Assembly: GCF_004786015.1 (NCBI RefSeq)
Contig: NZ_CP032096.1
Span: 1,054,001-1,118,000, forward strand
Direction of reading: 5' to 3'
From: Hydrogenovibrio crunogenus
GTDB taxonomy: Bacteria > Pseudomonadota > Gammaproteobacteria > Thiomicrospirales > Thiomicrospiraceae
Length of the DNA stretch: 64,000 bases
Shown: positions 1 through 64,000 of the stretch, piece after piece
How the letters are laid out: the number at the start of each line of letters is the position of its first letter
Numbering within the stretch: the first letter of the stretch is position 1
Position numbers and translations under genes: made by a program
Notes under the pieces: model-generated
Told to the model about the DNA's origin: nothing
Databases searched by the model: none
What the model saw: only the letters and a program-made list of their open reading frames with translations

Positions 1-1
1 G

Positions 2-1246
2 ATCTGGTCAAATCTGAAAGCTGCATTAATGAGTAAACGACTGACTTTTGAAATTCCTTCGTCCAGTAGTGTGGTGCCTTATCATTTACCTGACTATCCG
101 TTGGAAGTGACGTTAGTGTTGATTGGTCAGGCAGAGCATTTTTATGCCTTGCAAGAGCTGGACGCTCAATTCAATCGTTTATTCAAAGTACAAGTTGAGT
201 TTGAAGTGGAATTGGAAAGAACGTCTGAGCATGAATTGGTTTTAGCACAGCAACTGTCCAGTGAAGTGGAGGCCTGGGAAGATTTACCTGTGGTGCCTTC
301 GGCGCTGGAACGTTTGATTGAGTATGCTTCGCGTTTGGTCGAGTCGCAAGGGCGCTTGTATACCAATAAAGCAATTCTGCGAGATGTTTTAGCGGAAGCG
401 AATGCTTTTGCGCGAGCGCATGATGAACAAGAAGTGACGCGTGAGACCATTGAAGCAACTATTCAACAGCGGGATTTTCATACCGGGTTGATGGAAGATT
501 ATTACCATCGAGCAATTATTGAAGAACAGGTTTTAATTAAGGTCAGTGGACATCATATAGGCATGGTCAATGGCCTGACGGTTCTCACTATGGGGCGTCA
601 ATCATTTGGTCAGCCTGTTCGTATAACCGCACAAGCCTCTGCCGGGGATGAAGGTGTGGTGGATATCGAACGTGAAATAGAAATGGCCGGACCGATCCAC
701 TCTAAAGGGATGTTGATTTTGTCTGGGTATTTACGTGGCCGCTATATGAAGCTTAAATCATTAGGGTTTAGTGCCTCGGTGGTCATGGAGCAAACCTATG
801 ACGGGATTGAAGGTGACAGTGCGTCTTCTGCAGAATTGATTGCCTTGATTTCGTCGATTGCCCAAATCCCCTTACGTCAAGATATTGCGATTACCGGTTC
901 TGTGAACCAGTTCGGAGAAATTCAGCCGATTGGTGGGGTGAATGAAAAGATTGAAGGGTTCTTTAAGGTCTGTAAAGCACGTGGTTTAACGGGTTCACAA
1001 GGGGTTGTGATTCCGGAAGCCAATACCAAGCATTTGATGCTGAATGCGGAAGTCAGAAATGCGGTTGATGCCGGAGAATTTCACGTCTATGCGATGAGTC
1101 ATATTGATGATGCGTTAGGTTTGTTGTCGGACATGGCAGTCGGGGAAGAACAGGAAGACGGCTCTTTCCCTGATGGCAGCATTAATGCCCGAGTATTAAA
1201 AGCGCTTGAGAAGATGAACGAAAAACATGATAACGATGATGATTAA
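2..1246 (+). CDS. Lon-like ATP-dependent protease, C-terminal part (5' end outside window)
   Basis: The reading frame is open from base 2, and the residues before the first ATG (29) still read as a Lon-like protein (WSNLKAALM), so the gene starts left of the window and the ATG at 29 is internal. The visible part carries the end of the AAA+ region followed by the Lon proteolytic domain. The catalytic Ser lies in GDSASSAE (Ser codon 818-820) and the catalytic Lys in GGVNEKIEGFF (Lys codon 947-949), the Ser-Lys dyad of the family. This is the LonB-like (AAA_32) branch rather than classical Lon, judging from the GDSAS motif and the LQELDAQFNRLFK segment. The acidic tail (residues KHDNDDD) ends 4 bases before a convergent gene. 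Probable cytoplasmic protein quality control; substrates unknown. Confidence 0.9.
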   Translation: MWSNLKAALMSKRLTFEIPSSSSVVPYHLPDYPLEVTLVLIGQAEHFYALQELDAQFNRLFKVQVEFEVELERTSEHELVLAQQLSSEVEAWEDLPVVPSALERLIEYASRLVESQGRLYTNKAILRDVLAEANAFARAHDEQEVTRETIEATIQQRDFHTGLMEDYYHRAIIEEQVLIKVSGHHIGMVNGLTVLTMGRQSFGQPVRITAQASAGDEGVVDIEREIEMAGPIHSKGMLILSGYLRGRYMKLKSLGFSASVVMEQTYDGIEGDSASSAELIALISSIAQIPLRQDIAITGSVNQFGEIQPIGGVNEKIEGFFKVCKARGLTGSQGVVIPEANTKHLMLNAEVRNAVDAGEFHVYAMSHIDDALGLLSDMAVGEEQEDGSFPDGSINARVLKALEKMNEKHDNDDD

Positions 1247-1249
1247 CGC

Positions 1250-1783
1250 TTAGACGTTTTGTTTATTTTGACGTGCTTGCATGCGTCGTTCCCAAGAGCG
1301 ACGTACATGCCATTTCCAGAACATATGTAATCCAAAATAACTGCTGACTGCTAACACAGCTCCCACAGCAGCACTGCCTAAATAAAGCGGCAACCACAGT
1401 TCGCCAAGGGTCGTTAAAATCCAATTCCAGCTCATTTCAAAGTGTAAGCCTTCTTCCGCGGGGGTTCCGAGAATCCATGTGCCCACCAAGTAATTGAAGT
1501 AGAATATAGGGGGCATTGTAAACGGGTTGCTGATCCAAACCAGTGCCACACTGAGGGGGAGGTTGGCTCGGATTAAAATCGCGGTAATGGCGGACGTTAC
1601 CATTTGAGAGGGGATGGGAATCGCCATCCAAAATAATCCATTGGCAAATGCCTTTGCAGTATTATGTCGGTGAATATGCCATAAGTTTGGGTTGCCAAGC
1701 CATTTTGCTAAAAAACCTAACCCCTGCATATTTTTAATTTTTTCAGGATTGGGAGAGTATTTTTTGAATATTTTCTTCGGCAT
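1250..1783 (-). CDS. DUF2062 family inner-membrane protein
   Basis: This 177-residue protein has the DUF2062 pattern: a basic N-terminus, then HRHNTAKAFANGLFWMAIPIPSQM, a hydrophobic helix, and a conserved SNPFTMPPIFYFNYLVG segment, followed by a C-terminal membrane helix and a basic tail. About three membrane segments are visible. The molecular function of the family is not established. Its ATG (complement of 1781-1783) directly abuts the ATG of comEC on the other strand, so each gene's ribosome-binding and promoter region lies inside the other's coding sequence. No strong Shine-Dalgarno is visible for this start; a later start is possible. Confidence 0.85.
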   Translation of the reverse strand: MPKKIFKKYSPNPEKIKNMQGLGFLAKWLGNPNLWHIHRHNTAKAFANGLFWMAIPIPSQMVTSAITAILIRANLPLSVALVWISNPFTMPPIFYFNYLVGTWILGTPAEEGLHFEMSWNWILTTLGELWLPLYLGSAAVGAVLAVSSYFGLHMFWKWHVRRSWERRMQARQNKQNV

Positions 1784-4312
1784 ATGTTTCGTTACTTTGT
1801 TCTAGGGTTTGTTTGCAGTAGTTATGCCTTTTATCAATTGGCGAGTTTCCCGAGTTGGGGAGTTTTTGCTATCAGTTTTGCGCTGTTCAGTGGGTTGCTT
1901 ATCTTAAAATCGATTCCCGCATTGTCTAAAGATTTATTTTCATCTTATCAAACGGTTCTCAACCACACTTTAATCCATATTATTATAGGATTTCTTTTTG
2001 GCTTTATCTGGGTATTTTTACATTCTTTTTTGACAGCATCATTACCAAATACTGCTTATTTTACTCCTATTGAAGTTGAAGGCAAAATTCTCGATTTACC
2101 TCAAGTGCAGTCCTTTAACCATACTGGAAAACGTTCCCGGGTAAAATTTCAATTAGAGGTGATTCAGTTAAAAGAGTCGGTCCACAAAAATGCCCAGGCC
2201 TGGGCAATCTTGCCTCCTAAAATTCAACTAAGCTGGTATGGGGCAAGCACGGTTCCTAAAACAGGCGAAACTTGGCGTTTTAAAGTGAAGCTGAAACCAC
2301 GTCATGCGAGTTTAAATCCTGGCGGGTTTGATTATGAAACTTATTTGTTTCAAAAGGGCCTTGTGGCTAGAGGCTATGTGTTAAACCAAAAAGATGCCGC
2401 CAGTTTCATAGAAGACGGCGGGATGTGGCAATATCGCTATTGGTTGGCTCAGCATTTAAGACCGTTGTTTGAAAACAGTGACTTTAATGGTATTTACCGG
2501 GCATTGATTTATGGTGATAAAAGTCAGTTATCGGCAGAGGATTGGTCGTTGCTTCAAAAAACCGGCACCATTCATCTCATGGCGATTTCCGGGTTGCATA
2601 TTGGTATTGTTGCGGCTCTAGGGTTTGGGGTGTTTGGTTTACTTTGGAAACTCTTAATCAGATTCAGTAACTGGCAATGGGTTGCTCAAACGCCCAAATT
2701 GATTTTTGCTTCAATGGGGGCAATTTTTCTGGCAACGCTCTATATGGCGATGGCAGGCTTTTCTATTCCCACACAGCGCGCTTGGATGATGGTAATGGTT
2801 GTGTTGCTGTTTTTATTTATTCGCCGAAAATTTCAACCTTGGTCGGCTTTGTCTTTAGCGGCTTTTCTCATTGTTCTATTTGACCCACGTTCAGTCCTCA
2901 GTCATGGATTTTGGCTATCATTTATGGCCGTGGCGCTTATTTTTGCAGTCTTAAGGCATCCAAAAATTAAAGTGGCGCCAAACTGGCAAAAGATGATTGC
3001 GGTGCAATTGGCTTTAACGATAGGGTTGGTACCATTATTGGTGTCTTATTACCATCAAATTGCCTTAGCCAGCTTTTTGAGTAATCTGGTTGCGGTTCCT
3101 TTTGTCAGTTTGATTGGGTTGCCTCTGTTGTTCATAACTGTTTTGTTAAGTCTTGTTTCAACCACCCTGGCCAGCCTGTTTATGAATTTAAATAACTTTT
3201 TATGGCAAACATTGTGGTCGATATTGGAATTTTTAGGGGCACAATTTGATTATTGGGTTATCGGGAATATAGACGATTGGCAAGTAGGATTGCTATACGC
3301 TGTGCCTATTGCCGGGGTTGTTTTATGGCGCAAAAAACAACAGAGCATTCAGTTTCAGGCTCGTTTTAAATTGCTCTTATTGAGTAGCGTCATTATTGGC
3401 AGTTGGGCGGTTATTGTCTTGCCGACGTTGACACATCAAGTACCACCTCATGAAGTAAAAGTGACCGTTCTAGATGTGGGGCAGGGAGAATCAATTGTGT
3501 TTGAAACGGAAAACGCCGTGGTGGTTTATGATACAGGGGCAAAATGGAGTGCCAAAATGGACGGTGCGAAATTGGCCGTGCTACCTTATTTGAAATCGCA
3601 GGGTCACACTCAGATTGATTTATTGATCGTCAGTCATAGTGATATGGATCATGCCGGAGGCGTGGCCACATTATTAAAAGAGATGCCGATTCGAAAAATG
3701 ATTTCAGGACAGTCTGAAAAATTAAATGCTTTGCATCATACTCAGCGGTTTAGTGCCTGTCAAAGTGGTCAGGCCTGGTCATTTTCGGGGGTACAGTTTC
3801 GTATTTTAGCACCAAGAAGTGATTTGCCGGTCGCCAATAACGATAATGATGCCTCTTGTGTTCTTAAAGTAGAAAATGGCAAAGGGACAGCTCTGATTTC
3901 TGGTGATTTAACCCGCGCTGTAGAACAGCCTTTGGCACGTCAGGTCGGCTCTCTGTTACAATCAGATTTATTGGTTGCCGGTCACCATGGCAGCCGTACC
4001 TCAACGTCATTAATTTGGCTTAACACCGTCCATCCTAAGGAAGTGGTTTTTTCCAGTGGGTTTGCCAATCGTTATCATTTTCCTGCAAAAACGGTGATTC
4101 AGCGGCTTGAAAAACAACAAATTCTTTGGCGAAATACCGCCTGTCGAGGCGCAATTCAGTATAAAATAACACAATCTGATCAAGAGCCATTGGTATTTCT
4201 AGGTACCTACCAAGAGATGAATTCTAAGTGGTACAGAACGACCTGTGAAGCTTTTGATGGTTTAAAATCTAAAGCCGGGTTGTCTGTTGCTAAAGACAGT
4301 GAAACACAATGA
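1784..4312 (+). CDS. comEC: ComEC/Rec2 DNA internalisation channel
   Basis: The 842-residue protein has the full ComEC layout: N-terminal membrane helices and a DUF4131-type periplasmic segment (about residues 1-200), the polytopic Competence domain (about 220-520, containing the HLMAISGLHIGI motif), and a C-terminal metallo-beta-lactamase domain starting at VLDVGQGES. The metal motif SHSDMDHAGG falls at residues 617-626 and a later HHGSRTSTS supplies another ligand. It is the inner-membrane channel for single-stranded DNA in natural transformation. Length is normal for the family. It reads into lpxK 31 bases downstream, the usual proteobacterial neighbourhood except that msbA and exbBD are not between them. 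Confidence 0.95.
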   Translation: MFRYFVLGFVCSSYAFYQLASFPSWGVFAISFALFSGLLILKSIPALSKDLFSSYQTVLNHTLIHIIIGFLFGFIWVFLHSFLTASLPNTAYFTPIEVEGKILDLPQVQSFNHTGKRSRVKFQLEVIQLKESVHKNAQAWAILPPKIQLSWYGASTVPKTGETWRFKVKLKPRHASLNPGGFDYETYLFQKGLVARGYVLNQKDAASFIEDGGMWQYRYWLAQHLRPLFENSDFNGIYRALIYGDKSQLSAEDWSLLQKTGTIHLMAISGLHIGIVAALGFGVFGLLWKLLIRFSNWQWVAQTPKLIFASMGAIFLATLYMAMAGFSIPTQRAWMMVMVVLLFLFIRRKFQPWSALSLAAFLIVLFDPRSVLSHGFWLSFMAVALIFAVLRHPKIKVAPNWQKMIAVQLALTIGLVPLLVSYYHQIALASFLSNLVAVPFVSLIGLPLLFITVLLSLVSTTLASLFMNLNNFLWQTLWSILEFLGAQFDYWVIGNIDDWQVGLLYAVPIAGVVLWRKKQQSIQFQARFKLLLLSSVIIGSWAVIVLPTLTHQVPPHEVKVTVLDVGQGESIVFETENAVVVYDTGAKWSAKMDGAKLAVLPYLKSQGHTQIDLLIVSHSDMDHAGGVATLLKEMPIRKMISGQSEKLNALHHTQRFSACQSGQAWSFSGVQFRILAPRSDLPVANNDNDASCVLKVENGKGTALISGDLTRAVEQPLARQVGSLLQSDLLVAGHHGSRTSTSLIWLNTVHPKEVVFSSGFANRYHFPAKTVIQRLEKQQILWRNTACRGAIQYKITQSDQEPLVFLGTYQEMNSKWYRTTCEAFDGLKSKAGLSVAKDSETQ

Positions 4313-4343
4313 AATTAACCCTGTTTCGGAAAGAGAGAGTTTT

Positions 4344-5351
4344 ATGAGTTGGCCTACTTTTTGGTCCAAACCCCCTAAACAGTCTTGGAAAACTGCTTTG
4401 TTATGGCCTATGGGCAAACTGGTTTGCTGGTTTGCTGCGAGGCGTTTAAAACGCTTTAAAAGGAAGGGGCCTAAAAAGACTACCAATGCACAAGTTGTGG
4501 TGGTGGGTAATATCATCGTCGGTGGTTCTGGGAAAACTCCTTTTATTCAATGGTTTGGTAAGCAATTATCTGAGCATGGGTTAAAGTTTGGTATTGTCAG
4601 TCGTGGCTATGGAGGACAAAGCAGAGTATGGCCACAATGGGTTACTGAACACTCTGATCCTACTATGGTCGGTGACGAACCAGTTTTGTTGGCGCAATCA
4701 TTGCACTGTCCAGTGGCCGTTTCGCCAAACAGGCCTGAAGCCATTGCGTTATTGGAATCGAAATATGATTTGGATGTCATTATCAGTGATGATGGCTTAC
4801 AACACTATAAAATGGCACGCGATATTGAAATTGTGATGATGGATTCAAAGCGGCTTTTAGGAAATGGATTTTGTCTTCCTGCTGGCCCATTAAGGGAGTC
4901 AAAAAGGCGTTTAGCGTTAGTGGATTTTGTGGTGTGGAACGGAGGAGAAGTCTCTGAGTTAGCCAGTGAAACCAGTACTATTATGAAACTGGTGCCACAG
5001 CACTTCCGCTCCGTGGCTAATCCTAAAATGGTTCTACCGATTAGTAGCTTTAGGCATGAAAAGACGAATGCGATGGCGGGAATTGGTAATCCTCAGCGTT
5101 TTTTTAATACCTTATCCGAGCTTGGAATTGATGCAGAAGTGACACCTTTTGAGGACCATAAAGTATTTCAGCCAAGCGATTTTGACGCTTTTGAAAGCAC
5201 AAAACCGTTACTGATGACAGAGAAAGATGCGGTAAAATGCCGAGCATTCGCACAACCCAACTGGTGGTATTTAGAAGTGCAGCCCATGTGCCCAGCAACA
5301 TTTGCACACCAGTTGTTTCATAAATTAGGGCATTATGATTTTACGATTTAA
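4344..5351 (+). CDS. lpxK: Tetraacyldisaccharide 4'-kinase
   Basis: LpxK phosphorylates the 4' position of the lipid A disaccharide at the inner membrane. The 335-residue product has an N-terminal membrane-associated stretch, a Walker A-like [13 protein letters not shown], the SRGYGG segment, VGDEPVLLA, and [12 protein letters not shown], all LpxK hallmarks. The ATG at 4344 is preferred over an upstream in-frame start at 4287, because 4287 would overlap comEC and a purine-rich AAGAGAGAG lies just before 4344. It is the first of a run lpxK-trm112-kdsB-small membrane protein serving lipopolysaccharide synthesis. Confidence 0.95.
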
Positions 5352-5392
5352 TCTGTCAGAGACAGACAGCGAACAATAAAGAGAATGAGTGT

Positions 5393-5596
5393 ATGGATTC
5401 AAAATTATTAGATATTCTGGTGTGCCCCGTTACCAAAACCCCTCTGCAGTTTGACAAAGCTCAACAAGAGTTGGTTTCAACGGCGGCAAACTTAGCTTTT
5501 CCAGTGCGTGATGGCATTCCCATTATGCTGGAAGAAGAAGCGCGTATTTTGACAGCGGAAGAAAAAGAACGTTTTGTAAAACAAAAACGTGGCTAA
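5393..5596 (+). CDS. Trm112 family small protein (YcaR type)
   Basis: A 67-residue protein opening with [21 protein letters not shown], typical of the Trm112/YcaR family that sits between lpxK and kdsB in many proteobacteria. The family zinc ribbon is reduced here: only one Cys (CPVTK) is visible, as in many bacterial members. The [17 protein letters not shown] segment is the conserved C-terminal signature. The exact role is unknown; eukaryotic relatives activate methyltransferases. SD-like AATAAAGAGAATG precedes the start. Confidence 0.9.
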
Positions 5597-5620
5597 CCAG
5601 GTATTGAATCGGTAACTATT

Positions 5621-6400
5621 ATGTCTTTTATTGTCATTATTCCTGCGCGTTATGAATCCTCTCGCCTGCTTGGTAAACCCTTGATGGATATTCAAGGCAA
5701 GCCTATGGTGGAATGGACCTGGATGCAGGCGAAAAAATCAGGGGCAACACGTGTTGTGATCGCAACTGAGTCTGACCGGGTCAAGGCGGTTTGTGAATCT
5801 TTTGGTGCGGAAGTGTGCTTAACGTCCGAACACCACGAGTCGGGGACAGAGCGCATTGCTGAAGTAGCCAGTGTATTAGAGCTGAATGACGATGATATTC
5901 TCGTTAATGTCCAAGGGGACGAACCTTTACTTCCGCCGGATTTAATTCATCAGGTTGCGGAAGGGCTTGAAACTCACCCTAATACTCTAATGGCAACACT
6001 TTGCGAGCCAATTCTAGATGTGGAAACGGTCTTTGATCCGCATGCGGTTAAAGTGATTCGGGATTGTAATAACTATGCGTTAAATTTTACTCGTGCGCCC
6101 ATGCCCTGGTCTCGAGATACCTTTGGCTCTGAGCCGAAAACTTTACCGGGAAACTGGCCTTATCGTCGCCATATTGGACTTTATGCCTATCGGTCAGGCT
6201 TTGTAAAACGCTATGTAGAATGGCCTGTTTGCGCACTTGAACAAGTTGAAAAATTGGAGCAGCTCCGAGTATTGTGGCATGGTGAAAAAATACTGGTGCT
6301 GGACGCCCTTTGTGAGGCTGGTGTCGGTGTGGACACGGAACAGGATTTAATTAAAGTTCGTAGAATCATGGCGGAAATGAACCCGGATGGAGCACTTTAA
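5621..6400 (+). CDS. kdsB: CMP-KDO synthetase (3-deoxy-manno-octulosonate cytidylyltransferase)
   Basis: KdsB activates KDO with CTP for the lipopolysaccharide inner core. The protein (259 residues) starts FIVIIPARYESSRLLGKPL, the nucleotidyltransferase N-terminal loop, and contains VNVQGDEPLL (metal and sugar site), FTRAPMPWSRD and YRRHIGLYAYR, with EQLRVLWHG near the end. Length is normal (about 250). It lies 24 bases after the Trm112 gene in the same direction, consistent with co-transcription with lpxK. Confidence 0.96.
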   Translation: MSFIVIIPARYESSRLLGKPLMDIQGKPMVEWTWMQAKKSGATRVVIATESDRVKAVCESFGAEVCLTSEHHESGTERIAEVASVLELNDDDILVNVQGDEPLLPPDLIHQVAEGLETHPNTLMATLCEPILDVETVFDPHAVKVIRDCNNYALNFTRAPMPWSRDTFGSEPKTLPGNWPYRRHIGLYAYRSGFVKRYVEWPVCALEQVEKLEQLRVLWHGEKILVLDALCEAGVGVDTEQDLIKVRRIMAEMNPDGAL

Positions 6401-6610
6401 GTGGGAAAGTTGCTTAATATTCTAACGCTAATTGCAGTCATTTATTTTATTTACTGGATGGTCAAACGTCATTTTCGTCACCGAAAATTGGCAGCGCAAG
6501 GTTTTGAAATTAAACAGGAAGGGATTCGTCCCATTACCTTATTAAGTATTGTCATGCTGGTCATGTATGGTGCTTACATGCTGTACTTTGTCTTTCAAGG
6601 ATCGGATTAG
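6401..6610 (+). CDS. Small two-helix membrane protein, unknown function
   Basis: A 69-residue ORF that starts with GTG immediately after the kdsB stop codon, so translation is probably coupled. Two hydrophobic stretches (about residues 4-20 and 46-65) flank a basic loop (KRHFRHRKLAAQ), giving a likely hairpin with the loop in the cytoplasm. I recognise no family. Its position suggests it belongs to the lpxK-kdsB operon. A short convergent gap of 32 bases separates it from btuF. Confidence 0.6.
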   Translation: MGKLLNILTLIAVIYFIYWMVKRHFRHRKLAAQGFEIKQEGIRPITLLSIVMLVMYGAYMLYFVFQGSD

Positions 6611-6642
6611 TTCTTTATTTAGATGGTGCTTATAGATGGTGC

Positions 6643-7509
6643 TTAGTGTTTTTGTCTGGCATTATGTATCCGTTGACAAAGGTCGGGCAAATGATGGATT
6701 AAACGTGCAGTAGGGCGCTGAAAGTGATTGGTGTTGATTAAATATATTTGTTTGTTTTTAACGGCATTTATTTGGGGCCATTTCAGCCAGTTTTGATACC
6801 AAGTTTTTTGGACGGCAGTTTCTCCTCCCAGTAAAATAACATCTGGATTTCTTTTTAAAACGGATTCCGTATCGACTTCGGGAGCGAGAATTTTTTGCTG
6901 TGCAAAAATATTTTCAGCGCCACAGGTTTCAATGGCTTGGCTGATAAAAACTTGGCCATTAACAGTCATCATCGGGTCATCCCATATCTGATAGAAAAAT
7001 CGTATTTTAGTTAACTCTTGGTATTGCCGTTTCACCGTCGTTAACGTGGACATTAAACGGTTAGCCAGAGCGTCTGCAATTTGAGATGTATTTAGAAGTG
7101 TGCCGATGCGTTTGATATCGCGAGGAATATCACTTAATTTACGCGGTTCAAATAATTCCACTTTAAATCCAAGCTGCTGAAGTCGTTCAAGTACTTTGGA
7201 TTGATTGCTGGATTGCCAGGCCAGGATCAGGTCCGGCTTTAATTGAATGATTTTTTCCAGATTCAAAGCATTATAGGTTCCGACAATCGGGAGCGTTTTG
7301 GCTGAAGCAGGATAATTAGAATAAGCGATGGCCCCGACAAGTTTCGAACCGGCGCCTGCAGAATAAACCATTTCAGTCAGATGTGGGGAGAGGGTAATGA
7401 CGCGTTCATAAGGTGCCGCATTAACCCAATTGCTCCAGAGTAAGCCACTCAGTAACAAACTGAGTAGCCACGTTTTTTTGTCAAATGTACTAAAAACGGT
7501 TTGAATCAT
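6643..7509 (-). CDS. btuF: Periplasmic vitamin B12-binding protein (BtuF-like)
   Basis: A 288-residue class III periplasmic binding protein. A signal peptide (KKTWLLSLLLSGLLWSNWVNA) is followed by YERVITLSPHLTEMVYSAGAGSKLVGAIAYSNYP, a typical BtuF opening, and by KPDLILAWQ and NPDVILLGG, characteristic of the two lobes. It follows btuB by 3 bases and shares its cobalamin riboswitch. The BtuCD permease and ATPase are not adjacent; they must be encoded elsewhere or another ABC system is used. Start is not fully fixed: the signal peptide could begin at the first or a slightly later codon. Confidence 0.88.
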   Translation of the reverse strand: MIQTVFSTFDKKTWLLSLLLSGLLWSNWVNAAPYERVITLSPHLTEMVYSAGAGSKLVGAIAYSNYPASAKTLPIVGTYNALNLEKIIQLKPDLILAWQSSNQSKVLERLQQLGFKVELFEPRKLSDIPRDIKRIGTLLNTSQIADALANRLMSTLTTVKRQYQELTKIRFFYQIWDDPMMTVNGQVFISQAIETCGAENIFAQQKILAPEVDTESVLKRNPDVILLGGETAVQKTWYQNWLKWPQINAVKNKQIYLINTNHFQRPTARLIHHLPDLCQRIHNARQKH

Positions 7510-7512
7510 GAA

Positions 7513-9357
7513 TTAGAGTTCACCTTTCACACCCACAAATGCCTGAACACCACCTGTTGAGTATACATAATTCGGTACAGGATTGGTGGCAGGGTAATCT
7601 ACTACACCTTCAACGTACTGTTGGTTGAACAGGTTTAATACTTGACCATACAAAGAGACATGACGATTTACTTGATAATTTGCCGTCAAATCCGTCACAA
7701 AATATTCTCCAATTTGTGCCCCTTGCTGGTTATCGGCTGAATACGTCGTCCCCGTATAACGCGTCACTAGGCCGATTTGTGTTTGAGGTAAACCATAGTA
7801 ATCGAAAGTCAAGTTGGCGGTTTGTTCCGGGCGATAAGCTAAAACTTGATTATCTTTGTTGCGCGCATTTAACCAGGTTGCATTGAAGTTAACGTCTGTT
7901 GCGAGTGAATCAATGGCGCGCTGGTACGCAAATTCAACCCCTTCACTCAGAGTTTTTCCAGAAGCGTTGGCATAATAATTAGACGGCCAACTTCCTTGTG
8001 CCGTAATTAAATCTTGCGTGGTGCTTCTGAAATACGTTAACGTCGTATTGTAAATCCCTAAAGTGACATCGTACCCTTCAATCGATTCCGGTTTCAATTG
8101 TTCTGGATTGTTAGTAGAGAGCTGGTATAAAGAAGGAACATTATACCCTGTACCATAGTTGGCACTGACAAACGTGTTGGCAGAAAAATAGTTTTTTACA
8201 CCGATTTTGCCTGTCGTTGCATTTTCAAAACGATTGAAATGATCATATCGTAGCGCTTCAGTAAGCAGTAAGGTTTCCGTTATATGATTGGTGTTATTAA
8301 CCCCTATCCCTGTATTATAAAAGTTTCTTTCTTTAGCTATATCCCGATAATGTTTACTGTTCGCCGAGAGAATGAGTTGATCGGTTGAACGATAATCGAA
8401 AGTTGCCTGCCCTCCATATTCCTCAATAGACGCCTCGTATTGGCTGGTCCCATAACTGCCATCGTTTAAGGTGCGCTCTATATGATGGTCTTGAACAAAG
8501 AGTTTGGTGCTGATAGTTTGACCAGAATATAGATACTGCACCTGCCTTATCGTACTGTCATAAGCACTGTTGCTAGAAGTATCATCAGGGTTGGAGCTGC
8601 TATCATAGTCCGCTGTGGCAGAGATTTTATTGACAGTTGTCTCAAAGCGGTGGTTTTTGACTGGTGTCAGCCCTAATTGAAAGCGGACGTCGGTTTGTTT
8701 AAACGCATCGTTTTCAAACTGAGCTTGCGATTCATCATATTTTCGAATCGAACTGAAGCCATCTGTCGTATGTTGATTGAAATGTACCAGAAAATCGACT
8801 TTATCATTACCCGCGCCTAAAGTGGAACTGAGGCGTTTTGTATTAAAAGAGCCTGTTTTCAAATCAACTGAAGCCTGTTTACCACCTTTTTTAGTAATAA
8901 TATTGATGACTCCAGCCGAGGCATTAGCTCCCCATGTACCTGATTGGGGGCCTTTAATTATTTCAATACGTTCAATACCGCTTAATTGAATGTTAGCAAT
9001 GCTGGCACCAAGTCCACTTGGATCGGTAAGTTCAATACCATCTTGTAAGATTAACACTTGGCGATCTGAAGAAGAAGCGCCGCGCAAGAAGATCGAGGTT
9101 TGCTGTCCGGTGCCGCCTGATTTTTTGATGGCTAAGCCTGGGACGGTTTTTAAAGCATCATCCAATGTCTGATAGTGCTTTTGCTCAATTTCATCTGCGG
9201 TAATGATTGATATATTGGCTGAAACAGAAGGCGCTTTTTGTTCTGTTTTATTAGCGGAAACGACAATTTTATCGAGGCTTTTGGGGGTGGCATAAACGGC
9301 TGAAGCACTTAAGCAAAAGCCTAAAGTAAGAGGTAAAGACCTTATTTTAAAAGTCAT
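7513..9357 (-). CDS. btuB: TonB-dependent cobalamin receptor (BtuB-like)
   Basis: A 614-residue outer-membrane receptor with a signal peptide ending about VYA, a TonB box (DKIVVSA), a plug domain (IITADEIEQKHYQTLDDALKTVPGL; RGASSSDRQVLILQDGIELTD; GANASAGVINIITKK), then a 22-strand barrel region ending in YSTGGVQAFVGVKGEL. The BtuB assignment rests on size, the adjacent btuF and the cobalamin riboswitch just upstream. An SD (GAAGGA) sits 9 bases before the ATG and is part of a stem that could hide it. Confidence 0.92.
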   Translation of the reverse strand: MTFKIRSLPLTLGFCLSASAVYATPKSLDKIVVSANKTEQKAPSVSANISIITADEIEQKHYQTLDDALKTVPGLAIKKSGGTGQQTSIFLRGASSSDRQVLILQDGIELTDPSGLGASIANIQLSGIERIEIIKGPQSGTWGANASAGVINIITKKGGKQASVDLKTGSFNTKRLSSTLGAGNDKVDFLVHFNQHTTDGFSSIRKYDESQAQFENDAFKQTDVRFQLGLTPVKNHRFETTVNKISATADYDSSSNPDDTSSNSAYDSTIRQVQYLYSGQTISTKLFVQDHHIERTLNDGSYGTSQYEASIEEYGGQATFDYRSTDQLILSANSKHYRDIAKERNFYNTGIGVNNTNHITETLLLTEALRYDHFNRFENATTGKIGVKNYFSANTFVSANYGTGYNVPSLYQLSTNNPEQLKPESIEGYDVTLGIYNTTLTYFRSTTQDLITAQGSWPSNYYANASGKTLSEGVEFAYQRAIDSLATDVNFNATWLNARNKDNQVLAYRPEQTANLTFDYYGLPQTQIGLVTRYTGTTYSADNQQGAQIGEYFVTDLTANYQVNRHVSLYGQVLNLFNQQYVEGVVDYPATNPVPNYVYSTGGVQAFVGVKGEL

Positions 9358-9366
9358 GGAAATTTC

Positions 9367-9428
9367 CTTCGTGTAAATTTTTTTAAATTATTTAACGAAG
9401 ACAAAACGGCGGTTAATCCCTATTAACC
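9367..9428 (-). promoter_or_regulatory. Candidate expression platform of the cobalamin riboswitch
   Basis: On the minus strand two stems lie between the aptamer and btuB. One pairs GGTTAAT (9422-9428 side) with ATTAACC (9411-9417 side) and is followed by a short T-rich run, a possible weak terminator. The other pairs CTTCGT (9395-9400) with ACGAAG (9367-9372); the second arm overlaps the btuB Shine-Dalgarno GAAGGA, so it could block translation. Inner bases TAAAT/ATTTA extend it. Structures are read by eye only. Confidence 0.5.
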
Positions 9429-9543
9429 GTTAACAACGGGGTTGAATGCAAGGCCTCAGAGGTCAATCATAAGCGAAACATTCAGCGTGTTTTCCGTATT
9501 GCCCACCGCAATCGGTTTCTATGGGTGACTCAAAGAGTCGAGT

Positions 9544-9740
9544 TTAGGCCGGTATCCGGGCTTAAGAGCAATTTCCTGACGCCTTCTCAAGTTCTGGAAC
9601 TCAATGGCATGGAATCAGGTTTTCTCTATCACCGTTGCGGGGGCAGCACTGGAATGGACACGCAAATCAGTTTTATAACCTTTTGCGGTGGTCACCAAGT
9701 TTCCCGTTTAACATTACTTTCTAAAAGTAAAGGCACCTAA
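9544..9740 (-). ncRNA. Cobalamin (B12) riboswitch upstream of btuB
   Basis: Reading the minus strand from 9740 the conserved cobalamin aptamer parts appear in order: AGGTGCC, AACGGGAAACTTGGTG, CCAGTGCTGCCCCCGCAACGG, a variant B12 box GCCATTG, GAGAAGGCGTCAGG, and the 3' AGCCCGGATACCGGCC. These are the family's standard blocks with correct order and spacing over about 200 bases. It lies about 190 bases upstream of btuB, so it should repress btuB-btuF when cobalamin is plentiful. Confidence 0.95.
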
Positions 9741-9813
9741 AAAAAGGTATTATAATCGTTTTTAAATGAGAGGTTGCTGAATTAAATTCATTCGTTTATG
9801 AATTTAATTCATA

Positions 9814-10329
9814 TTAAATAAATAAGCTTTGCTGTTGGGGGGTTTGGGAAAAGTAAGTCGCGGCACCGGCATATTCAACCCCGTCGATCATATCTTCTTC
9901 AGTATATCCCAATAGTTCCATACTCATTTGGCAGATGGTAAATTTCACGCCCATTTCCAGGCAAAGATCACGAAAGTCTTCAAAACTGAGTTGGTTTTGT
10001 TTTTTGATCGTTTGTTTAAACATCCAGGTTGCTGCTGAAGTCATTCCTGGAAGAGACCAAACAATGTCAGGCAGGAATCGCCAGTTAATTTCCTGAAACC
10101 ATTCTGGACCGAAAGGACTCTTTAAGGGCATGCCGGGATTGCCGACCGGGGATACTTTGAGTTTTGAAGTATCTTTTAATAAACAGTTGATGCCATAAAA
10201 GGTAAAGAAAATTTCAGTTTCTTTTCCCATCGCTACGGCACTGCTGGCAAGAATCATGGATGGATAACTCCAGTCTAATGTGCCTTTCGATTGGATGATG
10301 CTAAAGTCGGCAGAGGAAGGAGAAGTCAT
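9814..10329 (-). CDS. DsrE/DsrF/DrsH-like family protein (DsrE2-like)
   Basis: A 171-residue soluble protein of the DsrE superfamily. The motif KFTICQMSMELLGYTEEDMIDGVEYAGAATYF, with a single conserved Cys followed by SMELLG, matches the DsrE2/peroxiredoxin-like group that carries sulfur on that Cys in sulfur-trafficking gene sets. The N-terminal SIIQSKGTLDWSYPSMILASSAVAMG and FFTFYG segments are also typical. It lies just downstream of a two-domain rhodanese cluster on the same strand, supporting a role in persulfide relay; a terminator-like palindrome separates the two. Confidence 0.85.
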   Translation of the reverse strand: MTSPSSADFSIIQSKGTLDWSYPSMILASSAVAMGKETEIFFTFYGINCLLKDTSKLKVSPVGNPGMPLKSPFGPEWFQEINWRFLPDIVWSLPGMTSAATWMFKQTIKKQNQLSFEDFRDLCLEMGVKFTICQMSMELLGYTEEDMIDGVEYAGAATYFSQTPQQQSLFI

Positions 10330-10370
10330 CTTCGGTTGTCCTTTTTTCTAAATTGACTGTCTATAGGATA

Positions 10371-10398
10371 AAAAGTGCCAGGCCTGGTTGTTTTTAAT
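10371..10398 (-). terminator. CCAGGCCTGG palindrome, terminator-like copy 1
   Basis: Palindrome at 10378-10387 with A and T rich flanks on both sides. It lies directly after the small membrane-protein gene on the minus strand and before the DsrE-like gene. Confidence 0.6.
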
Positions 10399-10606
10399 CA
10401 GGCTTATGGCGTTGACGTTGCAGAAGTTTTTGGGTAAAGCGATAAGAGAGCCACAAGGCAGGGGTTACGATACCAAAAGTAAACAGCATGGACGTCATTA
10501 CTTCAGGTGCTTCACTTCCTTGAAAGTGTGTTACGCCACCAACGACCACCGCCATTAAAAGTCCATTTCGTATTGCCCGTTTCAGAGGATGGGATTGAGT
10601 TGTCAT
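10394..10606 (-). CDS. Small inner-membrane protein next to rhodanese
   Basis: A 70-residue protein starting MTTQSHPLKRAIRN with two hydrophobic helices (GLLMAVVVGGVTHF and MLFTFGIVTPALWLSYRF) and a basic C-terminus. The ATG at 10604-10606 overlaps the rhodanese stop codon (ATGA), so translation is coupled; a longer in-frame version starting at 10651 would sit inside the rhodanese gene and is less likely. No family is recognised. Linkage to rhodanese and DsrE-like genes hints at sulfur metabolism, by context only. Confidence 0.65.
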   Translation of the reverse strand: MTTQSHPLKRAIRNGLLMAVVVGGVTHFQGSEAPEVMTSMLFTFGIVTPALWLSYRFTQKLLQRQRHKPD

Positions 10607-11472
10607 TGAATTGCTCCTGTCGTCAATGGTAAGGATTTGTCCTGACTCCATTCCTGAGTGGAACCATCATAAAGTCGCACTTGTTCAAACCCTAAGCTTT
10701 GCAACATCGGAAACAAACGCGCTGCCCGATGGGCGGTATTGCAGTATAAAATAATTTGCTGGTTTTTATCTGTTATGCCGACTTGCTCTAGAAAAGCTGT
10801 CAGTTGTTGTGCAGAACGTTGCTGGTATCCATTGCGAAAATCAACAGCCGCTTGCCACGGGAACAGTTGAGCACCAGGAATATGTCCAGTACGTTTTTCT
10901 TTAGAAGACCCTAAATATTCTTCTTTGGTTCGAGTGTCGAGTAAAGCGACCTGTTTATTTTGAATGGCCGCCATGACTTCTTGTTTGTTGGCTGTGAGTC
11001 GATCGGTCGATGAGGTTGAAGGTGTAGGATAGTTTGCAGGGGTGATTTTTGGCATTTTTTGAGTAACTGGATAACCTTTTAAAACCCATTGAACACTGCC
11101 GCCATCTAACAGAGCAACATTTTCGTGATTGAGCTTTTTAAGCTCCCAATACAGTCGGCTGGCGTCTAAATTCCCTTGGTTGTCATAAAGAATAACTTGG
11201 TCTTTGGGTGTAATCCCCAGTTGAGAGAGTACTTTGGCCATATAGTCCGGTCCACCACTCAATTGCAATCCGTTTTGTGGTTTGATGAGCCAAGCATAAT
11301 TCACCCAGATGGCATTGGGAAGATGGTATTTTTGAAATTGATCTCGACTGCTGAGATCAATCAGCTTGATGTTTTCCTGGTGTTCCTGAACCCAGTCAGC
11401 GGAAACGAAAACGGGTAGCTTTGCCCAAACAGAAGAGCTGAATAATAAACATAATAATGGTAATACACGCAT
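10603..11472 (-). CDS. Exported two-domain rhodanese (sulfurtransferase)
   Basis: A 289-residue protein with a signal peptide (MRVLPLLCLLFSSSVWA) and two rhodanese domains. The second has the active-site loop ILYCNTAHRAA with the persulfide-forming Cys; the first has ILYDNQGNLDASR with Asp in place of Cys, the normal inactive domain of tandem rhodaneses. Likely periplasmic thiosulfate or mercaptopyruvate sulfurtransferase. ATG at 11470-11472 chosen because it opens the signal peptide; a TTG four codons earlier is possible. No strong SD; it lies 19 bases after the DUF1841 stop codon. Confidence 0.9.
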   Translation of the reverse strand: MRVLPLLCLLFSSSVWAKLPVFVSADWVQEHQENIKLIDLSSRDQFQKYHLPNAIWVNYAWLIKPQNGLQLSGGPDYMAKVLSQLGITPKDQVILYDNQGNLDASRLYWELKKLNHENVALLDGGSVQWVLKGYPVTQKMPKITPANYPTPSTSSTDRLTANKQEVMAAIQNKQVALLDTRTKEEYLGSSKEKRTGHIPGAQLFPWQAAVDFRNGYQQRSAQQLTAFLEQVGITDKNQQIILYCNTAHRAARLFPMLQSLGFEQVRLYDGSTQEWSQDKSLPLTTGAIQ

Positions 11473-11491
11473 AAGGAGACCCAAATGTAAA

Positions 11492-11926
11492 TTAAGAAGG
11501 AGAGAGAAGGTTCTTCAAACAGGTCAAGTAAGCTTCTTCATCAGGCATTCCTTGCTGTTGTTGCGATTGCCACAGAGCTTCGCCTAAACAGTCCATCATG
11601 GCATGTTCTGTTTCATGTACATCACCAATCTGATTTCCCAGTTGTTGATAGAGGGCTTGAATGCCTGCCGGGCGATCCAATGCGACTTGTTCTTGTAAAC
11701 CAAGGTGCATCCCCATATGCAAAAAAGGGTTGGTTTCACCCAGCTCAGGCAAGTAATCATTTCCCAAATGCTTTTCATTTGTCAGCATCATGTGATATTC
11801 AGGATGCATTTCAATAACACGGGCGACCATGGTTTCCATCGCATCCATAGGTTGGTTTTGAGTTGCTTTTTGCCAGGTTTCAACATAAAACTGACGCATT
11901 TTGTCTCGTTCGGTAGTGTAAAACAT
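11492..11926 (-). CDS. DUF1841 family protein
   Basis: A 144-residue soluble protein matching DUF1841: MFYTTERDKMRQFYVETWQKA at the N-terminus, then HPEYHMML, and the His-rich PFLHMGMHLGLQEQV and DVHETEHAMMDCLGEALW segments. The several conserved His/Glu residues suggest metal binding, but no function is established. It is the first gene of a minus-strand run with the exported rhodanese, the small membrane protein and possibly the DsrE-like gene. Confidence 0.88.
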   Translation of the reverse strand: MFYTTERDKMRQFYVETWQKATQNQPMDAMETMVARVIEMHPEYHMMLTNEKHLGNDYLPELGETNPFLHMGMHLGLQEQVALDRPAGIQALYQQLGNQIGDVHETEHAMMDCLGEALWQSQQQQGMPDEEAYLTCLKNLLSPS

Positions 11927-12200
11927 AGTGTGTTTTTCGGTATTCTTGGAAGGTTGTAATTAAGTGATAGTTTAACGAAAACACGCCGGATTTGCGCAAA
12001 GTTTTTTGGATCTGGTATGCGTTTTAGCATGATTGGGTGTGAGAGAAAACCAGTGTAAAAGCGGCGTTCACAGTTATTGCACATTTAAATTGGCTTTAAA
12101 ATTTTATACTAAATACAATACACGGAGTAAAGTAAGCATTGACGTTAGTAATGTGTTATTGCGAGAAATTGTTTTCTGACGATATTTTTAAGGAAAAAAG

Positions 12201-12746
12201 ATGAGAATTAAGAACACATCCACACAGTTTGGTTGGGTCAGTATTGTGAATCATTGGGTAACGGCCGTTTTGTTTATCGGCATGATTGCATTGGGTATTT
12301 ATATGGGTTCTTTACCCAAAGGACCAGAAAGAAGTGATCTCTATGACCTGCATAAGTCAATAGGGGTGATTATTCTTGGATTGTTCTTCTTTAGACTCTT
12401 ATGGCTGAAACTGTCGCCGAATCCTGAAAGTTTGTCTTCAACACGCTTTGAACATATTTTAGCGCACAGTGTGAAAGGGCTGCTGTATTTAGGGTTGGTT
12501 CTGATGCCTTTATCGGGGTGGGTGATGTCCAGCTCCGGTGGGCATGACGTGGCCGTGTTTGATTGGTTTGTCTTGCCTGCGATTGTATCTGAAAATGAGG
12601 GCTTACATGAAGCGGCTGAAGAATTTCATGAAATTTTGGGTGAGTTGATTTTGCCTGCCATTATTGTGTTGCATATAGCGGGGGCCTTGAAACATCATTA
12701 TTTCTATAAAGACGCTACTTTAAACCGCATGGTTGGCAAAGAATAA
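12201..12746 (+). CDS. Cytochrome b561 family protein
   Basis: A 181-residue membrane protein with four predicted helices and the His ligands of the prokaryotic cytochrome b561 family (NHWVTAVLFIGMI; DLHKSIGVIIL; and near the end EEFHEILGELILPAIIVLHIAGALKHHYFYKD). It probably passes electrons between quinones and a periplasmic or membrane acceptor. A clear SD (AAGGA) precedes the ATG. It lies 45 bases upstream of baeS in the same direction and may be co-transcribed with it. Confidence 0.9.
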   Translation: MRIKNTSTQFGWVSIVNHWVTAVLFIGMIALGIYMGSLPKGPERSDLYDLHKSIGVIILGLFFFRLLWLKLSPNPESLSSTRFEHILAHSVKGLLYLGLVLMPLSGWVMSSSGGHDVAVFDWFVLPAIVSENEGLHEAAEEFHEILGELILPAIIVLHIAGALKHHYFYKDATLNRMVGKE

Positions 12747-12791
12747 TACGGCAAGAATCTTGGCTCATATGATAAAGAATTTGATTCGATT

Positions 12792-14210
12792 ATGACATTA
12801 CGCTTAAAACTGATCTTAGTATTGCTTGGCTTTGGGTTTTTGATGCTTGAAGCCATGATGTGGAGCAATCAATACTTGCTGCATAACACCATGGTTAAGT
12901 ATGTGGATAAGCGAGATCAGCTTCGTCTAGAGCGTTTGAAAAATAACATTGAAGTCTACATGGATGAAAAAGGGGTGTTTGATACAAATGACCTGGATTT
13001 AGACGTGTGGCAACGCTTGTTGACAGCCTCTCATCGTGTTGATTTAACGCATACCTATATTCCGATGGATATTCTCTTAGAACGAGAGTACCCTAAAATG
13101 CTACAAATTCATCCTGATGAGTTTGAGAGTCGTGTCAGTCTCATCAGCAAAGAAGGTCAGGTGATTATTGGGCCAGAGCCAACTAAAAATGGCATGGAAG
13201 AATCCATTATTGTCGATCGTGAAGAAGTCGGGCAGCTGGGGTACAACCATCGCGATGAGCTGACGGAAAAGACCGATATTGAGTTTACAGAAGATCAGTC
13301 GATGGTTTTCACTTGGGGAGCGGTTTTGATGACAGGGGTGGCGCTGTTGCTCTTGTTGCCTTTCGCCAGTCACTTTTTATCTCCAATACGAAAACTGACA
13401 TTAGGGATGCGAAAGTTATCTCAAGGTCAGTTTGCAACACGCTTGCAGCATGACCGAAAAGATGAGTTCGGGCAGCTGCAACAAGACTTCAATTATCTTG
13501 CCGCCAGTCTGGAAAAAAGTCAGCAAAGTAGAAATCAGTGGATTGCCGATATTTCTCATGAATTACGGACACCGTTGACGATTTTACAGGGCAGTTTAGA
13601 GGCTATTAAAGATGGTATTCGTCCTGCTAATGAAACAAATTTGCAGCAAATTCATGAAGAAGTTTTATGGCTCAATCGGTTGGTGGATGATTTATACCAG
13701 GTCACCTTGAATGATATTGGGGGATTGAACTATAAAATGAACCCTGTTGATTTTAAACGTGTTGTGACGAGCTCAGTGGCGATGGTAGACGATGCAGCTC
13801 AAGAAAAAGGGTTGCGGTTGTCGGTGCACTTTTCTGAAGATACCTTCAAATTAAATGGTGATGAATCGCGTTTGCAGCAACTGGTCACCAACTTGCTATG
13901 GAATAGTATTGCTTATACAGATGCCGTGACGGCTTCAGGAGAACAGGGACAAGTTATAATCTCGTTAAGTCGTACTTCAAGTCATGTCATTTTTAGCATT
14001 GAAGATTCTGCGCCTTCCGTTAATGAAGATGAAATTCCATATTTATTTGAGAGATTGTATCGCACAGAAGGGTCTCGAAACCGACGGCATGGCGGTGCTG
14101 GCCTTGGGTTGGCAATTGTACAGCAGATTGTGGAAGCTCACATGGGCAAGGTTTCTGTGGCTCCGTCTGAATTGGGTGGCATAAAAGTTTCAGTAAAGTT
14201 ACCGGTTTAA
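12792..14210 (+). CDS. baeS: BaeS-like envelope sensor histidine kinase
   Basis: A 472-residue kinase: N-terminal membrane helix, periplasmic sensor region (about residues 28-168), second helix (about 175-193), HAMP, the phospho-acceptor ISHELRTPLTILQGSLEAIKDG with His256, and the ATPase domain with N box (LVTNLLWNSIAYTD) and GAGLGLAI. The HisKA region and the DSAPSVNEDEIPYLFERLYRTEGSRNRR stretch are strikingly BaeS-like, so an envelope-stress input is likely. The response regulator follows after 11 bases. Confidence 0.9.
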   Translation: MTLRLKLILVLLGFGFLMLEAMMWSNQYLLHNTMVKYVDKRDQLRLERLKNNIEVYMDEKGVFDTNDLDLDVWQRLLTASHRVDLTHTYIPMDILLEREYPKMLQIHPDEFESRVSLISKEGQVIIGPEPTKNGMEESIIVDREEVGQLGYNHRDELTEKTDIEFTEDQSMVFTWGAVLMTGVALLLLLPFASHFLSPIRKLTLGMRKLSQGQFATRLQHDRKDEFGQLQQDFNYLAASLEKSQQSRNQWIADISHELRTPLTILQGSLEAIKDGIRPANETNLQQIHEEVLWLNRLVDDLYQVTLNDIGGLNYKMNPVDFKRVVTSSVAMVDDAAQEKGLRLSVHFSEDTFKLNGDESRLQQLVTNLLWNSIAYTDAVTASGEQGQVIISLSRTSSHVIFSIEDSAPSVNEDEIPYLFERLYRTEGSRNRRHGGAGLGLAIVQQIVEAHMGKVSVAPSELGGIKVSVKLPV

Positions 14211-14221
14211 AAGGAATTTCG

Positions 14222-14896
14222 ATGAGTAATGAAACCATCTTAATTGTGGAAGATGAAATTAAAATTGCCAATATTGTTCAAGAGTACCTACAAGACAGTG
14301 GTTTTAAAACGGTGTGTATTGATAATGGGTCAGACGTATTGGACTGGGTTCAGCAGCATCCTGTTGACTTGATTTTATTAGATATTATGTTGCCGGGAAA
14401 AGATGGACTGCAAGTTTGTAAAGAAGTCCGAGCCATTAGCCAGGTACCGATTATCATGTTAACGGCTAAAGTAGAAGAAATTGATCGGATTTTAGGCCTG
14501 GAATTAGGTGCAGATGATTATATCTGTAAGCCGTTTAGTCCTCGTGAATTGGTTGCACGCGTTAAGGCCTTGCTTCGACGAAGTTCTTTACGCCAGGAAG
14601 ATCATGAAGATTGGCATATGGATGAAGAACGTTATCAGGTTCGTTACCATGGAAAAACGGTTAATTTATCTATGGTTGAATTTGCGATCTTAAAGTTATT
14701 GAGCGCTAGCCCCGGGCGTATTTATTCCAGAAGTCAGTTGATTGGAAGTATTTATCCAGACAATCGAGTGGTTTCTGATCGCACGGTAGACAGTCATATT
14801 AAAAAGCTACGACATAAGCTGGCAGACGAATTGACTTCAAAAGAATTGATTTACTCAGTTTATGGCGTCGGTTATAAGTTTGAGTTTCACGCTTAA
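14222..14896 (+). CDS. baeR: BaeR-like OmpR-family response regulator
   Basis: A 224-residue regulator with a receiver domain (acidic EDE at the N-terminus, phospho-acceptor Asp54 in LLDIMLPG, Thr in MLTAK, Lys in CKPFSPRELVARVKALLRR) and a C-terminal winged helix (VVSDRTVDSHIKKLRHKLADE). The DNA-recognition part resembles BaeR. SD AAGGAATTTCG precedes the ATG. It is paired with the BaeS-like kinase just upstream. Targets cannot be read from this window. Confidence 0.92.
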   Translation: MSNETILIVEDEIKIANIVQEYLQDSGFKTVCIDNGSDVLDWVQQHPVDLILLDIMLPGKDGLQVCKEVRAISQVPIIMLTAKVEEIDRILGLELGADDYICKPFSPRELVARVKALLRRSSLRQEDHEDWHMDEERYQVRYHGKTVNLSMVEFAILKLLSASPGRIYSRSQLIGSIYPDNRVVSDRTVDSHIKKLRHKLADELTSKELIYSVYGVGYKFEFHA

Positions 14897-14993
14897 TGCT
14901 TAGAAGTATTGAAAAAAGGCGCTTTTTTTAAAAATTACGTAAAAAAACTATTGTTTTTTTGTATCGAATCTTTTAGTATTACCTCATCTTAAT

Positions 14994-15072
14994 TTGATAA
15001 AGCTAAATTCGTCGCGAGGCGAAGACAGAAAGCCACGGATCTCTCTGAGATGGCCGGGTTACCTTTTTAACG
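14994..15072 (+). ncRNA. Cyclic-di-GMP-I (GEMM-I) riboswitch, copy 1
   Basis: The core blocks of the class I c-di-GMP aptamer are present: GCTAAATTCGTC, a GCGA tetraloop, GGCGAAGACAGAAAGCCACGG, a short P3 stem, and GATGGCCGGGTTACC. The GNRA loop and the AGCCACGG/GGCCGGGTTACC pairing blocks fit the consensus. Ten bases further on, a perfect TTAAGTG-GAAA-CACTTAA hairpin (15083-15100) may be part of the expression platform. The next ORF is the 48-residue peptide at 15173. Confidence 0.92.
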
Positions 15073-15172
15073 ACACATTTATTTAAGTGGAAACACTTAA
15101 GAACCTATCGTTATATGTTCTGTTTAGATCCTTTCTATGTGATTGGATTTCATTTAGCCTTTTAAAAAATTA

Positions 15173-15319
15173 ATGACATGGCAGTTATGCATCAAGCCGT
15201 TTATCGCTTTTTTCATTTTGCTGATGTTGTGTTGTTTTTTAACTGCATTATCTATTGATGATTTATCAAGTTATAACCTTGTTCAGAGTGCAACTAATTT
15301 TCCTCTTTCCCATTTCTGA
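15173..15319 (+). CDS. Tiny membrane peptide downstream of c-di-GMP riboswitch 1
   Basis: A 48-codon ORF starting MTWQLCIKPFIAFFILLMLC, with one hydrophobic helix (about residues 7-26) and a polar tail ending LSHF. It lies about 100 bases after the riboswitch and is closed by a strong terminator at 15352, so it forms a complete riboswitch-ORF-terminator unit. There is no clear Shine-Dalgarno and no known relative, so coding status is uncertain. Confidence 0.4.
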   Translation: MTWQLCIKPFIAFFILLMLCCFLTALSIDDLSSYNLVQSATNFPLSHF

Positions 15320-15351
15320 CGTGGGAATACCACACTAGGGGGAAAATTTTT

Positions 15352-15378
15352 GGGGGGCTTTTTTGCCCCCATTTTTTT
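15352..15378 (+). terminator. Rho-independent terminator after riboswitch-1 unit
   Basis: Stem GGGGGC/GCCCCC with a T6 loop, followed by ATTTTTTT. It ends the riboswitch 1 transcript before prfC. Confidence 0.85.
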
Positions 15379-15483
15379 CTTTGATCTGACCCGTTTGATT
15401 CGCATTTCCTTCTCTAAAGGATTCCTTTAGGAATCGCTCTTAATATCAGGTATAATTCTGCCCAAAAGTATTTAACGTTCTCA

Positions 15484-15510
15484 TAAAAACGACCAGGCCT
15501 GGCTGTTTTT
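15484..15510 (+). terminator. CCAGGCCTGG palindrome, copy 2
   Basis: Palindrome at 15493-15502 with AAAAAC before and CTGTTTTTT after it, 55 bases upstream of prfC. It would stop read-through from upstream; prfC must then have its promoter between here and 15558, or read-through is partial. Confidence 0.6.
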
Positions 15511-15557
15511 TGTTATTCAAATACACCTCAAGCCCAATTAAGTAGATAAATCGATTT

Positions 15558-17132
15558 ATGTCACTGCAATTAGAAACAAATAAAAGGCGTACTTTTGCCA
15601 TCATTTCCCACCCGGACGCCGGGAAAACCACGGTCACTGAAAAACTATTGTTATACGGTGGCGCCATCCAGATGGCTGGGGCGGTAAAAAGTCGTAAAAC
15701 AGATCGTTCGGCTACATCCGATTGGATGAAGATGGAGCAAGAAAGAGGTATTTCTGTTGCGTCCTCCGTGATGCAGTTCCCTTATAAAGATGTCATGATC
15801 AATCTTTTGGATACCCCTGGGCATGAAGACTTTTCGGAAGATACTTATCGTACTCTGACGGCTGTGGATTCCGCTTTAATGGTGATTGATGTGGCTAAAG
15901 GGGTTGAAGATCGAACCATTAAATTAATGGAAGTATGCCGCCTAAGAGACACGCCTATCTTAACGTTTATCAACAAGCTGGACCGTGAAGGAAAGGAGCC
16001 GATAGAGCTGTTGGATGAAGTGGAAGAGGTATTGAAAATCAATTGTGCCCCGATGACTTGGCCAATTGGTATGGGAAAACGTTTTAAAGGGATCTATCAT
16101 CTTTATAATGATACCGTACGTCTTTTTGAATCGGCTGATGGGTTGAATGCCTCGGAAGGGGAGTTGATTCATGGGTTGGATAATCCTGAGCTAGATGAAA
16201 AGTTAGGCAGTCTTGCAGAAGAATTACGAGATGAAATTGAACTGGTCAGAGGGGCCAGCCATGAATTCGAGTTGGATGCTTTTCTAAAAGGGAAAATGAC
16301 CCCTGTATTTTTTGGATCAGCCGTGAATAATTTCGGTTTGCAAGAGTTATTAGATGGCTTTGCAAAATATGCACCTGCGCCAGAAGGGCGTGAAGCCAGC
16401 ACGCGATTTGTTAAATCTGATGAAGAAAAATTAACCGGTTTTATTTTTAAAATCCAAGCCAACATGGACCCTAAGCATCGTGATCGCGTGGCATTTATGC
16501 GAATCGTGTCTGGTAAGTATGAAAAGGGCATGAGTTTAAAGCATGTCAGGATTGGTAAAGACGTTAAAATTGCGAAAGCAATTACATTTTTAGCAAATAA
16601 GCGCGATCAAGCAGAATTGGCCTATCCAGGTGATATTATCGGGTTGCATAACCATGGCACGATTAAAATCGGGGATACTTTCACACAAGGTGAAGACCTG
16701 AAATTTACAGGGATTCCAAACTTTGCGCCAGAATTGTTCAGGCGGGCACAGCTGAAAGATCCAATGAAAATGAAAGCATTGCAAAAAGGATTAACGCAAC
16801 TGTCAGAAGAAGGGGCAACGCAATTATTTCGTCCAATTATTAATAATGATTTGATTTTGGGTGCGGTTGGGATTCTGCAATTTGAAGTGGTGGCCCAGCG
16901 ACTAAAAGATGAGTACAACGTGACTTGTTTATTCGAACCGGTTAATGTTTCAACGGCACGTTGGGTCATTGGTGATAAAACTGAGATCGACAAGTTCTTG
17001 GCGAAAGTTAAAGAGAACGTGGCTTATGATGCTGCTGGAGAGTTGGTTTATATTGCCCCTACTCGTGTTAATTTAACACTGATTGAAGAGCGTTGGCCTG
17101 AGCTTCAGTTTGTTGCCACACGCGAACACTGA
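15558..17132 (+). CDS. prfC: Peptide chain release factor 3
   Basis: RF3 is the GTPase that releases RF1 and RF2 from the ribosome after termination. The 524-residue protein has the G1 motif SHPDAGKTT, switch [22 protein letters not shown], and the RF3-specific C-terminal domains. Length matches the family (about 525-530). An isolated gene, closed by a strong terminator. A long stretch containing a c-di-GMP riboswitch lies upstream, but a terminator and a palindrome separate that unit from prfC. Confidence 0.97.
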
Positions 17133-17153
17133 TTAAATTATCCTATCTCATAT

Positions 17154-17190
17154 AAATTCATGCCAATCACCGATTGGCATGAATTTTTCT
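17154..17190 (+). terminator. prfC terminator
   Basis: Perfect 15-bp stem (17154-17168 with 17172-17186) with a 3-base loop, followed by TTTCTTCTT. Located 20 bases after the prfC stop. Confidence 0.85.
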
Positions 17191-17404
17191 TCTTAAAAAT
17201 TTCATTCGATCATGTTTCAAAATTTGAATAAAGCGTGAAGACAAATCACTTTTATTTTAAATTTTATCGCTAAGCATTTGATTAAATGTTAAAAATTTTG
17301 ATTCTTTTAAAAAATATGTTATTGTTTAATAGTTAATTTTTCGTAAGATTAATAAGTTAACCTGATTTAAGTTCAGGTTTCATTAATATCAATCACCTTA
17401 TTAA

Positions 17405-17490
17405 TGTAGATTTGCCAAACTTACTGTGAAGTAAGGACGGAAAGCCACGGGTCTTTGTCATCAAATAAAGATAGCCGGGTTGCGTAGAGG
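17405..17490 (+). ncRNA. Cyclic-di-GMP-I (GEMM-I) riboswitch, copy 2
   Basis: An excellent match to the class I c-di-GMP aptamer: GCCAAACTTACT, GTGA loop, AGTAAGGACGG, AAAGCCACGGGTCTTT, then AAAGATAGCCGGGTTGC. It lies about 90 bases upstream of a 46-codon membrane-protein ORF (17582) and after the prfC terminator. A hairpin AACCTGA/TCAGGTT (17359-17379) precedes it. About 450 bases between prfC and the small ORF hold only the terminator, this RNA and its promoter region. Confidence 0.95.
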
Positions 17491-17581
17491 AAGTGACAGA
17501 ATCAAAACCATACATTTTCTGCCCCGTTTAAGGACAAATGGAGTTAATAGTTAGGTCAAAAGAAAGGTAATATAGATTGTT

Positions 17582-17722
17582 ATGAAGCTTAAAAGAAGAG
17601 AAAATATTTTTCGAACGCAAAAGAAATCTCACTTTAAAACGATTACTTTCTTTGTCGTCGCGATGATGGTACTTGTTTCTTATGTCTATTCAGTTGATCC
17701 GACTGTTATCGACATGCTGTAA
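17582..17722 (+). CDS. Tiny membrane protein downstream of c-di-GMP riboswitch 2
   Basis: A 46-codon ORF beginning MKLKRRENIFRTQKKSHF and ending SVDPTVIDML. A strongly basic N-terminus precedes one hydrophobic helix (ITFFVVAMMVLVSYVY), the layout of a small single-pass membrane protein. The riboswitch directly upstream implies that c-di-GMP controls its expression. An AAAGG lies 14-17 bases before the ATG, a distant SD. It ends 15 bases before the convergent mgtE gene. No family is recognised. Confidence 0.6.
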   Translation: MKLKRRENIFRTQKKSHFKTITFFVVAMMVLVSYVYSVDPTVIDML

Positions 17723-17737
17723 TAATAGGATATGATC

Positions 17738-19099
17738 TTAGATTGTAAATACAATCGTCGCTAATCCTAAGAAGACGAAGAAACCAAGAGAATCTGTTAC
17801 GGTCGTCAGCATTAATCCTGATGCTAAGGCAGGGTCGACTTTGATTTTGTTAAGAAACAAGGGAATTAAAGCGCCTGCAAATGCCGCTGCAACAAGGTTG
17901 ATTAGCATCGCAGCACCGAAAATAATCCCTAGCGCACTGTCTTGAAACCAAAACCAGGTGACAACACTGGTTAAGATGGCCCATAAAAGCCCATTAAAAC
18001 TTCCTACCGCCGTTTCCTTTAAAATCAGTTTATGACTATTTTTGGCACCTAGTTTTCCTGTCGCGATGGCTCGAATAACAATAGTGGCCGTTTGCGTGCC
18101 TGCTATTCCCCCCATGCTTGCGATAATTGGCATCAAAACGGCTAAAGCCACCACTTGTTCAATCGTCGCTTCAAAAAAACCGATTACAATAGATGCAAAA
18201 ATAGCGGTTAATAAATTGATCCCTAGCCAAAAAGAACGTCTTTTAGCGGAGCGAAGAGGCGGGGCAAACAAATCTTCTTCATCATCTAGACCGGCGCTGG
18301 CCATTTGAGCTCTTTCAGCTTCTTCTCGGATGATGTCGACAACATCATCAATGGTGATGCGTCCCAGTACAAAGTTATTTTCATCAACGACGGCAATCGA
18401 GATCAAGTCGTTTTTTTCAAAAATAGTGGCAACCTCTTTGTCTGGTACTAAAGCTTTAATAGCAAACCGTTTCGGGTCGACTAAGTCAGCGACAAGCGTT
18501 TCTTCATCATGCACCAGGAGCTCATTAAGCTTCAATGTCCCCTGATATTTCCCATCTCGATCTCTGACAATCAGATCAACCATGTCTTTCGGCAGAGAGC
18601 CTATTTTGCGTAGAAGACGGATGACTACTTCAAGTGTGACATCAGAGCGAACAGCGATGAAATCAGTACTCATTAATCCACCTGCAGTGTCTTCCGGATA
18701 AGATAATGCGGTTTGTACAGCACGGCGGTTTTGTTCCGGTAATTTAGCCAGTAAGCTGCTTTTTTCTTCATCTGGTAAAGATTGAATAATATCCGCGATA
18801 TCATCGGTTTCAAGCGCTTCTGTCAGTTGAATGATTTCGTGTTGATCGAGATGGCTTAATAAGTTGGCCCGAACTTCGTCATTGGTGTGCCCTAAGATTT
18901 CCCCTTGCGTATCAGAGGGGAGTAATCCCCATAATTGCGAACGTTCTTTCGGTGGTGTGGCTTCTAATATTTCGGCAACTTCTTCGGCAACAAGACCTTG
19001 TAAAAGTTGCTGAATGTAATCCGTGTTTTGTTCGCTAACGGCTTTGTGGAGTTGTTCGGTAATCTGAAGTTTGTCAATTGTATGATGAATTTGAGACAT
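17738..19099 (-). CDS. mgtE: MgtE magnesium transporter
   Basis: MgtE is a Mg2+-gated magnesium channel of the inner membrane. This 453-residue copy has the N-terminal superhelical domain (LQGLVAEEVAEILEATPPKERSQLW and repeats), a CBS pair (STDFIAVRSDVTLEVVIRLL; VPDKEVATIFEKNDLISIAVVDENNFVLGRITIDDVVD), a connecting helix, and five C-terminal helices with the pore motif PIIASMGGIAGTQ. ATG at 19097-19099 is preferred: a GAG lies eight bases upstream; alternatives are ATG at 19105 and TTG at 19117. Monocistronic. Confidence 0.93.
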   Translation of the reverse strand: MSQIHHTIDKLQITEQLHKAVSEQNTDYIQQLLQGLVAEEVAEILEATPPKERSQLWGLLPSDTQGEILGHTNDEVRANLLSHLDQHEIIQLTEALETDDIADIIQSLPDEEKSSLLAKLPEQNRRAVQTALSYPEDTAGGLMSTDFIAVRSDVTLEVVIRLLRKIGSLPKDMVDLIVRDRDGKYQGTLKLNELLVHDEETLVADLVDPKRFAIKALVPDKEVATIFEKNDLISIAVVDENNFVLGRITIDDVVDIIREEAERAQMASAGLDDEEDLFAPPLRSAKRRSFWLGINLLTAIFASIVIGFFEATIEQVVALAVLMPIIASMGGIAGTQTATIVIRAIATGKLGAKNSHKLILKETAVGSFNGLLWAILTSVVTWFWFQDSALGIIFGAAMLINLVAAAFAGALIPLFLNKIKVDPALASGLMLTTVTDSLGFFVFLGLATIVFTI

Positions 19100-19223
19100 G
19101 GGCATTTCTCGAAACAATTAGGTTGTTATGTTTTAGTCTGATTATGCCTTGAAAAGGGTGTAACGCAACTAAAATTTTACGATTTGTATTTTAACGGTCA
19201 CTCTTTTTCTTTACAGACAGACG

Positions 19224-19253
19224 TAAAAAAAGGGCTTTAAAAGCCCTTTTTTT
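19224..19253 (-). terminator. Bidirectional terminator after hpf
   Basis: AAAAAAAGGGCTTTTAAAAGCCC-type palindrome with A tract on one side and T tract on the other. It can end the hpf transcript on the minus strand. Confidence 0.85.
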
Positions 19254-19265
19254 GAAGAGTGAGGT

Positions 19266-19601
19266 TTAAGCTTCTTCTTCAGTGGTCATGTTTTTAACAC
19301 CACCAGACTTTTGGTGATGACTGCCGATTTTTTCTTTATGTTTGATGATTTGACGGTCTAGCTTGTCAATAAGAGCATCAATAGAAGCGTACATGTCATC
19401 ACATGTATGCTCTGCAAATAAATCTTTTCCAGAGGCGTGAACGGTTGCTTCCGCTTTTTGTTGTTGTTTTTCGACGGTTAAAATAACATGAGCATTCGTC
19501 ACGTGATCAAAGTGTCTGGTTAATTTTTGCATTTTTTCAGTTACATAGTCACGAAGTGCATCTGTAATTTCGATGTGATGGCCTGTAATATTGATTTGCA
19601 T
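19266..19601 (-). CDS. hpf: Ribosome hibernation promoting factor
   Basis: A 111-residue protein starting MQINITGHHIEITDALRDYVTEKMQKL, the HPF/RaiA fold that binds the 30S decoding region and silences ribosomes in stationary phase. It is a somewhat long HPF with a basic and Thr/Glu tail (KSGGVKNMTTEEEA) but lacks the long-form dimerisation domain. The ATG at 19601 is preceded by a clear SD (AAGGAGCG); a longer frame extending to 19676 has no such signal. In many relatives rpoN lies between lptB and hpf; here it does not. Confidence 0.93.
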   Translation of the reverse strand: MQINITGHHIEITDALRDYVTEKMQKLTRHFDHVTNAHVILTVEKQQQKAEATVHASGKDLFAEHTCDDMYASIDALIDKLDRQIIKHKEKIGSHHQKSGGVKNMTTEEEA

Positions 19602-19755
19602 AGTATCGCTCCTTAATCTTATTTTTGCTGCGATTTTACAGGGAAGCTTAAAAGAAAATCTAAGCTTGTTTTTCAATTTCAGTATAGCATACAGTCAAGA
19701 AAGTAAAAGGCGTTTTCAGGTTAATTAAAAGTTTTGTAAGAGTTGCCGTGTTTCT

Positions 19756-20478
19756 CTAATGAAAGTTTTCACCTAGGTAAACTCGCTTAACATCGGCATT
19801 GCTCAGAATTTCGTGCGGTGCGCCCTGTGCGAGAATGGTTCCTGCATGAAGAATGTAAGCCTGATCACAAACCCCAAGGGTTTCTCGGACATTATGGTCA
19901 GTGATTAAAACGCCAATGCCTTTCATTTTTAAATGCAAAATAATGTTTTGAATGTCTTTGACCGAAATCGGATCTACCCCTGCAAAAGGCTCATCTAATA
20001 AGATGAAATCAGGTTCCATAGCTAAGGCTCGCGCTATCTCAACGCGACGTCTTTCTCCACCGGATAGTGCCTGCCCTAATTGTGTGGTGATGTGACCAAT
20101 CTGCAGATCATCAATCAATTCTTCATAATGTTGTTTTTTTTGATCTAGCGTCAGTTCAGGGCGCATTTCAAGAATGGCCATAATATTCTGCTCAACAGTC
20201 AGTTTTCGAAAAACAGACGCTTCCTGGGGGAGATATCCAATACCTAATTTTGCCCTTTGATCGATCGAAAGGTTGCTGATCTCTTGGTTGTTAAGGAATA
20301 TTTCTCCCGCATCATTTGGGACGAGTCCTGTCATCATGTAAAAGGTGGTTGTTTTTCCTGCGCCATTCGGTCCAAGCAGCCCAACAACTTGACCGCTTTC
20401 AACATCTAGGTCGACGGAGCTGACAACGCGACGACGTTTATAGCTTTTGGCGATTTTCCGTGCATAAAAATGAGCCAT
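19756..20478 (-). CDS. lptB: LPS transport ATPase LptB
   Basis: The 240-residue cytoplasmic ATPase of the LptB2FG exporter: Walker [11 protein letters not shown]-loop [13 protein letters not shown], signature [15 protein letters not shown], Walker [14 protein letters not shown], and switch His in [11 protein letters not shown]. The start codon follows directly on the lptA stop, so lptC-lptA-lptB are one operon with kdsC upstream. Confidence 0.97.
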
Positions 20479-21030
20479 TTATGGTTGTGACTCCGACTGT
20501 TTTTGAGTTGTATTTGATTCTTCGGGTTCAAAAATAACGGTGATACGTTTCTTTTCTACCTTGTTCCCTTTGGCAGAAAGGGTTTTGTCGTTCAGGTTAT
20601 AAAGTATTTCAGGGCCGGAAATGCTGTTTTTACCTTCCTGGTTGACGAAGGCATTACCTTCAAGCAACACAGTACGATTTTCTGCATGGTAGGTGATGGT
20701 GTCTGCTCGACCATCAACCCAGTTTTGTTCTTCCGGTAAAAAGCGTTTAAAAGTGGCAGGTTGCCCAATCACTATTGCTTTTATCACTTTTCTGTTTGGG
20801 TGGAAAATGGTGACTTTGTCGCCATGAATGACCGTTGTGCCTTGGGTAATGATGACTCGGCCACTGTAAATGCTTTGACCCTTTTGGTCTTGAGAAATAA
20901 GACTGTCCGCTTTAATTTCAATGGGTAAGGATTCTTCATTGGTATTTGGTGTTGACTCGGCACTATTGACCTGAGTGCTTATAGCGGTAAGCAGTAAGAA
21001 AAAGCTGGTGAGTAAAGTTTTATGGGACAT
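20479..21030 (-). CDS. lptA: Periplasmic LPS bridge protein LptA
   Basis: LptA polymerises into the periplasmic bridge that carries lipopolysaccharide from LptC to LptD. A signal peptide (MSHKTLLTSFFLLLTAISTQVNS) is followed by the OstA-like jelly roll: PIEIKADSLISQDQKGQSIYSGRVIITQG, GRADTITYHAENRTVLLEGNAFVNQEG. Length of 183 residues is normal. It abuts lptB and lies 42 bases after lptC. Confidence 0.94.
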   Translation of the reverse strand: MSHKTLLTSFFLLLTAISTQVNSAESTPNTNEESLPIEIKADSLISQDQKGQSIYSGRVIITQGTTVIHGDKVTIFHPNRKVIKAIVIGQPATFKRFLPEEQNWVDGRADTITYHAENRTVLLEGNAFVNQEGKNSISGPEILYNLNDKTLSAKGNKVEKKRITVIFEPEESNTTQKQSESQP

Positions 21031-21072
21031 GGCGTTTTTTCTGCTTTTAATTAAGTTTATCGTTAATGATGT

Positions 21073-21657
21073 TTATTTGTCTTCTGTTTTTTGAGGTTGG
21101 TAAACCGTTTTTACGTCAGATAGAAAACGGTATTTTCCTGAAGTCATATTGGCTTTAAAGCCAATGCCGCTAATCATTAAACCGGGCTCAATTATTTCTG
21201 TGTACACTTTGCTCGTTAATGTTTCTGACAAAGTATTATAAGAAATCTGTTCAGATTTTAATGTTTTATTTTCGGAAGGGGATTGTTTTTCAACCATGTG
21301 GATAACGACATCGCCATTGAAGTGAACGATTTGGTCATTTACAGACTGTCCTTGCAAGCTCTTGATTGTAAACGCACTGGTCTCTTTGTCTTGGATGATG
21401 TAAGGGTTTTTAAAACGGCTTTGTTTTGTTTTGTTTTGATAAAAAACTTCATCAGAATAAATAATGGTTTGTTTGGTATTGGGAGTCAGCTTTGGAATTT
21501 GCCAGCTGGTAGATTCAAAGATTTGCCAACTGTGGGTCAGAGACAGAGGCTTCGATTGGACGGAAGAGGCATCTCTATTGATGGATTGTTTGAATGCGAT
21601 GGTTAAAACAACCAGTGCCGCTACAAATAATAAAATGACGGAAAGTTTTTTTGACAT
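21073..21657 (-). CDS. lptC: LPS export anchor LptC
   Basis: A bitopic inner-membrane protein (194 residues) with a single N-terminal helix (LSVILLFVAALVVLTIAF) and a periplasmic jelly-roll domain that takes LPS from LptBFG. Sequence conservation in LptC is low; the call rests on the membrane anchor, the SLQGQSVNDQIVHFNGDVVIHM and LTSKVYTEIIEPGLMISGIGFKANM segments and its position between kdsC and lptA. Confidence 0.9.
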   Translation of the reverse strand: MSKKLSVILLFVAALVVLTIAFKQSINRDASSVQSKPLSLTHSWQIFESTSWQIPKLTPNTKQTIIYSDEVFYQNKTKQSRFKNPYIIQDKETSAFTIKSLQGQSVNDQIVHFNGDVVIHMVEKQSPSENKTLKSEQISYNTLSETLTSKVYTEIIEPGLMISGIGFKANMTSGKYRFLSDVKTVYQPQKTEDK

Positions 21658-21745
21658 GACAGCCTGATATTCGTGTTTTTTGCTGTCTGCGGCAATCGCT
21701 GCAAAGCATTAAAACACGCTGATTTACGTAATGGGTAAGATTGTA

Positions 21746-22288
21746 TCAGACTTCTTTACGTAAATAAAAATCCATGTGAGCTTGCCACAGATCCTGAGAT
21801 TTAAGAATCAGTTCGCAAATTTCGCGCACGCATCCCTGTCCACCTTTAAATTTCGAAATATAGTCCACGCGTGGTTTAACTTCATGGTCTGCATCCAAAG
21901 GACATACAGATAGACCAACACGGGTTAATATCGGAAGGTCTAAGATGTCATCTCCGATGTAGGCAATTTCGTTAAAGTGTAAACCGAGTTTTTCGACCAG
22001 GTTTAAAAAGGTTGGCAGCTTGTCTGGAACCCCTTGATATAAATGCTTGACCTTTAAATCCTGCATTCTTTTTTCAGTTAATGGAGATTTACGTCCAGTT
22101 ATGATACCGATTTCAATCCCGCTTTTTTGTAGCATGACCATGCCATGACCATCACGGGTAAAGAAAGCTTTATACTCCAGTCCATCATCACCATAAATCA
22201 GTTTATTGTCAGAAAGGACGCCATCGATATCTAGAATCAGCAGTTTGATCTTCGATGCTTTATCGATTAAGTGTTGTTCAATAGACAT
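21746..22288 (-). CDS. kdsC: KDO 8-phosphate phosphatase
   Basis: A 180-residue HAD-superfamily phosphatase that removes phosphate from KDO 8-phosphate. The HAD motifs are clear: LLILDIDGVLSDN (nucleophile Asp), IITGRKS, and IGDDILDLPIL. KdsC has no cap domain and works as a tetramer, consistent with the short length. kdsD, usually next to it, is absent here. It lies 12 bases after yrbG. Confidence 0.94.
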   Translation of the reverse strand: MSIEQHLIDKASKIKLLILDIDGVLSDNKLIYGDDGLEYKAFFTRDGHGMVMLQKSGIEIGIITGRKSPLTEKRMQDLKVKHLYQGVPDKLPTFLNLVEKLGLHFNEIAYIGDDILDLPILTRVGLSVCPLDADHEVKPRVDYISKFKGGQGCVREICELILKSQDLWQAHMDFYLRKEV

Positions 22289-22300
22289 GTTTGAATTCCT

Positions 22301-23290
22301 TTAGCCTGCGACGCTTCTGAAGTAAAGTAATAGCATATAACCAATGAAGCTGATTAACAGAATGTAGCCTTCTGTTTTGGTAATTACCGCTTTGCCTTTT
22401 CTAGGGAGTGCTACTAATAGCATAGCCAGTGTTAAGGCAAGCATAATAGGATAGTCGAGTAATAAAGTCGCATTGTCAATAACCGAAGGAGCAATCAATG
22501 CAGGCATTGACATAACGGCTAATAAATTAAATAGGTTTGAACCTAGAATATTCCCGATCATTAGATCGGCCTCGCCTTTTTTAGCTGCTGTAATAGCGGC
22601 TGCAAGTTCTGGTAAACTTGTTCCAATCGCAACAATGGTTAGACCAATAATCATTTCAGGAACATGAAAGAAGTGCGCAATTTCAACCGCACCCCAAACC
22701 ATCATCTTGGCACTGATCATTAATATGACCAGCCCTAAGATAAGAAAGCTTAACGCTTTTTGGTTGCTTAATTTGGGAAGGTCTTCAAGTTCTTCGATGG
22801 TTTCTTCTGCTAGAGGGTCATTCGGATTGATGTTTTTATTTGCTCGGATCATCCAGGTCATTACGATTAACAGTAAGGCCAGTAGAATGATGCCGTCTGT
22901 GAAATCTAAATCCTGATCCAACATCAGCAAAATACCCACTAAAGAGATGGCGAGTAAGATTGGGAATTCGCGCTTAAGAAGTGAAGACTTGATCACTACG
23001 GGAGAGATGATTGCTGTAACCCCGAGCACTAAACCAATATTAGCAATGTTTGATCCCACCACGTTCCCAATTGCTAACCCGGGGCTGTCATCGATAGAGG
23101 CCAATATCGCCACTAAAATTTCCGGAGCGGAGGTACCAAACCCTAAGACGACAACGCCAATAATGAGCGGTGAAATGTTCATGTGAATCGCCGTGCTGGC
23201 AGCACCTTCAATGAAGATGTCAGAGCTCCAAACCAAGAGGGCTAAACCTACGAATAAAACAATTAGTGGTAGAATGAGGCTACTTGTCAT
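22301..23290 (-). CDS. yrbG: Calcium/sodium antiporter, YrbG type
   Basis: A CaCA-family cation antiporter of 329 residues with two inverted repeats. The alpha-motifs are GFGTSAPEILVAILASIDD...GNVVGSNIANIGLVLG in the first half and AIGTSLPELAAAITAAKKGEADLMIGNILGSNLFNLL in the second, each with the ion-binding acidic residue. About ten helices. ATG at 23290 is chosen because the upstream extension (to 23416) is polar, atypical and overlaps the divergent gene at 23400. First gene of the kdsC-lpt operon. Confidence 0.92.
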   Translation of the reverse strand: MTSSLILPLIVLFVGLALLVWSSDIFIEGAASTAIHMNISPLIIGVVVLGFGTSAPEILVAILASIDDSPGLAIGNVVGSNIANIGLVLGVTAIISPVVIKSSLLKREFPILLAISLVGILLMLDQDLDFTDGIILLALLLIVMTWMIRANKNINPNDPLAEETIEELEDLPKLSNQKALSFLILGLVILMISAKMMVWGAVEIAHFFHVPEMIIGLTIVAIGTSLPELAAAITAAKKGEADLMIGNILGSNLFNLLAVMSMPALIAPSVIDNATLLLDYPIMLALTLAMLLVALPRKGKAVITKTEGYILLISFIGYMLLLYFRSVAG

Positions 23291-23399
23291 GTAATGTCTT
23301 TTGCTTGTTTTTCTTTTCAAGTTGAAAAATATAAAGCCAACATTATATGTTTTTTTATAATGAAAATAAATAAAGTTTATAAAGCGCAAGGAAGTAAAC

Positions 23400-24005
23400 G
23401 TGGACAACTTAATCATCGGTACACAAGGCTGGGAGTCCGAAAGCTGGTTAGACTCTTTTTATCAGGAAGATATGCCTGAAGATTGGCGGCTTGATTATTA
23501 CAGTAATTTTTTTGAGTGTGTATTAGTTGAAGAATCTGTGTGGCGGTCATGGTCAGAAGAAATGCTGGAAGAATTGGCTGATATGCTTGAAGGAGAATCT
23601 TTTTGGTTTTACCTAGAGGTTGTGAGTGAGTTTAACGAACAAAGCGTTCATCAACTTCAAAAAATAAAGCAGATTTTACAAGACCAGGCATCGGGTATTA
23701 TTTTGAAAAACATCAATCAAGAGCTTCCTGAAAACCTTAAAGGGTATACCGTAACACTGGTTTCGAAAACCGCTAAGAAAAGCGGATGGTGCTGGGAATA
23801 TGAGGGAGTCTATGTCTCGGGTGAGCCAGTAGGGTTTGTTGAAAAGTTAAATGCCGATGGAAAAGTTCAGTCAAGCATGTTGAAGCAGTTTATGCAATCT
23901 TTACCAAATGAGCTAAATGGTGCGCCTTTTTTTGTCGGTGGAGAAAAGATTGATATAGACCAAGTGAAAAACTTAAAAATTGTCGGTGAAATTATGGGCT
24001 ATTAG
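23400..24005 (+). CDS. DUF72-like N-terminus with divergent remainder; unknown function
   Basis: A 201-residue protein started by GTG with a good SD (AAGGA). The first 50 residues (IGTQGWESESWLDSFYQEDM, then YYSNFFECVLVE) resemble the opening of DUF72 (YecE-type TIM barrel) proteins. The rest does not continue the barrel, and the length is shorter than the usual 240 or more. It may be a degenerate or repurposed DUF72 protein. It is acidic, soluble and has no signal peptide. It sits between yrbG (divergent) and mlaF, where many genomes have nothing. Confidence 0.7.
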   Translation: MDNLIIGTQGWESESWLDSFYQEDMPEDWRLDYYSNFFECVLVEESVWRSWSEEMLEELADMLEGESFWFYLEVVSEFNEQSVHQLQKIKQILQDQASGIILKNINQELPENLKGYTVTLVSKTAKKSGWCWEYEGVYVSGEPVGFVEKLNADGKVQSSMLKQFMQSLPNELNGAPFFVGGEKIDIDQVKNLKIVGEIMGY

Positions 24006-24101
24006 GTTTATTGTCTTTGGGTTTAAATAAAAGTTTGTTAATATCTTTTCCTTAACTTTTTAGAAAGTGGCTTAAATAATTAAAGTTGTGCTTTGAAACA
24101 T

Positions 24102-24899
24102 ATGTCAGTTGAATCGATAATCGAAATAAAAAATTTAAGTTTTTCTCGTGGTGATCGCAAAATCTTTGAGGATCTTTCGTTGAATATCCCGGCGGGAAAA
24201 GTGACGGCGATTATGGGGCCAAGCGGTACTGGGAAAACAACGTTATTAAAACTGATAGCAGGGCAGTTGCAGCCTGATAGTGGACAAGTGTTGGTAAACG
24301 GGGAAGATGTTCATCAGTTAAGAAGAAAAAAATTGTATGAACTGCGTCGAAAAATGGGCATGCTTTTTCAAAGTGGTGCTTTATTAACAGATTTAAATGT
24401 CTTTGATAATGTGGCCTTTCCGGTTCGCGAACATACAAAGCTTCCGGAAGAAATTATTCGTCCTTTGGTGTTGATGAAACTACAAGCTGTTGGATTAAGA
24501 GGTGCGCAGGCATTAAAAGTTTCAGAATTGTCTGGTGGCATGGCTCGACGGGTTGCCTTGGCAAGAGCCATTGCATTGGATCCTGACATGATTTTTTATG
24601 ACGAGCCTTTTGTTGGACAGGATCCGATTACGATGGGAGTGTTGATTGAGCTCATACGCAAACTAAATGACAGCCTTAATTTAACCAGCGTGGCGGTGTC
24701 ACATGATGTGAATGAAGTATTATCCATCGCAGACTACGCCTGTGTTCTGTCAGAAGGAAGGATTATTGCTGAAGGCACGGCTGAATCCTTACTGGAGTCT
24801 TCTTCGGACTATGTTCAGCAGTTTTTGAAAGGCTTGCCCGATGGCCCTGTTCCCTTTGATTACCCAACCAAACCTTACTTACAGGATTTAAGCTTATGA
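24102..24899 (+). CDS. mlaF: Phospholipid transport ATPase MlaF
   Basis: The ATPase of the MlaFEDB complex that moves phospholipids between the outer and inner membranes. Walker A GPSGTGKTT, signature ELSGGMARRVALARAI, Walker B MIFYDEPFVGQDP and the switch SVAVSHDVNE are present, with the MlaF-specific MLFQSGALLTDLNVFDNVAFP. ATG at 24102 chosen over a TTG three codons upstream. The last four bases overlap mlaE (ATGA). Confidence 0.95.
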   Translation: MSVESIIEIKNLSFSRGDRKIFEDLSLNIPAGKVTAIMGPSGTGKTTLLKLIAGQLQPDSGQVLVNGEDVHQLRRKKLYELRRKMGMLFQSGALLTDLNVFDNVAFPVREHTKLPEEIIRPLVLMKLQAVGLRGAQALKVSELSGGMARRVALARAIALDPDMIFYDEPFVGQDPITMGVLIELIRKLNDSLNLTSVAVSHDVNEVLSIADYACVLSEGRIIAEGTAESLLESSSDYVQQFLKGLPDGPVPFDYPTKPYLQDLSL

Positions 24900-25681
24900 A
24901 TCCGTTGTTTCGATTACTGATCAGCCTGGGTGAATCAGCTTTAAGGATATTTACCAGTTTTGGACGGGGTGCTATCTTTATTTTATCGTTATTACCCGCA
25001 CTGCCTTATTCCATTTTGAGATTAGATTTACTGGTTAAACAAGTCTATTTTTCAGGCGTATTGTCTTTGCCAATCATTTTGACGGCAGGCCTGTTTGTCG
25101 GTATGGTCTTAAGTTTACAGGGTTATAACGTGTTGGTTGATTATAACTCTGAAGAGGCGGTTGGCACGATGACCGCTTTGTCTTTATTGAGAGAGTTGGG
25201 GCCTGTGGTGGCTGCTTTATTGTTTGCAGGTCGCGCCGGCTCGGCATTAACCGCTGAAATTGGGTTGATGCGGTCAACAGAGCAGTTGTCAGCCTTAGAA
25301 ATGATGGCGGTCGATCCGTTAAAATTTGTATTTTCGCCACGTTTTACAGCGGCTTTAATTGTACTGCCAATGCTGTCACTAATGTTTATTGCCATGGGGA
25401 TTTTGGGTGGTTACATTGTCGGTGTTGGTTGGCTTGGCGTCGATGAAGGCGCTTTTTGGACTCAAATGAATGAACACGTTGACTGGAATGAAGATGTGCT
25501 GAATGGCATTATTAAATCAATTGCATTTGCAGTTTTGATTGCTATCGTTGCTTTATTTCAAGGGTATGATGCTATTCCAACGTCAGAAGGGGTCAGTCGG
25601 GCAACCACTCGCACGGTTGTTCATTCTTCATTAGGAGTGTTAGGGCTGGACTTTATCTTGACAGCGATCATGTTTCACTAA
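24896..25681 (+). CDS. mlaE: Phospholipid transport permease MlaE
   Basis: A 261-residue permease with the MlaE/YrbE fold: GLFVGMVLSLQGYNVLVDY, then LRELGPVVAALLFAGRAGSALTAEIGLMRSTEQLSALEMMAVDP, the highly conserved central block, and four to five further helices. It pairs with MlaF, overlapping its stop codon by four bases. MlaD follows after 46 bases. Confidence 0.95.
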   Translation: MNPLFRLLISLGESALRIFTSFGRGAIFILSLLPALPYSILRLDLLVKQVYFSGVLSLPIILTAGLFVGMVLSLQGYNVLVDYNSEEAVGTMTALSLLRELGPVVAALLFAGRAGSALTAEIGLMRSTEQLSALEMMAVDPLKFVFSPRFTAALIVLPMLSLMFIAMGILGGYIVGVGWLGVDEGAFWTQMNEHVDWNEDVLNGIIKSIAFAVLIAIVALFQGYDAIPTSEGVSRATTRTVVHSSLGVLGLDFILTAIMFH

Positions 25682-25727
25682 ATAAATAGATTTAACAACA
25701 GAGCAACAAATTTTTAGGATAAAAAGA

Positions 25728-26204
25728 ATGACTCGACGAAAAATAATTGAAATTTGGGTAGGCGTTTTTGTCTTGCTGGCAATGATTTCTTTGATCATGA
25801 TTGCCTTAAAAGTCAGTAACTTTCAAGGTCTTCAAGAAAAGCCGACTTACCAAATTAATGCCTTGTTCAGTAATATCGGTGGTTTAAAAGTGCGCTCTCC
25901 CGTTAAAATCAGTGGTGTTGTCGTGGGGCGGGTCAGTGATATTTCGGTTGATAAGACGACATATCAAGCACGCGTAAAGATGCAAATTTACAAGGATTAT
26001 GATGAGCTTCCTTTAGATACATCAGCGTCTATATTAACGTCGGGCTTGCTTGGAGATCAGTATATTGGCTTGGAACCCGGAGCGGATGATGTGTATTTAA
26101 GAGAGGGTGACCAGCTCGACTTGGTTCAGCCAGCTTTGGTCTTGGAAGAGTTGATCGGGCAGTTTTTAACCAAATTTGCAGACAGTGGAGACAGTTCAAA
26201 ATGA
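25728..26204 (+). CDS. mlaD: Phospholipid transport substrate-binding protein MlaD
   Basis: A 158-residue protein with one N-terminal helix (EIWVGVFVLLAMISLIMIALKV) and an MCE domain (YQINALFSNIGGLKVRSPVKISGVVVGRVSDISVD; TSGLLGDQYIGLEPG), which forms the hexameric periplasmic ring of the Mla complex. Length is typical. Overlaps mlaC by four bases. Confidence 0.95.
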   Translation: MTRRKIIEIWVGVFVLLAMISLIMIALKVSNFQGLQEKPTYQINALFSNIGGLKVRSPVKISGVVVGRVSDISVDKTTYQARVKMQIYKDYDELPLDTSASILTSGLLGDQYIGLEPGADDVYLREGDQLDLVQPALVLEELIGQFLTKFADSGDSSK

Positions 26205-26845
26205 ATTATTTTAAACCCTTTTTGTTAATGCTCTCACTTTTAGGGTTTAGCGGTGGTGTTGCTTGTGCTCAACCTATTTCACAAGACAACCCTGAAACGC
26301 TTGTTAAGGAGCTTTCAGAAACAGTTGTATCCGAAGTTGATGCTCGACGAGAAGAACTGGAAGCAGACCCTCAAAAGATTAAAGCTTTTGCAGATGAATT
26401 TGTTCTACCCTACGTTGACACCCCCAAAATGGCGCGTTATGTAATGGGGCGTTATTGGAGAACCGCAACGAAAGCTCAGCAAGAAGCATTTGTTGATGCC
26501 TTTACGAACACGTTGTTACGGTCATACTCTAAAAGTATCCTAAAGTTAAAAGTCACCAGTATTGTGGTTGAAAAAATGATTGAAACACGCGAAGGGCGTG
26601 CATCTGTCAAAACTGAAGTCACACAAGCCGATGGTAATAAGTCGACCGTGGTTTACCGGGCTTATTGGAACAAGAAAAAGCAAAAGTGGTTTTTATACGA
26701 TGTTTCTATTGAAGGAATTAGCATGTTGTTGAACTATCGAAAATCTTTCGCATCGGAATTTCAAAAATCAGGTATTGATGACGTGATTAAAGGGTTGGTC
26801 ATCAAAAATAATGAATCAAAATTGGTTGAGCCAGAAGAGAGCTAA
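26201..26845 (+). CDS. mlaC: Periplasmic phospholipid carrier MlaC
   Basis: A 214-residue Tol-Tol-Ttg2 family protein with a signal peptide ending ACAQ. The conserved FADEFVLPYVDTPKMARYVMGRYWRTATKAQQEAFVDAF block and the ISMLLNYRKSFASEF C-terminal block are MlaC hallmarks. It shuttles lipid between MlaA-porin and MlaFEDB. Its ATG overlaps the mlaD stop codon. Confidence 0.94.
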   Translation: MNYFKPFLLMLSLLGFSGGVACAQPISQDNPETLVKELSETVVSEVDARREELEADPQKIKAFADEFVLPYVDTPKMARYVMGRYWRTATKAQQEAFVDAFTNTLLRSYSKSILKLKVTSIVVEKMIETREGRASVKTEVTQADGNKSTVVYRAYWNKKKQKWFLYDVSIEGISMLLNYRKSFASEFQKSGIDDVIKGLVIKNNESKLVEPEES

Positions 26846-26848
26846 GCA

Positions 26849-27151
26849 ATGATGGTTGTTAATGTGTCAAAGGAAACAGTCGCGATTGTTGAAGAGAATC
26901 TGATTAAGCTTTCAGGACACATCAATATGGATGCGGTTTCCAACTTTTATGCGCAAGGTATTAAAAGCTTGATGACCCCGATAGAGGTGGTTGACTGTTC
27001 GAAAGTGAAAGAAGCCGATTCTTCCTGCTTGGCATTATTGCTGTATTTTCAATCACTAATTGATCACCCTTTAAAGGTGTTGTCGTTACCTGATGACCTG
27101 AAAGTACTCGTCAATCTGTATAACTTGGATGATGTTTTTCATTTTTCTTAA
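26849..27151 (+). CDS. mlaB: STAS-domain protein MlaB
   Basis: A 100-residue STAS domain protein that binds MlaF and stabilises the transporter. The STAS core is seen in NLIKLSGHINMDAVSNFY and VEVVDCSKVKEADSSCLALLLYFQS. It follows mlaC by three bases and completes the mlaFEDCB order seen in many gammaproteobacteria. Confidence 0.88.
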   Translation: MMVVNVSKETVAIVEENLIKLSGHINMDAVSNFYAQGIKSLMTPIEVVDCSKVKEADSSCLALLLYFQSLIDHPLKVLSLPDDLKVLVNLYNLDDVFHFS

Positions 27152-27230
27152 TTGTATCGCTCATTATTAAATCAGTGTGTTTTGATACATTTCTTTTTAC
27201 ATTCTAAATTGGTTTTAGGGGTTTTAACTT

Positions 27231-28157
27231 ATGTCAGCTCCCGCTGTTTCATTTCAGGCTGTTAAAAAGCAGTATGGTTCTTTAGACGCCTTGAAAGGGG
27301 TGTCTTTTGATGTCAGGCCTGGTAGTTTTTTTGGCTTGTTAGGTCCGAATGGGGCCGGAAAATCCACTTTGATTAACAGTATGGCGGGTTTGGTCAAGCC
27401 GACATCCGGTAAGATTTTGGTGAATGGGTACGATGTGAATACCGATTACCGTCAAGCTCGCCGTTATTTAGGCGTGGTTCCGCAGGAATTGATTTCGGAT
27501 CCGTTTTTTACTTTACGTGAGCTGTTGGATATTCAAAGTGGTTATTTTGGTTTAAGAAGTCGTGAGCAAAAATTATGGATTGATGAGTTGCTGGAGCGCT
27601 TAGCCTTAACAGATAAAGCCAATTCTGTAACCAATGAGTTGTCCGGTGGGATGAAACGAAGAGTGTTGATTGCCATGGCGCTGGTTCATCGCCCGGAAGT
27701 ATTGGTGTTGGATGAACCGACAGCAGGGGTTGACGTCGACTTGAGGCGCACACTTTGGGAATTCACTAAAGAGTTGCATAAAAAAGGTCATACAATCATT
27801 CTAACCACGCATTATTTGGAGGAAGCGGAAGCGTTGTGTGAAGAGGTTGCCATTGTAAAAGGAGGTGAGCTTAAAGCCATGGAGACCACTTCTGATCTGC
27901 TGTCTCGCCACAACTACCGTTATTTGAGAGTTGTTTTGGAGGCTTCAGCAGGGTTTGAGGAGAAAAAGTTATCCCCTGAGTTAAAAGAACGTTTTATTGA
28001 GCAGGATGCGAATGGCCTGATGTTTAAATTGGAAAAGAATGTGCCTTTAAATCAAATGTTAAGCTGGCTGTCCCAAAGTCATTTGAGTGTGAGAGATCTG
28101 ACTAGTCGAGATGCGACTTTGGAAGAAGTCTTTTTAGATTTAACAGGAGAGGCTTAA
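27231..28157 (+). CDS. ABC exporter ATPase (YadG-like)
   Basis: A 308-residue ABC ATPase: GPNGAGKST, LSGGMKRRVLIAMAL, VLVLDEPTAGVD, LTTHYLEEAE. The long C-terminus (after about residue 220) is typical of ABC-2 exporter ATPases such as YadG. A TAGGGG SD precedes the ATG. Together with the next gene it forms an exporter that in many beta- and gammaproteobacteria lies between mlaB and ibaG. Substrate unknown. Confidence 0.9.
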   Translation: MSAPAVSFQAVKKQYGSLDALKGVSFDVRPGSFFGLLGPNGAGKSTLINSMAGLVKPTSGKILVNGYDVNTDYRQARRYLGVVPQELISDPFFTLRELLDIQSGYFGLRSREQKLWIDELLERLALTDKANSVTNELSGGMKRRVLIAMALVHRPEVLVLDEPTAGVDVDLRRTLWEFTKELHKKGHTIILTTHYLEEAEALCEEVAIVKGGELKAMETTSDLLSRHNYRYLRVVLEASAGFEEKKLSPELKERFIEQDANGLMFKLEKNVPLNQMLSWLSQSHLSVRDLTSRDATLEEVFLDLTGEA

Positions 28158-28158
28158 G

Positions 28159-28926
28159 ATGGAAACAAATTGGATTGGATGTTGGGCACTTTTTGTTAAA
28201 GAAGTGCGTCGTTTTTACTCGGTGGCTGTACAGACAGTATTTGCACCGGTGGTCTCTTCATTGTTGTATTTGTTAATCTTTGGGCAAGTGATTGACACCA
28301 AAATTGAAGTGTTCAGTGGTTTGTCGTATAGTCAGTTTTTGATTCCAGGTCTGGTGATGATGACGATTCTGCAAAATGCATTTTCGAATACCTCGTCGAG
28401 TCTGATTCAATCTAAAATGCATGGCAATTTAACATTCGTGATGCTGAGTCCCATTTCCCCTTTAGAATTCTATCTTGCCTTTGTTGGCGCTTCCATTGTG
28501 CGAGGTCTGGCTGTCGGGTTAGGGGTGTTAGTCGTAGGGATTGTTGGGTTTGACATTGCCTGGCAATCACCAATGTGGATTTTATTGTTTGCTGTATTGA
28601 GTGCGGCAATCATGGGTGGCGTTGGTATGACGGCCGGAATTTTATCCGATAAGTATGATCACTTGGCGGCATTTCAAAACTTTATCATTATTCCATTAAC
28701 CTTTTTGAGTGGGGTTTTCTATTCAATTCATGCGTTGCCTGACTTTTGGCAAGTGTTTTCACACTTTAATCCTTTCTTCTATATGGTAGATGGGTTTAGG
28801 TATGGTTTTTTTACGCAATCGGATGTCTCTATTTATTTAAGTTTAGCCGTAACAACGCTGTTCTTTTTAGGCATCACTGCGATAAATCTGATTTTATTGT
28901 ATAAAGGCGTTAAAATACGCAACTAA
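28159..28926 (+). CDS. ABC-2 type permease (YadH-like)
   Basis: A 255-residue ABC-2 membrane permease with six helices. It contains the family blocks FAPVVSSLLYLLIFG, YSQFLIPGLVMMTILQNAFSN, and IIPLTFLSGVFYSIHALPDFWQVFSHFNPFFYMVDGFRYGF. It starts one base after its ATPase partner. Substrate unknown. Confidence 0.92.
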   Translation: METNWIGCWALFVKEVRRFYSVAVQTVFAPVVSSLLYLLIFGQVIDTKIEVFSGLSYSQFLIPGLVMMTILQNAFSNTSSSLIQSKMHGNLTFVMLSPISPLEFYLAFVGASIVRGLAVGLGVLVVGIVGFDIAWQSPMWILLFAVLSAAIMGGVGMTAGILSDKYDHLAAFQNFIIIPLTFLSGVFYSIHALPDFWQVFSHFNPFFYMVDGFRYGFFTQSDVSIYLSLAVTTLFFLGITAINLILLYKGVKIRN

Positions 28927-28970
28927 ATTTTAAAATGACTTTCAATAAGTTAAAAAGTGAAGAATAAAGT

Positions 28971-29192
28971 ATGTCCCCAGAAAAAATTCGCGAGATGATT
29001 CAATCAGTCATTGAAGATGCTCAAGTTAAAATGAGCGGAGAAGATTGTAATTTTGCCATTGAAGTGACCAGTGCTTCGTTTGAAGGAAAATCGCCTTTGC
29101 AACGTCATAGAATGGTCAATGATATCTTTAAAGATGAATTTGCCAGTGGTGCATTACATGCCTTGTCCATCAAAACCAAGTTGCCTGAGTAA
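28971..29192 (+). CDS. ibaG: BolA-family protein IbaG
   Basis: A 73-residue BolA/IbaG domain protein with the FEGKSPLQRHRMVNDIFKDEFASGALHALSIKTKLP segment and the HR..V motif of the family. BolA-like proteins bind monothiol glutaredoxins and [2Fe-2S] clusters. It sits between the exporter and murA, ending three bases before the murA ATG, which is the classical ibaG-murA arrangement. Confidence 0.92.
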   Translation: MSPEKIREMIQSVIEDAQVKMSGEDCNFAIEVTSASFEGKSPLQRHRMVNDIFKDEFASGALHALSIKTKLPE

Positions 29193-30452
<1,260 letters not shown>

Positions 30453-30458
30453 TAACTA

Positions 30459-30490
30459 TGATGGTTCTTAAAAGGACCATCACTGTTTAA
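30459..30490 (+). terminator. Hairpin after murA
   Basis: TGATGGTTCT pairs with AGGACCATCA (one G-U) around a short loop, followed by only CTGTTT. Weak terminator or processing stem between murA and hisG. Confidence 0.5.
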
Positions 30491-30527
30491 CCCAATATTC
30501 AATAAAAGTTTATAAGAAGATAGAATT

Positions 30528-31154
30528 ATGGCAGACCAATTAACGATTGCCTTATCCAAAGGTCGAATTTATAAAGATACGCTTCCGCTTTTGGAAGCTG
30601 CAAATATTATTCCGCAGGAAGATCCAAGTAAGTCGCGTAAGTTGATTATTCCGACAAACCACGAAAATGTGCGTCTTTTAATTGTGCGTGCAACTGATGC
30701 ACCAACCTATGTCGCTCATGGCGCTGCGGATATCGGTGTGGCTGGGAAAGATGTTTTGATGGAAGCGCCATCGGATAACTTAAACGAACTGCTGGATTTA
30801 AAAATTGCGAAATGTAAATTGATGGTGGCCGGGCCAAAAGAGGCGAAACCGCATGGACATCGTTTGAAAATTGCGACCAAATATATTCAATCAGCGAAAG
30901 CTTATTATGCACAACAAGGTCAACAAGTTGATTTGATCAAGCTTTATGGCTCAATGGAAATTGCACCTTTAATTGATTTGGCCGACAAAATCGTCGACTT
31001 GGTGGATACTGGGAATACTTTAAAAGCGAACGGCTTGGTTCCGGAAGAGCATATCGCGGATATCAGTTCACGTTTAATTGTGAATGAACATGCCTATAAA
31101 ACCAAGTTTAAACAAATAAATGATATTGTTGAGAAATTTAGAGCGGCGATTTAA
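30528..31154 (+). CDS. hisG: ATP phosphoribosyltransferase, short form
   Basis: HisG commits ATP and PRPP to histidine synthesis. At 208 residues it is the short form, lacking the C-terminal regulatory ACT-like domain, so it should need a HisZ partner for activity and feedback control; hisZ is not in the window. Key blocks are [36 protein letters not shown] and the PRPP loop [16 protein letters not shown]. An SD (AGAAGATAGA) precedes the ATG. Confidence 0.95.
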
Positions 31155-31249
31155 TGTCGGTTATGAATGAATATCAGTGTGATACATAATAAAATGGCTG
31201 CGGATTTCAAGAAGAAACTCGGTCAAAATAAGTTAGAGTGGAAAATAAA

Positions 31250-32551
31250 ATGTTAAATATTAGAAAATTATCTGCCAATGCAGAAGGGTTTAAAGCTGAA
31301 TTAGAAGCCTTGCTTGCCTGGGAAACCGTTTCTAATGATTCAGTCAATGAAATTGTCAAAGATGTACTCAAAAATGTTCGTGAAAGAGGCGACGAAGCAC
31401 TCCTGGAATATACCGCTAAGTTTGATCGTTTGACCTTGGCGAAAGGGTCTGACCTTGAAATTCCAAAATCAGAGCTTGAAGCGGCTTTAAAGCGTATTCC
31501 ACAAGATCAACGAGAAGGGCTGGAGCTTTCAGCACAACGTGTTAAAGCGTATCATGAAAAACAAGTGATGAAATCTTGGTCTTATACCGAAGATGATGGC
31601 ACTTTTCTGGGGCAACAAGTAACTTGTTTAGACCGCGTTGGGCTTTATGTGCCTGGCGGAAAAGCGGCTTATCCGTCTTCTGTTATTATGAATGCCATTC
31701 CTGCTAAAGTGGCAGGTGTACCTGAGCTGATTATGGTTGTGCCTACTCCAGACGGTGAAGTCAATGATATGGTGTTGGCAGCCGCGGCGATTTGCGGCGT
31801 TGATAGAGTCTTTACTTTAGGCGGGGCGCAAGCTGTCGCCGCATTGGCTTATGGAACCGAAACTGTTCCGCCGGTTGATAAAGTGGTGGGACCTGGAAAT
31901 ATCTTTGTCGCAACGGCGAAACGTGAAGTTTATGGAACGGTTGGCATTGATATGATTGCCGGTCCATCTGAAATTTTGGTGTACTGTGATGGCAAGACCA
32001 ACCCGGACTGGATTGCGATGGACTTATTTTCACAAGCCGAGCATGATGAGGACGCACAATCTATTTTAGTGACGCAAGATGCTGAGTTTGCTGAAAAAGT
32101 GTATTTAAGTATGAATAAATTGGTTAAAACACTTCCAAGAGAAGAAATTATTACCAAAGCGATTACCGATCGTGGTGCGATTATTGTGGTGGATAATGAA
32201 GATCAAGCCATTGAAATGATTAACTATATTGCTCCAGAGCATTTAGAGTTATCAGTTGATGAGCCGAAAGCTTTGCTGCCAAAAATCAAGCATGCCGGAG
32301 CAATTTTTATGGGGCGTTACACTGCGGAAGCGCTGGGAGACTACTGTGCCGGACCGAACCACGTTTTACCAACATCAAGAACAGCACGTTTCTCTTCGCC
32401 ACTAGGCGTGTACGATTTCCAAAAACGTTCAAGTTTAATTATGTGTTCTGCCGAAGGCGCGAATATGCTTGGGCAGGTAGCGGGTGTTTTAGCCGATGGT
32501 GAGGGCTTGCAGGCTCATGCTGCTTCTGCACGTTACCGAGTAAAAGATTAA
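31250..32551 (+). CDS. hisD: Histidinol dehydrogenase
   Basis: HisD carries out the last two oxidations of histidine synthesis with NAD+ and zinc. The 433-residue protein contains [62 protein letters not shown] (zinc ligands and catalytic His) and APEHLEL. ATG at 31250 is chosen over an in-frame GTG at 31238. hisG is 95 bases upstream; hisC does not follow. Confidence 0.96.
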
Positions 32552-32572
32552 ACATTAATCCACTTGCGTAAA

Positions 32573-32602
32573 ATAAAAAAATGGCCAGGTCTGGTCATTT
32601 TT
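32573..32602 (+). terminator. hisD terminator, variant palindrome CCAGGTCTGG, copy 3
   Basis: A7TGGCCAG-type stem with TCTGGTCATTTTTTTT. Same element as the CCAGGCCTGG series with one base changed, forming a strong terminator. Confidence 0.85.
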
Positions 32603-32672
32603 TTTGCCTGTTTGATGTTACTTATTTGAATCAAGCTTATTTTGTAAGAGTCATAAATCATTGGATGGATAT

Positions 32673-33413
32673 ATGAAAACGACAGAGCTGGTGCAGTATT
32701 TAGATGATTTTTTAGAAGCGACAACCTTTAAAGATTATGCGCCTAATGGGTTGCAAGTAGAAGGCAAGTCAGAAATTACTAAAATTGTGACAGGCGTTAC
32801 CGCTTGTCAGGCTTTAATTGATGCCGCAATCGCAGAAAAAGCCGATGCGATTATCGTTCATCATGGATATTTCTGGAAAAATGAACCGATAACGATTACC
32901 GGCATGAAACAAAAGCGAATTCGTTCTTTGTTAGAAAATGAGATTAACCTGTTAGGCTATCATTTACCGCTCGATGCTCATCCAACGTTAGGTAACAATG
33001 CCATGCTAGGTGAGTTGTGGTCGTTAGAAGATATCACCCCTGAGCCAGGTTTGGTTAGGCTGGGACGCCTATCGTCTCCCATGAGAATTGATGCATTGAT
33101 TGAATCTGTTGAAAACAGCTTGCACCGAACACCGTTGCATTTGCCTGGTGGTCCATCAGAAGTTGAAACTGTTGCTTGGTGCAGTGGTGGAGCGCAAGGT
33201 TACATTGAAAAAGCGATTGAATGGGACGCGGATGTTTATATCAGCGGTGAAGTCTCAGAGCAAACCACGCATCAAGCGCTGGAAAATAAAATTCATTACT
33301 TGGCAGCAGGTCATCACGCGACTGAAAGACTTGGTGTTAAAGCCTTGGGAGAGCATTTGTCTCAAGCGTTTGATTTAGAAGTTGTTTTTATTGATATTGA
33401 TAACCCGGTTTAA
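32673..33413 (+). CDS. Nif3-like dinuclear metal centre protein (YbgI family)
   Basis: A 246-residue hexameric Nif3/YbgI family protein. Metal ligands are visible in IIVHHGYFW, in LPLDAHPTLGNNAMLGELW and near the end in AAGHHATERLGVKALGEHL. The family has proposed GTP cyclohydrolase-like or bacillithiol-linked roles, but its function in proteobacteria is unsettled. ATG at 32673 preferred over TTG at 32661, with GGAT just upstream. It stands alone between the hisD terminator and the pet promoter region. Confidence 0.93.
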   Translation: MKTTELVQYLDDFLEATTFKDYAPNGLQVEGKSEITKIVTGVTACQALIDAAIAEKADAIIVHHGYFWKNEPITITGMKQKRIRSLLENEINLLGYHLPLDAHPTLGNNAMLGELWSLEDITPEPGLVRLGRLSSPMRIDALIESVENSLHRTPLHLPGGPSEVETVAWCSGGAQGYIEKAIEWDADVYISGEVSEQTTHQALENKIHYLAAGHHATERLGVKALGEHLSQAFDLEVVFIDIDNPV

Positions 33414-33701
33414 AAATAAGCTTAAGTATTAGTGAGTAATAATTTTTTTTATAATTGTGATTAGTTTTATTTATAAAATAATTTTTGATGGTCATAAAGA
33501 GATATTGATGTAACGATTAATTTTGCTTTGGTAAAATACCTCGGCTCAGTTGGTTATTTTTAAGGTTTGTTGAAAGTGTTTTTGCATTTTTTTGACAAAA
33601 TTTAAAAATACAAAACAAGCTGCTAATGCCGGTTTTACGGGGTTAGCCAGAAATTCTGAATAGAATAATTACCTATAAAATGGACAAAAGAGGACGTCTC
33701 T

Positions 33702-34310
33702 ATGTCATCAGAGAACACAGAAAAAACGAATTTGACACGTCGAAAAGTGTTGACCGCTGCCACTGGGGTTGTGGGTGCAACGGGTGCGACTTTTCTAGCC
33801 GTACCCTTTGTCAGTTCATGGCAACCGAGTGAAAAAGCCAAAGCAGCAGGCGCGCCTGTTGATGCTGATATCAGTCAATTATTGCCAGGGCAAATGTTAA
33901 CGGTTTCATGGCGAGGCAAGCCTGTCTGGGTCGTGCGCCGTACCCCTGAAATGTTGGATATTCTTCCAACACTTGATGACACCTTAAGAGATCCTCATTC
34001 AGAAGTTTCAGAACAGCCTGATTATTGTGAAAATGAAGTTCGCGCTATCAAAGAAGAATTCTTAGTGGTTGTTGGGGTGTGTACGCATTTAGGGTGTGCT
34101 CCTTTATACCGCCCAGCGGTGAACTCGCCTGATATGGCTGAGGGGTGGAAAGGCGGTTTCTTCTGTCCTTGTCACGGCTCAAGCTTTGATTTAGCTGGTC
34201 GCGTATTCCAAGGTGTGCCTGCACCAACGAATTTGGCCATTCCTCCTTATCGCTATTTATCCTCTACGGTTATCCGTGTTGGTGAAAACCCAGAAGAAGG
34301 AGCAGCATAA
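33702..34310 (+). CDS. petA: Rieske iron-sulfur subunit of cytochrome bc1
   Basis: A 202-residue Rieske protein with a twin-Arg anchor (LTRRKVLTAATGVVGATGATFLAVPFV) and the cluster motifs VCTHLGC and CPCHGSSFD. It transfers electrons from ubiquinol to cytochrome c1. The 288 bases before it hold no gene and should contain the petABC promoter; I see no clear consensus there. Its stop overlaps the petB ATG by one base. Confidence 0.97.
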   Translation: MSSENTEKTNLTRRKVLTAATGVVGATGATFLAVPFVSSWQPSEKAKAAGAPVDADISQLLPGQMLTVSWRGKPVWVVRRTPEMLDILPTLDDTLRDPHSEVSEQPDYCENEVRAIKEEFLVVVGVCTHLGCAPLYRPAVNSPDMAEGWKGGFFCPCHGSSFDLAGRVFQGVPAPTNLAIPPYRYLSSTVIRVGENPEEGAA

Positions 34311-35542
34311 TGCAACCATCACATCCAACACCGAAAAATTCTTTACTAGCATGGCTAGATGCCCGCTATCCACTCGTGAGCACCTGGAATGTCCATGTTG
34401 CACAATACTATGCGCCTAAAAACTTTAACTTCTGGTACTTTTTTGGTTCTTTAGCATTGTTAGTGTTAATCAATCAATTTGTGACCGGTATTTGGCTGAC
34501 GATGAGTTTCAAACCTAGTGCAGCAGAAGCCTTTAACTCAGTCGAATACATTATGCGAGATGTTGAATGGGGCTGGTTGATACGTTATATGCACTCCACT
34601 GGAGCCTCGGCCTTCTTTATTGTGATTTACTTCCATATGATGCGAGGACTGCTTTACGGCTCCTATAAAAACCCACGAGAACTGGTGTGGTTAATTGGAA
34701 TGTTGCTCTTTGTTGTTCTTATGGCTGAGGCTTTTATGGGCTATTTGTTGCCATGGGGCCAAATGTCTTATTGGGGGGCACAGGTAATTATTTCATTGTT
34801 TGGGGCCATCCCTGTGATTGGACCGGATTTAGCGGTTTGGGTTCGAGGTGATTTTGTTATCTCTGATGCCACGTTGAATCGTTTCTTTGCGTTACATGTC
34901 ATTGCTTTGCCTTTGGTACTATTGATCTTAGTCTTCATGCATATTGTTGCGCTTCACCAAGTTGGATCGAACAACCCAGATGGTGTTGAGATTAAAAAAT
35001 ATAAAAACGAGCAAGGGTTGCCAATTGACGGGATTACTTTCCACCCTTATTACACGGTAAAAGATCTGTTTGGTGCTGCCGTCTTTATGTTCTTGTTCGC
35101 CTTTGTGGTGTTCTATATGCCAGAAGGAGGCGGTTACTTTATCGAACCCCCTAATTTTGAACCAGCTAACCCATTGAAGACGCCTGATCATATTGCACCG
35201 GTTTGGTACTTCACACCTTTCTATGCAGTGCTACGCGCCATACCGGATAAGTTGCTTGGCGTTATTGCAATGGGAGCCGCTATTGGTGTCTTGTTTGCCA
35301 TGCCATGGCTTGATCGTTGTAAAGTGAAGTCAATTCGCTATCGTGGGGTTTCTTATAAAGTCTTGCTAACGATGTTTGTGGTCAGTTTCTTTGTGCTAGG
35401 TTGGTTAGGAACACAGCCTGCGACACCTGAGCTGACAAAATTAGCGCGAATCTTCACCGCGACCTATTTCTTATTCTTTATTATTCTGCCGTTCACTTCT
35501 GCGAGCGAGCGAACGAAGCCGGTACCAGAGAGGGTCAGTTAA
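34310..35542 (+). CDS. petB: Cytochrome b subunit of bc1
   Basis: A 410-residue fused-length cytochrome b with eight helices. Haem-ligand His pairs lie in YMHSTGASAFFIVIYFHMMRG and FFALHVIALPLVLLILVFMHIVALH. The Qo-site motif appears as PVWYFTPFYAVLRA (PEWY-like with V replacing E) and the C-terminal helices are intact. petC begins directly after its stop. Confidence 0.96.
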   Translation: MQPSHPTPKNSLLAWLDARYPLVSTWNVHVAQYYAPKNFNFWYFFGSLALLVLINQFVTGIWLTMSFKPSAAEAFNSVEYIMRDVEWGWLIRYMHSTGASAFFIVIYFHMMRGLLYGSYKNPRELVWLIGMLLFVVLMAEAFMGYLLPWGQMSYWGAQVIISLFGAIPVIGPDLAVWVRGDFVISDATLNRFFALHVIALPLVLLILVFMHIVALHQVGSNNPDGVEIKKYKNEQGLPIDGITFHPYYTVKDLFGAAVFMFLFAFVVFYMPEGGGYFIEPPNFEPANPLKTPDHIAPVWYFTPFYAVLRAIPDKLLGVIAMGAAIGVLFAMPWLDRCKVKSIRYRGVSYKVLLTMFVVSFFVLGWLGTQPATPELTKLARIFTATYFLFFIILPFTSASERTKPVPERVS

Positions 35543-36202
35543 ATGAAAAAAATTCTAGCAACTTTAACGATTTTAATGACGCTTCCCCTGACTGGTTTTG
35601 CCGCAGGGGGATATAGTATTGAACTGGAAAAAGCCAATAACAGCTTAGAAGATAAAGACTCTCTGCAAAGAGGGGCCATTTTATTTTCTGAGTATTGCAT
35701 GGCGTGTCACTCCCTTAAATACATGCGATATAACCGAATTGCACGTGATTTAGGCTGGGAAGATGAAGAAGCGGTTGCCTATATGACCTATAACCAAAAC
35801 AAGCCGGTCGATTCAGTTATGACTCGTATGTTACCGGGTGTGGATAAAGAAGTATTGGGCACGAACGTTCCAGATCTTTCTTTGATGGCACGTTTGAAAG
35901 GTACGGATTATATCTATAGCTTCTTAAGAGGTTATGAAATCGATGAGAAGACTGGGGAGTGGGATAACAAGTTACTTCACGGTACCTCTATGCCGAATGT
36001 GTTAGAAGGAATGCAACGTCATATGAGTGCTGAGGAGTATGATCAAGCAACCCGTGATATCGCCAACTTCTTGGAATATGTCGGGGAGCCAGCTAAGTTG
36101 CAGCGTCATGATCTTGGTTGGAAGGTGTTGCTCTTCTTGTTGGTGTTGATTGTGATTACCTACTTGCTGAAAAAAGAATATTGGCGAGATGTGAAACACT
36201 AA
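35543..36202 (+). CDS. petC: Cytochrome c1 subunit of bc1
   Basis: A 219-residue cytochrome c1 with a signal peptide (MKKILATLTILMTLPLTGFA), haem motif CMACHSLKYMRY, a conserved NVLPDLS-like segment (TNVPDLSLMARLKG), the methionine-ligand region (LHGTSMPNVLEGM), and a C-terminal membrane anchor (VLLFLLVLIVITYLLKK). Last gene of petABC; a terminator follows. Confidence 0.96.
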   Translation: MKKILATLTILMTLPLTGFAAGGYSIELEKANNSLEDKDSLQRGAILFSEYCMACHSLKYMRYNRIARDLGWEDEEAVAYMTYNQNKPVDSVMTRMLPGVDKEVLGTNVPDLSLMARLKGTDYIYSFLRGYEIDEKTGEWDNKLLHGTSMPNVLEGMQRHMSAEEYDQATRDIANFLEYVGEPAKLQRHDLGWKVLLFLLVLIVITYLLKKEYWRDVKH

Positions 36203-36216
36203 TCATCATTATTATT

Positions 36217-36243
36217 AAAGCCCGCTCTGCGGGCTTTTTTATT
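36217..36243 (+). terminator. petABC terminator
   Basis: AAAGCCCGCTCTGCGGGCTTTTTT: strong GC stem with T tract, 14 bases before radA. Confidence 0.92.
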
Positions 36244-36256
36244 AAGGAATCTCTAG

Positions 36257-37630
36257 ATGGCGAAAAAAATAAAAATGGCGTATGTCTGTACGGAATGCGG
36301 CGCTGATTTTGCTCAGTGGCAAGGTCAGTGTAATGCATGCCAGGAATGGAATACATTAAAAGAATTTAAAGTTTCAGCCTCTAAAGCAAAATCTAGTGTG
36401 TCGCATGCAACAGGAAGTTATGCTGGCGCAGTTGAAAGCACTGTTTTGTCAGTGAATGAAGTTGAGTTGTCAGAAATCCCCCGCATGGATTCCAGTTTAT
36501 CGGAGCTTGATCGTGTGCTAGGTGGGGGGATTGTCCCGGGCTCTGTGGTGTTGATTGGTGGTGATCCAGGTGTTGGGAAATCGTCTTTGTTGCTGCAAGT
36601 CTCTTGTCAATTGAGTCAGTCTCAGAAAGTGCTTTATGTCACGGGAGAAGAATCGCTTCAACAGGTCGCCATGCGTGCCAAACGTATGGGGTTGCCTGAA
36701 GACAAACTGCGGCTTTTAACGGAAACCGATGTCGAATCGATTGTGATGGCGGCGCAAAATGAAAAGCCTGCCATTATGGTGGTGGACTCTATCCAAACCA
36801 TGCAGCTGTCAGAAGTTTCCAGTGCGGCGGGTGGTGTGTCTCAAGTACGTGAATCGGCAGCCTTCTTAACACGTTATGCAAAGCAAAACCAAGTGATGAT
36901 CTTTCTTGTCGGGCATGTGACCAAGTCAGGAGAAGTGGCGGGTCCGCGCGTATTGGAACACATTGTTGATACGGTATTATTCTTGGAAGGTCAATCGGAT
37001 AGCCGTTTTCGAACACTTCGTGCCATTAAAAATCGCTTTGGTGCTGTCAATGAGTTGGGTGTTTTCGCCATGACTGATAAAGGCATGAAGCAGATTAAAA
37101 ACCCATCAGCCATTTTCTTGTCGCGTGCGGATGAGCCATCCCCAGGTTCGGTGGTTATGGTGTTGTGGGAAGGATCTCGTCCATTGTTGGTTGAAATACA
37201 AGCTTTGGTGGATGAGTCGCCCTATGGCGCACCGAAACGTGTGACAGTTGGGCTGGAATATAATCGGATGGCCATGTTGCTCGCAGTGTTGCACCGTCAT
37301 GCAGGGGTGCAGGCGGGTGATCAGGATGTTTATGTCAATGTCGTCGGTGGGGTTAAAGTGACGGAAACCAGTGCGGACTTGGCTGTCTTGAGTGCCATTG
37401 TGTCCAGTTTAAAAAATAAGACCCTTTCGCAGGACTTGATCATTTTTGGGGAGGTCGGGTTGTCAGGTGAAATTCGCCCGGTTTCCAGTGGTCAAGAGCG
37501 CATTTTAGAGGCGGCTAAGCATGGTTTTAAGCGGGCCATCGTTCCGAATGGTAATATCCCGAAAGGCGGTGTGGCCGGAATGGAGGTGCAAGGTGTTTCA
37601 ACTTTGCAACAAGCTCTGGACCTAATTTAA
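36257..37630 (+). CDS. radA: DNA repair helicase-like protein RadA
   Basis: RadA (Sms) is a RecA-like DnaB-type helicase that promotes branch migration in recombination. The 457-residue protein has the N-terminal C4 zinc finger (CTECGADFAQWQGQCNAC), Walker A GDPGVGKSS, the RadA-specific KNRFG motif, Walker B MVVDSIQT, and a C-terminal Lon-like domain (GGVKVTETSADLAVLSAIVSS). SD AAGGAAT precedes it. Confidence 0.97.
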   Translation: MAKKIKMAYVCTECGADFAQWQGQCNACQEWNTLKEFKVSASKAKSSVSHATGSYAGAVESTVLSVNEVELSEIPRMDSSLSELDRVLGGGIVPGSVVLIGGDPGVGKSSLLLQVSCQLSQSQKVLYVTGEESLQQVAMRAKRMGLPEDKLRLLTETDVESIVMAAQNEKPAIMVVDSIQTMQLSEVSSAAGGVSQVRESAAFLTRYAKQNQVMIFLVGHVTKSGEVAGPRVLEHIVDTVLFLEGQSDSRFRTLRAIKNRFGAVNELGVFAMTDKGMKQIKNPSAIFLSRADEPSPGSVVMVLWEGSRPLLVEIQALVDESPYGAPKRVTVGLEYNRMAMLLAVLHRHAGVQAGDQDVYVNVVGGVKVTETSADLAVLSAIVSSLKNKTLSQDLIIFGEVGLSGEIRPVSSGQERILEAAKHGFKRAIVPNGNIPKGGVAGMEVQGVSTLQQALDLI

Positions 37631-37651
37631 ATTTCGCTTCTTCCTAGAAAT

Positions 37652-37682
37652 AAAAAAACCGCCAGGCCTGGCGGTTTTTTTA
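37652..37682. terminator. CCAGGCCTGG terminator between radA and IMPase, copy 4
   Basis: AAAAAAACCGCCAGGCCTGG and continuing CGGTTTTTTT: perfect 14-bp palindrome with A and T tracts, serving the convergent genes on both sides. Confidence 0.93.
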
Positions 37683-37706
37683 TAACAGGATAGGTCTAAA
37701 GGTTCG

Positions 37707-38507
37707 TTAAGCCAAGTAGTCCTGCCATTCCTTAAATAATTCAGGCGTGGTGGCTGCGACGGCTGAGCGTTTCACAACACGGTCGACCAAAACCGACTCT
37801 CCATCAAGTGTGGCGCTTTGCCCACCCGCTTCTTCTACGATTAGCCAACCTGCTGCATAATCCCAAATATTTTGGGCACCATGGCAATAAACCTGTCCGC
37901 GCCCAGCCGCAATCCAACACCAATCCAGAGCGACAGACCCAATGCTTCTTTGAGACGCATAAGGCGGTGTTTGGACGAGTTTTAAAGCCAGTTCCGCTGA
38001 TAAGCGTTTAAAGTCGACAATGCCGATACATTTTTTTAAAGTGGTTTTGGGTGTTTCAGCCACTAAGGGTTGATGGTTTAATTCTGCACCTAATCCTTTT
38101 CGAGCTGCAAACAGTTCGTCTCTGTCTGGGTCATACACCATGCCCGCGACTACCTGGCCATTCACCACCAAAGCCAGAGAAACACTGAAAATGGGAATGC
38201 CACTGGCAAAATTACTGGTGCCATCCACTGGATCTAAAATCCAACATCCTTGAGTTGATCTAAGGGCTTCAGCTTGTTCTTCTTGTGAGGATTCTTCTCC
38301 CAGGAAATCGAATTGTGGCCACTGTTTCATTAAGAATTCTGCGGTGGCTTTTTGCATCTCGGTGTCTGCTTCTGTCAAAACCGAGCCATCGGCTTTGGTA
38401 GTGGAAGTGACTTTTTCAAAACGCGATAAGACTTCTTGTTTGGCCAAGGTGACGATGCCGTCTTTTAATGTTTGCCACTCTTGTGCATTGTTAAACAATT
38501 GCGTCAT
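37707..38507 (-). CDS. Inositol monophosphatase family phosphatase
   Basis: A 266-residue Li+-sensitive phosphatase of the IMPase/CysQ/FBPase fold. Metal ligands are visible in LGEESSQEE, WILDPVDGTSNFASGIPIFSVSLAL, and WDYAAGWLIVEEAGG. Its substrate may be inositol phosphate, histidinol phosphate, or PAP; sequence alone does not decide. A histidinol-phosphatase role is possible in this lineage. Last gene on the minus strand before the radA terminator; 13 bases from the CorB-like gene. Confidence 0.9.
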   Translation of the reverse strand: MTQLFNNAQEWQTLKDGIVTLAKQEVLSRFEKVTSTTKADGSVLTEADTEMQKATAEFLMKQWPQFDFLGEESSQEEQAEALRSTQGCWILDPVDGTSNFASGIPIFSVSLALVVNGQVVAGMVYDPDRDELFAARKGLGAELNHQPLVAETPKTTLKKCIGIVDFKRLSAELALKLVQTPPYASQRSIGSVALDWCWIAAGRGQVYCHGAQNIWDYAAGWLIVEEAGGQSATLDGESVLVDRVVKRSAVAATTPELFKEWQDYLA

Positions 38508-38520
38508 ATAAATCTTCCTT

Positions 38521-39807
38521 TTATTGAAAACGTTGCGTCGGGTCGATTTGGTTTAAATTGACTTTTTCAATCGCATGTTTAGAGGTTTCAATGACTTCGA
38601 GCGTATAGTTACCAACACGAAGACAGGTGCCCACTTCCGGTAAGGTTTCCAGTTCTTCTTGAATGAGCCCGTTTAATGTTTTGGGACCATCGGTTGGTAA
38701 GTCAAAATGATAGGTTTTATTCAAATCACGAATAAATTCAGAAGCATCAAAAGTAATCGACCCATCTTCATGCATGTGCACTCGCGTAAATGCTTTTTCA
38801 CGCGTGTCTGTGCTGAATTTACCCACAATCTCTTCTAGCAGATCTTCTAAAGTCAACAAGCCTTGCAGATTACCGTATTCATCTACGATTAAAGCCATGT
38901 GGCGCTTGTGTTTGTTGAAATGTGACAACTGAATGTTCAAAGTGGTCGTTTCCGGAATAAAGTAGCCTGGTCGGGTGGCTTTGATCAAGTCTTTTAAAGA
39001 CAAGTCCGGCTTAGTCAATAACGGTAATGCTTTACGTAAATTGATAACCCCTAAAATATCTTCATCCAAGTTATCTCGATATACCGGAATGCGTGTGAAG
39101 GGTGATTTAACAATGCGTTTAACAATTTCTTCAATCGGCTGGTTTACATCAATGCCATAAATATCCTGCTTTGGAATCATCACGTCTTCAACCGTAATGC
39201 TTTCCAGTTGCATGATCCCGCTGAGCATGGTGCGATACTGTTTTGGTAAACGTCCAGTTGCTTCATTAATAAGGGTTTGAAGCTCTTCACGACTCAAAGA
39301 ATGGCTGTCTGGGTTGTTTCGTTTTACTTTGACACCGAATAACCGTAAGAAATTATTGGCGAAAAAGTTCACCAACCAAACCAAAGGCGATAAGAGTTTT
39401 AGCAGCGGCTCCAATACGAAAGAGGCTGGGTAAGCAATGCGTTCCGGATGCAACGCCGCCAATGTTTTGGGCGCGACTTCAGAAAAAACCAGAATGACCA
39501 TTGTTAATATCCCAGCAGCAAGTGCAATGCCGGCTTCACCAATCAATCGCATGGCAATAATCGTTGCAACAGAAGAAGCGAAAATATTAACAAAGTTGTT
39601 TCCAAGAAGGATGACACCAAGCAAACGATCTGGTGTTTCAAGAAGTTTTTGCGCCTTAATGGCACCTTTATGACCTTCTTTCACTTTATGTTTCAGGCGA
39701 TATTTATTCAGTGCCATCATTCCGGTTTCAGTACCGGAAAATAAAGCGGAAAGGATAATTAATAAAGCTAATATGCCGAAAAGGGCAGATATGGGCAGAC
39801 TATTCAA
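38521..39807 (-). CDS. corB: CorB/HlyC-type CNNM family transporter
   Basis: A 428-residue protein with a DUF21 (CNNM) transmembrane domain (about residues 1-180; FSGTETGMMALNKYRL), a CBS pair (MIPKQDIYGIDVNQPIEEIVKRIV; IVDEYGNLQGLLTLEDLLEEIVG), and a C-terminal CorC_HlyC domain. The family is linked to Mg2+/Co2+ export and resistance. Located next to ypjD-like and ffh as in E. coli relatives (corB-ypjD). Confidence 0.9.
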   Translation of the reverse strand: MNSLPISALFGILALLIILSALFSGTETGMMALNKYRLKHKVKEGHKGAIKAQKLLETPDRLLGVILLGNNFVNIFASSVATIIAMRLIGEAGIALAAGILTMVILVFSEVAPKTLAALHPERIAYPASFVLEPLLKLLSPLVWLVNFFANNFLRLFGVKVKRNNPDSHSLSREELQTLINEATGRLPKQYRTMLSGIMQLESITVEDVMIPKQDIYGIDVNQPIEEIVKRIVKSPFTRIPVYRDNLDEDILGVINLRKALPLLTKPDLSLKDLIKATRPGYFIPETTTLNIQLSHFNKHKRHMALIVDEYGNLQGLLTLEDLLEEIVGKFSTDTREKAFTRVHMHEDGSITFDASEFIRDLNKTYHFDLPTDGPKTLNGLIQEELETLPEVGTCLRVGNYTLEVIETSKHAIEKVNLNQIDPTQRFQ

Positions 39808-39905
39808 AATGGGTCTTTTGGGTAGTTAATCGAAAGGAAATTATAGCGGTTCTGAAATAGAATCGCCATGACATTTTTAAATCGAATTTATCGTTGCATT
39901 AATTT

Positions 39906-40715
39906 TTATTGGGGACCGTGTACAAAGAACAATAGAATGATTTCTGTACCGATGTAACTGAGGATTAATAGGAAGTATGCCCAGATGGTGTAATAAGCGG
40001 CTTTCTGGCCTCGCCAACCAAATTTGAAATGACCAAAAATCAATAAGCCGTAAGTTAACCAAGCCAAGATTGCAAAAAAGGTTTTATGCACTAAATGTTG
40101 GGCAAAAATATCTTCCATGAAAAACACACCGCTGATCAGTGCGAAACTTAAAAAGATAAACCCAATAATGACTAACTGAATGAGGGTTTTTTCCATGATT
40201 TGCAATGGTGGCAAGTTTTTGAAAATAATGCTCAGTTGTCGTTTTTGAAAGCGTTTTTCCTGAATGGCGTATAACGTTGCCTGTGCCGCAGCCAGACCCA
40301 TAATGCTGTAGGCGGTAATGGAAATCAAAACATGGCTGCCAAGTTCAAATGGTAAGGGCTGTAATGTGCTTCCAGCGAAAGGGAGTAACGTGGTAATGGC
40401 CGCAATCGGGAAAATAAACACCCCTAAGTTTTCTGTCGCCTTATTGATATTGGTGATTAGCAATGCCACCACTGCAATCCAACTAATCAGCGACAATCCC
40501 GTTCCGAAGCTGAATAAAATTAAATCTTTGGTAAAAAGGTGGCCAGCAAAAGAAAAGAGGTGCACTATTGCGGCTAATAAGGCCAGGGTAAGTAATTTCT
40601 TGCGGTTAAAATTGGGTTCTGAGGATTCATCTGTTTTAAAGCGCTGCCAAAGTAAACGGGTGGCAAATAAGTACAGCAAGCTAGAAAAAAGGGCAACCAG
40701 GGCGCTTATGACCAT
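39906..40715 (-). CDS. ypjD: Cytochrome c assembly family membrane protein (YpjD-like)
   Basis: A 269-residue protein with eight helices of the CcsA/CcmC/YpjD superfamily: the SHVLISITAYSIMGLAAAQATLYAIQEKRF block and the HKTFFAILAWLTYGLLIFGHFKFGWRGQKAAYYTIWAYFLLILSYIGTE region with conserved His and Trp residues. In gammaproteobacteria this protein lies divergent from ffh, as here. It is not shown to take part in haem transport. Confidence 0.88.
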   Translation of the reverse strand: MVISALVALFSSLLYLFATRLLWQRFKTDESSEPNFNRKKLLTLALLAAIVHLFSFAGHLFTKDLILFSFGTGLSLISWIAVVALLITNINKATENLGVFIFPIAAITTLLPFAGSTLQPLPFELGSHVLISITAYSIMGLAAAQATLYAIQEKRFQKRQLSIIFKNLPPLQIMEKTLIQLVIIGFIFLSFALISGVFFMEDIFAQHLVHKTFFAILAWLTYGLLIFGHFKFGWRGQKAAYYTIWAYFLLILSYIGTEIILLFFVHGPQ

Positions 40716-40931
40716 CTTAATCCTTCCAATTGGTTTAAAAGAAAGCGTACGAAATATTTGAAGACGCCTTTAAATGTCTATCAAGTTAACGCTCTTTTAG
40801 ATATTTAACGCATAAAACCGTATAATATCGAAAATTAGCATTAAATGAAACGAAATTAAAAATAAAGCACTGACTTAGCTGTTTTCAAGATCAGTCAGCT
40901 TTGTCGTCAGTTTCGTGTAGGGAAAAGAAAT

Positions 40932-42311
40932 ATGTTTGATAATTTATCGGATCGTTTAGCCAAATCGTTTAAAGCGATTACCGGGCAAGGGCGTTTAACA
41001 GAATCTAATATTAAAGATGCACTGCGAGATGTGCGTCGTGCATTACTGGAAGCGGATGTGGCGCTTCCGGTCGTGAAAACATTTATCGATAAAGTTCAAG
41101 AAAGAGCTATCGGTCAAGAGGTGTCCACCAGCTTAAACCCTGGTCAGGCCTTTATTAAGATTGTTCGTGAACAATTGACTGACGTCATGGGGCAGGAAGC
41201 CGAACCGCTGAACTTTAATGTGGAACCCCCCGCCATTATTATGGTTGCCGGGTTGCAAGGGGCGGGTAAAACCACCTCGGTCGGTAAGCTGGCGCGTTGG
41301 TTAAAGGAACGTGAAAAGAAAAAAGTCATGGTGGTTTCCGCAGACGTTTATCGTCCAGCGGCAATCAAGCAGTTGGAGACGCTCGCTGAGCAAGTCGATG
41401 TGAGTTTTTTCCCTTCGTCTGCCGATGAAGATCCTGTCGATATTGCCAAAAAAGCTCATGCAGAAGCGAAGAAACAGTTTGTCGATGTATTGATCCTTGA
41501 TACGGCAGGGCGTTTGCATATCGATGAAGACATGATGCAAGAAGTACAACGCTTGCATACAGCAATCAAACCGGTTGAAACGTTGTTTGTGGTCGATGCC
41601 ATGACTGGGCAGGATGCCGCTAACACGGCCAAAGCGTTTAATGATGCATTGCCTTTGACAGGGGTGGTCCTGACTAAAACGGACGGGGATGCGCGAGGCG
41701 GTGCGGCATTATCCATCCGTGAAATTACCGGTAAGCCAATTAAATTTATCGGGGCAGGTGAAAAAACCGAAGCTTTAGAATCGTTCCATCCGGACCGTAT
41801 GGCGGGTCGCATTTTAGGAATGGGCGACGTCCTGAGCTTGATTGAAGATGCCGAAAGTAAAATCGATCAAAAGAAAGCGCAGAAATTTGCCAAGAAAATG
41901 CAAAAATCCGGTCAGTTTGACCTGGAAGATTTTCTCGAGCAGCTTCAGCAAATCAACAGCATGGGTGGTGTCGGTGGCTTGATGGGTAAAATGCCAGGCA
42001 TGGGGCAAATGAAAGGCCAGATCAATAACGAGGCCGTTGAGAAAGACTTTAAACGCCTCGAAGCGATCATCTACTCGATGACACGTCAGGAAAGAGCGCA
42101 CCCGGCCATCATTAAAGGCTCTCGTAAAAAACGTATCGCCAATGGGTCTGGTACGTCTGTGCAAGATATTAACAAGCTGATGAAACAGTTTACTCAAATG
42201 CAGAAGATGATGAAGAAAGTTTCGAAAGGCGGTATGAAAAACATGATGCGCGGGATGGCTGGGAAAATGCCTCCCGGAATGGGCGGTATGTTGCCACCCG
42301 GAATGCGTTAA
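40932..42311 (+). CDS. ffh: Signal recognition particle protein Ffh
   Basis: Ffh binds 4.5S RNA and signal sequences at the ribosome. The 459-residue protein has the N domain, the GTPase (GLQGAGKTTSVGKLA, DTAGRLHIDED, TKTDGDARGGAAL, GAGEKTEALESFHP) and a Met-rich M domain ending MAGKMPPGMGGMLPPGMR. Divergent from ypjD; an SD (AGGGAAAAG) precedes the ATG. Confidence 0.97.
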   Translation: MFDNLSDRLAKSFKAITGQGRLTESNIKDALRDVRRALLEADVALPVVKTFIDKVQERAIGQEVSTSLNPGQAFIKIVREQLTDVMGQEAEPLNFNVEPPAIIMVAGLQGAGKTTSVGKLARWLKEREKKKVMVVSADVYRPAAIKQLETLAEQVDVSFFPSSADEDPVDIAKKAHAEAKKQFVDVLILDTAGRLHIDEDMMQEVQRLHTAIKPVETLFVVDAMTGQDAANTAKAFNDALPLTGVVLTKTDGDARGGAALSIREITGKPIKFIGAGEKTEALESFHPDRMAGRILGMGDVLSLIEDAESKIDQKKAQKFAKKMQKSGQFDLEDFLEQLQQINSMGGVGGLMGKMPGMGQMKGQINNEAVEKDFKRLEAIIYSMTRQERAHPAIIKGSRKKRIANGSGTSVQDINKLMKQFTQMQKMMKKVSKGGMKNMMRGMAGKMPPGMGGMLPPGMR

Positions 42312-42326
42312 GGGTTTCATTCGTTC

Positions 42327-42357
42327 AAAAAACCACCAGGCCTGGTGGTTTTTTTGT
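42327..42357. terminator. CCAGGCCTGG terminator between ffh and HAD gene, copy 5
   Basis: AAAAAACCACCAGGCCTGG then TGGTTTTTTTG: long palindrome, bidirectional, between convergent genes. Confidence 0.93.
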
Positions 42358-42359
42358 AT

Positions 42360-43016
42360 TCAGTCTCTGAAAGACAAGCTTGGCCATTGGCGTTCTTTTG
42401 CCACTTGGGTGAGATACTCATCGGCATCAACGATAATCGGGTGGTCGACAATTTCCAGTAATGGAATATCGTTACGGGAATCGGAGTAAAAATAACTGCC
42501 TTCCAGGCTCTGGTTATGTTCTGTTAGCCAGTCATTGAGTCGTGTGACTTTCCCTTCTTGAAAAGAGGGCACGCCAGCCACTTCACCTGTGAACTTGTTA
42601 TCAACAATTTCGGGTTCGGTGCCAATAAGCTCCGTAATACCATACAGCTCACCAATTGGACGGGTCACAAAGCTGTTCGTTGCCGTCACGATCAAAAGTT
42701 GGTCGCCTTTGCTGCGATGTTCATCTACTAATGCCTGCGCTTTGTCCTGATAAATGGGACGAATATAGTTTTGCATAAACTCTTCGTGCCAAGCATTTAA
42801 TGTTTCCATGCTGTGTTTTGTTAAAGGCGCTAAGGAAAAACGTTGGAATTTGTAGATGTCTAGACAACCATTTTTATAGTCGGTGTAAAACTGTTCATTG
42901 GTTTTTTCATAAACGTCCGGATCAACCACGCCTTTTTCAACCAGAAACTTTCCCCAAAGGTAGTCACTGTCACCATGAATTAAAGTGTTATCAAGATCAA
43001 ATATTGCTAAAGCCAT
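42360..43016 (-). CDS. HAD-IB phosphatase (SerB-like)
   Basis: A 218-residue HAD phosphatase, subfamily IB: nucleophile motif AIFDLDNTLIHGDSDYLWG, Ser/Thr motif LLIVTATNSFVTRPI, Lys in EGKVTRL, and the acidic motif YFYSDSRNDIPLLEIVDHP. These proteins resemble SerB and are annotated as phosphoserine phosphatase or phosphatidylglycerophosphatase-like; the substrate is not clear. Divergent from rppH across about 300 bases that hold no gene and no strong recognisable signal apart from AT-rich sequence. Confidence 0.88.
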   Translation of the reverse strand: MALAIFDLDNTLIHGDSDYLWGKFLVEKGVVDPDVYEKTNEQFYTDYKNGCLDIYKFQRFSLAPLTKHSMETLNAWHEEFMQNYIRPIYQDKAQALVDEHRSKGDQLLIVTATNSFVTRPIGELYGITELIGTEPEIVDNKFTGEVAGVPSFQEGKVTRLNDWLTEHNQSLEGSYFYSDSRNDIPLLEIVDHPIIVDADEYLTQVAKERQWPSLSFRD

Positions 43017-43313
43017 AAGGTTTCTTTTTAAAATTGGTTAAGGTGGAATGAATTTAATGTGCGGTATTTTACCTGATGAAAATCGGTCTGTTCAGAAAAT
43101 AGTGTTGCGATGTGGTTTGAACGTGGTATTTTAAAAGGCATCTTTAAGAATAACGTGCGTTTTGAGTAAAAACGACGCACTTTCTTTGTGTTTAAGCGTT
43201 ATGGTTAGAAAAAAATCACGAATAATGATAAAAGAGATTGAAAAAAAAGGTCTTTTCTTGCAATAATTATACGTATTGAATATTAAAGAATAACAAGAAT
43301 AAAAGGGTCATAT

Positions 43314-43811
43314 GTGATTGATGCAGATGGGTATCGCCCCAATGTAGGTATCATTATTGTAAATAAGGAAGGTAAGCTGTTTTGGGGAAAACGCCTGTAT
43401 CAAGATGCCTGGCAATTTCCTCAGGGGGGCGTTCGTGAGAATGAAACGCCGCAACAAGCCGTTTTTCGTGAGTTGAAAGAAGAAGTGGGGTTGGAGCCTT
43501 CAGATGTCAGGGTCTTAGGTCGTACCAAGGATTGGCTCACTTATGATTTACCAAAACACCTGATTCGACACTACAGCCAACCGGTCTGTATTGGTCAGAA
43601 GCAGATTTGGTTTCTGCTGGGCATGTTAAGTGATGATGAAAAAATTAATTTAAATACCCATGAAACCCCAGAGTTTGAAGGGTGGAGTTGGGTGGATTAT
43701 TGGGTGCCGGTTCAAAATGTGGTGGAATTTAAACAATCGGTTTATCATCAAGCCCTGACGGAACTTGAAACGCATTTACATAAATTCTGGACGAAAGAAC
43801 ACGTTGGGTAG
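43314..43811 (+). CDS. rppH: RNA pyrophosphohydrolase
   Basis: RppH removes pyrophosphate from 5'-triphosphate mRNA and triggers decay. The 165-residue Nudix protein reads MIDADGYRPNVGIIIVNKEGKLFWGKRL from a GTG start, aligning with the E. coli N-terminus. The Nudix box is GGVRENETPQQAVFRELKEEVGL. An AAAGGG SD lies 7 bases before GTG. An overlapping ATG two bases earlier reads ATG-TGA and stops at once. Confidence 0.96.
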   Translation: MIDADGYRPNVGIIIVNKEGKLFWGKRLYQDAWQFPQGGVRENETPQQAVFRELKEEVGLEPSDVRVLGRTKDWLTYDLPKHLIRHYSQPVCIGQKQIWFLLGMLSDDEKINLNTHETPEFEGWSWVDYWVPVQNVVEFKQSVYHQALTELETHLHKFWTKEHVG

Positions 43812-43867
43812 TTTTTAGTTAAACTTTCCTGTCTCATTAAATGAGATGATATTCACGTTAAAACGAA

Positions 43868-43912
43868 GGTAACTTATTAAAATTCATCCAAGTTTTAATA
43901 AGTTACCTTTTT
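43868..43912 (+). terminator. rppH terminator
   Basis: Perfect 15-bp inverted repeat GGTAACTTATTAAAA / TTTTAATAAGTTACC with a 10-base loop, followed by TTTTT. The remaining ~330 bases up to aceE are AT-rich and contain no gene; they presumably hold the aceEF-lpdA promoter, for which no clear consensus was found. Confidence 0.9.
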
Positions 43913-44238
43913 ATATCCTTCCCTTATCCTCTTTTCAAACTGTTTTTATTTGATTGTAACAACTTCGATTTGTACAAAAATGCAGGGAAAAGCCGCTATC
44001 TTAGTTATGCAAAATAGGTAAAAAATGTTATTATGCCTGCGCATTTACATGAACTAGAATGGCTGATGCATTGTCTTATTTATGCCTTTCAAGATGTTCA
44101 TACGTTTTGGAAATACTAAGTAGCTGGAAACCAAAACGGTTTTGTTGGCGGTAGAAGTAAGAACTACATTCTACTGAATGGCTTTAGGAAAACCCAGCCC
44201 CTGAAGCAGGTTTGAACCAACCAAAGAGGTTAAATTTT

Positions 44239-46899
44239 ATGAACGATAAGTTCGTTGATCAGGATCCACAAGAAACACAAGAGTGGATTGACGCATTAGA
44301 AGCCGTTGTCTCCTTTGAAGGATCTGACAAGGCTCAACATATCATTGGCACTTTGATCGAGAAAGCGCGTGTTCATGGTATCGACATCCCTTATTCGGCA
44401 AATACGCCTTACATCAATACCATTGCCCCAGAAGAACAAGATAACTATCCAGGTGACGTAGGCATCGAGCGCAAAATGCGTGCGTTGTTACGCTGGAATG
44501 CCATGGCAATGGTTTCAAGAGCAAACAAATACACCAGTGTCGGTGGTCACATCGCTTCGTACGCTTCCAGCTGTACTTTATATGAAGTTGGGATGAACCA
44601 CTTCTTTAAAGGACCAAAGCATGAGCAAGGTGCGGATATGGTTTTCTTCCAAGGACACACTGCCCCAGGGATGTATGCACGCTCTTATATGGAAGGTCGT
44701 TTAGAAGCGGATCAACTGAGAAACTATCGTCAAGAAGTCGATGGTAATGGCCTATCGTCTTATCCTCATCCATGGTTGATGTCAGATTACTGGCAGTTCC
44801 CAACAGTTTCAATGGGCTTGGGGCCTTTAATGGCAATTTACCAAGCGCGTTTCATGAAATACATGCAAGCACGTGGTTTAGCAGAAACTCAAGGGCGTAA
44901 GGTTTGGGCCTTCTTGGGTGACGGTGAGATGGATGAACCGGAATCACGTGGTGCTTTACAGCTTGCCAAGCGTGAAAACCTAGACAACTTAATTTTTGTA
45001 ATCAACTGTAACCTACAACGTCTGGATGGCCCGGTTCGAGGGAATGACAAAATCATTCAAGAACTGGAAGGGGTTTTCCGTGGTGCCGGTTGGAACGTTA
45101 TCAAAGTCATTTGGGGGTCAGGCTGGGATCGTCTGCTTTCAAAAGACGTCACCGGTAAGCTGATCGAGCGTATGGGTGAAGTGGTTGATGGTGAGTACCA
45201 GGCTTATAAAGCAAAAGATGGTGCTTTCGTCCGTGAACACTTCTTCGGTAAATACCCGGAAACAGCCGAGCTGGTTAAAGACATGACGGATGATGAAATT
45301 TTCCGTCTAACCCGTGGGGGTCATTCACCGCGTAAGATTTACAACGCTTATAAGCGTGCGACCGAATCACAAGGTAAACCGACTGTTATCCTAGCCAAAA
45401 CCGTTAAAGGGTATGGAATGGGACAGTATGGTGAAGCCGCGAACACGGCGCATCAGCAGAAGAAACTGGATCTGGAAGGGATGAAATATTTCCGTGATCG
45501 TTTCTCTGTACCAATTTCAAATGAAGAACTGGAAAAAGACATTCCGTTCCATCGTCCGGATGAAGATTCCGATGTTCTGAAATACATGAAAGAGCGCCGT
45601 GAAGCATTGGGTGGCGATTTACCAAGTCGTCAAGATACGGCAGAGCCACTTCCTGTTCCAGACCTGTCTGTTTTCAAAATGTTAACAGAAGGCACGGAAG
45701 ACCGTGAAATGTCTACGACTATGGCGTTCGTCCGTATCATCTCAATCTTGTTAAGAGATAAGAAGATTGGGCCACGTTGTGTCCCGATTATTCCAGATGA
45801 AGCGCGTACTTTCGGGATGGAAGGATTGTTCCGTCAAGTCGGTATCTACGATCCGGCCGGTCAGCTCTATGAGCCAATGGATTCAGACCAATTGATGTGG
45901 TACAAAGAATCTGCCAACGGTCAAGTTTTCCAAGAAGGGATCAACGAAGCCGGTGCCATGTCTAACTGGATCGCAGCAGCGACTGCTTATGCGAACTATG
46001 GCGTGAGCATGATTCCTTTCTATATCTACTATTCTATGTTCGGTTATCAGCGTATTGGTGACTTGGCATGGGCCGCAGGGGATTCTCGTGCCCGTGGTTT
46101 CCTAATGGGTGGAACAGCAGGTCGTACCACACTAGAAGGTGAAGGGCTACAGCATCAGGACGGTCATAACTTGATTCAATTCGATCATGTACCGAACTGT
46201 TTGTCTTACGATCCAACCTTCGCTTATGAAATGGCCGTCATCATCCGTGATGGGATTAAACGTATGTTCAACGAAAAAGAAGACGTTTACTACTACATTA
46301 CGTGTATGAATGAAAACTACTCGCACCCTGCGATGCCGGAAGGCTCGGAAGAAGGCATTCTAAAAGGTCTTTATTCCTTCAAGAAGTCTGAAGCGAAACA
46401 TAAAAACAAAGTTCAGTTGATGGGGTCCGGTACGATTTTCCGTGAAGTGATCGCCGCAGCTGACATGCTAGAAAACGAGTGGGATGTTGCCGCAGATATC
46501 TGGGCAGCACCAAGTTTCAACCTGTTACGTCGTGACGGAATTGAAACAACACGCTGGAATAGCATGCACCCAACTGAAAAGCCAAAAGTTTCTTATTGTG
46601 AAGCCACATTATCGGGTGCGAAAGGCCCGTTTATTGCGGCAACGGATTATATCCGCGATTACCCTAACCGTATTCGTGAATATGTTCCGGGTGAGTTCTA
46701 TGTGTTAGGAACGGATGGTTTCGGGCGTTCTGATACGCGTGAACAACTTCGTAAGTTCTTTGAAGTGAATCGCTACTACGTAGTAGTGGAATCACTCAAA
46801 GCCTTGGCAGATGCCGGTAGCATCAAGCCAGAAGTGGTTCAGAAAGCAATTGAAAAATACGGGATTGATAGCGAAAAAACCTATCCCGTTCATGCTTAA
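44239..46899 (+). CDS. aceE: Pyruvate dehydrogenase E1 component
   Basis: The 886-residue homodimeric E1 decarboxylates pyruvate with thiamine diphosphate. The TPP motif GDGEMDEPESRGALQLAKRENLDNLIFVINCNLQ is typical, as are GVGGHIASYASS-like (VGGHIASYASS) and GLQHQDGH. ATG at 44239 with AGAGG upstream is chosen over TTG at 44212. First gene of aceE-aceF-lpdA. Confidence 0.97.
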   Translation: MNDKFVDQDPQETQEWIDALEAVVSFEGSDKAQHIIGTLIEKARVHGIDIPYSANTPYINTIAPEEQDNYPGDVGIERKMRALLRWNAMAMVSRANKYTSVGGHIASYASSCTLYEVGMNHFFKGPKHEQGADMVFFQGHTAPGMYARSYMEGRLEADQLRNYRQEVDGNGLSSYPHPWLMSDYWQFPTVSMGLGPLMAIYQARFMKYMQARGLAETQGRKVWAFLGDGEMDEPESRGALQLAKRENLDNLIFVINCNLQRLDGPVRGNDKIIQELEGVFRGAGWNVIKVIWGSGWDRLLSKDVTGKLIERMGEVVDGEYQAYKAKDGAFVREHFFGKYPETAELVKDMTDDEIFRLTRGGHSPRKIYNAYKRATESQGKPTVILAKTVKGYGMGQYGEAANTAHQQKKLDLEGMKYFRDRFSVPISNEELEKDIPFHRPDEDSDVLKYMKERREALGGDLPSRQDTAEPLPVPDLSVFKMLTEGTEDREMSTTMAFVRIISILLRDKKIGPRCVPIIPDEARTFGMEGLFRQVGIYDPAGQLYEPMDSDQLMWYKESANGQVFQEGINEAGAMSNWIAAATAYANYGVSMIPFYIYYSMFGYQRIGDLAWAAGDSRARGFLMGGTAGRTTLEGEGLQHQDGHNLIQFDHVPNCLSYDPTFAYEMAVIIRDGIKRMFNEKEDVYYYITCMNENYSHPAMPEGSEEGILKGLYSFKKSEAKHKNKVQLMGSGTIFREVIAAADMLENEWDVAADIWAAPSFNLLRRDGIETTRWNSMHPTEKPKVSYCEATLSGAKGPFIAATDYIRDYPNRIREYVPGEFYVLGTDGFGRSDTREQLRKFFEVNRYYVVVESLKALADAGSIKPEVVQKAIEKYGIDSEKTYPVHA

Positions 46900-47015
46900 T
46901 AGAAACGTCTAACCAGACATCGCTGTTAGTGACCTAGCAGCGAAAGAATTCATATTTGGCTTGATTGATTCGTTTAAACCCAATCAAGCTGAATACTAAG
47001 AAGGAATTAAATGAA

Positions 47016-48338
47016 ATGGCTACACAGCAAATTAATATCCCGGATATCGGCGATTTTGATTCAGTAGAAGTTATTGAAGTTTTAGTCGCCGAAGGAGATG
47101 AGGTCGCTGTTGATGATTCTTTACTCACGTTAGAATCAGATAAAGCAACGATGGAAATCCCTGCGCCTTACGCCGGAAAAATCACCAAAGTCACTGTTTC
47201 AGTCGGCGATAAAGTCGCGGAAGGCGATGCGGTTTTCGAAATTGAAGTGTCTGAAGCGGCTGCTTCCCCTGAAAAGGCTGAGCAAAAAGCCGAAGAAAAG
47301 CCAGCTCCAGCAAAAGCACCTGAAGCCCCTAAAGAAGCGCCTAAGCCAGCAGCAGAATCTGCCCCGGCACCAACGCCTTCTCCAACTGCACAAGCGTTAA
47401 CCAAACCTGTCAATGCACAGTCTATGGGCGCAGCCTCTCATGCCTCTCCATCGGTCAGAGCCTTCGCGCGTAAATTGGGTGTCGACATCAATACCGTGTC
47501 TGGAACAGGTCCTAAAGGGCGTATCCAGCAATCTGATATTGAAGCCATGATTAAATCAGTCATGCAAGGCGGTGCGGGCGCAGGTCAAGCACAAGGCGGC
47601 ATGGGCATTCCATCTGTACCGGAAATCGACTTCAGTCAGTTCGGTGAAACTGAGACCGAAGAGTTGGGACGTATCAAGAAAATCTCTGGTAAGTTCCTAC
47701 AAACAAGCTGGTTGAATGTCCCGCATGTCACGCAGTTTGACGAATGCGACATCACTGAAATGGACGCCTTCCGTAAGAGCATGAAAGCGAAAGCGGAAAA
47801 AGAAGGCGTGAAATTAACGCCACTGGTCTTCGTGATGAAAGCCGTGGTCAAAGCGTTGCAAGACTTTCCAAGTTTCAACAGCTCTTTATCGCCAGACGGT
47901 CAGTCTTTGATTAAAAAGCATTACTACAACATCGGTGTGGCGGTTGATACACCAAATGGGTTGGTCGTACCGGTTCTACGTGATGTCGATAAAAAAGGCA
48001 TTTATGAGCTGTCTCGTGAGCTGATGGAAATTTCCGGCAAAGCACGTGACGGTAAATTGTCGCCAAAAGATATGTCCGGCGGCACCTTTACCATCTCCAG
48101 CTTAGGCGGTATCGGCGGCACGCAGTTTACGCCAATCGTCAACGCTCCGGAAGTCGCTATCATGGGGCTTTCAAAAGCGAAAATGCAACCGGTCTGGAAC
48201 GGGTCTGAATTTGAACCGCGTTTGGTGATGCCGTTCAGTGTGTCTTACGATCACCGTGTGGTCGATGGTGCGGAAGGCGTTCGCTTTACCACGACGGTGG
48301 GTCAGTATTTAACTGATTTACGCCAATTGATTCTGTAA
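47016..48338 (+). CDS. aceF: Dihydrolipoamide acetyltransferase (E2), single lipoyl domain
   Basis: The 440-residue E2 core of pyruvate dehydrogenase. It has one lipoyl domain (lipoyl Lys in LESDKATMEIPAP), an Ala/Pro/Glu-rich linker, an E3-binding domain (SPSVRAFARKLGVDINTVSGTGPKGRI) and a catalytic domain with the DHRVVDGAEG active site. E. coli E2 has three lipoyl domains; here one, with another carried on LpdA. ATG at 47016 has AAGGA upstream. Confidence 0.96.
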   Translation: MATQQINIPDIGDFDSVEVIEVLVAEGDEVAVDDSLLTLESDKATMEIPAPYAGKITKVTVSVGDKVAEGDAVFEIEVSEAAASPEKAEQKAEEKPAPAKAPEAPKEAPKPAAESAPAPTPSPTAQALTKPVNAQSMGAASHASPSVRAFARKLGVDINTVSGTGPKGRIQQSDIEAMIKSVMQGGAGAGQAQGGMGIPSVPEIDFSQFGETETEELGRIKKISGKFLQTSWLNVPHVTQFDECDITEMDAFRKSMKAKAEKEGVKLTPLVFVMKAVVKALQDFPSFNSSLSPDGQSLIKKHYYNIGVAVDTPNGLVVPVLRDVDKKGIYELSRELMEISGKARDGKLSPKDMSGGTFTISSLGGIGGTQFTPIVNAPEVAIMGLSKAKMQPVWNGSEFEPRLVMPFSVSYDHRVVDGAEGVRFTTTVGQYLTDLRQLIL

Positions 48339-48350
48339 TCGGAGAAGTGT

Positions 48351-50117
48351 ATGAGTAAGATTGTTGACATCCTGATTCCAGATATCGGTGACTTCGCAGA
48401 AGTCGATGTCATTGAAGTATTAGTGTCTGCTGGCGAAGAAGTTATTCAAGACGACTCTTTGTTAACCCTAGAGTCAGATAAAGCCACCATGGAAATCCCT
48501 GCGCCTTACGCAGGTCGCGTGGTGGAAATGAACATTGATGTGGGTGACAAGGTTAAAGAAGGCTCGGTCGTGGGTAAAATCGAAATTGCCGACGTGGAAA
48601 CCGTTTCTTCTAATGTAGAAGAAAGTGTGACCCCAGAACCTGAAAAAACACCAGAAACACCAGCGCCACAAGCCGTTTCTGCGGCAGACTTGCCCGATGC
48701 GGATATGCAATGTGAAGTGTTGGTATTAGGCTCTGGCCCGGGTGGTTACACCGCCGCATTCCGCGCCGCTGATCTAGGCAAAAAAGTCGTGATGATCGAA
48801 CGTTACGAGTCCATCGGTGGGGTGTGCTTGAATGTGGGTTGTATTCCATCTAAAGCGTTATTACACATGTCCGTCGTTTTAAACGAAACCCGTGAAATGG
48901 GCGAGCATGGTATTGAATTCGCCGAGCCGAAAATCGACACCAACAAAATGCGTGACTATAAAGATTCCGTCATCGGTAAACTGACTGGCGGCTTATCAGG
49001 TCTGGCTAAAGCACGAAATGTGGACGTGGTACAAGGCTACGGAAAATTCAGCTCAGCCAATACGGTCACGGTTGATTTGGCAGACGGTGGCACCAAAACC
49101 ATCGCATTTGAAAACGCCATCATCGCGGCCGGATCGCGTGTAGTGAAGCTTCCATTCATTCCGCATGACGATCCACGTGTCATGGATTCTACCGATGCAT
49201 TGGAACTGGAAGAAGTGCCAAACCGCATGTTGGTGATCGGTGGCGGGATCATCGGTCTGGAAATGGCGCAAGTGTATGATTCATTAGGGTCAAATATCAC
49301 CGTGGTGGAATTGGGTGACACCATTATTCCTGGTGCGGATAAAGACATCTCTAAGCCATTGCTGAGAAGAATCAAAAAGAAATACGAAAACATTTACTTG
49401 AAATCAAAAGTCACCAATGTCGAAGCCAAGGAAGAAGGTTTGGTGGTGACGTTTGAAGGTAAAGACTGCCCGGAAACAGATACGTTTGATCGTATCTTGG
49501 TTGCGGTGGGTCGTGCACCAAACGGTCAGTTGATTGATGCGGATAAAGCCGGTGTGGCCGTGAACGACTGGGGCTTCATTGAAGTGGATGAGCGTCAAAA
49601 AACCAATGTCGATCACATCTATGCGATTGGTGACATTGTTGGTCAACCAATGCTAGCTCACAAAGCCGTGCATGAAGGGAAAGTGGCGGCTGAAGTCATT
49701 AACGGCATGCCAAGCGCGTTTACGCCAATGGGCATTCCATCCGTGGCCTATACCGACCCAGAAGTCGCTTGGGCGGGTAAAACCGAAGACGAGCTTAAAG
49801 CCGAAGGCATTGAATACGAAAAAGGTGCCTTCCCATGGGCAGCCTCAGGTCGTAGCTTAAGCTTAGGACGAGACGAAGGGCTAACCAAAGCCTTATTCTG
49901 TGCCGAAACGCATCGTTTACTCGGTTGCGGTATTGTCGGGCCTAACGCCGGTGAGCTGGTGGCAGAAGCCATGCTCGCCATTGAGATGGGGGCCGATATG
50001 CAAGACATCGGTTTGACTATCCATCCACATCCAACGCTGTCAGAAACGCTTTGTTTCGCAGCGGAGATGGCGGAAGGAACGATTACTGATTTGATGCCAC
50101 TTAAAAAGAAAAAATAG
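48351..50117 (+). CDS. lpdA: Dihydrolipoamide dehydrogenase (E3) with N-terminal lipoyl domain
   Basis: A 588-residue E3 with an extra N-terminal lipoyl domain (lipoyl Lys in LESDKATMEIPAP), a Pro/Glu linker, and then the FAD-dependent oxidoreductase: GSGPGGYTAAFRAADLG, the redox-active disulfide GGVCLNVGCIPSKALL, NAD site VIGGGIIGLEMAQVY, and the C-terminal His-Glu pair HPHPTLSE. This fusion is known in several bacteria. It starts 12 bases after aceF. Confidence 0.96.
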   Translation: MSKIVDILIPDIGDFAEVDVIEVLVSAGEEVIQDDSLLTLESDKATMEIPAPYAGRVVEMNIDVGDKVKEGSVVGKIEIADVETVSSNVEESVTPEPEKTPETPAPQAVSAADLPDADMQCEVLVLGSGPGGYTAAFRAADLGKKVVMIERYESIGGVCLNVGCIPSKALLHMSVVLNETREMGEHGIEFAEPKIDTNKMRDYKDSVIGKLTGGLSGLAKARNVDVVQGYGKFSSANTVTVDLADGGTKTIAFENAIIAAGSRVVKLPFIPHDDPRVMDSTDALELEEVPNRMLVIGGGIIGLEMAQVYDSLGSNITVVELGDTIIPGADKDISKPLLRRIKKKYENIYLKSKVTNVEAKEEGLVVTFEGKDCPETDTFDRILVAVGRAPNGQLIDADKAGVAVNDWGFIEVDERQKTNVDHIYAIGDIVGQPMLAHKAVHEGKVAAEVINGMPSAFTPMGIPSVAYTDPEVAWAGKTEDELKAEGIEYEKGAFPWAASGRSLSLGRDEGLTKALFCAETHRLLGCGIVGPNAGELVAEAMLAIEMGADMQDIGLTIHPHPTLSETLCFAAEMAEGTITDLMPLKKKK

Positions 50118-50133
50118 CCAGGCCTGGTTGTTT
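50110..50133 (+). terminator. CCAGGCCTGG palindrome after lpdA, copy 6
   Basis: Palindrome at 50118-50127, directly after the lpdA stop, A tract before and TTGTTTTT after. Confidence 0.75.
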
Positions 50134-50141
50134 TTCAGATT

Positions 50142-50170
50142 AAAAAGCCCGCTTTATGCGGGTTTTTTAT
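50142..50170 (+). terminator. Second terminator after lpdA
   Basis: AAAAAGCCCGCTTTATGCGGGTTTTTTATT: strong stem with T tract. It ends the chromosomal core before the cassette array. Confidence 0.9.
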
Positions 50171-50430
50171 TGGTTTAAATACGTATTTTATGTATGATGT
50201 TATTCAATTGTGCTGGAAAATTAAAGAGTTGAATGCATTTGTGCTAAAGATCTAATAAACGTGGTTTAGTCGCTATGATTTATGCCTTGTAAAATAGATT
50301 AAGCGATTGAATTATATAATAATAGCATGTGGTTGTATAAAATTAATCTACTAAAATTATTATCTTAAAATGTCAACTTTATAATTTATTTCCGTACGTA
50401 AATATATACAGGTTAGGATGTCTAATTATA
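50171..50430. other. AT-rich gap before cassette array; possible remnant integron leader
   Basis: About 260 bases with no ORF and no integrase. Two GTTAGG tracts (50412 and 50431) lie at its right end; the second marks the left edge of the first cassette in the same way that the R' ends of attC sites mark the others. An attI-like site may be here, but no attI family can be named. A promoter that reads into the array is possible but none is obvious. Confidence 0.4.
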
Positions 50431-50450
50431 GTTAGGTTGCGTGAAACAAT

Positions 50451-50768
50451 ATGGAAAATATTATTTATCAGACTCTAGTAACTATATTGATCGCAGCATT
50501 CACAGGCTATGTAACATTTAGAGTGCAAGAGCGTCGTCTTAAACAAGAATTGAAAACTGAATTTATGGCTGAAAAAGTAGCTAAAAAACTACTAAGTGAA
50601 GAAAAATGGAAGAAACGCTCTTTTTCCGAAATTAAAAAAAGGTTGGGTGGTTTTGAAGATGACGAATTACGAAAAGTCCTTGTTCGTTCTGGCGCGGTTC
50701 GCTTTGAAAGAAATAATGGCACTGAAGAGCTTTGGGGTCTTATTTCTAAAAACAAAGATGAACTGTAA
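50451..50768 (+). CDS. Cassette gene 1: membrane-anchored protein of unknown function
   Basis: A 105-residue protein with an N-terminal helix (YQTLVTILIAAFTGYVTF), a basic/acidic helical region, and a C-terminal stretch (RSFSEIKKRLGGFEDDELRKVLVRSGAVRFE) that could fold as a small winged helix. No family is recognised. It lies 20 bases after GTTAGG and its stop codon abuts attC1. AT-rich and different in codon use from the PDH genes upstream. Confidence 0.6.
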   Translation: MENIIYQTLVTILIAAFTGYVTFRVQERRLKQELKTEFMAEKVAKKLLSEEKWKKRSFSEIKKRLGGFEDDELRKVLVRSGAVRFERNNGTEELWGLISKNKDEL

Positions 50769-50769
50769 A

Positions 50770-50836
50770 AAAACAACCTCACAATACACTCAACCCGACC
50801 GCGCTAACGCGCGACCGGCTAGCTTAAACGTTAGGA
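50770..50836 (+). other. attC site 1
   Basis: About 66 bases: left side AACAACC, then CACTCAACCCGACC, a self-complementary GCGCTAACGCGC centre, GACCGGCTAGCTTAAAC and the crossover core GTTAGGA (50830-50836). It shares its middle and right part closely with sites 2-4. Confidence 0.85.
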
Positions 50837-50846
50837 TTTTTGAAAT

Positions 50847-51317
50847 ATGAGTATCACTTTTAGACATTCAGCAGGGTTTGGTAAAAGAATTGAATACTGG
50901 GTTGCAGGCTTAATGCTCAAAGAAGGCATAGATGTTTATATGCCACTAATCGATGACAATGGAATTGATGCTGTAGTCAGACGTGAAGATGGCACTTTTG
51001 TAGAAGTACAAATTAAAGCACGTTCAAAAGATGTTGTTATGGGTGATGCGGCACTTTTTGCTGCTCTCTCACATGAATATCGAGGAAACTATTTCTTTAT
51101 TTTCTATTCTGAACGTTTAGATACGTTTTGGATTATGAGTTCTCAAGAATTTATAGAAGAATCAGTTCAAAATAAATCTGGCAAAAATACTGGAAAACGT
51201 TCTATTTGGTTCAATGGCAAACGAAAAAATAAAGAAACAGGTGAATACACTGAGCATTGCCATGAACGGTTTAAAAAATATATTGCTAATAATTTTCAAA
51301 GGCTTGCAAAAGCTTAA
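50847..51317 (+). CDS. Cassette gene 2: DUF4365-like / Mrr-like nuclease-fold protein
   Basis: A 156-residue protein whose N-terminal part has a PD-(D/E)XK-like pattern: GIDAVVRREDGTFVEVQIKAR, with Asp41 and a Q55-I-K57 (QxK) variant. This resembles DUF4365 and Mrr-type nuclease folds. The rest (YFFIFYSERLDTFWIMSSQEFIEE) fits the DUF4365 continuation. Possible DNA-cleaving or restriction-type activity; a free-standing cassette of this kind may be defensive. Function not proven. Confidence 0.7.
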   Translation: MSITFRHSAGFGKRIEYWVAGLMLKEGIDVYMPLIDDNGIDAVVRREDGTFVEVQIKARSKDVVMGDAALFAALSHEYRGNYFFIFYSERLDTFWIMSSQEFIEESVQNKSGKNTGKRSIWFNGKRKNKETGEYTEHCHERFKKYIANNFQRLAKA

Positions 51318-51371
51318 CAATATGCTCAACCGGACCTGTTAACATGTGTCCGGTTAGCTTAAACGTTATAA
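51312..51371 (+). other. attC site 2
   Basis: R''-like GCTTAAC (51312-51318), CTCAACCGGACCTGTTAACATGTGTCCGGTTAGCTTAAAC, core GTTATAA (51365-51371). The central palindrome GGACCTGTTAACATGTGTCC differs from the GCGCTAACGCGC centre of the other sites. It overlaps the stop codon of cassette gene 2. Confidence 0.85.
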
Positions 51372-51386
51372 TACCTAAGTCAGATT

Positions 51387-51887
51387 ATGGATACAAACCA
51401 AGCAGCAAAATATTTATCTGAGATTGATGAACTTGACCAATGGTCTAAGAAGTCAGTTCATATTGAAGTTATAAATAAAAGAGAAGCTTTTAACTTAGCT
51501 GAGCCACTCTGGCTTGAACGCATGTATCGAGAAGGCAAATTATTTGTACATCCCAATATTGCAAAACAGCTTAAAAACCAATCGTGGATTGCTAACGACC
51601 TTCAAAAAAGAATGATTTGGGCAAGTGTAATTGCATCCGCCGAAGGTCCAGATAGTAAAGCTAGGTTCGTCGATATCAAAAAGAAATTACTAAAAAAATA
51701 TGGTCGAGAATGGTGGGAAGATGTATACCAAAGAAAAAATAACGCTTGGGCGGCAAAATCTAGAATAGAGAAAAAAAGGGCGTCAAATGGCCCTGCCGTT
51801 ACAACATTAATAAATAATACGCATTTATTTGCTGGTGCGGCGTCTTCCGAAACAATTGAAGCCCTTAAAATGATTCCAGAAACATGA
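51387..51887 (+). CDS. Cassette gene 3: hypothetical protein
   Basis: A 166-residue soluble protein with no recognised family. It has an acidic N-terminus (MDTNQAAKYLSEIDELDQW), a basic middle (DIKKKLLKKYGREWWEDVYQ) and an Ala/Thr-rich C-terminus. No signal peptide or membrane helix. Bounded by attC2 and attC3, so it is a typical single-gene cassette. Confidence 0.6.
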   Translation: MDTNQAAKYLSEIDELDQWSKKSVHIEVINKREAFNLAEPLWLERMYREGKLFVHPNIAKQLKNQSWIANDLQKRMIWASVIASAEGPDSKARFVDIKKKLLKKYGREWWEDVYQRKNNAWAAKSRIEKKRASNGPAVTTLINNTHLFAGAASSETIEALKMIPET

Positions 51888-51893
51888 TAAAAC

Positions 51894-51954
51894 GTATAAC
51901 AAAACACTCAAGCCGACTGCGCTAACGCGCAGCTGGTTAGCTTAAACGTTAGGT
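51894..51954 (+). other. attC site 3
   Basis: R'' GTATAAC (51894-51900), ACTCAAGCCGACTGCGCTAA, CGCGCAGCTGGTTAGCTTAA, core GTTAGGT (51948-51954). About 61 bases. Confidence 0.88.
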
Positions 51955-52006
51955 CTCGATTTCAATTAAGTTCTCTAAAAATTAAACACAAAGTTTTTAT
52001 AAAAAA

Positions 52007-52450
52007 ATGCAAACAATTAATCAGAAATTAGAGTGTTTAAGAAGAGTTATTAACAACTCAAAAGAGCATGTTAAAGCAGGTGATAAAACTAGAATTTATT
52101 CACAATACATTAGATATGCTTTAGATGAGTTCAAGGAAATAAATTTTTGTACATCAATCAAAGCTAATGGTTTAAAAAGAAAAGAGGTCACTCATGAACA
52201 CGTTGTTCCACATTTCTTCATCATGAACAAACTCTTAAACTTGGATTCACTGACAGATCAAAATATTCTTGCTGTTTTGAATAAGTTTTACATTATTTGT
52301 CAAATTACTAAAGATGAAGATAAATATCTAAACGCAGCAGGCTTGAGATCGAAAATGCCAGATGGTTGGAATGAAAAAACGGATAGCGTTTTTGCTAGGT
52401 ATGAAAATGTAGGAATCGAAATTTTAAATGATACCAATAAAAACACCTAA
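52007..52450 (+). CDS. Cassette gene 4: possible His-rich nuclease-like protein
   Basis: A 147-residue protein, mostly helical, with a central THEHVVPHFFIMNKL (His63, His65) reminiscent of the His side of HNH or His-Me nucleases, and a DEDKYLNAAGLRSKMPDGW segment near the C-terminus. The match is too weak for a firm call. Its stop codon lies in the R'' end of attC4. Confidence 0.5.
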   Translation: MQTINQKLECLRRVINNSKEHVKAGDKTRIYSQYIRYALDEFKEINFCTSIKANGLKRKEVTHEHVVPHFFIMNKLLNLDSLTDQNILAVLNKFYIICQITKDEDKYLNAAGLRSKMPDGWNEKTDSVFARYENVGIEILNDTNKNT

Positions 52451-52504
52451 CACAATGTCAACTCGACCGCGCTAACGCGCGGCTGGTTAACTTAAACGTT
52501 GGAT
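52445..52504 (+). other. attC site 4
   Basis: R'' ACCTAAC (52445-52451), CAACTCGACCGCGCTAACGC, GCGGCTGGTTAACTTAAAC, core GTTGGAT (52498-52504). The centre GCGCTAACGCGC matches sites 1 and 3. Confidence 0.88.
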
Positions 52505-52514
52505 GTAAAACTAT

Positions 52515-53156
52515 ATGAACGAAAGCATTTTCACAGATTATGCGGTAGTTGCAGTTGGCAGTACCGAGCAAGAAAAATTTCCTTTAATCTTGGTTTTTGG
52601 CAGGGAAAACAATGGAAAGGCGCAAATTATTCCAGGCATAAGCATCTATGATGAAGCCATCTCATCAGGTTCTACATTTTGGAATCGAACATATGGTTTC
52701 GTTCAGAGGCTAACTACGTGGAAAGGGCAATTTCGTCAGAGTTGCGTTAATGTTGGCATGTCTCCAATTGTTTTTACAAATGCATTATCAAAACCGATTC
52801 CGAATGCTCAACAAAACAAGGATGCGCTCAGGGTTACTATACAAGAGAATGATATCATGTCGCATATAAATGGAATATTCGACTTAAAATTAATAAGTAG
52901 GGTCGGCGCCGTGATTTTTTCAACAGGTAATAGTTCCGTTTACGAACTTTCGAGATATGAGGTAATAAAAAATTGTTTGGCAAGAAGCATCCCCTTTATT
53001 GAAATGCCATACTTTGCAACACAAGGACGTAAAAACGAAGAACTTGATCAAGCAATTAATGATGAAAATGCGGCTATAATAAAAAATATCATCAATGAAT
53101 TCAAAACATACACACAAAAAGTCGTTCCAGCCGACGCCGGAAAGCGGCACGGCTGA
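52515..53156 (+). CDS. Cassette gene 5: possible UDG-superfamily-like protein
   Basis: A 213-residue protein. The PLILVFGRENNGKAQIIPG opening, GSTFWNRTYGFVQRL and SPIVFTNALSKPIP segments, and the later GAVIFSTGNSSVYELSRYE resemble the general layout of uracil-DNA glycosylase superfamily hypotheticals. Not certain. Its C-terminus (VVPADAGKRHG) is encoded by attC5 itself, and its stop lies inside the site. Confidence 0.45.
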   Translation: MNESIFTDYAVVAVGSTEQEKFPLILVFGRENNGKAQIIPGISIYDEAISSGSTFWNRTYGFVQRLTTWKGQFRQSCVNVGMSPIVFTNALSKPIPNAQQNKDALRVTIQENDIMSHINGIFDLKLISRVGAVIFSTGNSSVYELSRYEVIKNCLARSIPFIEMPYFATQGRKNEELDQAINDENAAIIKNIINEFKTYTQKVVPADAGKRHG

Positions 53157-53171
53157 ATTTTAACGTTAGAT
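53108..53171 (+). other. attC site 5, of a different sequence type
   Basis: AGTCGTTCCAGCCGACGCCG-GAAA-GCGGCACGGCTGAATTTTAAC then core GTTAGAT (53165-53171). This is the TCGTTCAAGCCGACGCCG-like type common in integrons of other gammaproteobacteria, not the GCGCTAACGCGC type of sites 1, 3 and 4. No clear R'' sequence is visible at the left. Confidence 0.85.
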
Positions 53172-53179
53172 ATCAAATT

Positions 53180-53605
53180 ATGGAATATATCAAACAAAAA
53201 GAAATGCCTGACATTGAGGCTGAAAAAGCATATGAGCAAGGCTTCTATATAGAAGCAATTCAGATTTTACATGGGTTTATGGAAAACCAAGCTCAATCAT
53301 TACTTACCCTTGTAGGTTGTGTTCACTTTGACTCTAAGCAAGACGAAGTATATGACTTGAGTGACACATTAGGTTTTAATGCTGTTTTAAAGGTATTATT
53401 TATTTTAAATCAAATATCTAAAGAACAATTTGATAAATTTAACAAATTAAATTCCCTTAGAAACAAAATCGTCCATCAACTATATAAAGAACCATACGAC
53501 AAAATATATGAAGGTGTGCCTAAGCATGAATATGATCATGTATTTCATGGCATGCTTGAAGAACTTTATGTTTTAACAAGAAAATGTGAAGAGGTAGTTG
53601 GTTAA
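53180..53605 (+). CDS. Cassette gene 6: HEPN-like protein
   Basis: A 141-residue all-helical protein with the motif RNKIVHQLY, giving Arg94...His99 in the HEPN RxxxxH pattern. HEPN proteins are often RNases in toxin-antitoxin or defence systems. AEKAYEQGFYIEAIQILHGFMENQA at the start fits the helical bundle. No antitoxin partner is seen next to it. An ATATAAC (53608-53614) follows as an R''-like half of a site, but no complete attC is present. Confidence 0.65.
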   Translation: MEYIKQKEMPDIEAEKAYEQGFYIEAIQILHGFMENQAQSLLTLVGCVHFDSKQDEVYDLSDTLGFNAVLKVLFILNQISKEQFDKFNKLNSLRNKIVHQLYKEPYDKIYEGVPKHEYDHVFHGMLEELYVLTRKCEEVVG

Positions 53606-53741
53606 ACATATAACAAGTGTATAAACCAGATCAATAAGGCCTTCGTGGAAAGGGGACGCTACCCTTAAATGCTACTGAATAATGCATCTGTATACCAAAG
53701 GTAAAAATGCTTAATAAATACTTATTTCACTACGTTAACTT
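53606..53741. other. Degenerate right edge of cassette array
   Basis: No ORF. Begins with R''-like ATATAACAAG but lacks a matching GTTR core; includes a GGGGACGCTACCC motif (53653-53665) repeated in similar form further on. Appears to be the decayed or recombined end of the cassette array. Confidence 0.45.
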
Positions 53742-53951
53742 ATGAATCCAGAGAACTTAAAGAAACTCGTGACAGTCACGATGCCTTACGGCAAATACAA
53801 GGGGCGAATTATTGCTGATTTGCCAGGCAATTACCTTAATTGGTTTGCGCGTGAGGGCTTTCCACCGGGTAATTTAGGGCAGTTATTGGCTCTAATGCAC
53901 GAGTTAGATCACAATGGTTTAAAGCATCTTCTTGATCCGTTAAGAAAATAG
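53742..53951 (+). CDS. DUF3820 family protein
   Basis: A 69-residue small protein of the DUF3820 family: TMPYGKYKGRIIADLPGNYLNWFAREGFPPGNLGQLLALMHE. This fold is found alone and fused to exonucleases in gammaproteobacteria; the function is not settled. It lies at the edge of the cassette array but no attC site follows it, so it may be chromosomal. Confidence 0.85.
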   Translation: MNPENLKKLVTVTMPYGKYKGRIIADLPGNYLNWFAREGFPPGNLGQLLALMHELDHNGLKHLLDPLRK

Positions 53952-53956
53952 ACTTT

Positions 53957-53995
53957 TAATTAGAAAACGGGACGTTACCCCTTTGTTTTTCCCTT
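53957..53995. other. GGGACGTTACCCC motif region, repeated near cassette end
   Basis: GGGACGTTACCCCTTT at 53968-53983 resembles GGGGACGCTACCCTT at 53653-53667. T-rich sequence follows both. Such GGGACG..ACCC blocks often occur around small transposon remnants, but no transposase is visible. Confidence 0.35.
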
Positions 53996-54028
53996 TTTTT
54001 TCTTTTCATGATAGTTAGGAGATACTAC

Positions 54029-54499
54029 ATGCCTGTAGAGGTTGAAATAGCCAAAACAGAAAAACAGTTTGAAGCAGGCTCTCAGCTATTTCGAGCTTAT
54101 GCAAAATATTTAGGTCTTGATCTTGAGTTTCAGGGATTTTCTGATGAACTGAGGTCACTATCGAAGATGTATGGTGAACCTAAAGGCGCTCTCTTGTTGG
54201 CAAAACTAGAAGGCGCTTATGTTGGCGCGGTTGGTCTTAGAGAGCTTGAACCGGGTATCGCTGAGATGAAACGAATGTATGTTTTATCAAACTGTCATGG
54301 TATGGGTATAGGCAAAGCACTGACAAAGGCGTTTTTATGTCAGGCAAGAGAAATGGGGTATTGTTCTATACGGTTAGACAGTATTAGAGCGCTTGATAAA
54401 GCGTTACAGTTGTATCAATGGTATGGCTTTAAGGAAATAGAGCCTTACCGATTTAATCCTCACCCCGAAGCTGTTTTTATGGAATATAAAATTACTTAA
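54029..54499 (+). CDS. GNAT family N-acetyltransferase
   Basis: A 156-residue GNAT protein. The acetyl-CoA loop is MKRMYVLSNCHGMGIGKALTKAF (R/Q-x-x-G-x-G/A), followed by REMGYCSIRLDSIRALDKALQLYQWYGFKEIEPYRFNP. ATG at 54029 has AGGAG upstream (54017-54021), better than ATG at 54008. Substrate unknown. A terminator follows. Confidence 0.9.
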   Translation: MPVEVEIAKTEKQFEAGSQLFRAYAKYLGLDLEFQGFSDELRSLSKMYGEPKGALLLAKLEGAYVGAVGLRELEPGIAEMKRMYVLSNCHGMGIGKALTKAFLCQAREMGYCSIRLDSIRALDKALQLYQWYGFKEIEPYRFNPHPEAVFMEYKIT

Positions 54500-54521
54500 C
54501 AAACCACTATTTTTGAATATT

Positions 54522-54549
54522 AAAAAGCTCGCTTATGCGGGTTTTTTTG
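54522..54549 (+). terminator. Terminator after GNAT gene
   Basis: AAAAGCTCGCTTATGCGGGTTTTTTT: imperfect stem with T tract. Confidence 0.8.
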
Positions 54550-54646
54550 TATCCGAATTCTGGGAATGATTATTTTGATTAGCTATTTTTATCAAGTATG
54601 ATTATTGTGAGTTAGTGAAAAAACTAAATAAACAAGAAGGAACTCA

Positions 54647-55222
54647 ATGCGTCGGTTAATTGGTAGGGTGTTAGCAATCCCCGTTTTTGTGATAATTGTC
54701 AGCTTGATGTTAAACGCCATTTTGGCCGTTTTATTAGCGTTGACCTATTCGTCATTAACGGAAGAAAAAGTTATTGCAACGATCACCTTTGATGCCGTAG
54801 ACAATAAAAAGGATGTTTACATCGCGCATCTTTATAAGCCTGATGGTTTTAAAATGGGCGACTATAAAATATATGGTGACCAATGGAGAATGGATGCTGG
54901 CTTCATTAAGATGGAATATTGGGCCAATGTGTTTGGCGTGGATTCAAGATATATTTTAAATAGGTTTGAAGGTCGATATAACGACATCGAAAAACAAAAC
55001 ATCCATAAGCACAAAGCCTATCAATTGGAAAGTGATGCATTGATTAATACGTTTAGTTTTTTGGTGGATACGACATACGGCACCTCTGTGTATAAAGAAA
55101 TCAAAACCGATACGGTATACACGGTGTTAAAAACCCAAACAGGCCTCATGGTGAGAATGAAACAGATAGCGCCGACATCCGAAAGAGGGCTGTTAAACAC
55201 CGTGATGTCTTGGATTGGCTGA
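54647..55222 (+). CDS. Membrane-anchored hypothetical protein
   Basis: A 191-residue protein with one long N-terminal helix (VLAIPVFVIIVSLMLNAILAVLLALTY) and a periplasmic domain of mixed beta pattern. It matches no family I know. There is a strong SD (AAGAAGGAACTC). It stands alone between two terminators. The ATITFDAVDNKKDVYIAHLYKPDG segment hints at a beta-sandwich. Confidence 0.7.
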   Translation: MRRLIGRVLAIPVFVIIVSLMLNAILAVLLALTYSSLTEEKVIATITFDAVDNKKDVYIAHLYKPDGFKMGDYKIYGDQWRMDAGFIKMEYWANVFGVDSRYILNRFEGRYNDIEKQNIHKHKAYQLESDALINTFSFLVDTTYGTSVYKEIKTDTVYTVLKTQTGLMVRMKQIAPTSERGLLNTVMSWIG

Positions 55223-55256
55223 TGAATAGAAGGCTGAGCGAATAATTGGACCAAAC

Positions 55257-55283
55257 AAAAAAAACAGCCAGGCCTGGTCAATT
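55257..55283 (+). terminator. CCAGGCCTGG palindrome, copy 7
   Basis: Palindrome at 55268-55277, with AAAAAAAACAG before and TCAATTT after. Followed closely by a conventional terminator. Confidence 0.7.
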
Positions 55284-55307
55284 TAACGCCCCTCAACGCA
55301 CTTCATT

Positions 55308-55341
55308 AACCCGCTTAGTATTTTTTTAGCGGGTTTTTTAT
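55308..55341 (+). terminator. Conventional terminator after hypothetical gene
   Basis: AACCCGCT pairs with AGCGGGTT, followed by TTTTTATT. Confidence 0.88.
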
Positions 55342-55449
55342 TAAGTTTCTATTAATAAATTTAATTAAAACAATATCTTATAAACGTGATAATTGAATTA
55401 TTACTCTGAAAAATAATGTTAGTATAAAAGCGGCAATTAAGGAGTAATT

Positions 55450-56535
55450 ATGATTAATCCTTCGGAAGTGAAAGATCGTGCTGCGGGTGCGATTATGGGG
55501 GCTTTTATCGGCGATGCCCTTGCAGTTGGCCCTCATTGGTATTACGACCTGACGGAACTGCGTAGAGACTATGGTGATTGGATAGATGAATACACCGATC
55601 CAAAACCGGGTCGATATCATGATGGCTTGAAAGCAGGTCAACTTTCTCAGGCAGGGTTCATCTTGGAACTTATGCTGCATTCTCTGGTCGAAAACAAAGG
55701 CTACGATGAGAAAGATTTTTGCCGCCGAATGGATGAGGAACTTTTTCCTCTGCTTGATGGTACGCCCATAAGCGGACCGGGGAACTATACCAGCCAATCC
55801 ATTCGCGATGCGTGGCGCAAACGGGTTCAGCAAAACTTACCCTGGGGTCAAACGGGCGGGCATGCGGACACAACCGAAGCGATTGAGCGCACCCTTGCTA
55901 TTGCGGTTCGTTATGCATTTCAGCCTGACAAACTGGCCGCGGCTATTACCCAAAATGCTATTTTGACACAGGAGGATGAGACGGTCGTCTCCATGACGGT
56001 TGCCTTTGGCGCTGTATTAGGGCTTGTTGTTGAAGGGAACCGCTTGGATGCGGATATTTCTGCAAAATTGATGAAGCGGGTGAAAAGCGGTGCGTTGCCT
56101 TTTCATGCCGTCACGAATGATGATTTGCAACCTCCGCAAAAAGGGGACCCTGATCCGCCACGCGCTGGGCGTTTTGCTTCGCCTGATGCATTACTTTCAC
56201 CTTCTTATATGGCGGCGGCGGCCTTTGATTCGGATATTCGAATTGATCCGCCTTGGAAAGTCTCTATCGTTTATGGGATGCCATGCGCCATTTACCATCA
56301 ACTGCCTGCCGCTTATTATCTATCTGCTTTATTTCATAATGACTTTGAGTCAGCCGTGCTGCATGCCGTTAACGGCGGTGGTCAAAATCAGGCACGGGCA
56401 ATATTGACCGCAACGCTTACAGGTGCCCAAGTCGGTTTGAGTGGTATCCCTAAGCGATTTCTTGACGGGCTCAATAACGCAGATGAATTGACCCAGTTAG
56501 CTGAAAAATTGGCTTCTGATATCGAGCCAATCTAA
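55450..56535 (+). CDS. ADP-ribosylglycohydrolase family protein with altered metal motifs
   Basis: A 361-residue member of the ADP-ribosylglycohydrolase fold: RAAGAIMGAFIGDALAVGPHWYYDL at the N-terminus and HAVNGGGQNQARAILTATLTGAQVG near the C-terminus. The usual TDDT and GGDxDT metal-ligand motifs are not seen; the second reads GGGQNQA. This resembles the J1-crystallin/SelJ-type branch more than DraG. ADP-ribose removal cannot be assumed. SD AAGGAGTAATT precedes the ATG. Confidence 0.85.
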   Translation: MINPSEVKDRAAGAIMGAFIGDALAVGPHWYYDLTELRRDYGDWIDEYTDPKPGRYHDGLKAGQLSQAGFILELMLHSLVENKGYDEKDFCRRMDEELFPLLDGTPISGPGNYTSQSIRDAWRKRVQQNLPWGQTGGHADTTEAIERTLAIAVRYAFQPDKLAAAITQNAILTQEDETVVSMTVAFGAVLGLVVEGNRLDADISAKLMKRVKSGALPFHAVTNDDLQPPQKGDPDPPRAGRFASPDALLSPSYMAAAAFDSDIRIDPPWKVSIVYGMPCAIYHQLPAAYYLSALFHNDFESAVLHAVNGGGQNQARAILTATLTGAQVGLSGIPKRFLDGLNNADELTQLAEKLASDIEPI

Positions 56536-56696
56536 GCTTAACAAAGCTGGATACGTTAACGTTAATGCTATTTTTAGAGGGATTTTTTAAGATAAAGTGA
56601 CCTTTTTTAAGGATGGTTGACATACGTAATATAGCTCATTTAACATGGCTGTAAGCGTTTGTATTGTGGTTCTTACCGAAACTAGGGAGAAGGAAT

Positions 56697-57302
56697 ATGA
56701 CGAAAGTTCTTGTTTTGTACTACAGCATGTATGGTCACGTTGAAACGATGGCTAAAGCAGTTGCTGAGGGCGCAGGTAGCGTTGAGGGTGTGGCAGTGAC
56801 GATTAAGCGTGTGCCTGAGTTAATGACGGATGAGCAAGCGCAAAAGGCTGGCGTTAAACTTGATCAATCAGCACCAATCGCAACACCGAGCGAGTTAGCC
56901 GATTATGATGCCATCATATTTGGTACCCCGACGCGCTTTGGCAATATGTGTGCGCAGATGCGAAATTTCCTAGATCAGACAGGGGGACTTTGGGCAGGTG
57001 GAAAATTGATAAACAAGGTCGGTAGCGTATTCACCTCCACCGGGACACAGCATGGCGGTCAAGAAACGACCATCACGTCGTTTCACACAAATCTGTTTCA
57101 TTACGGCATGATCGTTGTCGGCGTTCCTTATTCTTGTCAGGAAATGACTAATATGAGTGAAATAACCGGTGGCACACCTTATGGGGCGAGCACTTTAGCT
57201 GGAGGTGACGGTAGCCGACAACCTTCAGAAAATGAAATTAAGATTGCCAAGTGTCAAGGTGTCCATGTAGCGGAAGTCGCGAAGAAACAATCCGCTTCAT
57301 AA
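56697..57302 (+). CDS. wrbA: NAD(P)H:quinone oxidoreductase WrbA
   Basis: A 201-residue flavodoxin-like protein: [107 protein letters not shown], the WrbA FMN-binding loops. It makes two-electron reduction of quinones. ATG at 56697 has a perfect GGAGAAGGA SD; the 5' extension of the frame is discarded. Confidence 0.96.
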
Positions 57303-57318
57303 ATACAATCATTCGAAC

Positions 57319-57346
57319 AATTAGCCGTGGGGCTTCGGTTTTTTTT
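57319..57346 (+). terminator. Possible terminator after wrbA
   Basis: AGCCGTGGGGCTTCGGTTTTTTTT: short stem (AGCC/GGCT) before a long T tract. Confidence 0.55.
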
Positions 57347-57413
57347 TGAGATGTAGGAAAAGGTCACGTTCTTTTTTCAATAAAACATGACAGGCTGGCA
57401 TTGATTATCAATG

Positions 57414-57442
57414 AGCGTTTATTGAGTGTGTCAATAAACGCT
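57414..57442. terminator. Perfect 12-bp hairpin between wrbA and SMP-30-like gene
   Basis: AGCGTTTATTGA / TCAATAAACGCT with a 5-base loop, 18 bases from the stop of the minus-strand gene. No T tract on either side, so it may be a stabilising or processing stem. Confidence 0.5.
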
Positions 57443-57459
57443 TTAAGTTGAACCCGTTT

Positions 57460-58350
57460 TTACAGCGGTAAAATCAACACCTTATCTTCATTAAAGAGCG
57501 GAATCAGTAAGCGGTTACGTTTTGTGTCGACTCCCATATCCGCAGGGGAGTTCAGAAACTCGGCAATGGTTTCGTATTCACCGTTTTTATAGACATCAAT
57601 CGACGAACTTTCCCAGCTAGACATCGCCAAGCTACCATCTGGTAATTTCACCAGACCGTCTAATCGTGCTCCGAATGGTTTCGGCATTTCGGTGATGTGG
57701 CCTTTCTCATCCATTTTAATCATTTTAGCGGTGCTGAAAAACACCACATAAATATCACCATTATCATTCAAAATGCCGTTGGGTCTGCCCATGTTCGGGT
57801 CTTTCAAGATGGTCTCAACTTTGCCATTTTCCCAGACTTTATAGATGGCATCGGTCCCTGAAGATTTAAACCCGGGTTTCATGCCAGTATCGGAGACATA
57901 GACATAATCGCCATTACCCGCCGTGATACCATTTAAGAAGCTGCTGCCTTGAACGTTGATGGAAGGCAGTTGCTTTCCACTTGGCAGTTCAAAGACACGT
58001 ATTTGCGTGATGTCGGCCACAAACAGTTTATTGCCGATAATGGTCATACCTTTTGGGGCATGTAATTGGACGTTGTCACTGGCGCCATCAATCCATTTTA
58101 GATCAATCACTTTGCCCTCAGGACTCAGTTTTGAGATAAACCCATTGTCATCCGCTTCGAACGGACTACCATTAATGTTCGAGACCAAATACACATCTTC
58201 GGCAGCATCATATTCGACCGATTCCGGTGTAGCAAAACCGACATCGCTGACCATGATTCTTGCGCTTTCTTGGTTTGCCATAGCGGTTACAGACCAAAAT
58301 GCGGCCAGTAATACTAAGAGACTGCTTTTAAAGCTTTGGATAGGTTTCAT
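57460..58350 (-). CDS. Exported SMP-30/gluconolactonase-like beta-propeller protein
   Basis: A 296-residue protein with a signal peptide (MKPIQSFKSSLLVLLAAFWSVTAMA) and a six-bladed propeller of the SMP-30/strictosidine synthase-like type: SVEYDAAEDVYLVSNINGSPFEADDNGFISKL, LHAPKGMTIIGNKLFVADI, NGITAGNGDYVYVSDTG, RPNGILNDNGDIYVVFF. Substrate unknown. ATG at 58350 is best spaced from AGGAG; 58353 is an alternative. Periplasmic or surface location. Confidence 0.85.
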   Translation of the reverse strand: MKPIQSFKSSLLVLLAAFWSVTAMANQESARIMVSDVGFATPESVEYDAAEDVYLVSNINGSPFEADDNGFISKLSPEGKVIDLKWIDGASDNVQLHAPKGMTIIGNKLFVADITQIRVFELPSGKQLPSINVQGSSFLNGITAGNGDYVYVSDTGMKPGFKSSGTDAIYKVWENGKVETILKDPNMGRPNGILNDNGDIYVVFFSTAKMIKMDEKGHITEMPKPFGARLDGLVKLPDGSLAMSSWESSSIDVYKNGEYETIAEFLNSPADMGVDTKRNRLLIPLFNEDKVLILPL

Positions 58351-58477
58351 CATCAACTCCTGAAAGATTAATGGATTGTTTTAACTCGGTTACAGCACTT
58401 TTAGAATTATTCTACCATGCTCTCTAGTTATTTATACTGACCAAAGTGGTTTGTTGTTTTATCTTCTATTATTTGTT

Positions 58478-58732
58478 TCAGGGCGTCATTCGGTGATGTT
58501 CGAGTTTGTGGAATGCTATTAATACGATGTTAAAGATAATAAAATCCAGAATAAAATTAAATAACAGGTAAAACGCAGGTTGATAGGCTGACAGGAAGTA
58601 AGGCAAACCAATATCTTGAATCAGGTGAGAGACGATGAGGTAGTTAAGAATAAATAAAGGGATACTAAAAATAATGGCCTTTTTAAGGGCTTCTTTGCCT
58701 GATGAGCGTGCTGGTTTTGCTGAGTGATCCAT
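58478..58732 (-). CDS. Small membrane protein, unknown function
   Basis: An 84-residue protein with two hydrophobic helices (AIIFSIPLFILNYLIVSHLI and FYLLFNFILDFIIFNIVLIAF) and a basic N-terminus. A good SD (AAGGA) precedes the ATG. No family recognised. The 330 bases to the next gene at 59062 are AT-rich and hold no ORF or clear signal. Confidence 0.65.
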   Translation of the reverse strand: MDHSAKPARSSGKEALKKAIIFSIPLFILNYLIVSHLIQDIGLPYFLSAYQPAFYLLFNFILDFIIFNIVLIAFHKLEHHRMTP

Positions 58733-59061
58733 TTATTCGTCCTTATGTTGAGTGTTTAATGGAGAAGCTTTGAACAAACTATCTTAAAGCATATAAAAAG
58801 TTTCTTGTTTGAAAAAGCATGACTGTTGATTTGATTTATTTGATGGTTGGATAAAGAAAAAGTTATTGAAAATCATGATTATTTTTATATTTTTTTTGAA
58901 AAAAAGCATAAGATAATGCAGGTTTATTATTTTGTAGCACTGAATAAGTTAATTGAGGTTAGTATTGATTAGTCATTTTTTTATGGTTTTTTCCGGTTTT
59001 GTGTTGCGGATTATGTATGGAGCGTTTTTCTTTTTTGCTGCTCAGTTAATAAGAGATAAAC

Positions 59062-60711
59062 GTGCGGAATTCTAATAAGTATTCAATTTATAAGGCTGTG
59101 TTTTATGCCAGCTTATTCATCAGTTTTATTTTTGCTAGCCAAGCTCAAGCTAAAGCTCTGAATATTGACTGGCAATTGTTTAGCCTTAATGAAGGCCAAC
59201 AATTTAAACCTGAACCCCCTGAAGCGGAAAATACTTTACAAAAACAAGATGGCATTTCTTTAGTCGGCGGCCATTATCTTTATTCTGGTGAGCTGAGAAT
59301 TGAAAAAGAGGGTTTTTATGTTGTTGACTTTAAAAACACCTCTACGATAGACCAGTTTTCTTTTTATATTTACGACCAGAATAACAAACTGGTTGATCGT
59401 GCCTCAGGCGGGATAGGTAGCAGTGAACCAAATCCATTTTTTCTCCGACATGGTCGCACATTTCATTTAAAAACGGGGCAATATACGCTTCGTGTGGAAG
59501 TGGCTTCACCTTATTTTATCGCCCAGCCTGTTCCTTATGTCAGTACGCTTGCTCATTACCAGCAGGAAATTAAGCTGGGTAATGCCATTGTATTGATTGG
59601 TATTGGTATTTTTCTTTCAATGGGCATTTATTACGGGGCGCTTTCTTTTGCGCGTTCACGTAATACAGAAATTCTGTATGCCATCTTTATCTTTTCAAAC
59701 TTGCTGTTTAATGCCGGTGCGCATTTGATTTTGTCTCAACTGTTTCATTGGCATAACTTTTATCTGACGTCTTTTCCCATTTTGATTTCTAACGTTATTT
59801 ACATACTTTTTGTGATGAAGCTTTTGGAAATTCACCCTATTAAAAACAAAAGGCTGCACACAATGGGCATCATCTCTGTGGCGTTATTGGTTTTATTTGC
59901 CTTATTTGCCATGCTGTTCCCCAATTGGATCAATGAGATGGCGCGTTATGGAGTATGGGTTTTTCTGTTATATGGGTTGGTCGCTGGGGTCACACGATCG
60001 TTGCAAGGCAGTATGGTGGCGCGTTTGTATTTGGTTGCTTTAATGAGTTTTATCGTGCTGGCGAGTATGGCCACTTTGCCAACACAATTGAGTTCAAACA
60101 CCATTTACGTTGAACATTATGGGTTGGCTGCAATCGCCATGGAGGTTATCTTGCTCGCCTTAGTGCTCACCTATCAGGTTGGAAAGTTATATCGTGAGCG
60201 TATGAAAATGCTTTTTAGTCTCGATCAAAGTAATAAGTTGGCACACACGGACGCGGTTACGCAGGTGCCGAATCGTTATGCTTTGGAAGCTGAGTTGGCT
60301 TCTTTCGAACAAGCTTCTTCTTTAACTTACATTGATATGGATAACTTAAAACTGTACAACGACCGCTTTGGACATGCAAAAGGCGATGAGTTATTGAAAA
60401 TGTTTGCCGCTTTAATGAAAAAAGGCCTAGGCGAGAAAGGAAAGATTTATCGAGTGGGAGGGGATGAGTTTGCGGTAATCAGTCAAGATGGCGATACAAA
60501 TAGAGTGCAGACAGTGATAGAAAGCGTGGTTGAGAAGATGCAGCAAATCGGATTCGAGCATGCCGGGGTGAGTGCGGGTGTGGCCTTTATGTATGAGGTG
60601 GCGAATACTTCAGAACTGAAGCATCTAGCTGACATGCGAATGTACGAAAATAAACAACAGCGAAAAAAGCAAAGTTTTCAGCAAAAAGTCAGTGATTCCT
60701 CTTTCATCTAA
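59062..60711 (+). CDS. 7TMR-DISM diguanylate cyclase
   Basis: A 549-residue enzyme: signal peptide (about 1-30), periplasmic 7TMR-DISM sensor domain (about 33-160), seven helices (about 175-375), and a C-terminal GGDEF domain with an intact catalytic GGDEF at residues 466-470 (RVGGDEFAVIS). No RxxD inhibitory site is visible upstream of it. It should make c-di-GMP, the ligand of the two riboswitches in this window. GTG start with AAGAG upstream. Confidence 0.93.
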   Translation: MRNSNKYSIYKAVFYASLFISFIFASQAQAKALNIDWQLFSLNEGQQFKPEPPEAENTLQKQDGISLVGGHYLYSGELRIEKEGFYVVDFKNTSTIDQFSFYIYDQNNKLVDRASGGIGSSEPNPFFLRHGRTFHLKTGQYTLRVEVASPYFIAQPVPYVSTLAHYQQEIKLGNAIVLIGIGIFLSMGIYYGALSFARSRNTEILYAIFIFSNLLFNAGAHLILSQLFHWHNFYLTSFPILISNVIYILFVMKLLEIHPIKNKRLHTMGIISVALLVLFALFAMLFPNWINEMARYGVWVFLLYGLVAGVTRSLQGSMVARLYLVALMSFIVLASMATLPTQLSSNTIYVEHYGLAAIAMEVILLALVLTYQVGKLYRERMKMLFSLDQSNKLAHTDAVTQVPNRYALEAELASFEQASSLTYIDMDNLKLYNDRFGHAKGDELLKMFAALMKKGLGEKGKIYRVGGDEFAVISQDGDTNRVQTVIESVVEKMQQIGFEHAGVSAGVAFMYEVANTSELKHLADMRMYENKQQRKKQSFQQKVSDSSFI

Positions 60712-60717
60712 CGCTTT

Positions 60718-60745
60718 TCAAAAACAGCCAGGCCTGGTTATTTTT
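60718..60745 (+). terminator. CCAGGCCTGG terminator, copy 8
   Basis: Palindrome at 60728-60737 with AAAACAG before and TTATTTTTTAT after, directly behind the GGDEF gene. Confidence 0.8.
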
Positions 60746-60939
60746 TATGTTGGTACGCTGTCAAAAAATATTTACTGGAATTTTTAAATTTTATTTTTGT
60801 AATAAAAACATTGTGTTATGTTTTTGTTGGTAATAATATTTACTTAGAAAAGATTGCTAAGTAAATAATTCAAACTCTGCTTGGTTTAATGTATGAAGTG
60901 AACATTAGGCAGGCAAATAGGATTACCAGGAGAAAGACA

Positions 60940-61380
60940 ATGAAACCGGTTAAAGTCATTGCGCTGTTGTTCAGTTTGCTTGTGTCGTTCCAAGCCAATG
61001 CGGTGCCTGAAATTCCTAACCCACAGTTAAATGATATTGCGATGGTTCAGCCTCATCCAATGTATGGCGCTGTGATTTTTTATAATCCGATTATTTGTCA
61101 ACAAATTGGGCCAGCATGTGGCTTTTTTCGTGCACATGAATATGGCCATGTCGTTCACCATCACCAGTTGATGCCGCCTGGAGCTTTCGCCGCAGCAAGA
61201 GAAGCGGAAGCCGATTGCTGGGCCGCTTCAAATGGTATTCCTCAGGAAATACTGGCAGCCTATTATTTATTTGTAAATGGGGGAAGCAGCTCTAATTTTC
61301 CGGTGTATGGTTCACCACAACAAAGAGCGAACAGAGTCCGCCAATGCGCTATCCAAGCGGGAAAATGGATTGGTCCATAA
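60940..61380 (+). CDS. Small secreted HExxH metallopeptidase-like protein
   Basis: A 146-residue exported protein. Signal peptide MKPVKVIALLFSLLVSFQANA (cut after residue 21), then FRAHEYGHVVHHHQ with HEYGH at residues 66-70 (HExxH zinc motif), and a possible third ligand in AREAEADCWAA (Glu or Asp 88-92). Four cysteines (53, 60, 93, 136) could make two disulfides. ATG at 60940 has AGGAG upstream. Much shorter than known gluzincins, so possibly a minimal or inactive enzyme. Confidence 0.75.
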   Translation: MKPVKVIALLFSLLVSFQANAVPEIPNPQLNDIAMVQPHPMYGAVIFYNPIICQQIGPACGFFRAHEYGHVVHHHQLMPPGAFAAAREAEADCWAASNGIPQEILAAYYLFVNGGSSSNFPVYGSPQQRANRVRQCAIQAGKWIGP

Positions 61381-61533
61381 CGATTTGATAATGACAGCCA
61401 TAGAGTTGTTTTTTATTTTTAAAAATTTAATTTTTAAAGACGAAAGAGTTCCCTTGCTTTAGAATATTTGAAAACTGTCTGACCGGTTAAGGTTTGGGCG
61501 AAGGATTTTTTATTTTAAATTTAGGAGTTTTTT

Positions 61534-61833
61534 GTGGTCGAAAGTTATGAAGATTTACACCAGTTGATTTCATCGGAAATTGAAAATTATTTGGCGCAGC
61601 ATGAGGATGCCACCATTAAATTTGACATTGCAGAGAACGGTTCTTGTACGATGAGTAACACAGAAAACAGTAATAAATTTGTTTTTATGTTTGCGCGTTT
61701 TGGCGAAGAATATAAAGTGGGGTTCGCCCTTTATGAAGGATTTGATCCGAATCCATGTTGGATTGATGATGTCAGTAATGACGGGTTTGATAGCAACTTT
61801 GTGCAAACGTTAATTGTTGAACATTTAATGTAA
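61534..61833 (+). CDS. Small acidic hypothetical protein
   Basis: A 99-residue acidic soluble protein started by GTG with AGGAG upstream. FARFGEEYKVGFALYEGFDPNPCWIDD is the most structured part. No family recognised. A hairpin CCTGCGTGAGCAGG follows at 61861. Confidence 0.6.
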   Translation: MVESYEDLHQLISSEIENYLAQHEDATIKFDIAENGSCTMSNTENSNKFVFMFARFGEEYKVGFALYEGFDPNPCWIDDVSNDGFDSNFVQTLIVEHLM

Positions 61834-61860
61834 AAATCTTTTTGCTTTGATAGCAACAAG

Positions 61861-61880
61861 CCTGCGTGAGCAGGTCATTC
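61861..61880 (+). terminator. Hairpin after acidic hypothetical gene
   Basis: CCTGC-GTGA-GCAGG without a T tract; a weak terminator candidate. Confidence 0.4.
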
Positions 61881-62031
61881 GACTATTTATTTTTCAAATC
61901 AATGAATAATGTGCCGAGCCAATTATTTCAAGTTATAGGCACATTGCTTACTTTCTCTTGTAACCAATAGTATATTCGAATGGAAAAAATCTCTTCCAAC
62001 CCGCCTTTGTCTGTAATACTTAAACCTATCT

Positions 62032-62056
62032 AAAAACCACCAGGCCTGGCCTGTTT
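62032..62056 (+). terminator. CCAGGCCTGG palindrome, copy 9
   Basis: Palindrome at 62040-62049 within CTAAAAACCACCAGGCCTGG then CCTGTTTAG, about 70 bases upstream of parA. Confidence 0.7.
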
Positions 62057-62118
62057 AGCATATTGTCGTTTTGAACAAGCTTCGTCTGAGTGGGTTCTTT
62101 TAATTTTATGGAAGCGTT

Positions 62119-62751
62119 ATGTCGGCACGTATTTTTTCTATTGCCAATCAAAAAGGTGGCACCGGTAAAACCACCTTGAGTATGAATTTTGCCGCGGGTT
62201 TAGTAAAACAAGGTCGCGTTTTGGTCATTGATGCGGACCCGCAAGGGTCGGCCAGTCAGTGGAGTAGTTTGTCTTCGGATGATAAACCGTTTCCGGTCTC
62301 GGTCATTTCAGTCGGAGGGCAGTTGGCGCGCGAGGCGGAACGTTTTGCAAAAGATTATGATTTTATTGTGTTGGACTGTCCACCTACTTTGGAAACAGGG
62401 GTGATGCAATCGGCGTTGCAAGTGTCGGAAGCGGTGTTGATTCCTGTCTTGCCCTCTCCAGTTGATTTATGGGCCAGTATTCGCATTGCGGAAGCCATTG
62501 AGCACGCTAAGCTTCGAAATCGTCAATTGAAGCCGTATATTGTGGTCAACCAACTGGAACCGCGTAGCGCGTTATCAACAGCCATGAAGGAAGCTTTGGA
62601 GGAATTTGATATTCCTGCATTGCAAAGCGGCATTCGCCGTCGTGCGGTGTATCGCAATGCAGCGGTCGATGGTGTGAGTGTTTATTGTATGGGGAAACGC
62701 GGTGAAATGGCCGCCAAAGAAATCGATGATATTATTGAGGAGGTCTTATGA
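62119..62751 (+). CDS. ParA/MinD-family ATPase (McdA-like)
   Basis: A 210-residue deviant Walker A ATPase: KGGTGKTTL at residues 12-20 (signature Lys12, Lys17), Walker A' VLVIDADPQGSASQW, and Walker B-like DFIVLDCPPTLE. Short size fits the orphan ParA group that positions protein cargo, such as carboxysome McdA, rather than a plasmid or chromosome ParA. The next gene overlaps it by four bases and is a small basic protein with a C-terminal Trp, supporting an McdAB-like pair. Confidence 0.88.
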   Translation: MSARIFSIANQKGGTGKTTLSMNFAAGLVKQGRVLVIDADPQGSASQWSSLSSDDKPFPVSVISVGGQLAREAERFAKDYDFIVLDCPPTLETGVMQSALQVSEAVLIPVLPSPVDLWASIRIAEAIEHAKLRNRQLKPYIVVNQLEPRSALSTAMKEALEEFDIPALQSGIRRRAVYRNAAVDGVSVYCMGKRGEMAAKEIDDIIEEVL

Positions 62752-62984
62752 CAACGAAAAACAATGCAACAACTGCGTCTAAGTTAGCCAGCAGCGTGCG
62801 CCGAGCTAAAACACCGGAAACAGAGGAAGAAAAAAAGGACGTTAAAGCGAGTACGCCAGCACGAAAAACACCGGTTAGAAAGCCAGCTGCTAAAAAGCCG
62901 GCCACAAAGAAACCAGATGCACAGAAACCGGAGCAAGAAGAAGCGGTTAAACCCATGGGGTCTAACCGGGTTTGGCCGGATTAA
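62748..62984 (+). CDS. Small basic disordered partner of ParA (McdB-like)
   Basis: A 78-residue Lys/Ala/Pro/Thr-rich protein without hydrophobic core, opening SKLASSVRRAKTPETEEEKK and ending VKPMGSNRVWPD with Trp76 three residues from the end. Invariant C-terminal Trp is a reported trait of proteobacterial McdB proteins. The ATG overlaps the parA stop (ATGA). Assignment as McdB-like is inference; no carboxysome gene is in the window. Confidence 0.7.
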   Translation: MTTKNNATTASKLASSVRRAKTPETEEEKKDVKASTPARKTPVRKPAAKKPATKKPDAQKPEQEEAVKPMGSNRVWPD

Positions 62985-63031
62985 CTTTTTTTTAGTTCAT
63001 GAGTAATTACTAACTACTCATTAAATCACCG

Positions 63032-63072
63032 AACCACCAACCCCTAAGCGTGCTAGGGCGGTGGTTTTTTTA
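63032..63072 (+). terminator. Terminator after ParA/McdB-like pair
   Basis: AACCACC...CCCTA pairs with TAGGG...GGTGGTT, followed by TTTTTTATT. Confidence 0.9.
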
Positions 63073-63197
63073 TTTGACTCTCTGGGGAATAAAGACGGCT
63101 GACTTGTCGAGCTTAATGAGTCAGGTTGTATTAAAATGTTTCCTATCTTATGTTCGACCTTACTTATTAATTAATTGATTAAAGCTGTTAAAACATC

Positions 63198-64000
63198 ATG
63201 CCTAAGCATCTTTCCCCTGAAAAATTATTAGACAACATCCAATCTATTTTACCCATTATCAAGCAAAGCTCTGAAGCATCAGAACGGCTTGGACGTATAC
63301 AAGAAGACGTTTTGGAGGCTCTGTTTGAACACCGAGTGTTTCGCTTGTTTATTCCTGAAAAATTTGACGGAGAAGCCACCGATTTAACCACGGCGTTAAA
63401 AGTGTTTGAGTGTGTGGCCTCTGCAGATGGCGCGACCGGTTGGTTGGTCATGATTGGTGCGGGGGGTGGTTTGTTTTCCGGTTTTCTGGAAGAACAGGCG
63501 GCGCATGACATTTTTTCACCGGAGCGAGCAGTCATTGCCGGGTCGGGTATGCCCAGTGGAGAAGCCATTCCTTTAAAAGATGGGTTTGAGATTTCGGGAA
63601 GGTGGGCTTATGCCAGTGGGTCGGATTATGCCAGCTGGTTTACGGCAAATTGCAAAGTTGCAGGGAGCGATAATGAGATTTTATCCATTGCCGTGCCGGC
63701 CGCTGAAGTGACGGTGCACCACACTTGGGATGTGATTGGCATGAAAGCCACTGGTAGCCATGATTTCAGTATCGATTCGATTGACGTTCCAAAGGCTCAT
63801 ACGTTTTCGTTGGCTAAGCCTCCTTTATTGCAGGACCCGATTTTCTTTTGTCCATTGGAAACCTTAGCCAGTCTGTCTTTTGGCAGTGTGGCCATCGGCA
63901 TTACGCATCATGCCATTGAAGCGTTCATGGGGTTTGCCAAGCAAAAACAGGTTTTCGGTGCTACCGACTCCTTGATGGATAAAGTAGAAATTCAACAGCA
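63198..64000 (+). CDS. Acyl-CoA dehydrogenase-family flavoprotein, N-terminal part (cut by window end)
   Basis: The frame starts at ATG 63198 and remains open to the window end (267 codons). It has the acyl-CoA dehydrogenase N-terminal helical domain (VLEALFEHRVFRLFIPEKFDGE), the flavin region (VFECVASADGATGWLVMIGAG; IAGSGMPSGEAIPLKDGFEISGRWAYASGSDYASWF) and the TWDVIGMKATGSHDFSIDSIDVP loop. The GMKATGSHDFSID pattern is closer to the flavin monooxygenase/HsaA-like or group D members than to beta-oxidation enzymes. Substrate unknown. Confidence 0.88.
   Translation, partial: MPKHLSPEKLLDNIQSILPIIKQSSEASERLGRIQEDVLEALFEHRVFRLFIPEKFDGEATDLTTALKVFECVASADGATGWLVMIGAGGGLFSGFLEEQAAHDIFSPERAVIAGSGMPSGEAIPLKDGFEISGRWAYASGSDYASWFTANCKVAGSDNEILSIAVPAAEVTVHHTWDVIGMKATGSHDFSIDSIDVPKAHTFSLAKPPLLQDPIFFCPLETLASLSFGSVAIGITHHAIEAFMGFAKQKQVFGATDSLMDKVEIQQ

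What the first reader, a model, noticed from the sequence alone, without database searches (positions are those of the whole stretch)
17405..17722. c-di-GMP riboswitch controlling a 46-residue membrane protein
A near-perfect GEMM-I aptamer lies ahead of an ORF with a basic N-terminus and one helix. It is too short for routine gene callers, so the target may be unannotated. The linked diguanylate cyclase at 59062 in the same window shows that the ligand pathway is present.
Basis: partly seen in the sequence, partly recalled or inferred. Interest (0 to 1): 0.65.

Follow-up and report, generated by a model that had tools for sequence, protein, structure and literature searches.

The report
c-di-GMP riboswitch before small protein
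A standard c-di-GMP-sensing RNA switch sits in front of a real but unclassified 46-residue membrane protein, found so far in only one genus of sulfur bacteria, and a second copy of the switch nearby leads an RNA that seems to encode no protein.

Summary
Confirmed. A canonical c-di-GMP-I (GEMM-I) aptamer lies at 17404-17487 (RF01051, 60.5 bits, E 2.3e-9). The 46-aa frame at 17582-17722 is a real gene: its family occurs in 10 of 11 Hydrogenovibrio genomes searched, each time between prfC and a convergent mgtE, with a clear excess of synonymous change. It has a basic N-terminus and one hydrophobic helix. Outside the genus it was not found in 51 other genomes of the order; a sample of 368 others of the class gave three weak hits inside long frames. 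The aptamer sits directly ahead of the gene in 6 of the 10; in 4 the gene has a short leader without one. Control of the small protein by c-di-GMP is well supported but not shown. The direction is open; folding leans very weakly to OFF. The cyclase at 59062 adds little, since the genome has 42 GGDEF matches. The aptamers led to a second unit 2.4 kb upstream: aptamer (14993-15067), a linker without a conserved frame, a conserved structured block and a terminator. It occurs in 7 genomes, recalls Bdellovibrio merRNA, and is the more unusual part. All 10 genus genomes with a GEMM-I match have one or both units at prfC.

The parts
17298..17325 (+). candidate promoter of the small-protein unit: TTGATT, 16 nt, TATTGT, with TG ahead of the -10
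   Evidence: own scan, 8 of 12 matches; similar sites at like places in G010, G005, G007 and G006, so 5 of 10 genomes. Below the threshold of the scan.
17404..17487 (+). c-di-GMP-I (GEMM-I) riboswitch aptamer, unit B
   Evidence: RF01051 60.5 bits, gathering 35, E 2.3e-9; residues at the places of Vc2 G20, A47, C92 are G, A, C by eye on that alignment
17488..17581 (+). leader / expression platform: competing pairings with the aptamer, no intrinsic terminator found, AAAGG 14 nt ahead of the ATG
17582..17722 (+). 46-aa small membrane protein (basic N-terminus, one hydrophobic helix)
   Evidence: family in 10 of 11 genus genomes; purifying selection; no convincing Pfam or NCBIfam match; hydropathy; single-sequence model helix 3-38, mean pLDDT 81
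17738..19117 (-). mgtE (divalent cation transporter), convergent, 15 nt from the small gene
   Evidence: PF01769 and PF03448; 3' ends -4 to +84 nt apart in 10 of 10 genomes
15558..17132 (+). prfC (release factor RF3), the gene between the two riboswitch units
   Evidence: PF16658 and PF00009
17154..17186 (+). terminator-like hairpin after prfC, ahead of unit B
   Evidence: 1 found in 2 kb, 1.4 expected in shuffles
14993..15067 (+). second c-di-GMP-I aptamer, unit A
   Evidence: RF03167 59.3 bits (gathering 59); RF01051 57.7 bits (gathering 35)
15274..15350 (+). conserved structured block of unit A (invariant TTCAGAGTGCAAC, covarying stem, pseudoknot-compatible pairs)
   Evidence: found once in each of the 7 genus genomes that carry aptamer A (exact pattern; model R1 at E 4e-17 or less); elsewhere in the 60 genomes no exact match and only three model matches at E 0.03-0.05
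15353..15370 (+). intrinsic terminator of unit A (GGGGGC loop GCCCCC, then T-run)
   Evidence: 1 found, 0.3 expected; also at the end of the block in L058, L063 and L060

Best explanation
Window 17298-17722 is a short transcription unit of Hydrogenovibrio: a promoter, a canonical c-di-GMP-I riboswitch in the 5' leader, and a 46-aa single-helix membrane protein with its basic N-terminus in the cytoplasm. c-di-GMP binding locks the aptamer's 3' strand (GCCGGGUUGC), which otherwise can pair with the leader, and thereby changes translation (or Rho termination or stability) of the small gene's RNA. Shown: aptamer, gene, conserved synteny, selection on the protein. Inferred: the promoter, ligand binding, control of the gene, membrane location. 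Weakly inferred: that binding turns the gene OFF at translation initiation (I put OFF at about 0.55). The likely job of the protein, by analogy only, is to bind and modulate a larger membrane protein when c-di-GMP signals a change between motile and attached life.
For: Aptamer score and placement. Frame conserved in 10 of 11 genus genomes with few nonsynonymous changes. Aptamer directly ahead of the frame in 6 of 10. The one genus genome without the frame, G009, is also the only one without an RF01051 match at E 0.1 or better. No intrinsic terminator between aptamer and ATG in the window. With the aptamer masked, the region from -22 to +3 was less accessible in 5 of 6 leaders and equal in 1: 0.47/0.45, 0.60/0.42, 0.48/0.37, 0.58/0.57, 0.58/0.58, 0.53/0.48 free/locked. 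One hydrophobic stretch with +6 or +7 on its N side in 10 of 10. The genome holds many c-di-GMP enzymes: 42 GGDEF matches.
Against: In 4 of 10 genomes the gene has no aptamer of its own, so control by c-di-GMP is not essential to the gene. Three of the six accessibility differences are 0.02 or less, so the direction is nearly open. The leader does not fold better than shuffles (z -1.32 with aptamer, 19 of 200 shuffles as good; z +0.43 without it, 130 of 200). In G003 a weak terminator-like hairpin lies inside the leader, so transcriptional control is possible there. The promoter was found by scan in only 5 of 10 genomes. The AAAGG in G000 is 14 nt from the ATG, an unusual spacing. No transcript data.
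Confidence: 0.75

Rival explanations
1. The riboswitch's important output is antisense RNA against the 3' end of mgtE: the transcript runs on past the small gene into the convergent magnesium-transporter gene.
For: 3' ends of the two genes lie -4 to +84 nt apart in 10 of 10 genomes. On the small gene's strand no terminator-like site was listed from its end through about the next 1 kb in the window, L006, L008, L011 or L012 (5 of 10 genomes scanned).
Against: The protein itself is under purifying selection, which an antisense role does not explain. mgtE follows the small gene also in the 4 genomes without the aptamer. Rho could end transcription unseen.
Confidence: 0.12
2. The small gene is independent of c-di-GMP in substance: the aptamer is a lineage-specific addition to a gene whose main control is its promoter.
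For: 4 of 10 genomes have the gene 105-175 nt after prfC and no aptamer there.
Against: Where present (6 of 10) the aptamer is more conserved than the flanks, so it is selected. The B-only genomes are one branch (94/97), but G000, G005 and G010 lie outside it, so it is not one recent insertion by that tree, whose deep forks are weak.
Confidence: 0.2
3. The frame is a chance ORF and the aptamer RNA acts by itself.
For: One search shows many frames of similar size by chance.
Against: Conservation and synonymous bias; the frame is kept where the aptamer is absent.
Confidence: 0.02
4. As in the best explanation, but c-di-GMP turns the small gene ON, as reported for the Vc1 riboswitch of Vibrio cholerae.
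For: PMC4744006 (passages seen) reports lower Vc1-dependent expression when c-di-GMP falls, with no apparent terminator or anti-Shine-Dalgarno sequence.
Against: The weak folding trend points the other way in 5 of 6 leaders, with 1 equal.
Confidence: 0.4

Closest known systems
c-di-GMP-I (GEMM-I) riboswitches, Vc1 and Vc2 of Vibrio cholerae
   Same: Same aptamer family; equivalents of ligand-contact residues G20, A47 and C92 kept (by eye); 5' leader of a gene; no obvious terminator or anti-SD reported for Vc1 (PMC4744006, passages)
   Different: Targets there are gbpA and VC1722; here an unclassified 46-aa membrane protein
merRNA of Bdellovibrio bacteriovorus (compared with unit A)
   Same: A c-di-GMP riboswitch inside a noncoding RNA without a conserved downstream frame (445 nt there; about 260-415 nt here)
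   Different: merRNA is massively expressed, its authors saw no conservation outside Bdellovibrio, and they propose a ligand store (PMC3627812, passages). Unit A has a conserved 3' structured block across 7 Hydrogenovibrio genomes; expression unknown; the two sequences were not compared
EutX / Rli55 riboswitch-controlled sRNAs
   Same: A riboswitch controls an RNA that acts without being translated
   Different: B12 aptamer and EutV-binding decoy there (PMC7602753, passages); I did not search unit A for such an element
Small bitopic membrane proteins such as MgtS, AcrZ, KdpF, CydX (recalled)
   Same: Size and a single helix (recalled for them)
   Different: No convincing family match; partner unknown

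Membership tests
c-di-GMP-I riboswitch (RF01051) | Matches the covariance model over its full length above the gathering score | tested here: met
   60.5 bits vs 35, positions 1-87 of 87
c-di-GMP-I riboswitch (RF01051) | Ligand-contact residues equivalent to Vc2 G20, A47, C92 | tested here: met
   By eye on the alignment: G, A, C. Contact residues from PMC4744006 (passages); placing them on the model partly rests on recall of the Vc2 sequence
c-di-GMP-I riboswitch (RF01051) | Lies in the 5' leader of a gene it controls | tested here: inconclusive
   Placement met in 6 of 10 genomes with the gene; control not testable
c-di-GMP-I riboswitch (RF01051) | Binds c-di-GMP | not testable with these tools
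   needs in-line probing
c-di-GMP-I-GGC variant (RF03167), for unit A | Model match; variant residue at the place of A47 (recalled) | tested here: inconclusive
   59.3 bits against a cut-off of 59, but A, not G, at that place by eye; RF01051 57.7 bits against 35
Riboswitch-led noncoding RNA (merRNA-like), for unit A | No conserved reading frame between aptamer and terminator | tested here: met
   7 genomes: frames of 12 aa or more in the linker share no start or length beyond the close pair G010/G005 (G005's linker was cut short). Frames that cross the block look alike because the DNA does, but the block aligns with gaps of 1 and 2 nt, which no frame survives
Riboswitch-led noncoding RNA (merRNA-like), for unit A | Is transcribed as a separate RNA, very abundant | not testable with these tools
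   terminator seen in 4 of 4 genomes scanned; a promoter-like site ahead of the aptamer in only 1 of these 4 (L060); no RNA data
Known small-protein families in Pfam / NCBIfam | Match above curated cut-off | tested here: not met
   9 members of A1 scanned (G002's copy not among them); best Pfam E 0.0046 (SPT_ssu-like, 2 members) and 0.0072 (DUF4044, 16.2 bits, cut-off 21.8); best NCBIfam E 0.12. Cut-offs are printed for member 1 only

The most novel reading that the evidence does not exclude
The prfC locus of Hydrogenovibrio is a two-output c-di-GMP switchboard: one c-di-GMP-I riboswitch gates a small membrane protein, the other gates a trans-acting noncoding RNA whose conserved, pseudoknotted 3' block is its functional part. 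Species carry the protein switch, the RNA switch, or both. A c-di-GMP riboswitch that controls a regulatory RNA conserved across a genus would go beyond merRNA.
Probability: 0.3. Interest if true: 0.7.

Novelty: new member of a known kind. Interest (0 to 1): 0.5.

Why it matters
It adds a new, nearly genus-wide small membrane protein to the likely outputs of c-di-GMP signalling, in sulfur-oxidising bacteria for which I found no report of c-di-GMP riboswitches (no paper in the held library holds the terms c-di-GMP, riboswitch and Hydrogenovibrio together). The neighbouring unit gives another candidate for a c-di-GMP riboswitch that leads an RNA rather than a gene, this time conserved in seven genomes, so its function can be tested comparatively.

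Tried and rejected
Frame 15173-15319 (48 aa) after the upstream aptamer looked like a twin of the finding. Rejected: its matches in G005 and G010 cover only residues 26-48, which lie in the conserved RNA block; the frame is not kept in the other genomes, and the block aligns with gaps of 1 and 2 nt.

Trans-pairing of unit A's conserved 5' arm with the small gene's leader: RNAduplex energies were no better than shuffles (72 to 297 of 300 shuffles as low, 7 genomes, mononucleotide shuffles). No support. In the same call the G005 linker length (104) is wrong, because the motif hit a second place; one search gives 223.

Rfam for unit A's block: best non-aptamer match is the ylbH leader on the other strand, 28.2 bits against a cut-off of 50, E 5.6e-4: rejected as below cut-off and on the wrong strand. 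Three matches of my RNA model in another genus (E 0.03-0.05) were taken as chance; the exact core pattern found none there.

Class-wide matches of the protein profile in G133, G294 and G359 (E 4e-4 to 9e-4) lie inside frames of 231-661 aa: taken as chance. The weak matches of the 48-aa frame in L015 and L018 contain stops: dropped.

prfC neighbourhood outside the genus and in G009: 10 loci taken, prfC end located by motif in 6; none of the 6 showed the MgtE motif within 1,497 nt downstream (a motif search, not an alignment); 4 loci (G025, G047, G052, G055) were not read because the motif failed.

Promoter ahead of the small gene: my scan found a site at a like place in 5 of 10 genomes (G000, G010, G005, G007, G006), none in G001 and G004, and unrelated ones in G003, G008 and G002. 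An earlier count said 'in all'; that was by eye and is withdrawn. Unit A: promoter-like sites on the + strand were listed in none of the window stretch, L058 and L063, and in L060 both ahead of the aptamer and ahead of prfC; that A is a unit of its own rests on the terminator.

Pair count with a 111-character structure was rejected for length and repeated correctly. Structure model of the ORF from one sequence only; no fold search was run, as one helix would match anything.

Whether the frame is annotated in public records was not testable here.

Full report
THE OBSERVATION. Rfam finds three RNA families above threshold in the window: a cobalamin riboswitch at 9530-9755 (-), a c-di-GMP-I aptamer at 17404-17487 (+; 60.5 bits, gathering 35, E 2.3e-9) and a c-di-GMP-I-type aptamer at 14993-15067 (+). 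The whole genome, one contig of 2.45 Mb, has four RF01051 matches: these two and a tandem pair at 326235 and 326412.

ORGANISM. Four loci that encode the protein come from named records: Hydrogenovibrio halophilus DSM 15072, Hydrogenovibrio sp. SC-1, Thiomicrospira sp. WB1 and a Piscirickettsiaceae MAG. Their contig lengths equal those of contigs of G001, G007, G004 and G006, which the tools place in the window's genus, so I call the genus Hydrogenovibrio.

THE FRAME IS A GENE. The single sequence found a match in 9 of 11 genus genomes at E 0.1 or better, itself included, two of them only at E 0.04-0.05; the profile built from those found 10 of 11, the weakest at E 4e-17 (nine of the ten are rows of the profile, G002 is not). 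The miss is G009. Outside the genus the profile found none in 51 further genomes of the order and, in a sample of 368 other genomes of the class, three matches at E 4e-4 to 9e-4 inside long frames, which I take as chance. Nine positions are invariant in the nine rows of A1: M1, K4, R5, I9, F10, R11, K14, K15, Y34. Synonymous changes dominate or are in excess: dN/dS pairs 0.04/0.70 (G010/G005), 0.03/0.31 (G003/G008), 0.05/saturated (G001/G004), 0.21/saturated (G006/G007), 0.11/1.42 (G003/G002), 0.21/1.30 and 0.22/2.08 (G000 against G010 and G005); binomial tests for the first four pairs give P of 1.1e-6, 3.9e-4, 7.8e-12 and 1.6e-6. The protein has net charge +6 or +7, then one hydrophobic stretch, then a short tail, in 10 of 10; a single-sequence model is one long helix, residues 3-38, mean pLDDT 81. 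No Pfam or NCBIfam family is convincing.

SYNTENY. The gene lies between prfC and a convergent mgtE, with 3' ends -4 to +84 nt from mgtE in 10 of 10 genomes. In six genomes without the gene whose prfC 3' side could be read (G009 and five of other genera), the MgtE motif was not found within 1.5 kb downstream of prfC.

TWO APTAMERS, TWO UNITS. RF01051 matches 10 of 11 genus genomes, the same 10 that have the gene. Unit B (aptamer between prfC and the small gene) is in G000, G002, G003, G005, G008 and G010. Unit A (aptamer ahead of prfC) is in G000, G001, G004, G005, G006, G007 and G010. Three genomes have both, four A only, three B only. On a prfC tree B-only is one branch (94/97) and A-only needs two changes, but deep forks are weak. 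In the order 27 of 62 genomes have RF01051 matches; in the 19 loci outside the genus that I looked at, the frames that follow are of other kinds, many with signal-peptide-like starts (by eye).

UNIT A LOOKS NONCODING. From aptamer to T-run it spans about 260-415 nt. The aptamer is nearly invariant, the linker varies from 102 to 260 nt and holds no frame with a shared start and length beyond the close pair G010/G005. Then comes a block with invariant TTCAGAGTGCAAC, aligned with gaps of 1 and 2 nt that would break any frame. Its structure: a stem with changes on both sides (helix 28-34/64-70: 3 of 7 pairs) and two helices of pseudoknot type (10-14/42-46, 15-17/60-62) that pair in all sequences but hardly vary, so they are compatible, not proven. 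Controls point both ways: 16 two-sided cells against a shuffled mean of 6.0 and 0 of 500 shuffles as high, but the count of further pair types is not above shuffles (15 against 16.5, 456 of 500 as high), RNAalifold's covariation term is slightly unfavourable (+0.45 kcal/mol), the structure was partly derived from this alignment, and it has only 6 distinct rows. An intrinsic terminator follows in the four genomes scanned; a promoter-like site ahead of the aptamer was listed in only one of them. An exact pattern and a covariance model both find the block in the seven genomes with aptamer A; among the other 53 of the 60 genomes scanned the pattern finds none and the model three at E 0.03-0.05. 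Rfam has no match over a cut-off.

HOW UNIT B MAY WORK. No terminator-like site lies between aptamer and ATG in the window. The aptamer's 3' half can pair with the leader in the free fold, strongly in G002, G003 and G008 (by eye). Masking the aptamer made the start region less accessible in 5 of 6 leaders and equal in 1, but by 0.02 or less in three: a very weak hint at OFF. The leader as a whole does not fold better than shuffles. A weak terminator-like hairpin in G003's leader leaves transcriptional control open there. For Vc1 of V. cholerae, the closest studied case I read, neither terminator nor anti-SD is apparent and the switch is ON (PMC4744006, passages).

THE LIGAND. By eye on the alignment both aptamers keep the equivalents of G20, A47 and C92, so c-di-GMP rather than a variant ligand is expected; unit A's RF03167 label is marginal (59.3 against 59). 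GGDEF domains: 42 matches in this genome, 28-59 in the genus, G009 lowest with 28. The cyclase at 59062 is one of many.

LITERATURE. Ten searches. I saw in the listings (titles and starts of abstracts, capped) no paper on this protein or on a c-di-GMP riboswitch at prfC; this is not proof of absence. merRNA: PMC3627812, passages. EutX/Rli55: PMC7602753, passages. Vc1: PMC4744006, passages. No paper was read whole.

VERDICT. The finding is right in substance: a canonical riboswitch ahead of a real, so far genus-restricted small membrane protein. It is a new target of a known riboswitch class. Unit A is the part a specialist would find more surprising.

Noticed in passing
14993-15378 (+): Second c-di-GMP-I aptamer leading a terminator-bounded RNA with a conserved structured block and no conserved frame; 7 of 11 genus genomes.
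   Followed up: yes
2194, 10378, 15493, 37662, 42336, 50118, 55268, 60728, 62040: Palindrome CCAGGCCTGG, often inside A-run/T-run hairpins; 8 of 9 window sites lie outside frames of 150 aa or more, the ninth (2194) in a ComEC-like competence gene (PF03772). ACCAGGCCTGG has 8 matches in the window, 0.01 expected. 367-677 copies in 7 of 11 genus genomes and 0, 0, 0 and 1 in G002, G008, G009, G003, backwards control 0-2. The seven are the same seven that carry unit A. Candidate terminator-borne uptake sequence.
   Followed up: partly
L001:1501-1756 (G000:C1:326235-326490): Tandem c-di-GMP-I aptamers ahead of a 179-aa frame; paired aptamers in another genus (L042, L044) precede frames with a similar ...PDALA start.
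   Followed up: no
9530-9755 (-): Cobalamin riboswitch (88.6 bits) ahead of a 614-aa frame that looks like a TonB-dependent receptor and a 288-aa binding-protein-like frame (by eye).
   Followed up: no
L035:1501-1583 and L036:1501-1583: Weak, below cut-off RF01051 matches in G008 and G010 (22-23 bits), possibly degenerate aptamers.
   Followed up: no
15173-15319 (+): 48-aa hydrophobic frame that mimics a riboswitch target but is not conserved; its similarity to G005 and G010 comes from the RNA block.
   Followed up: yes
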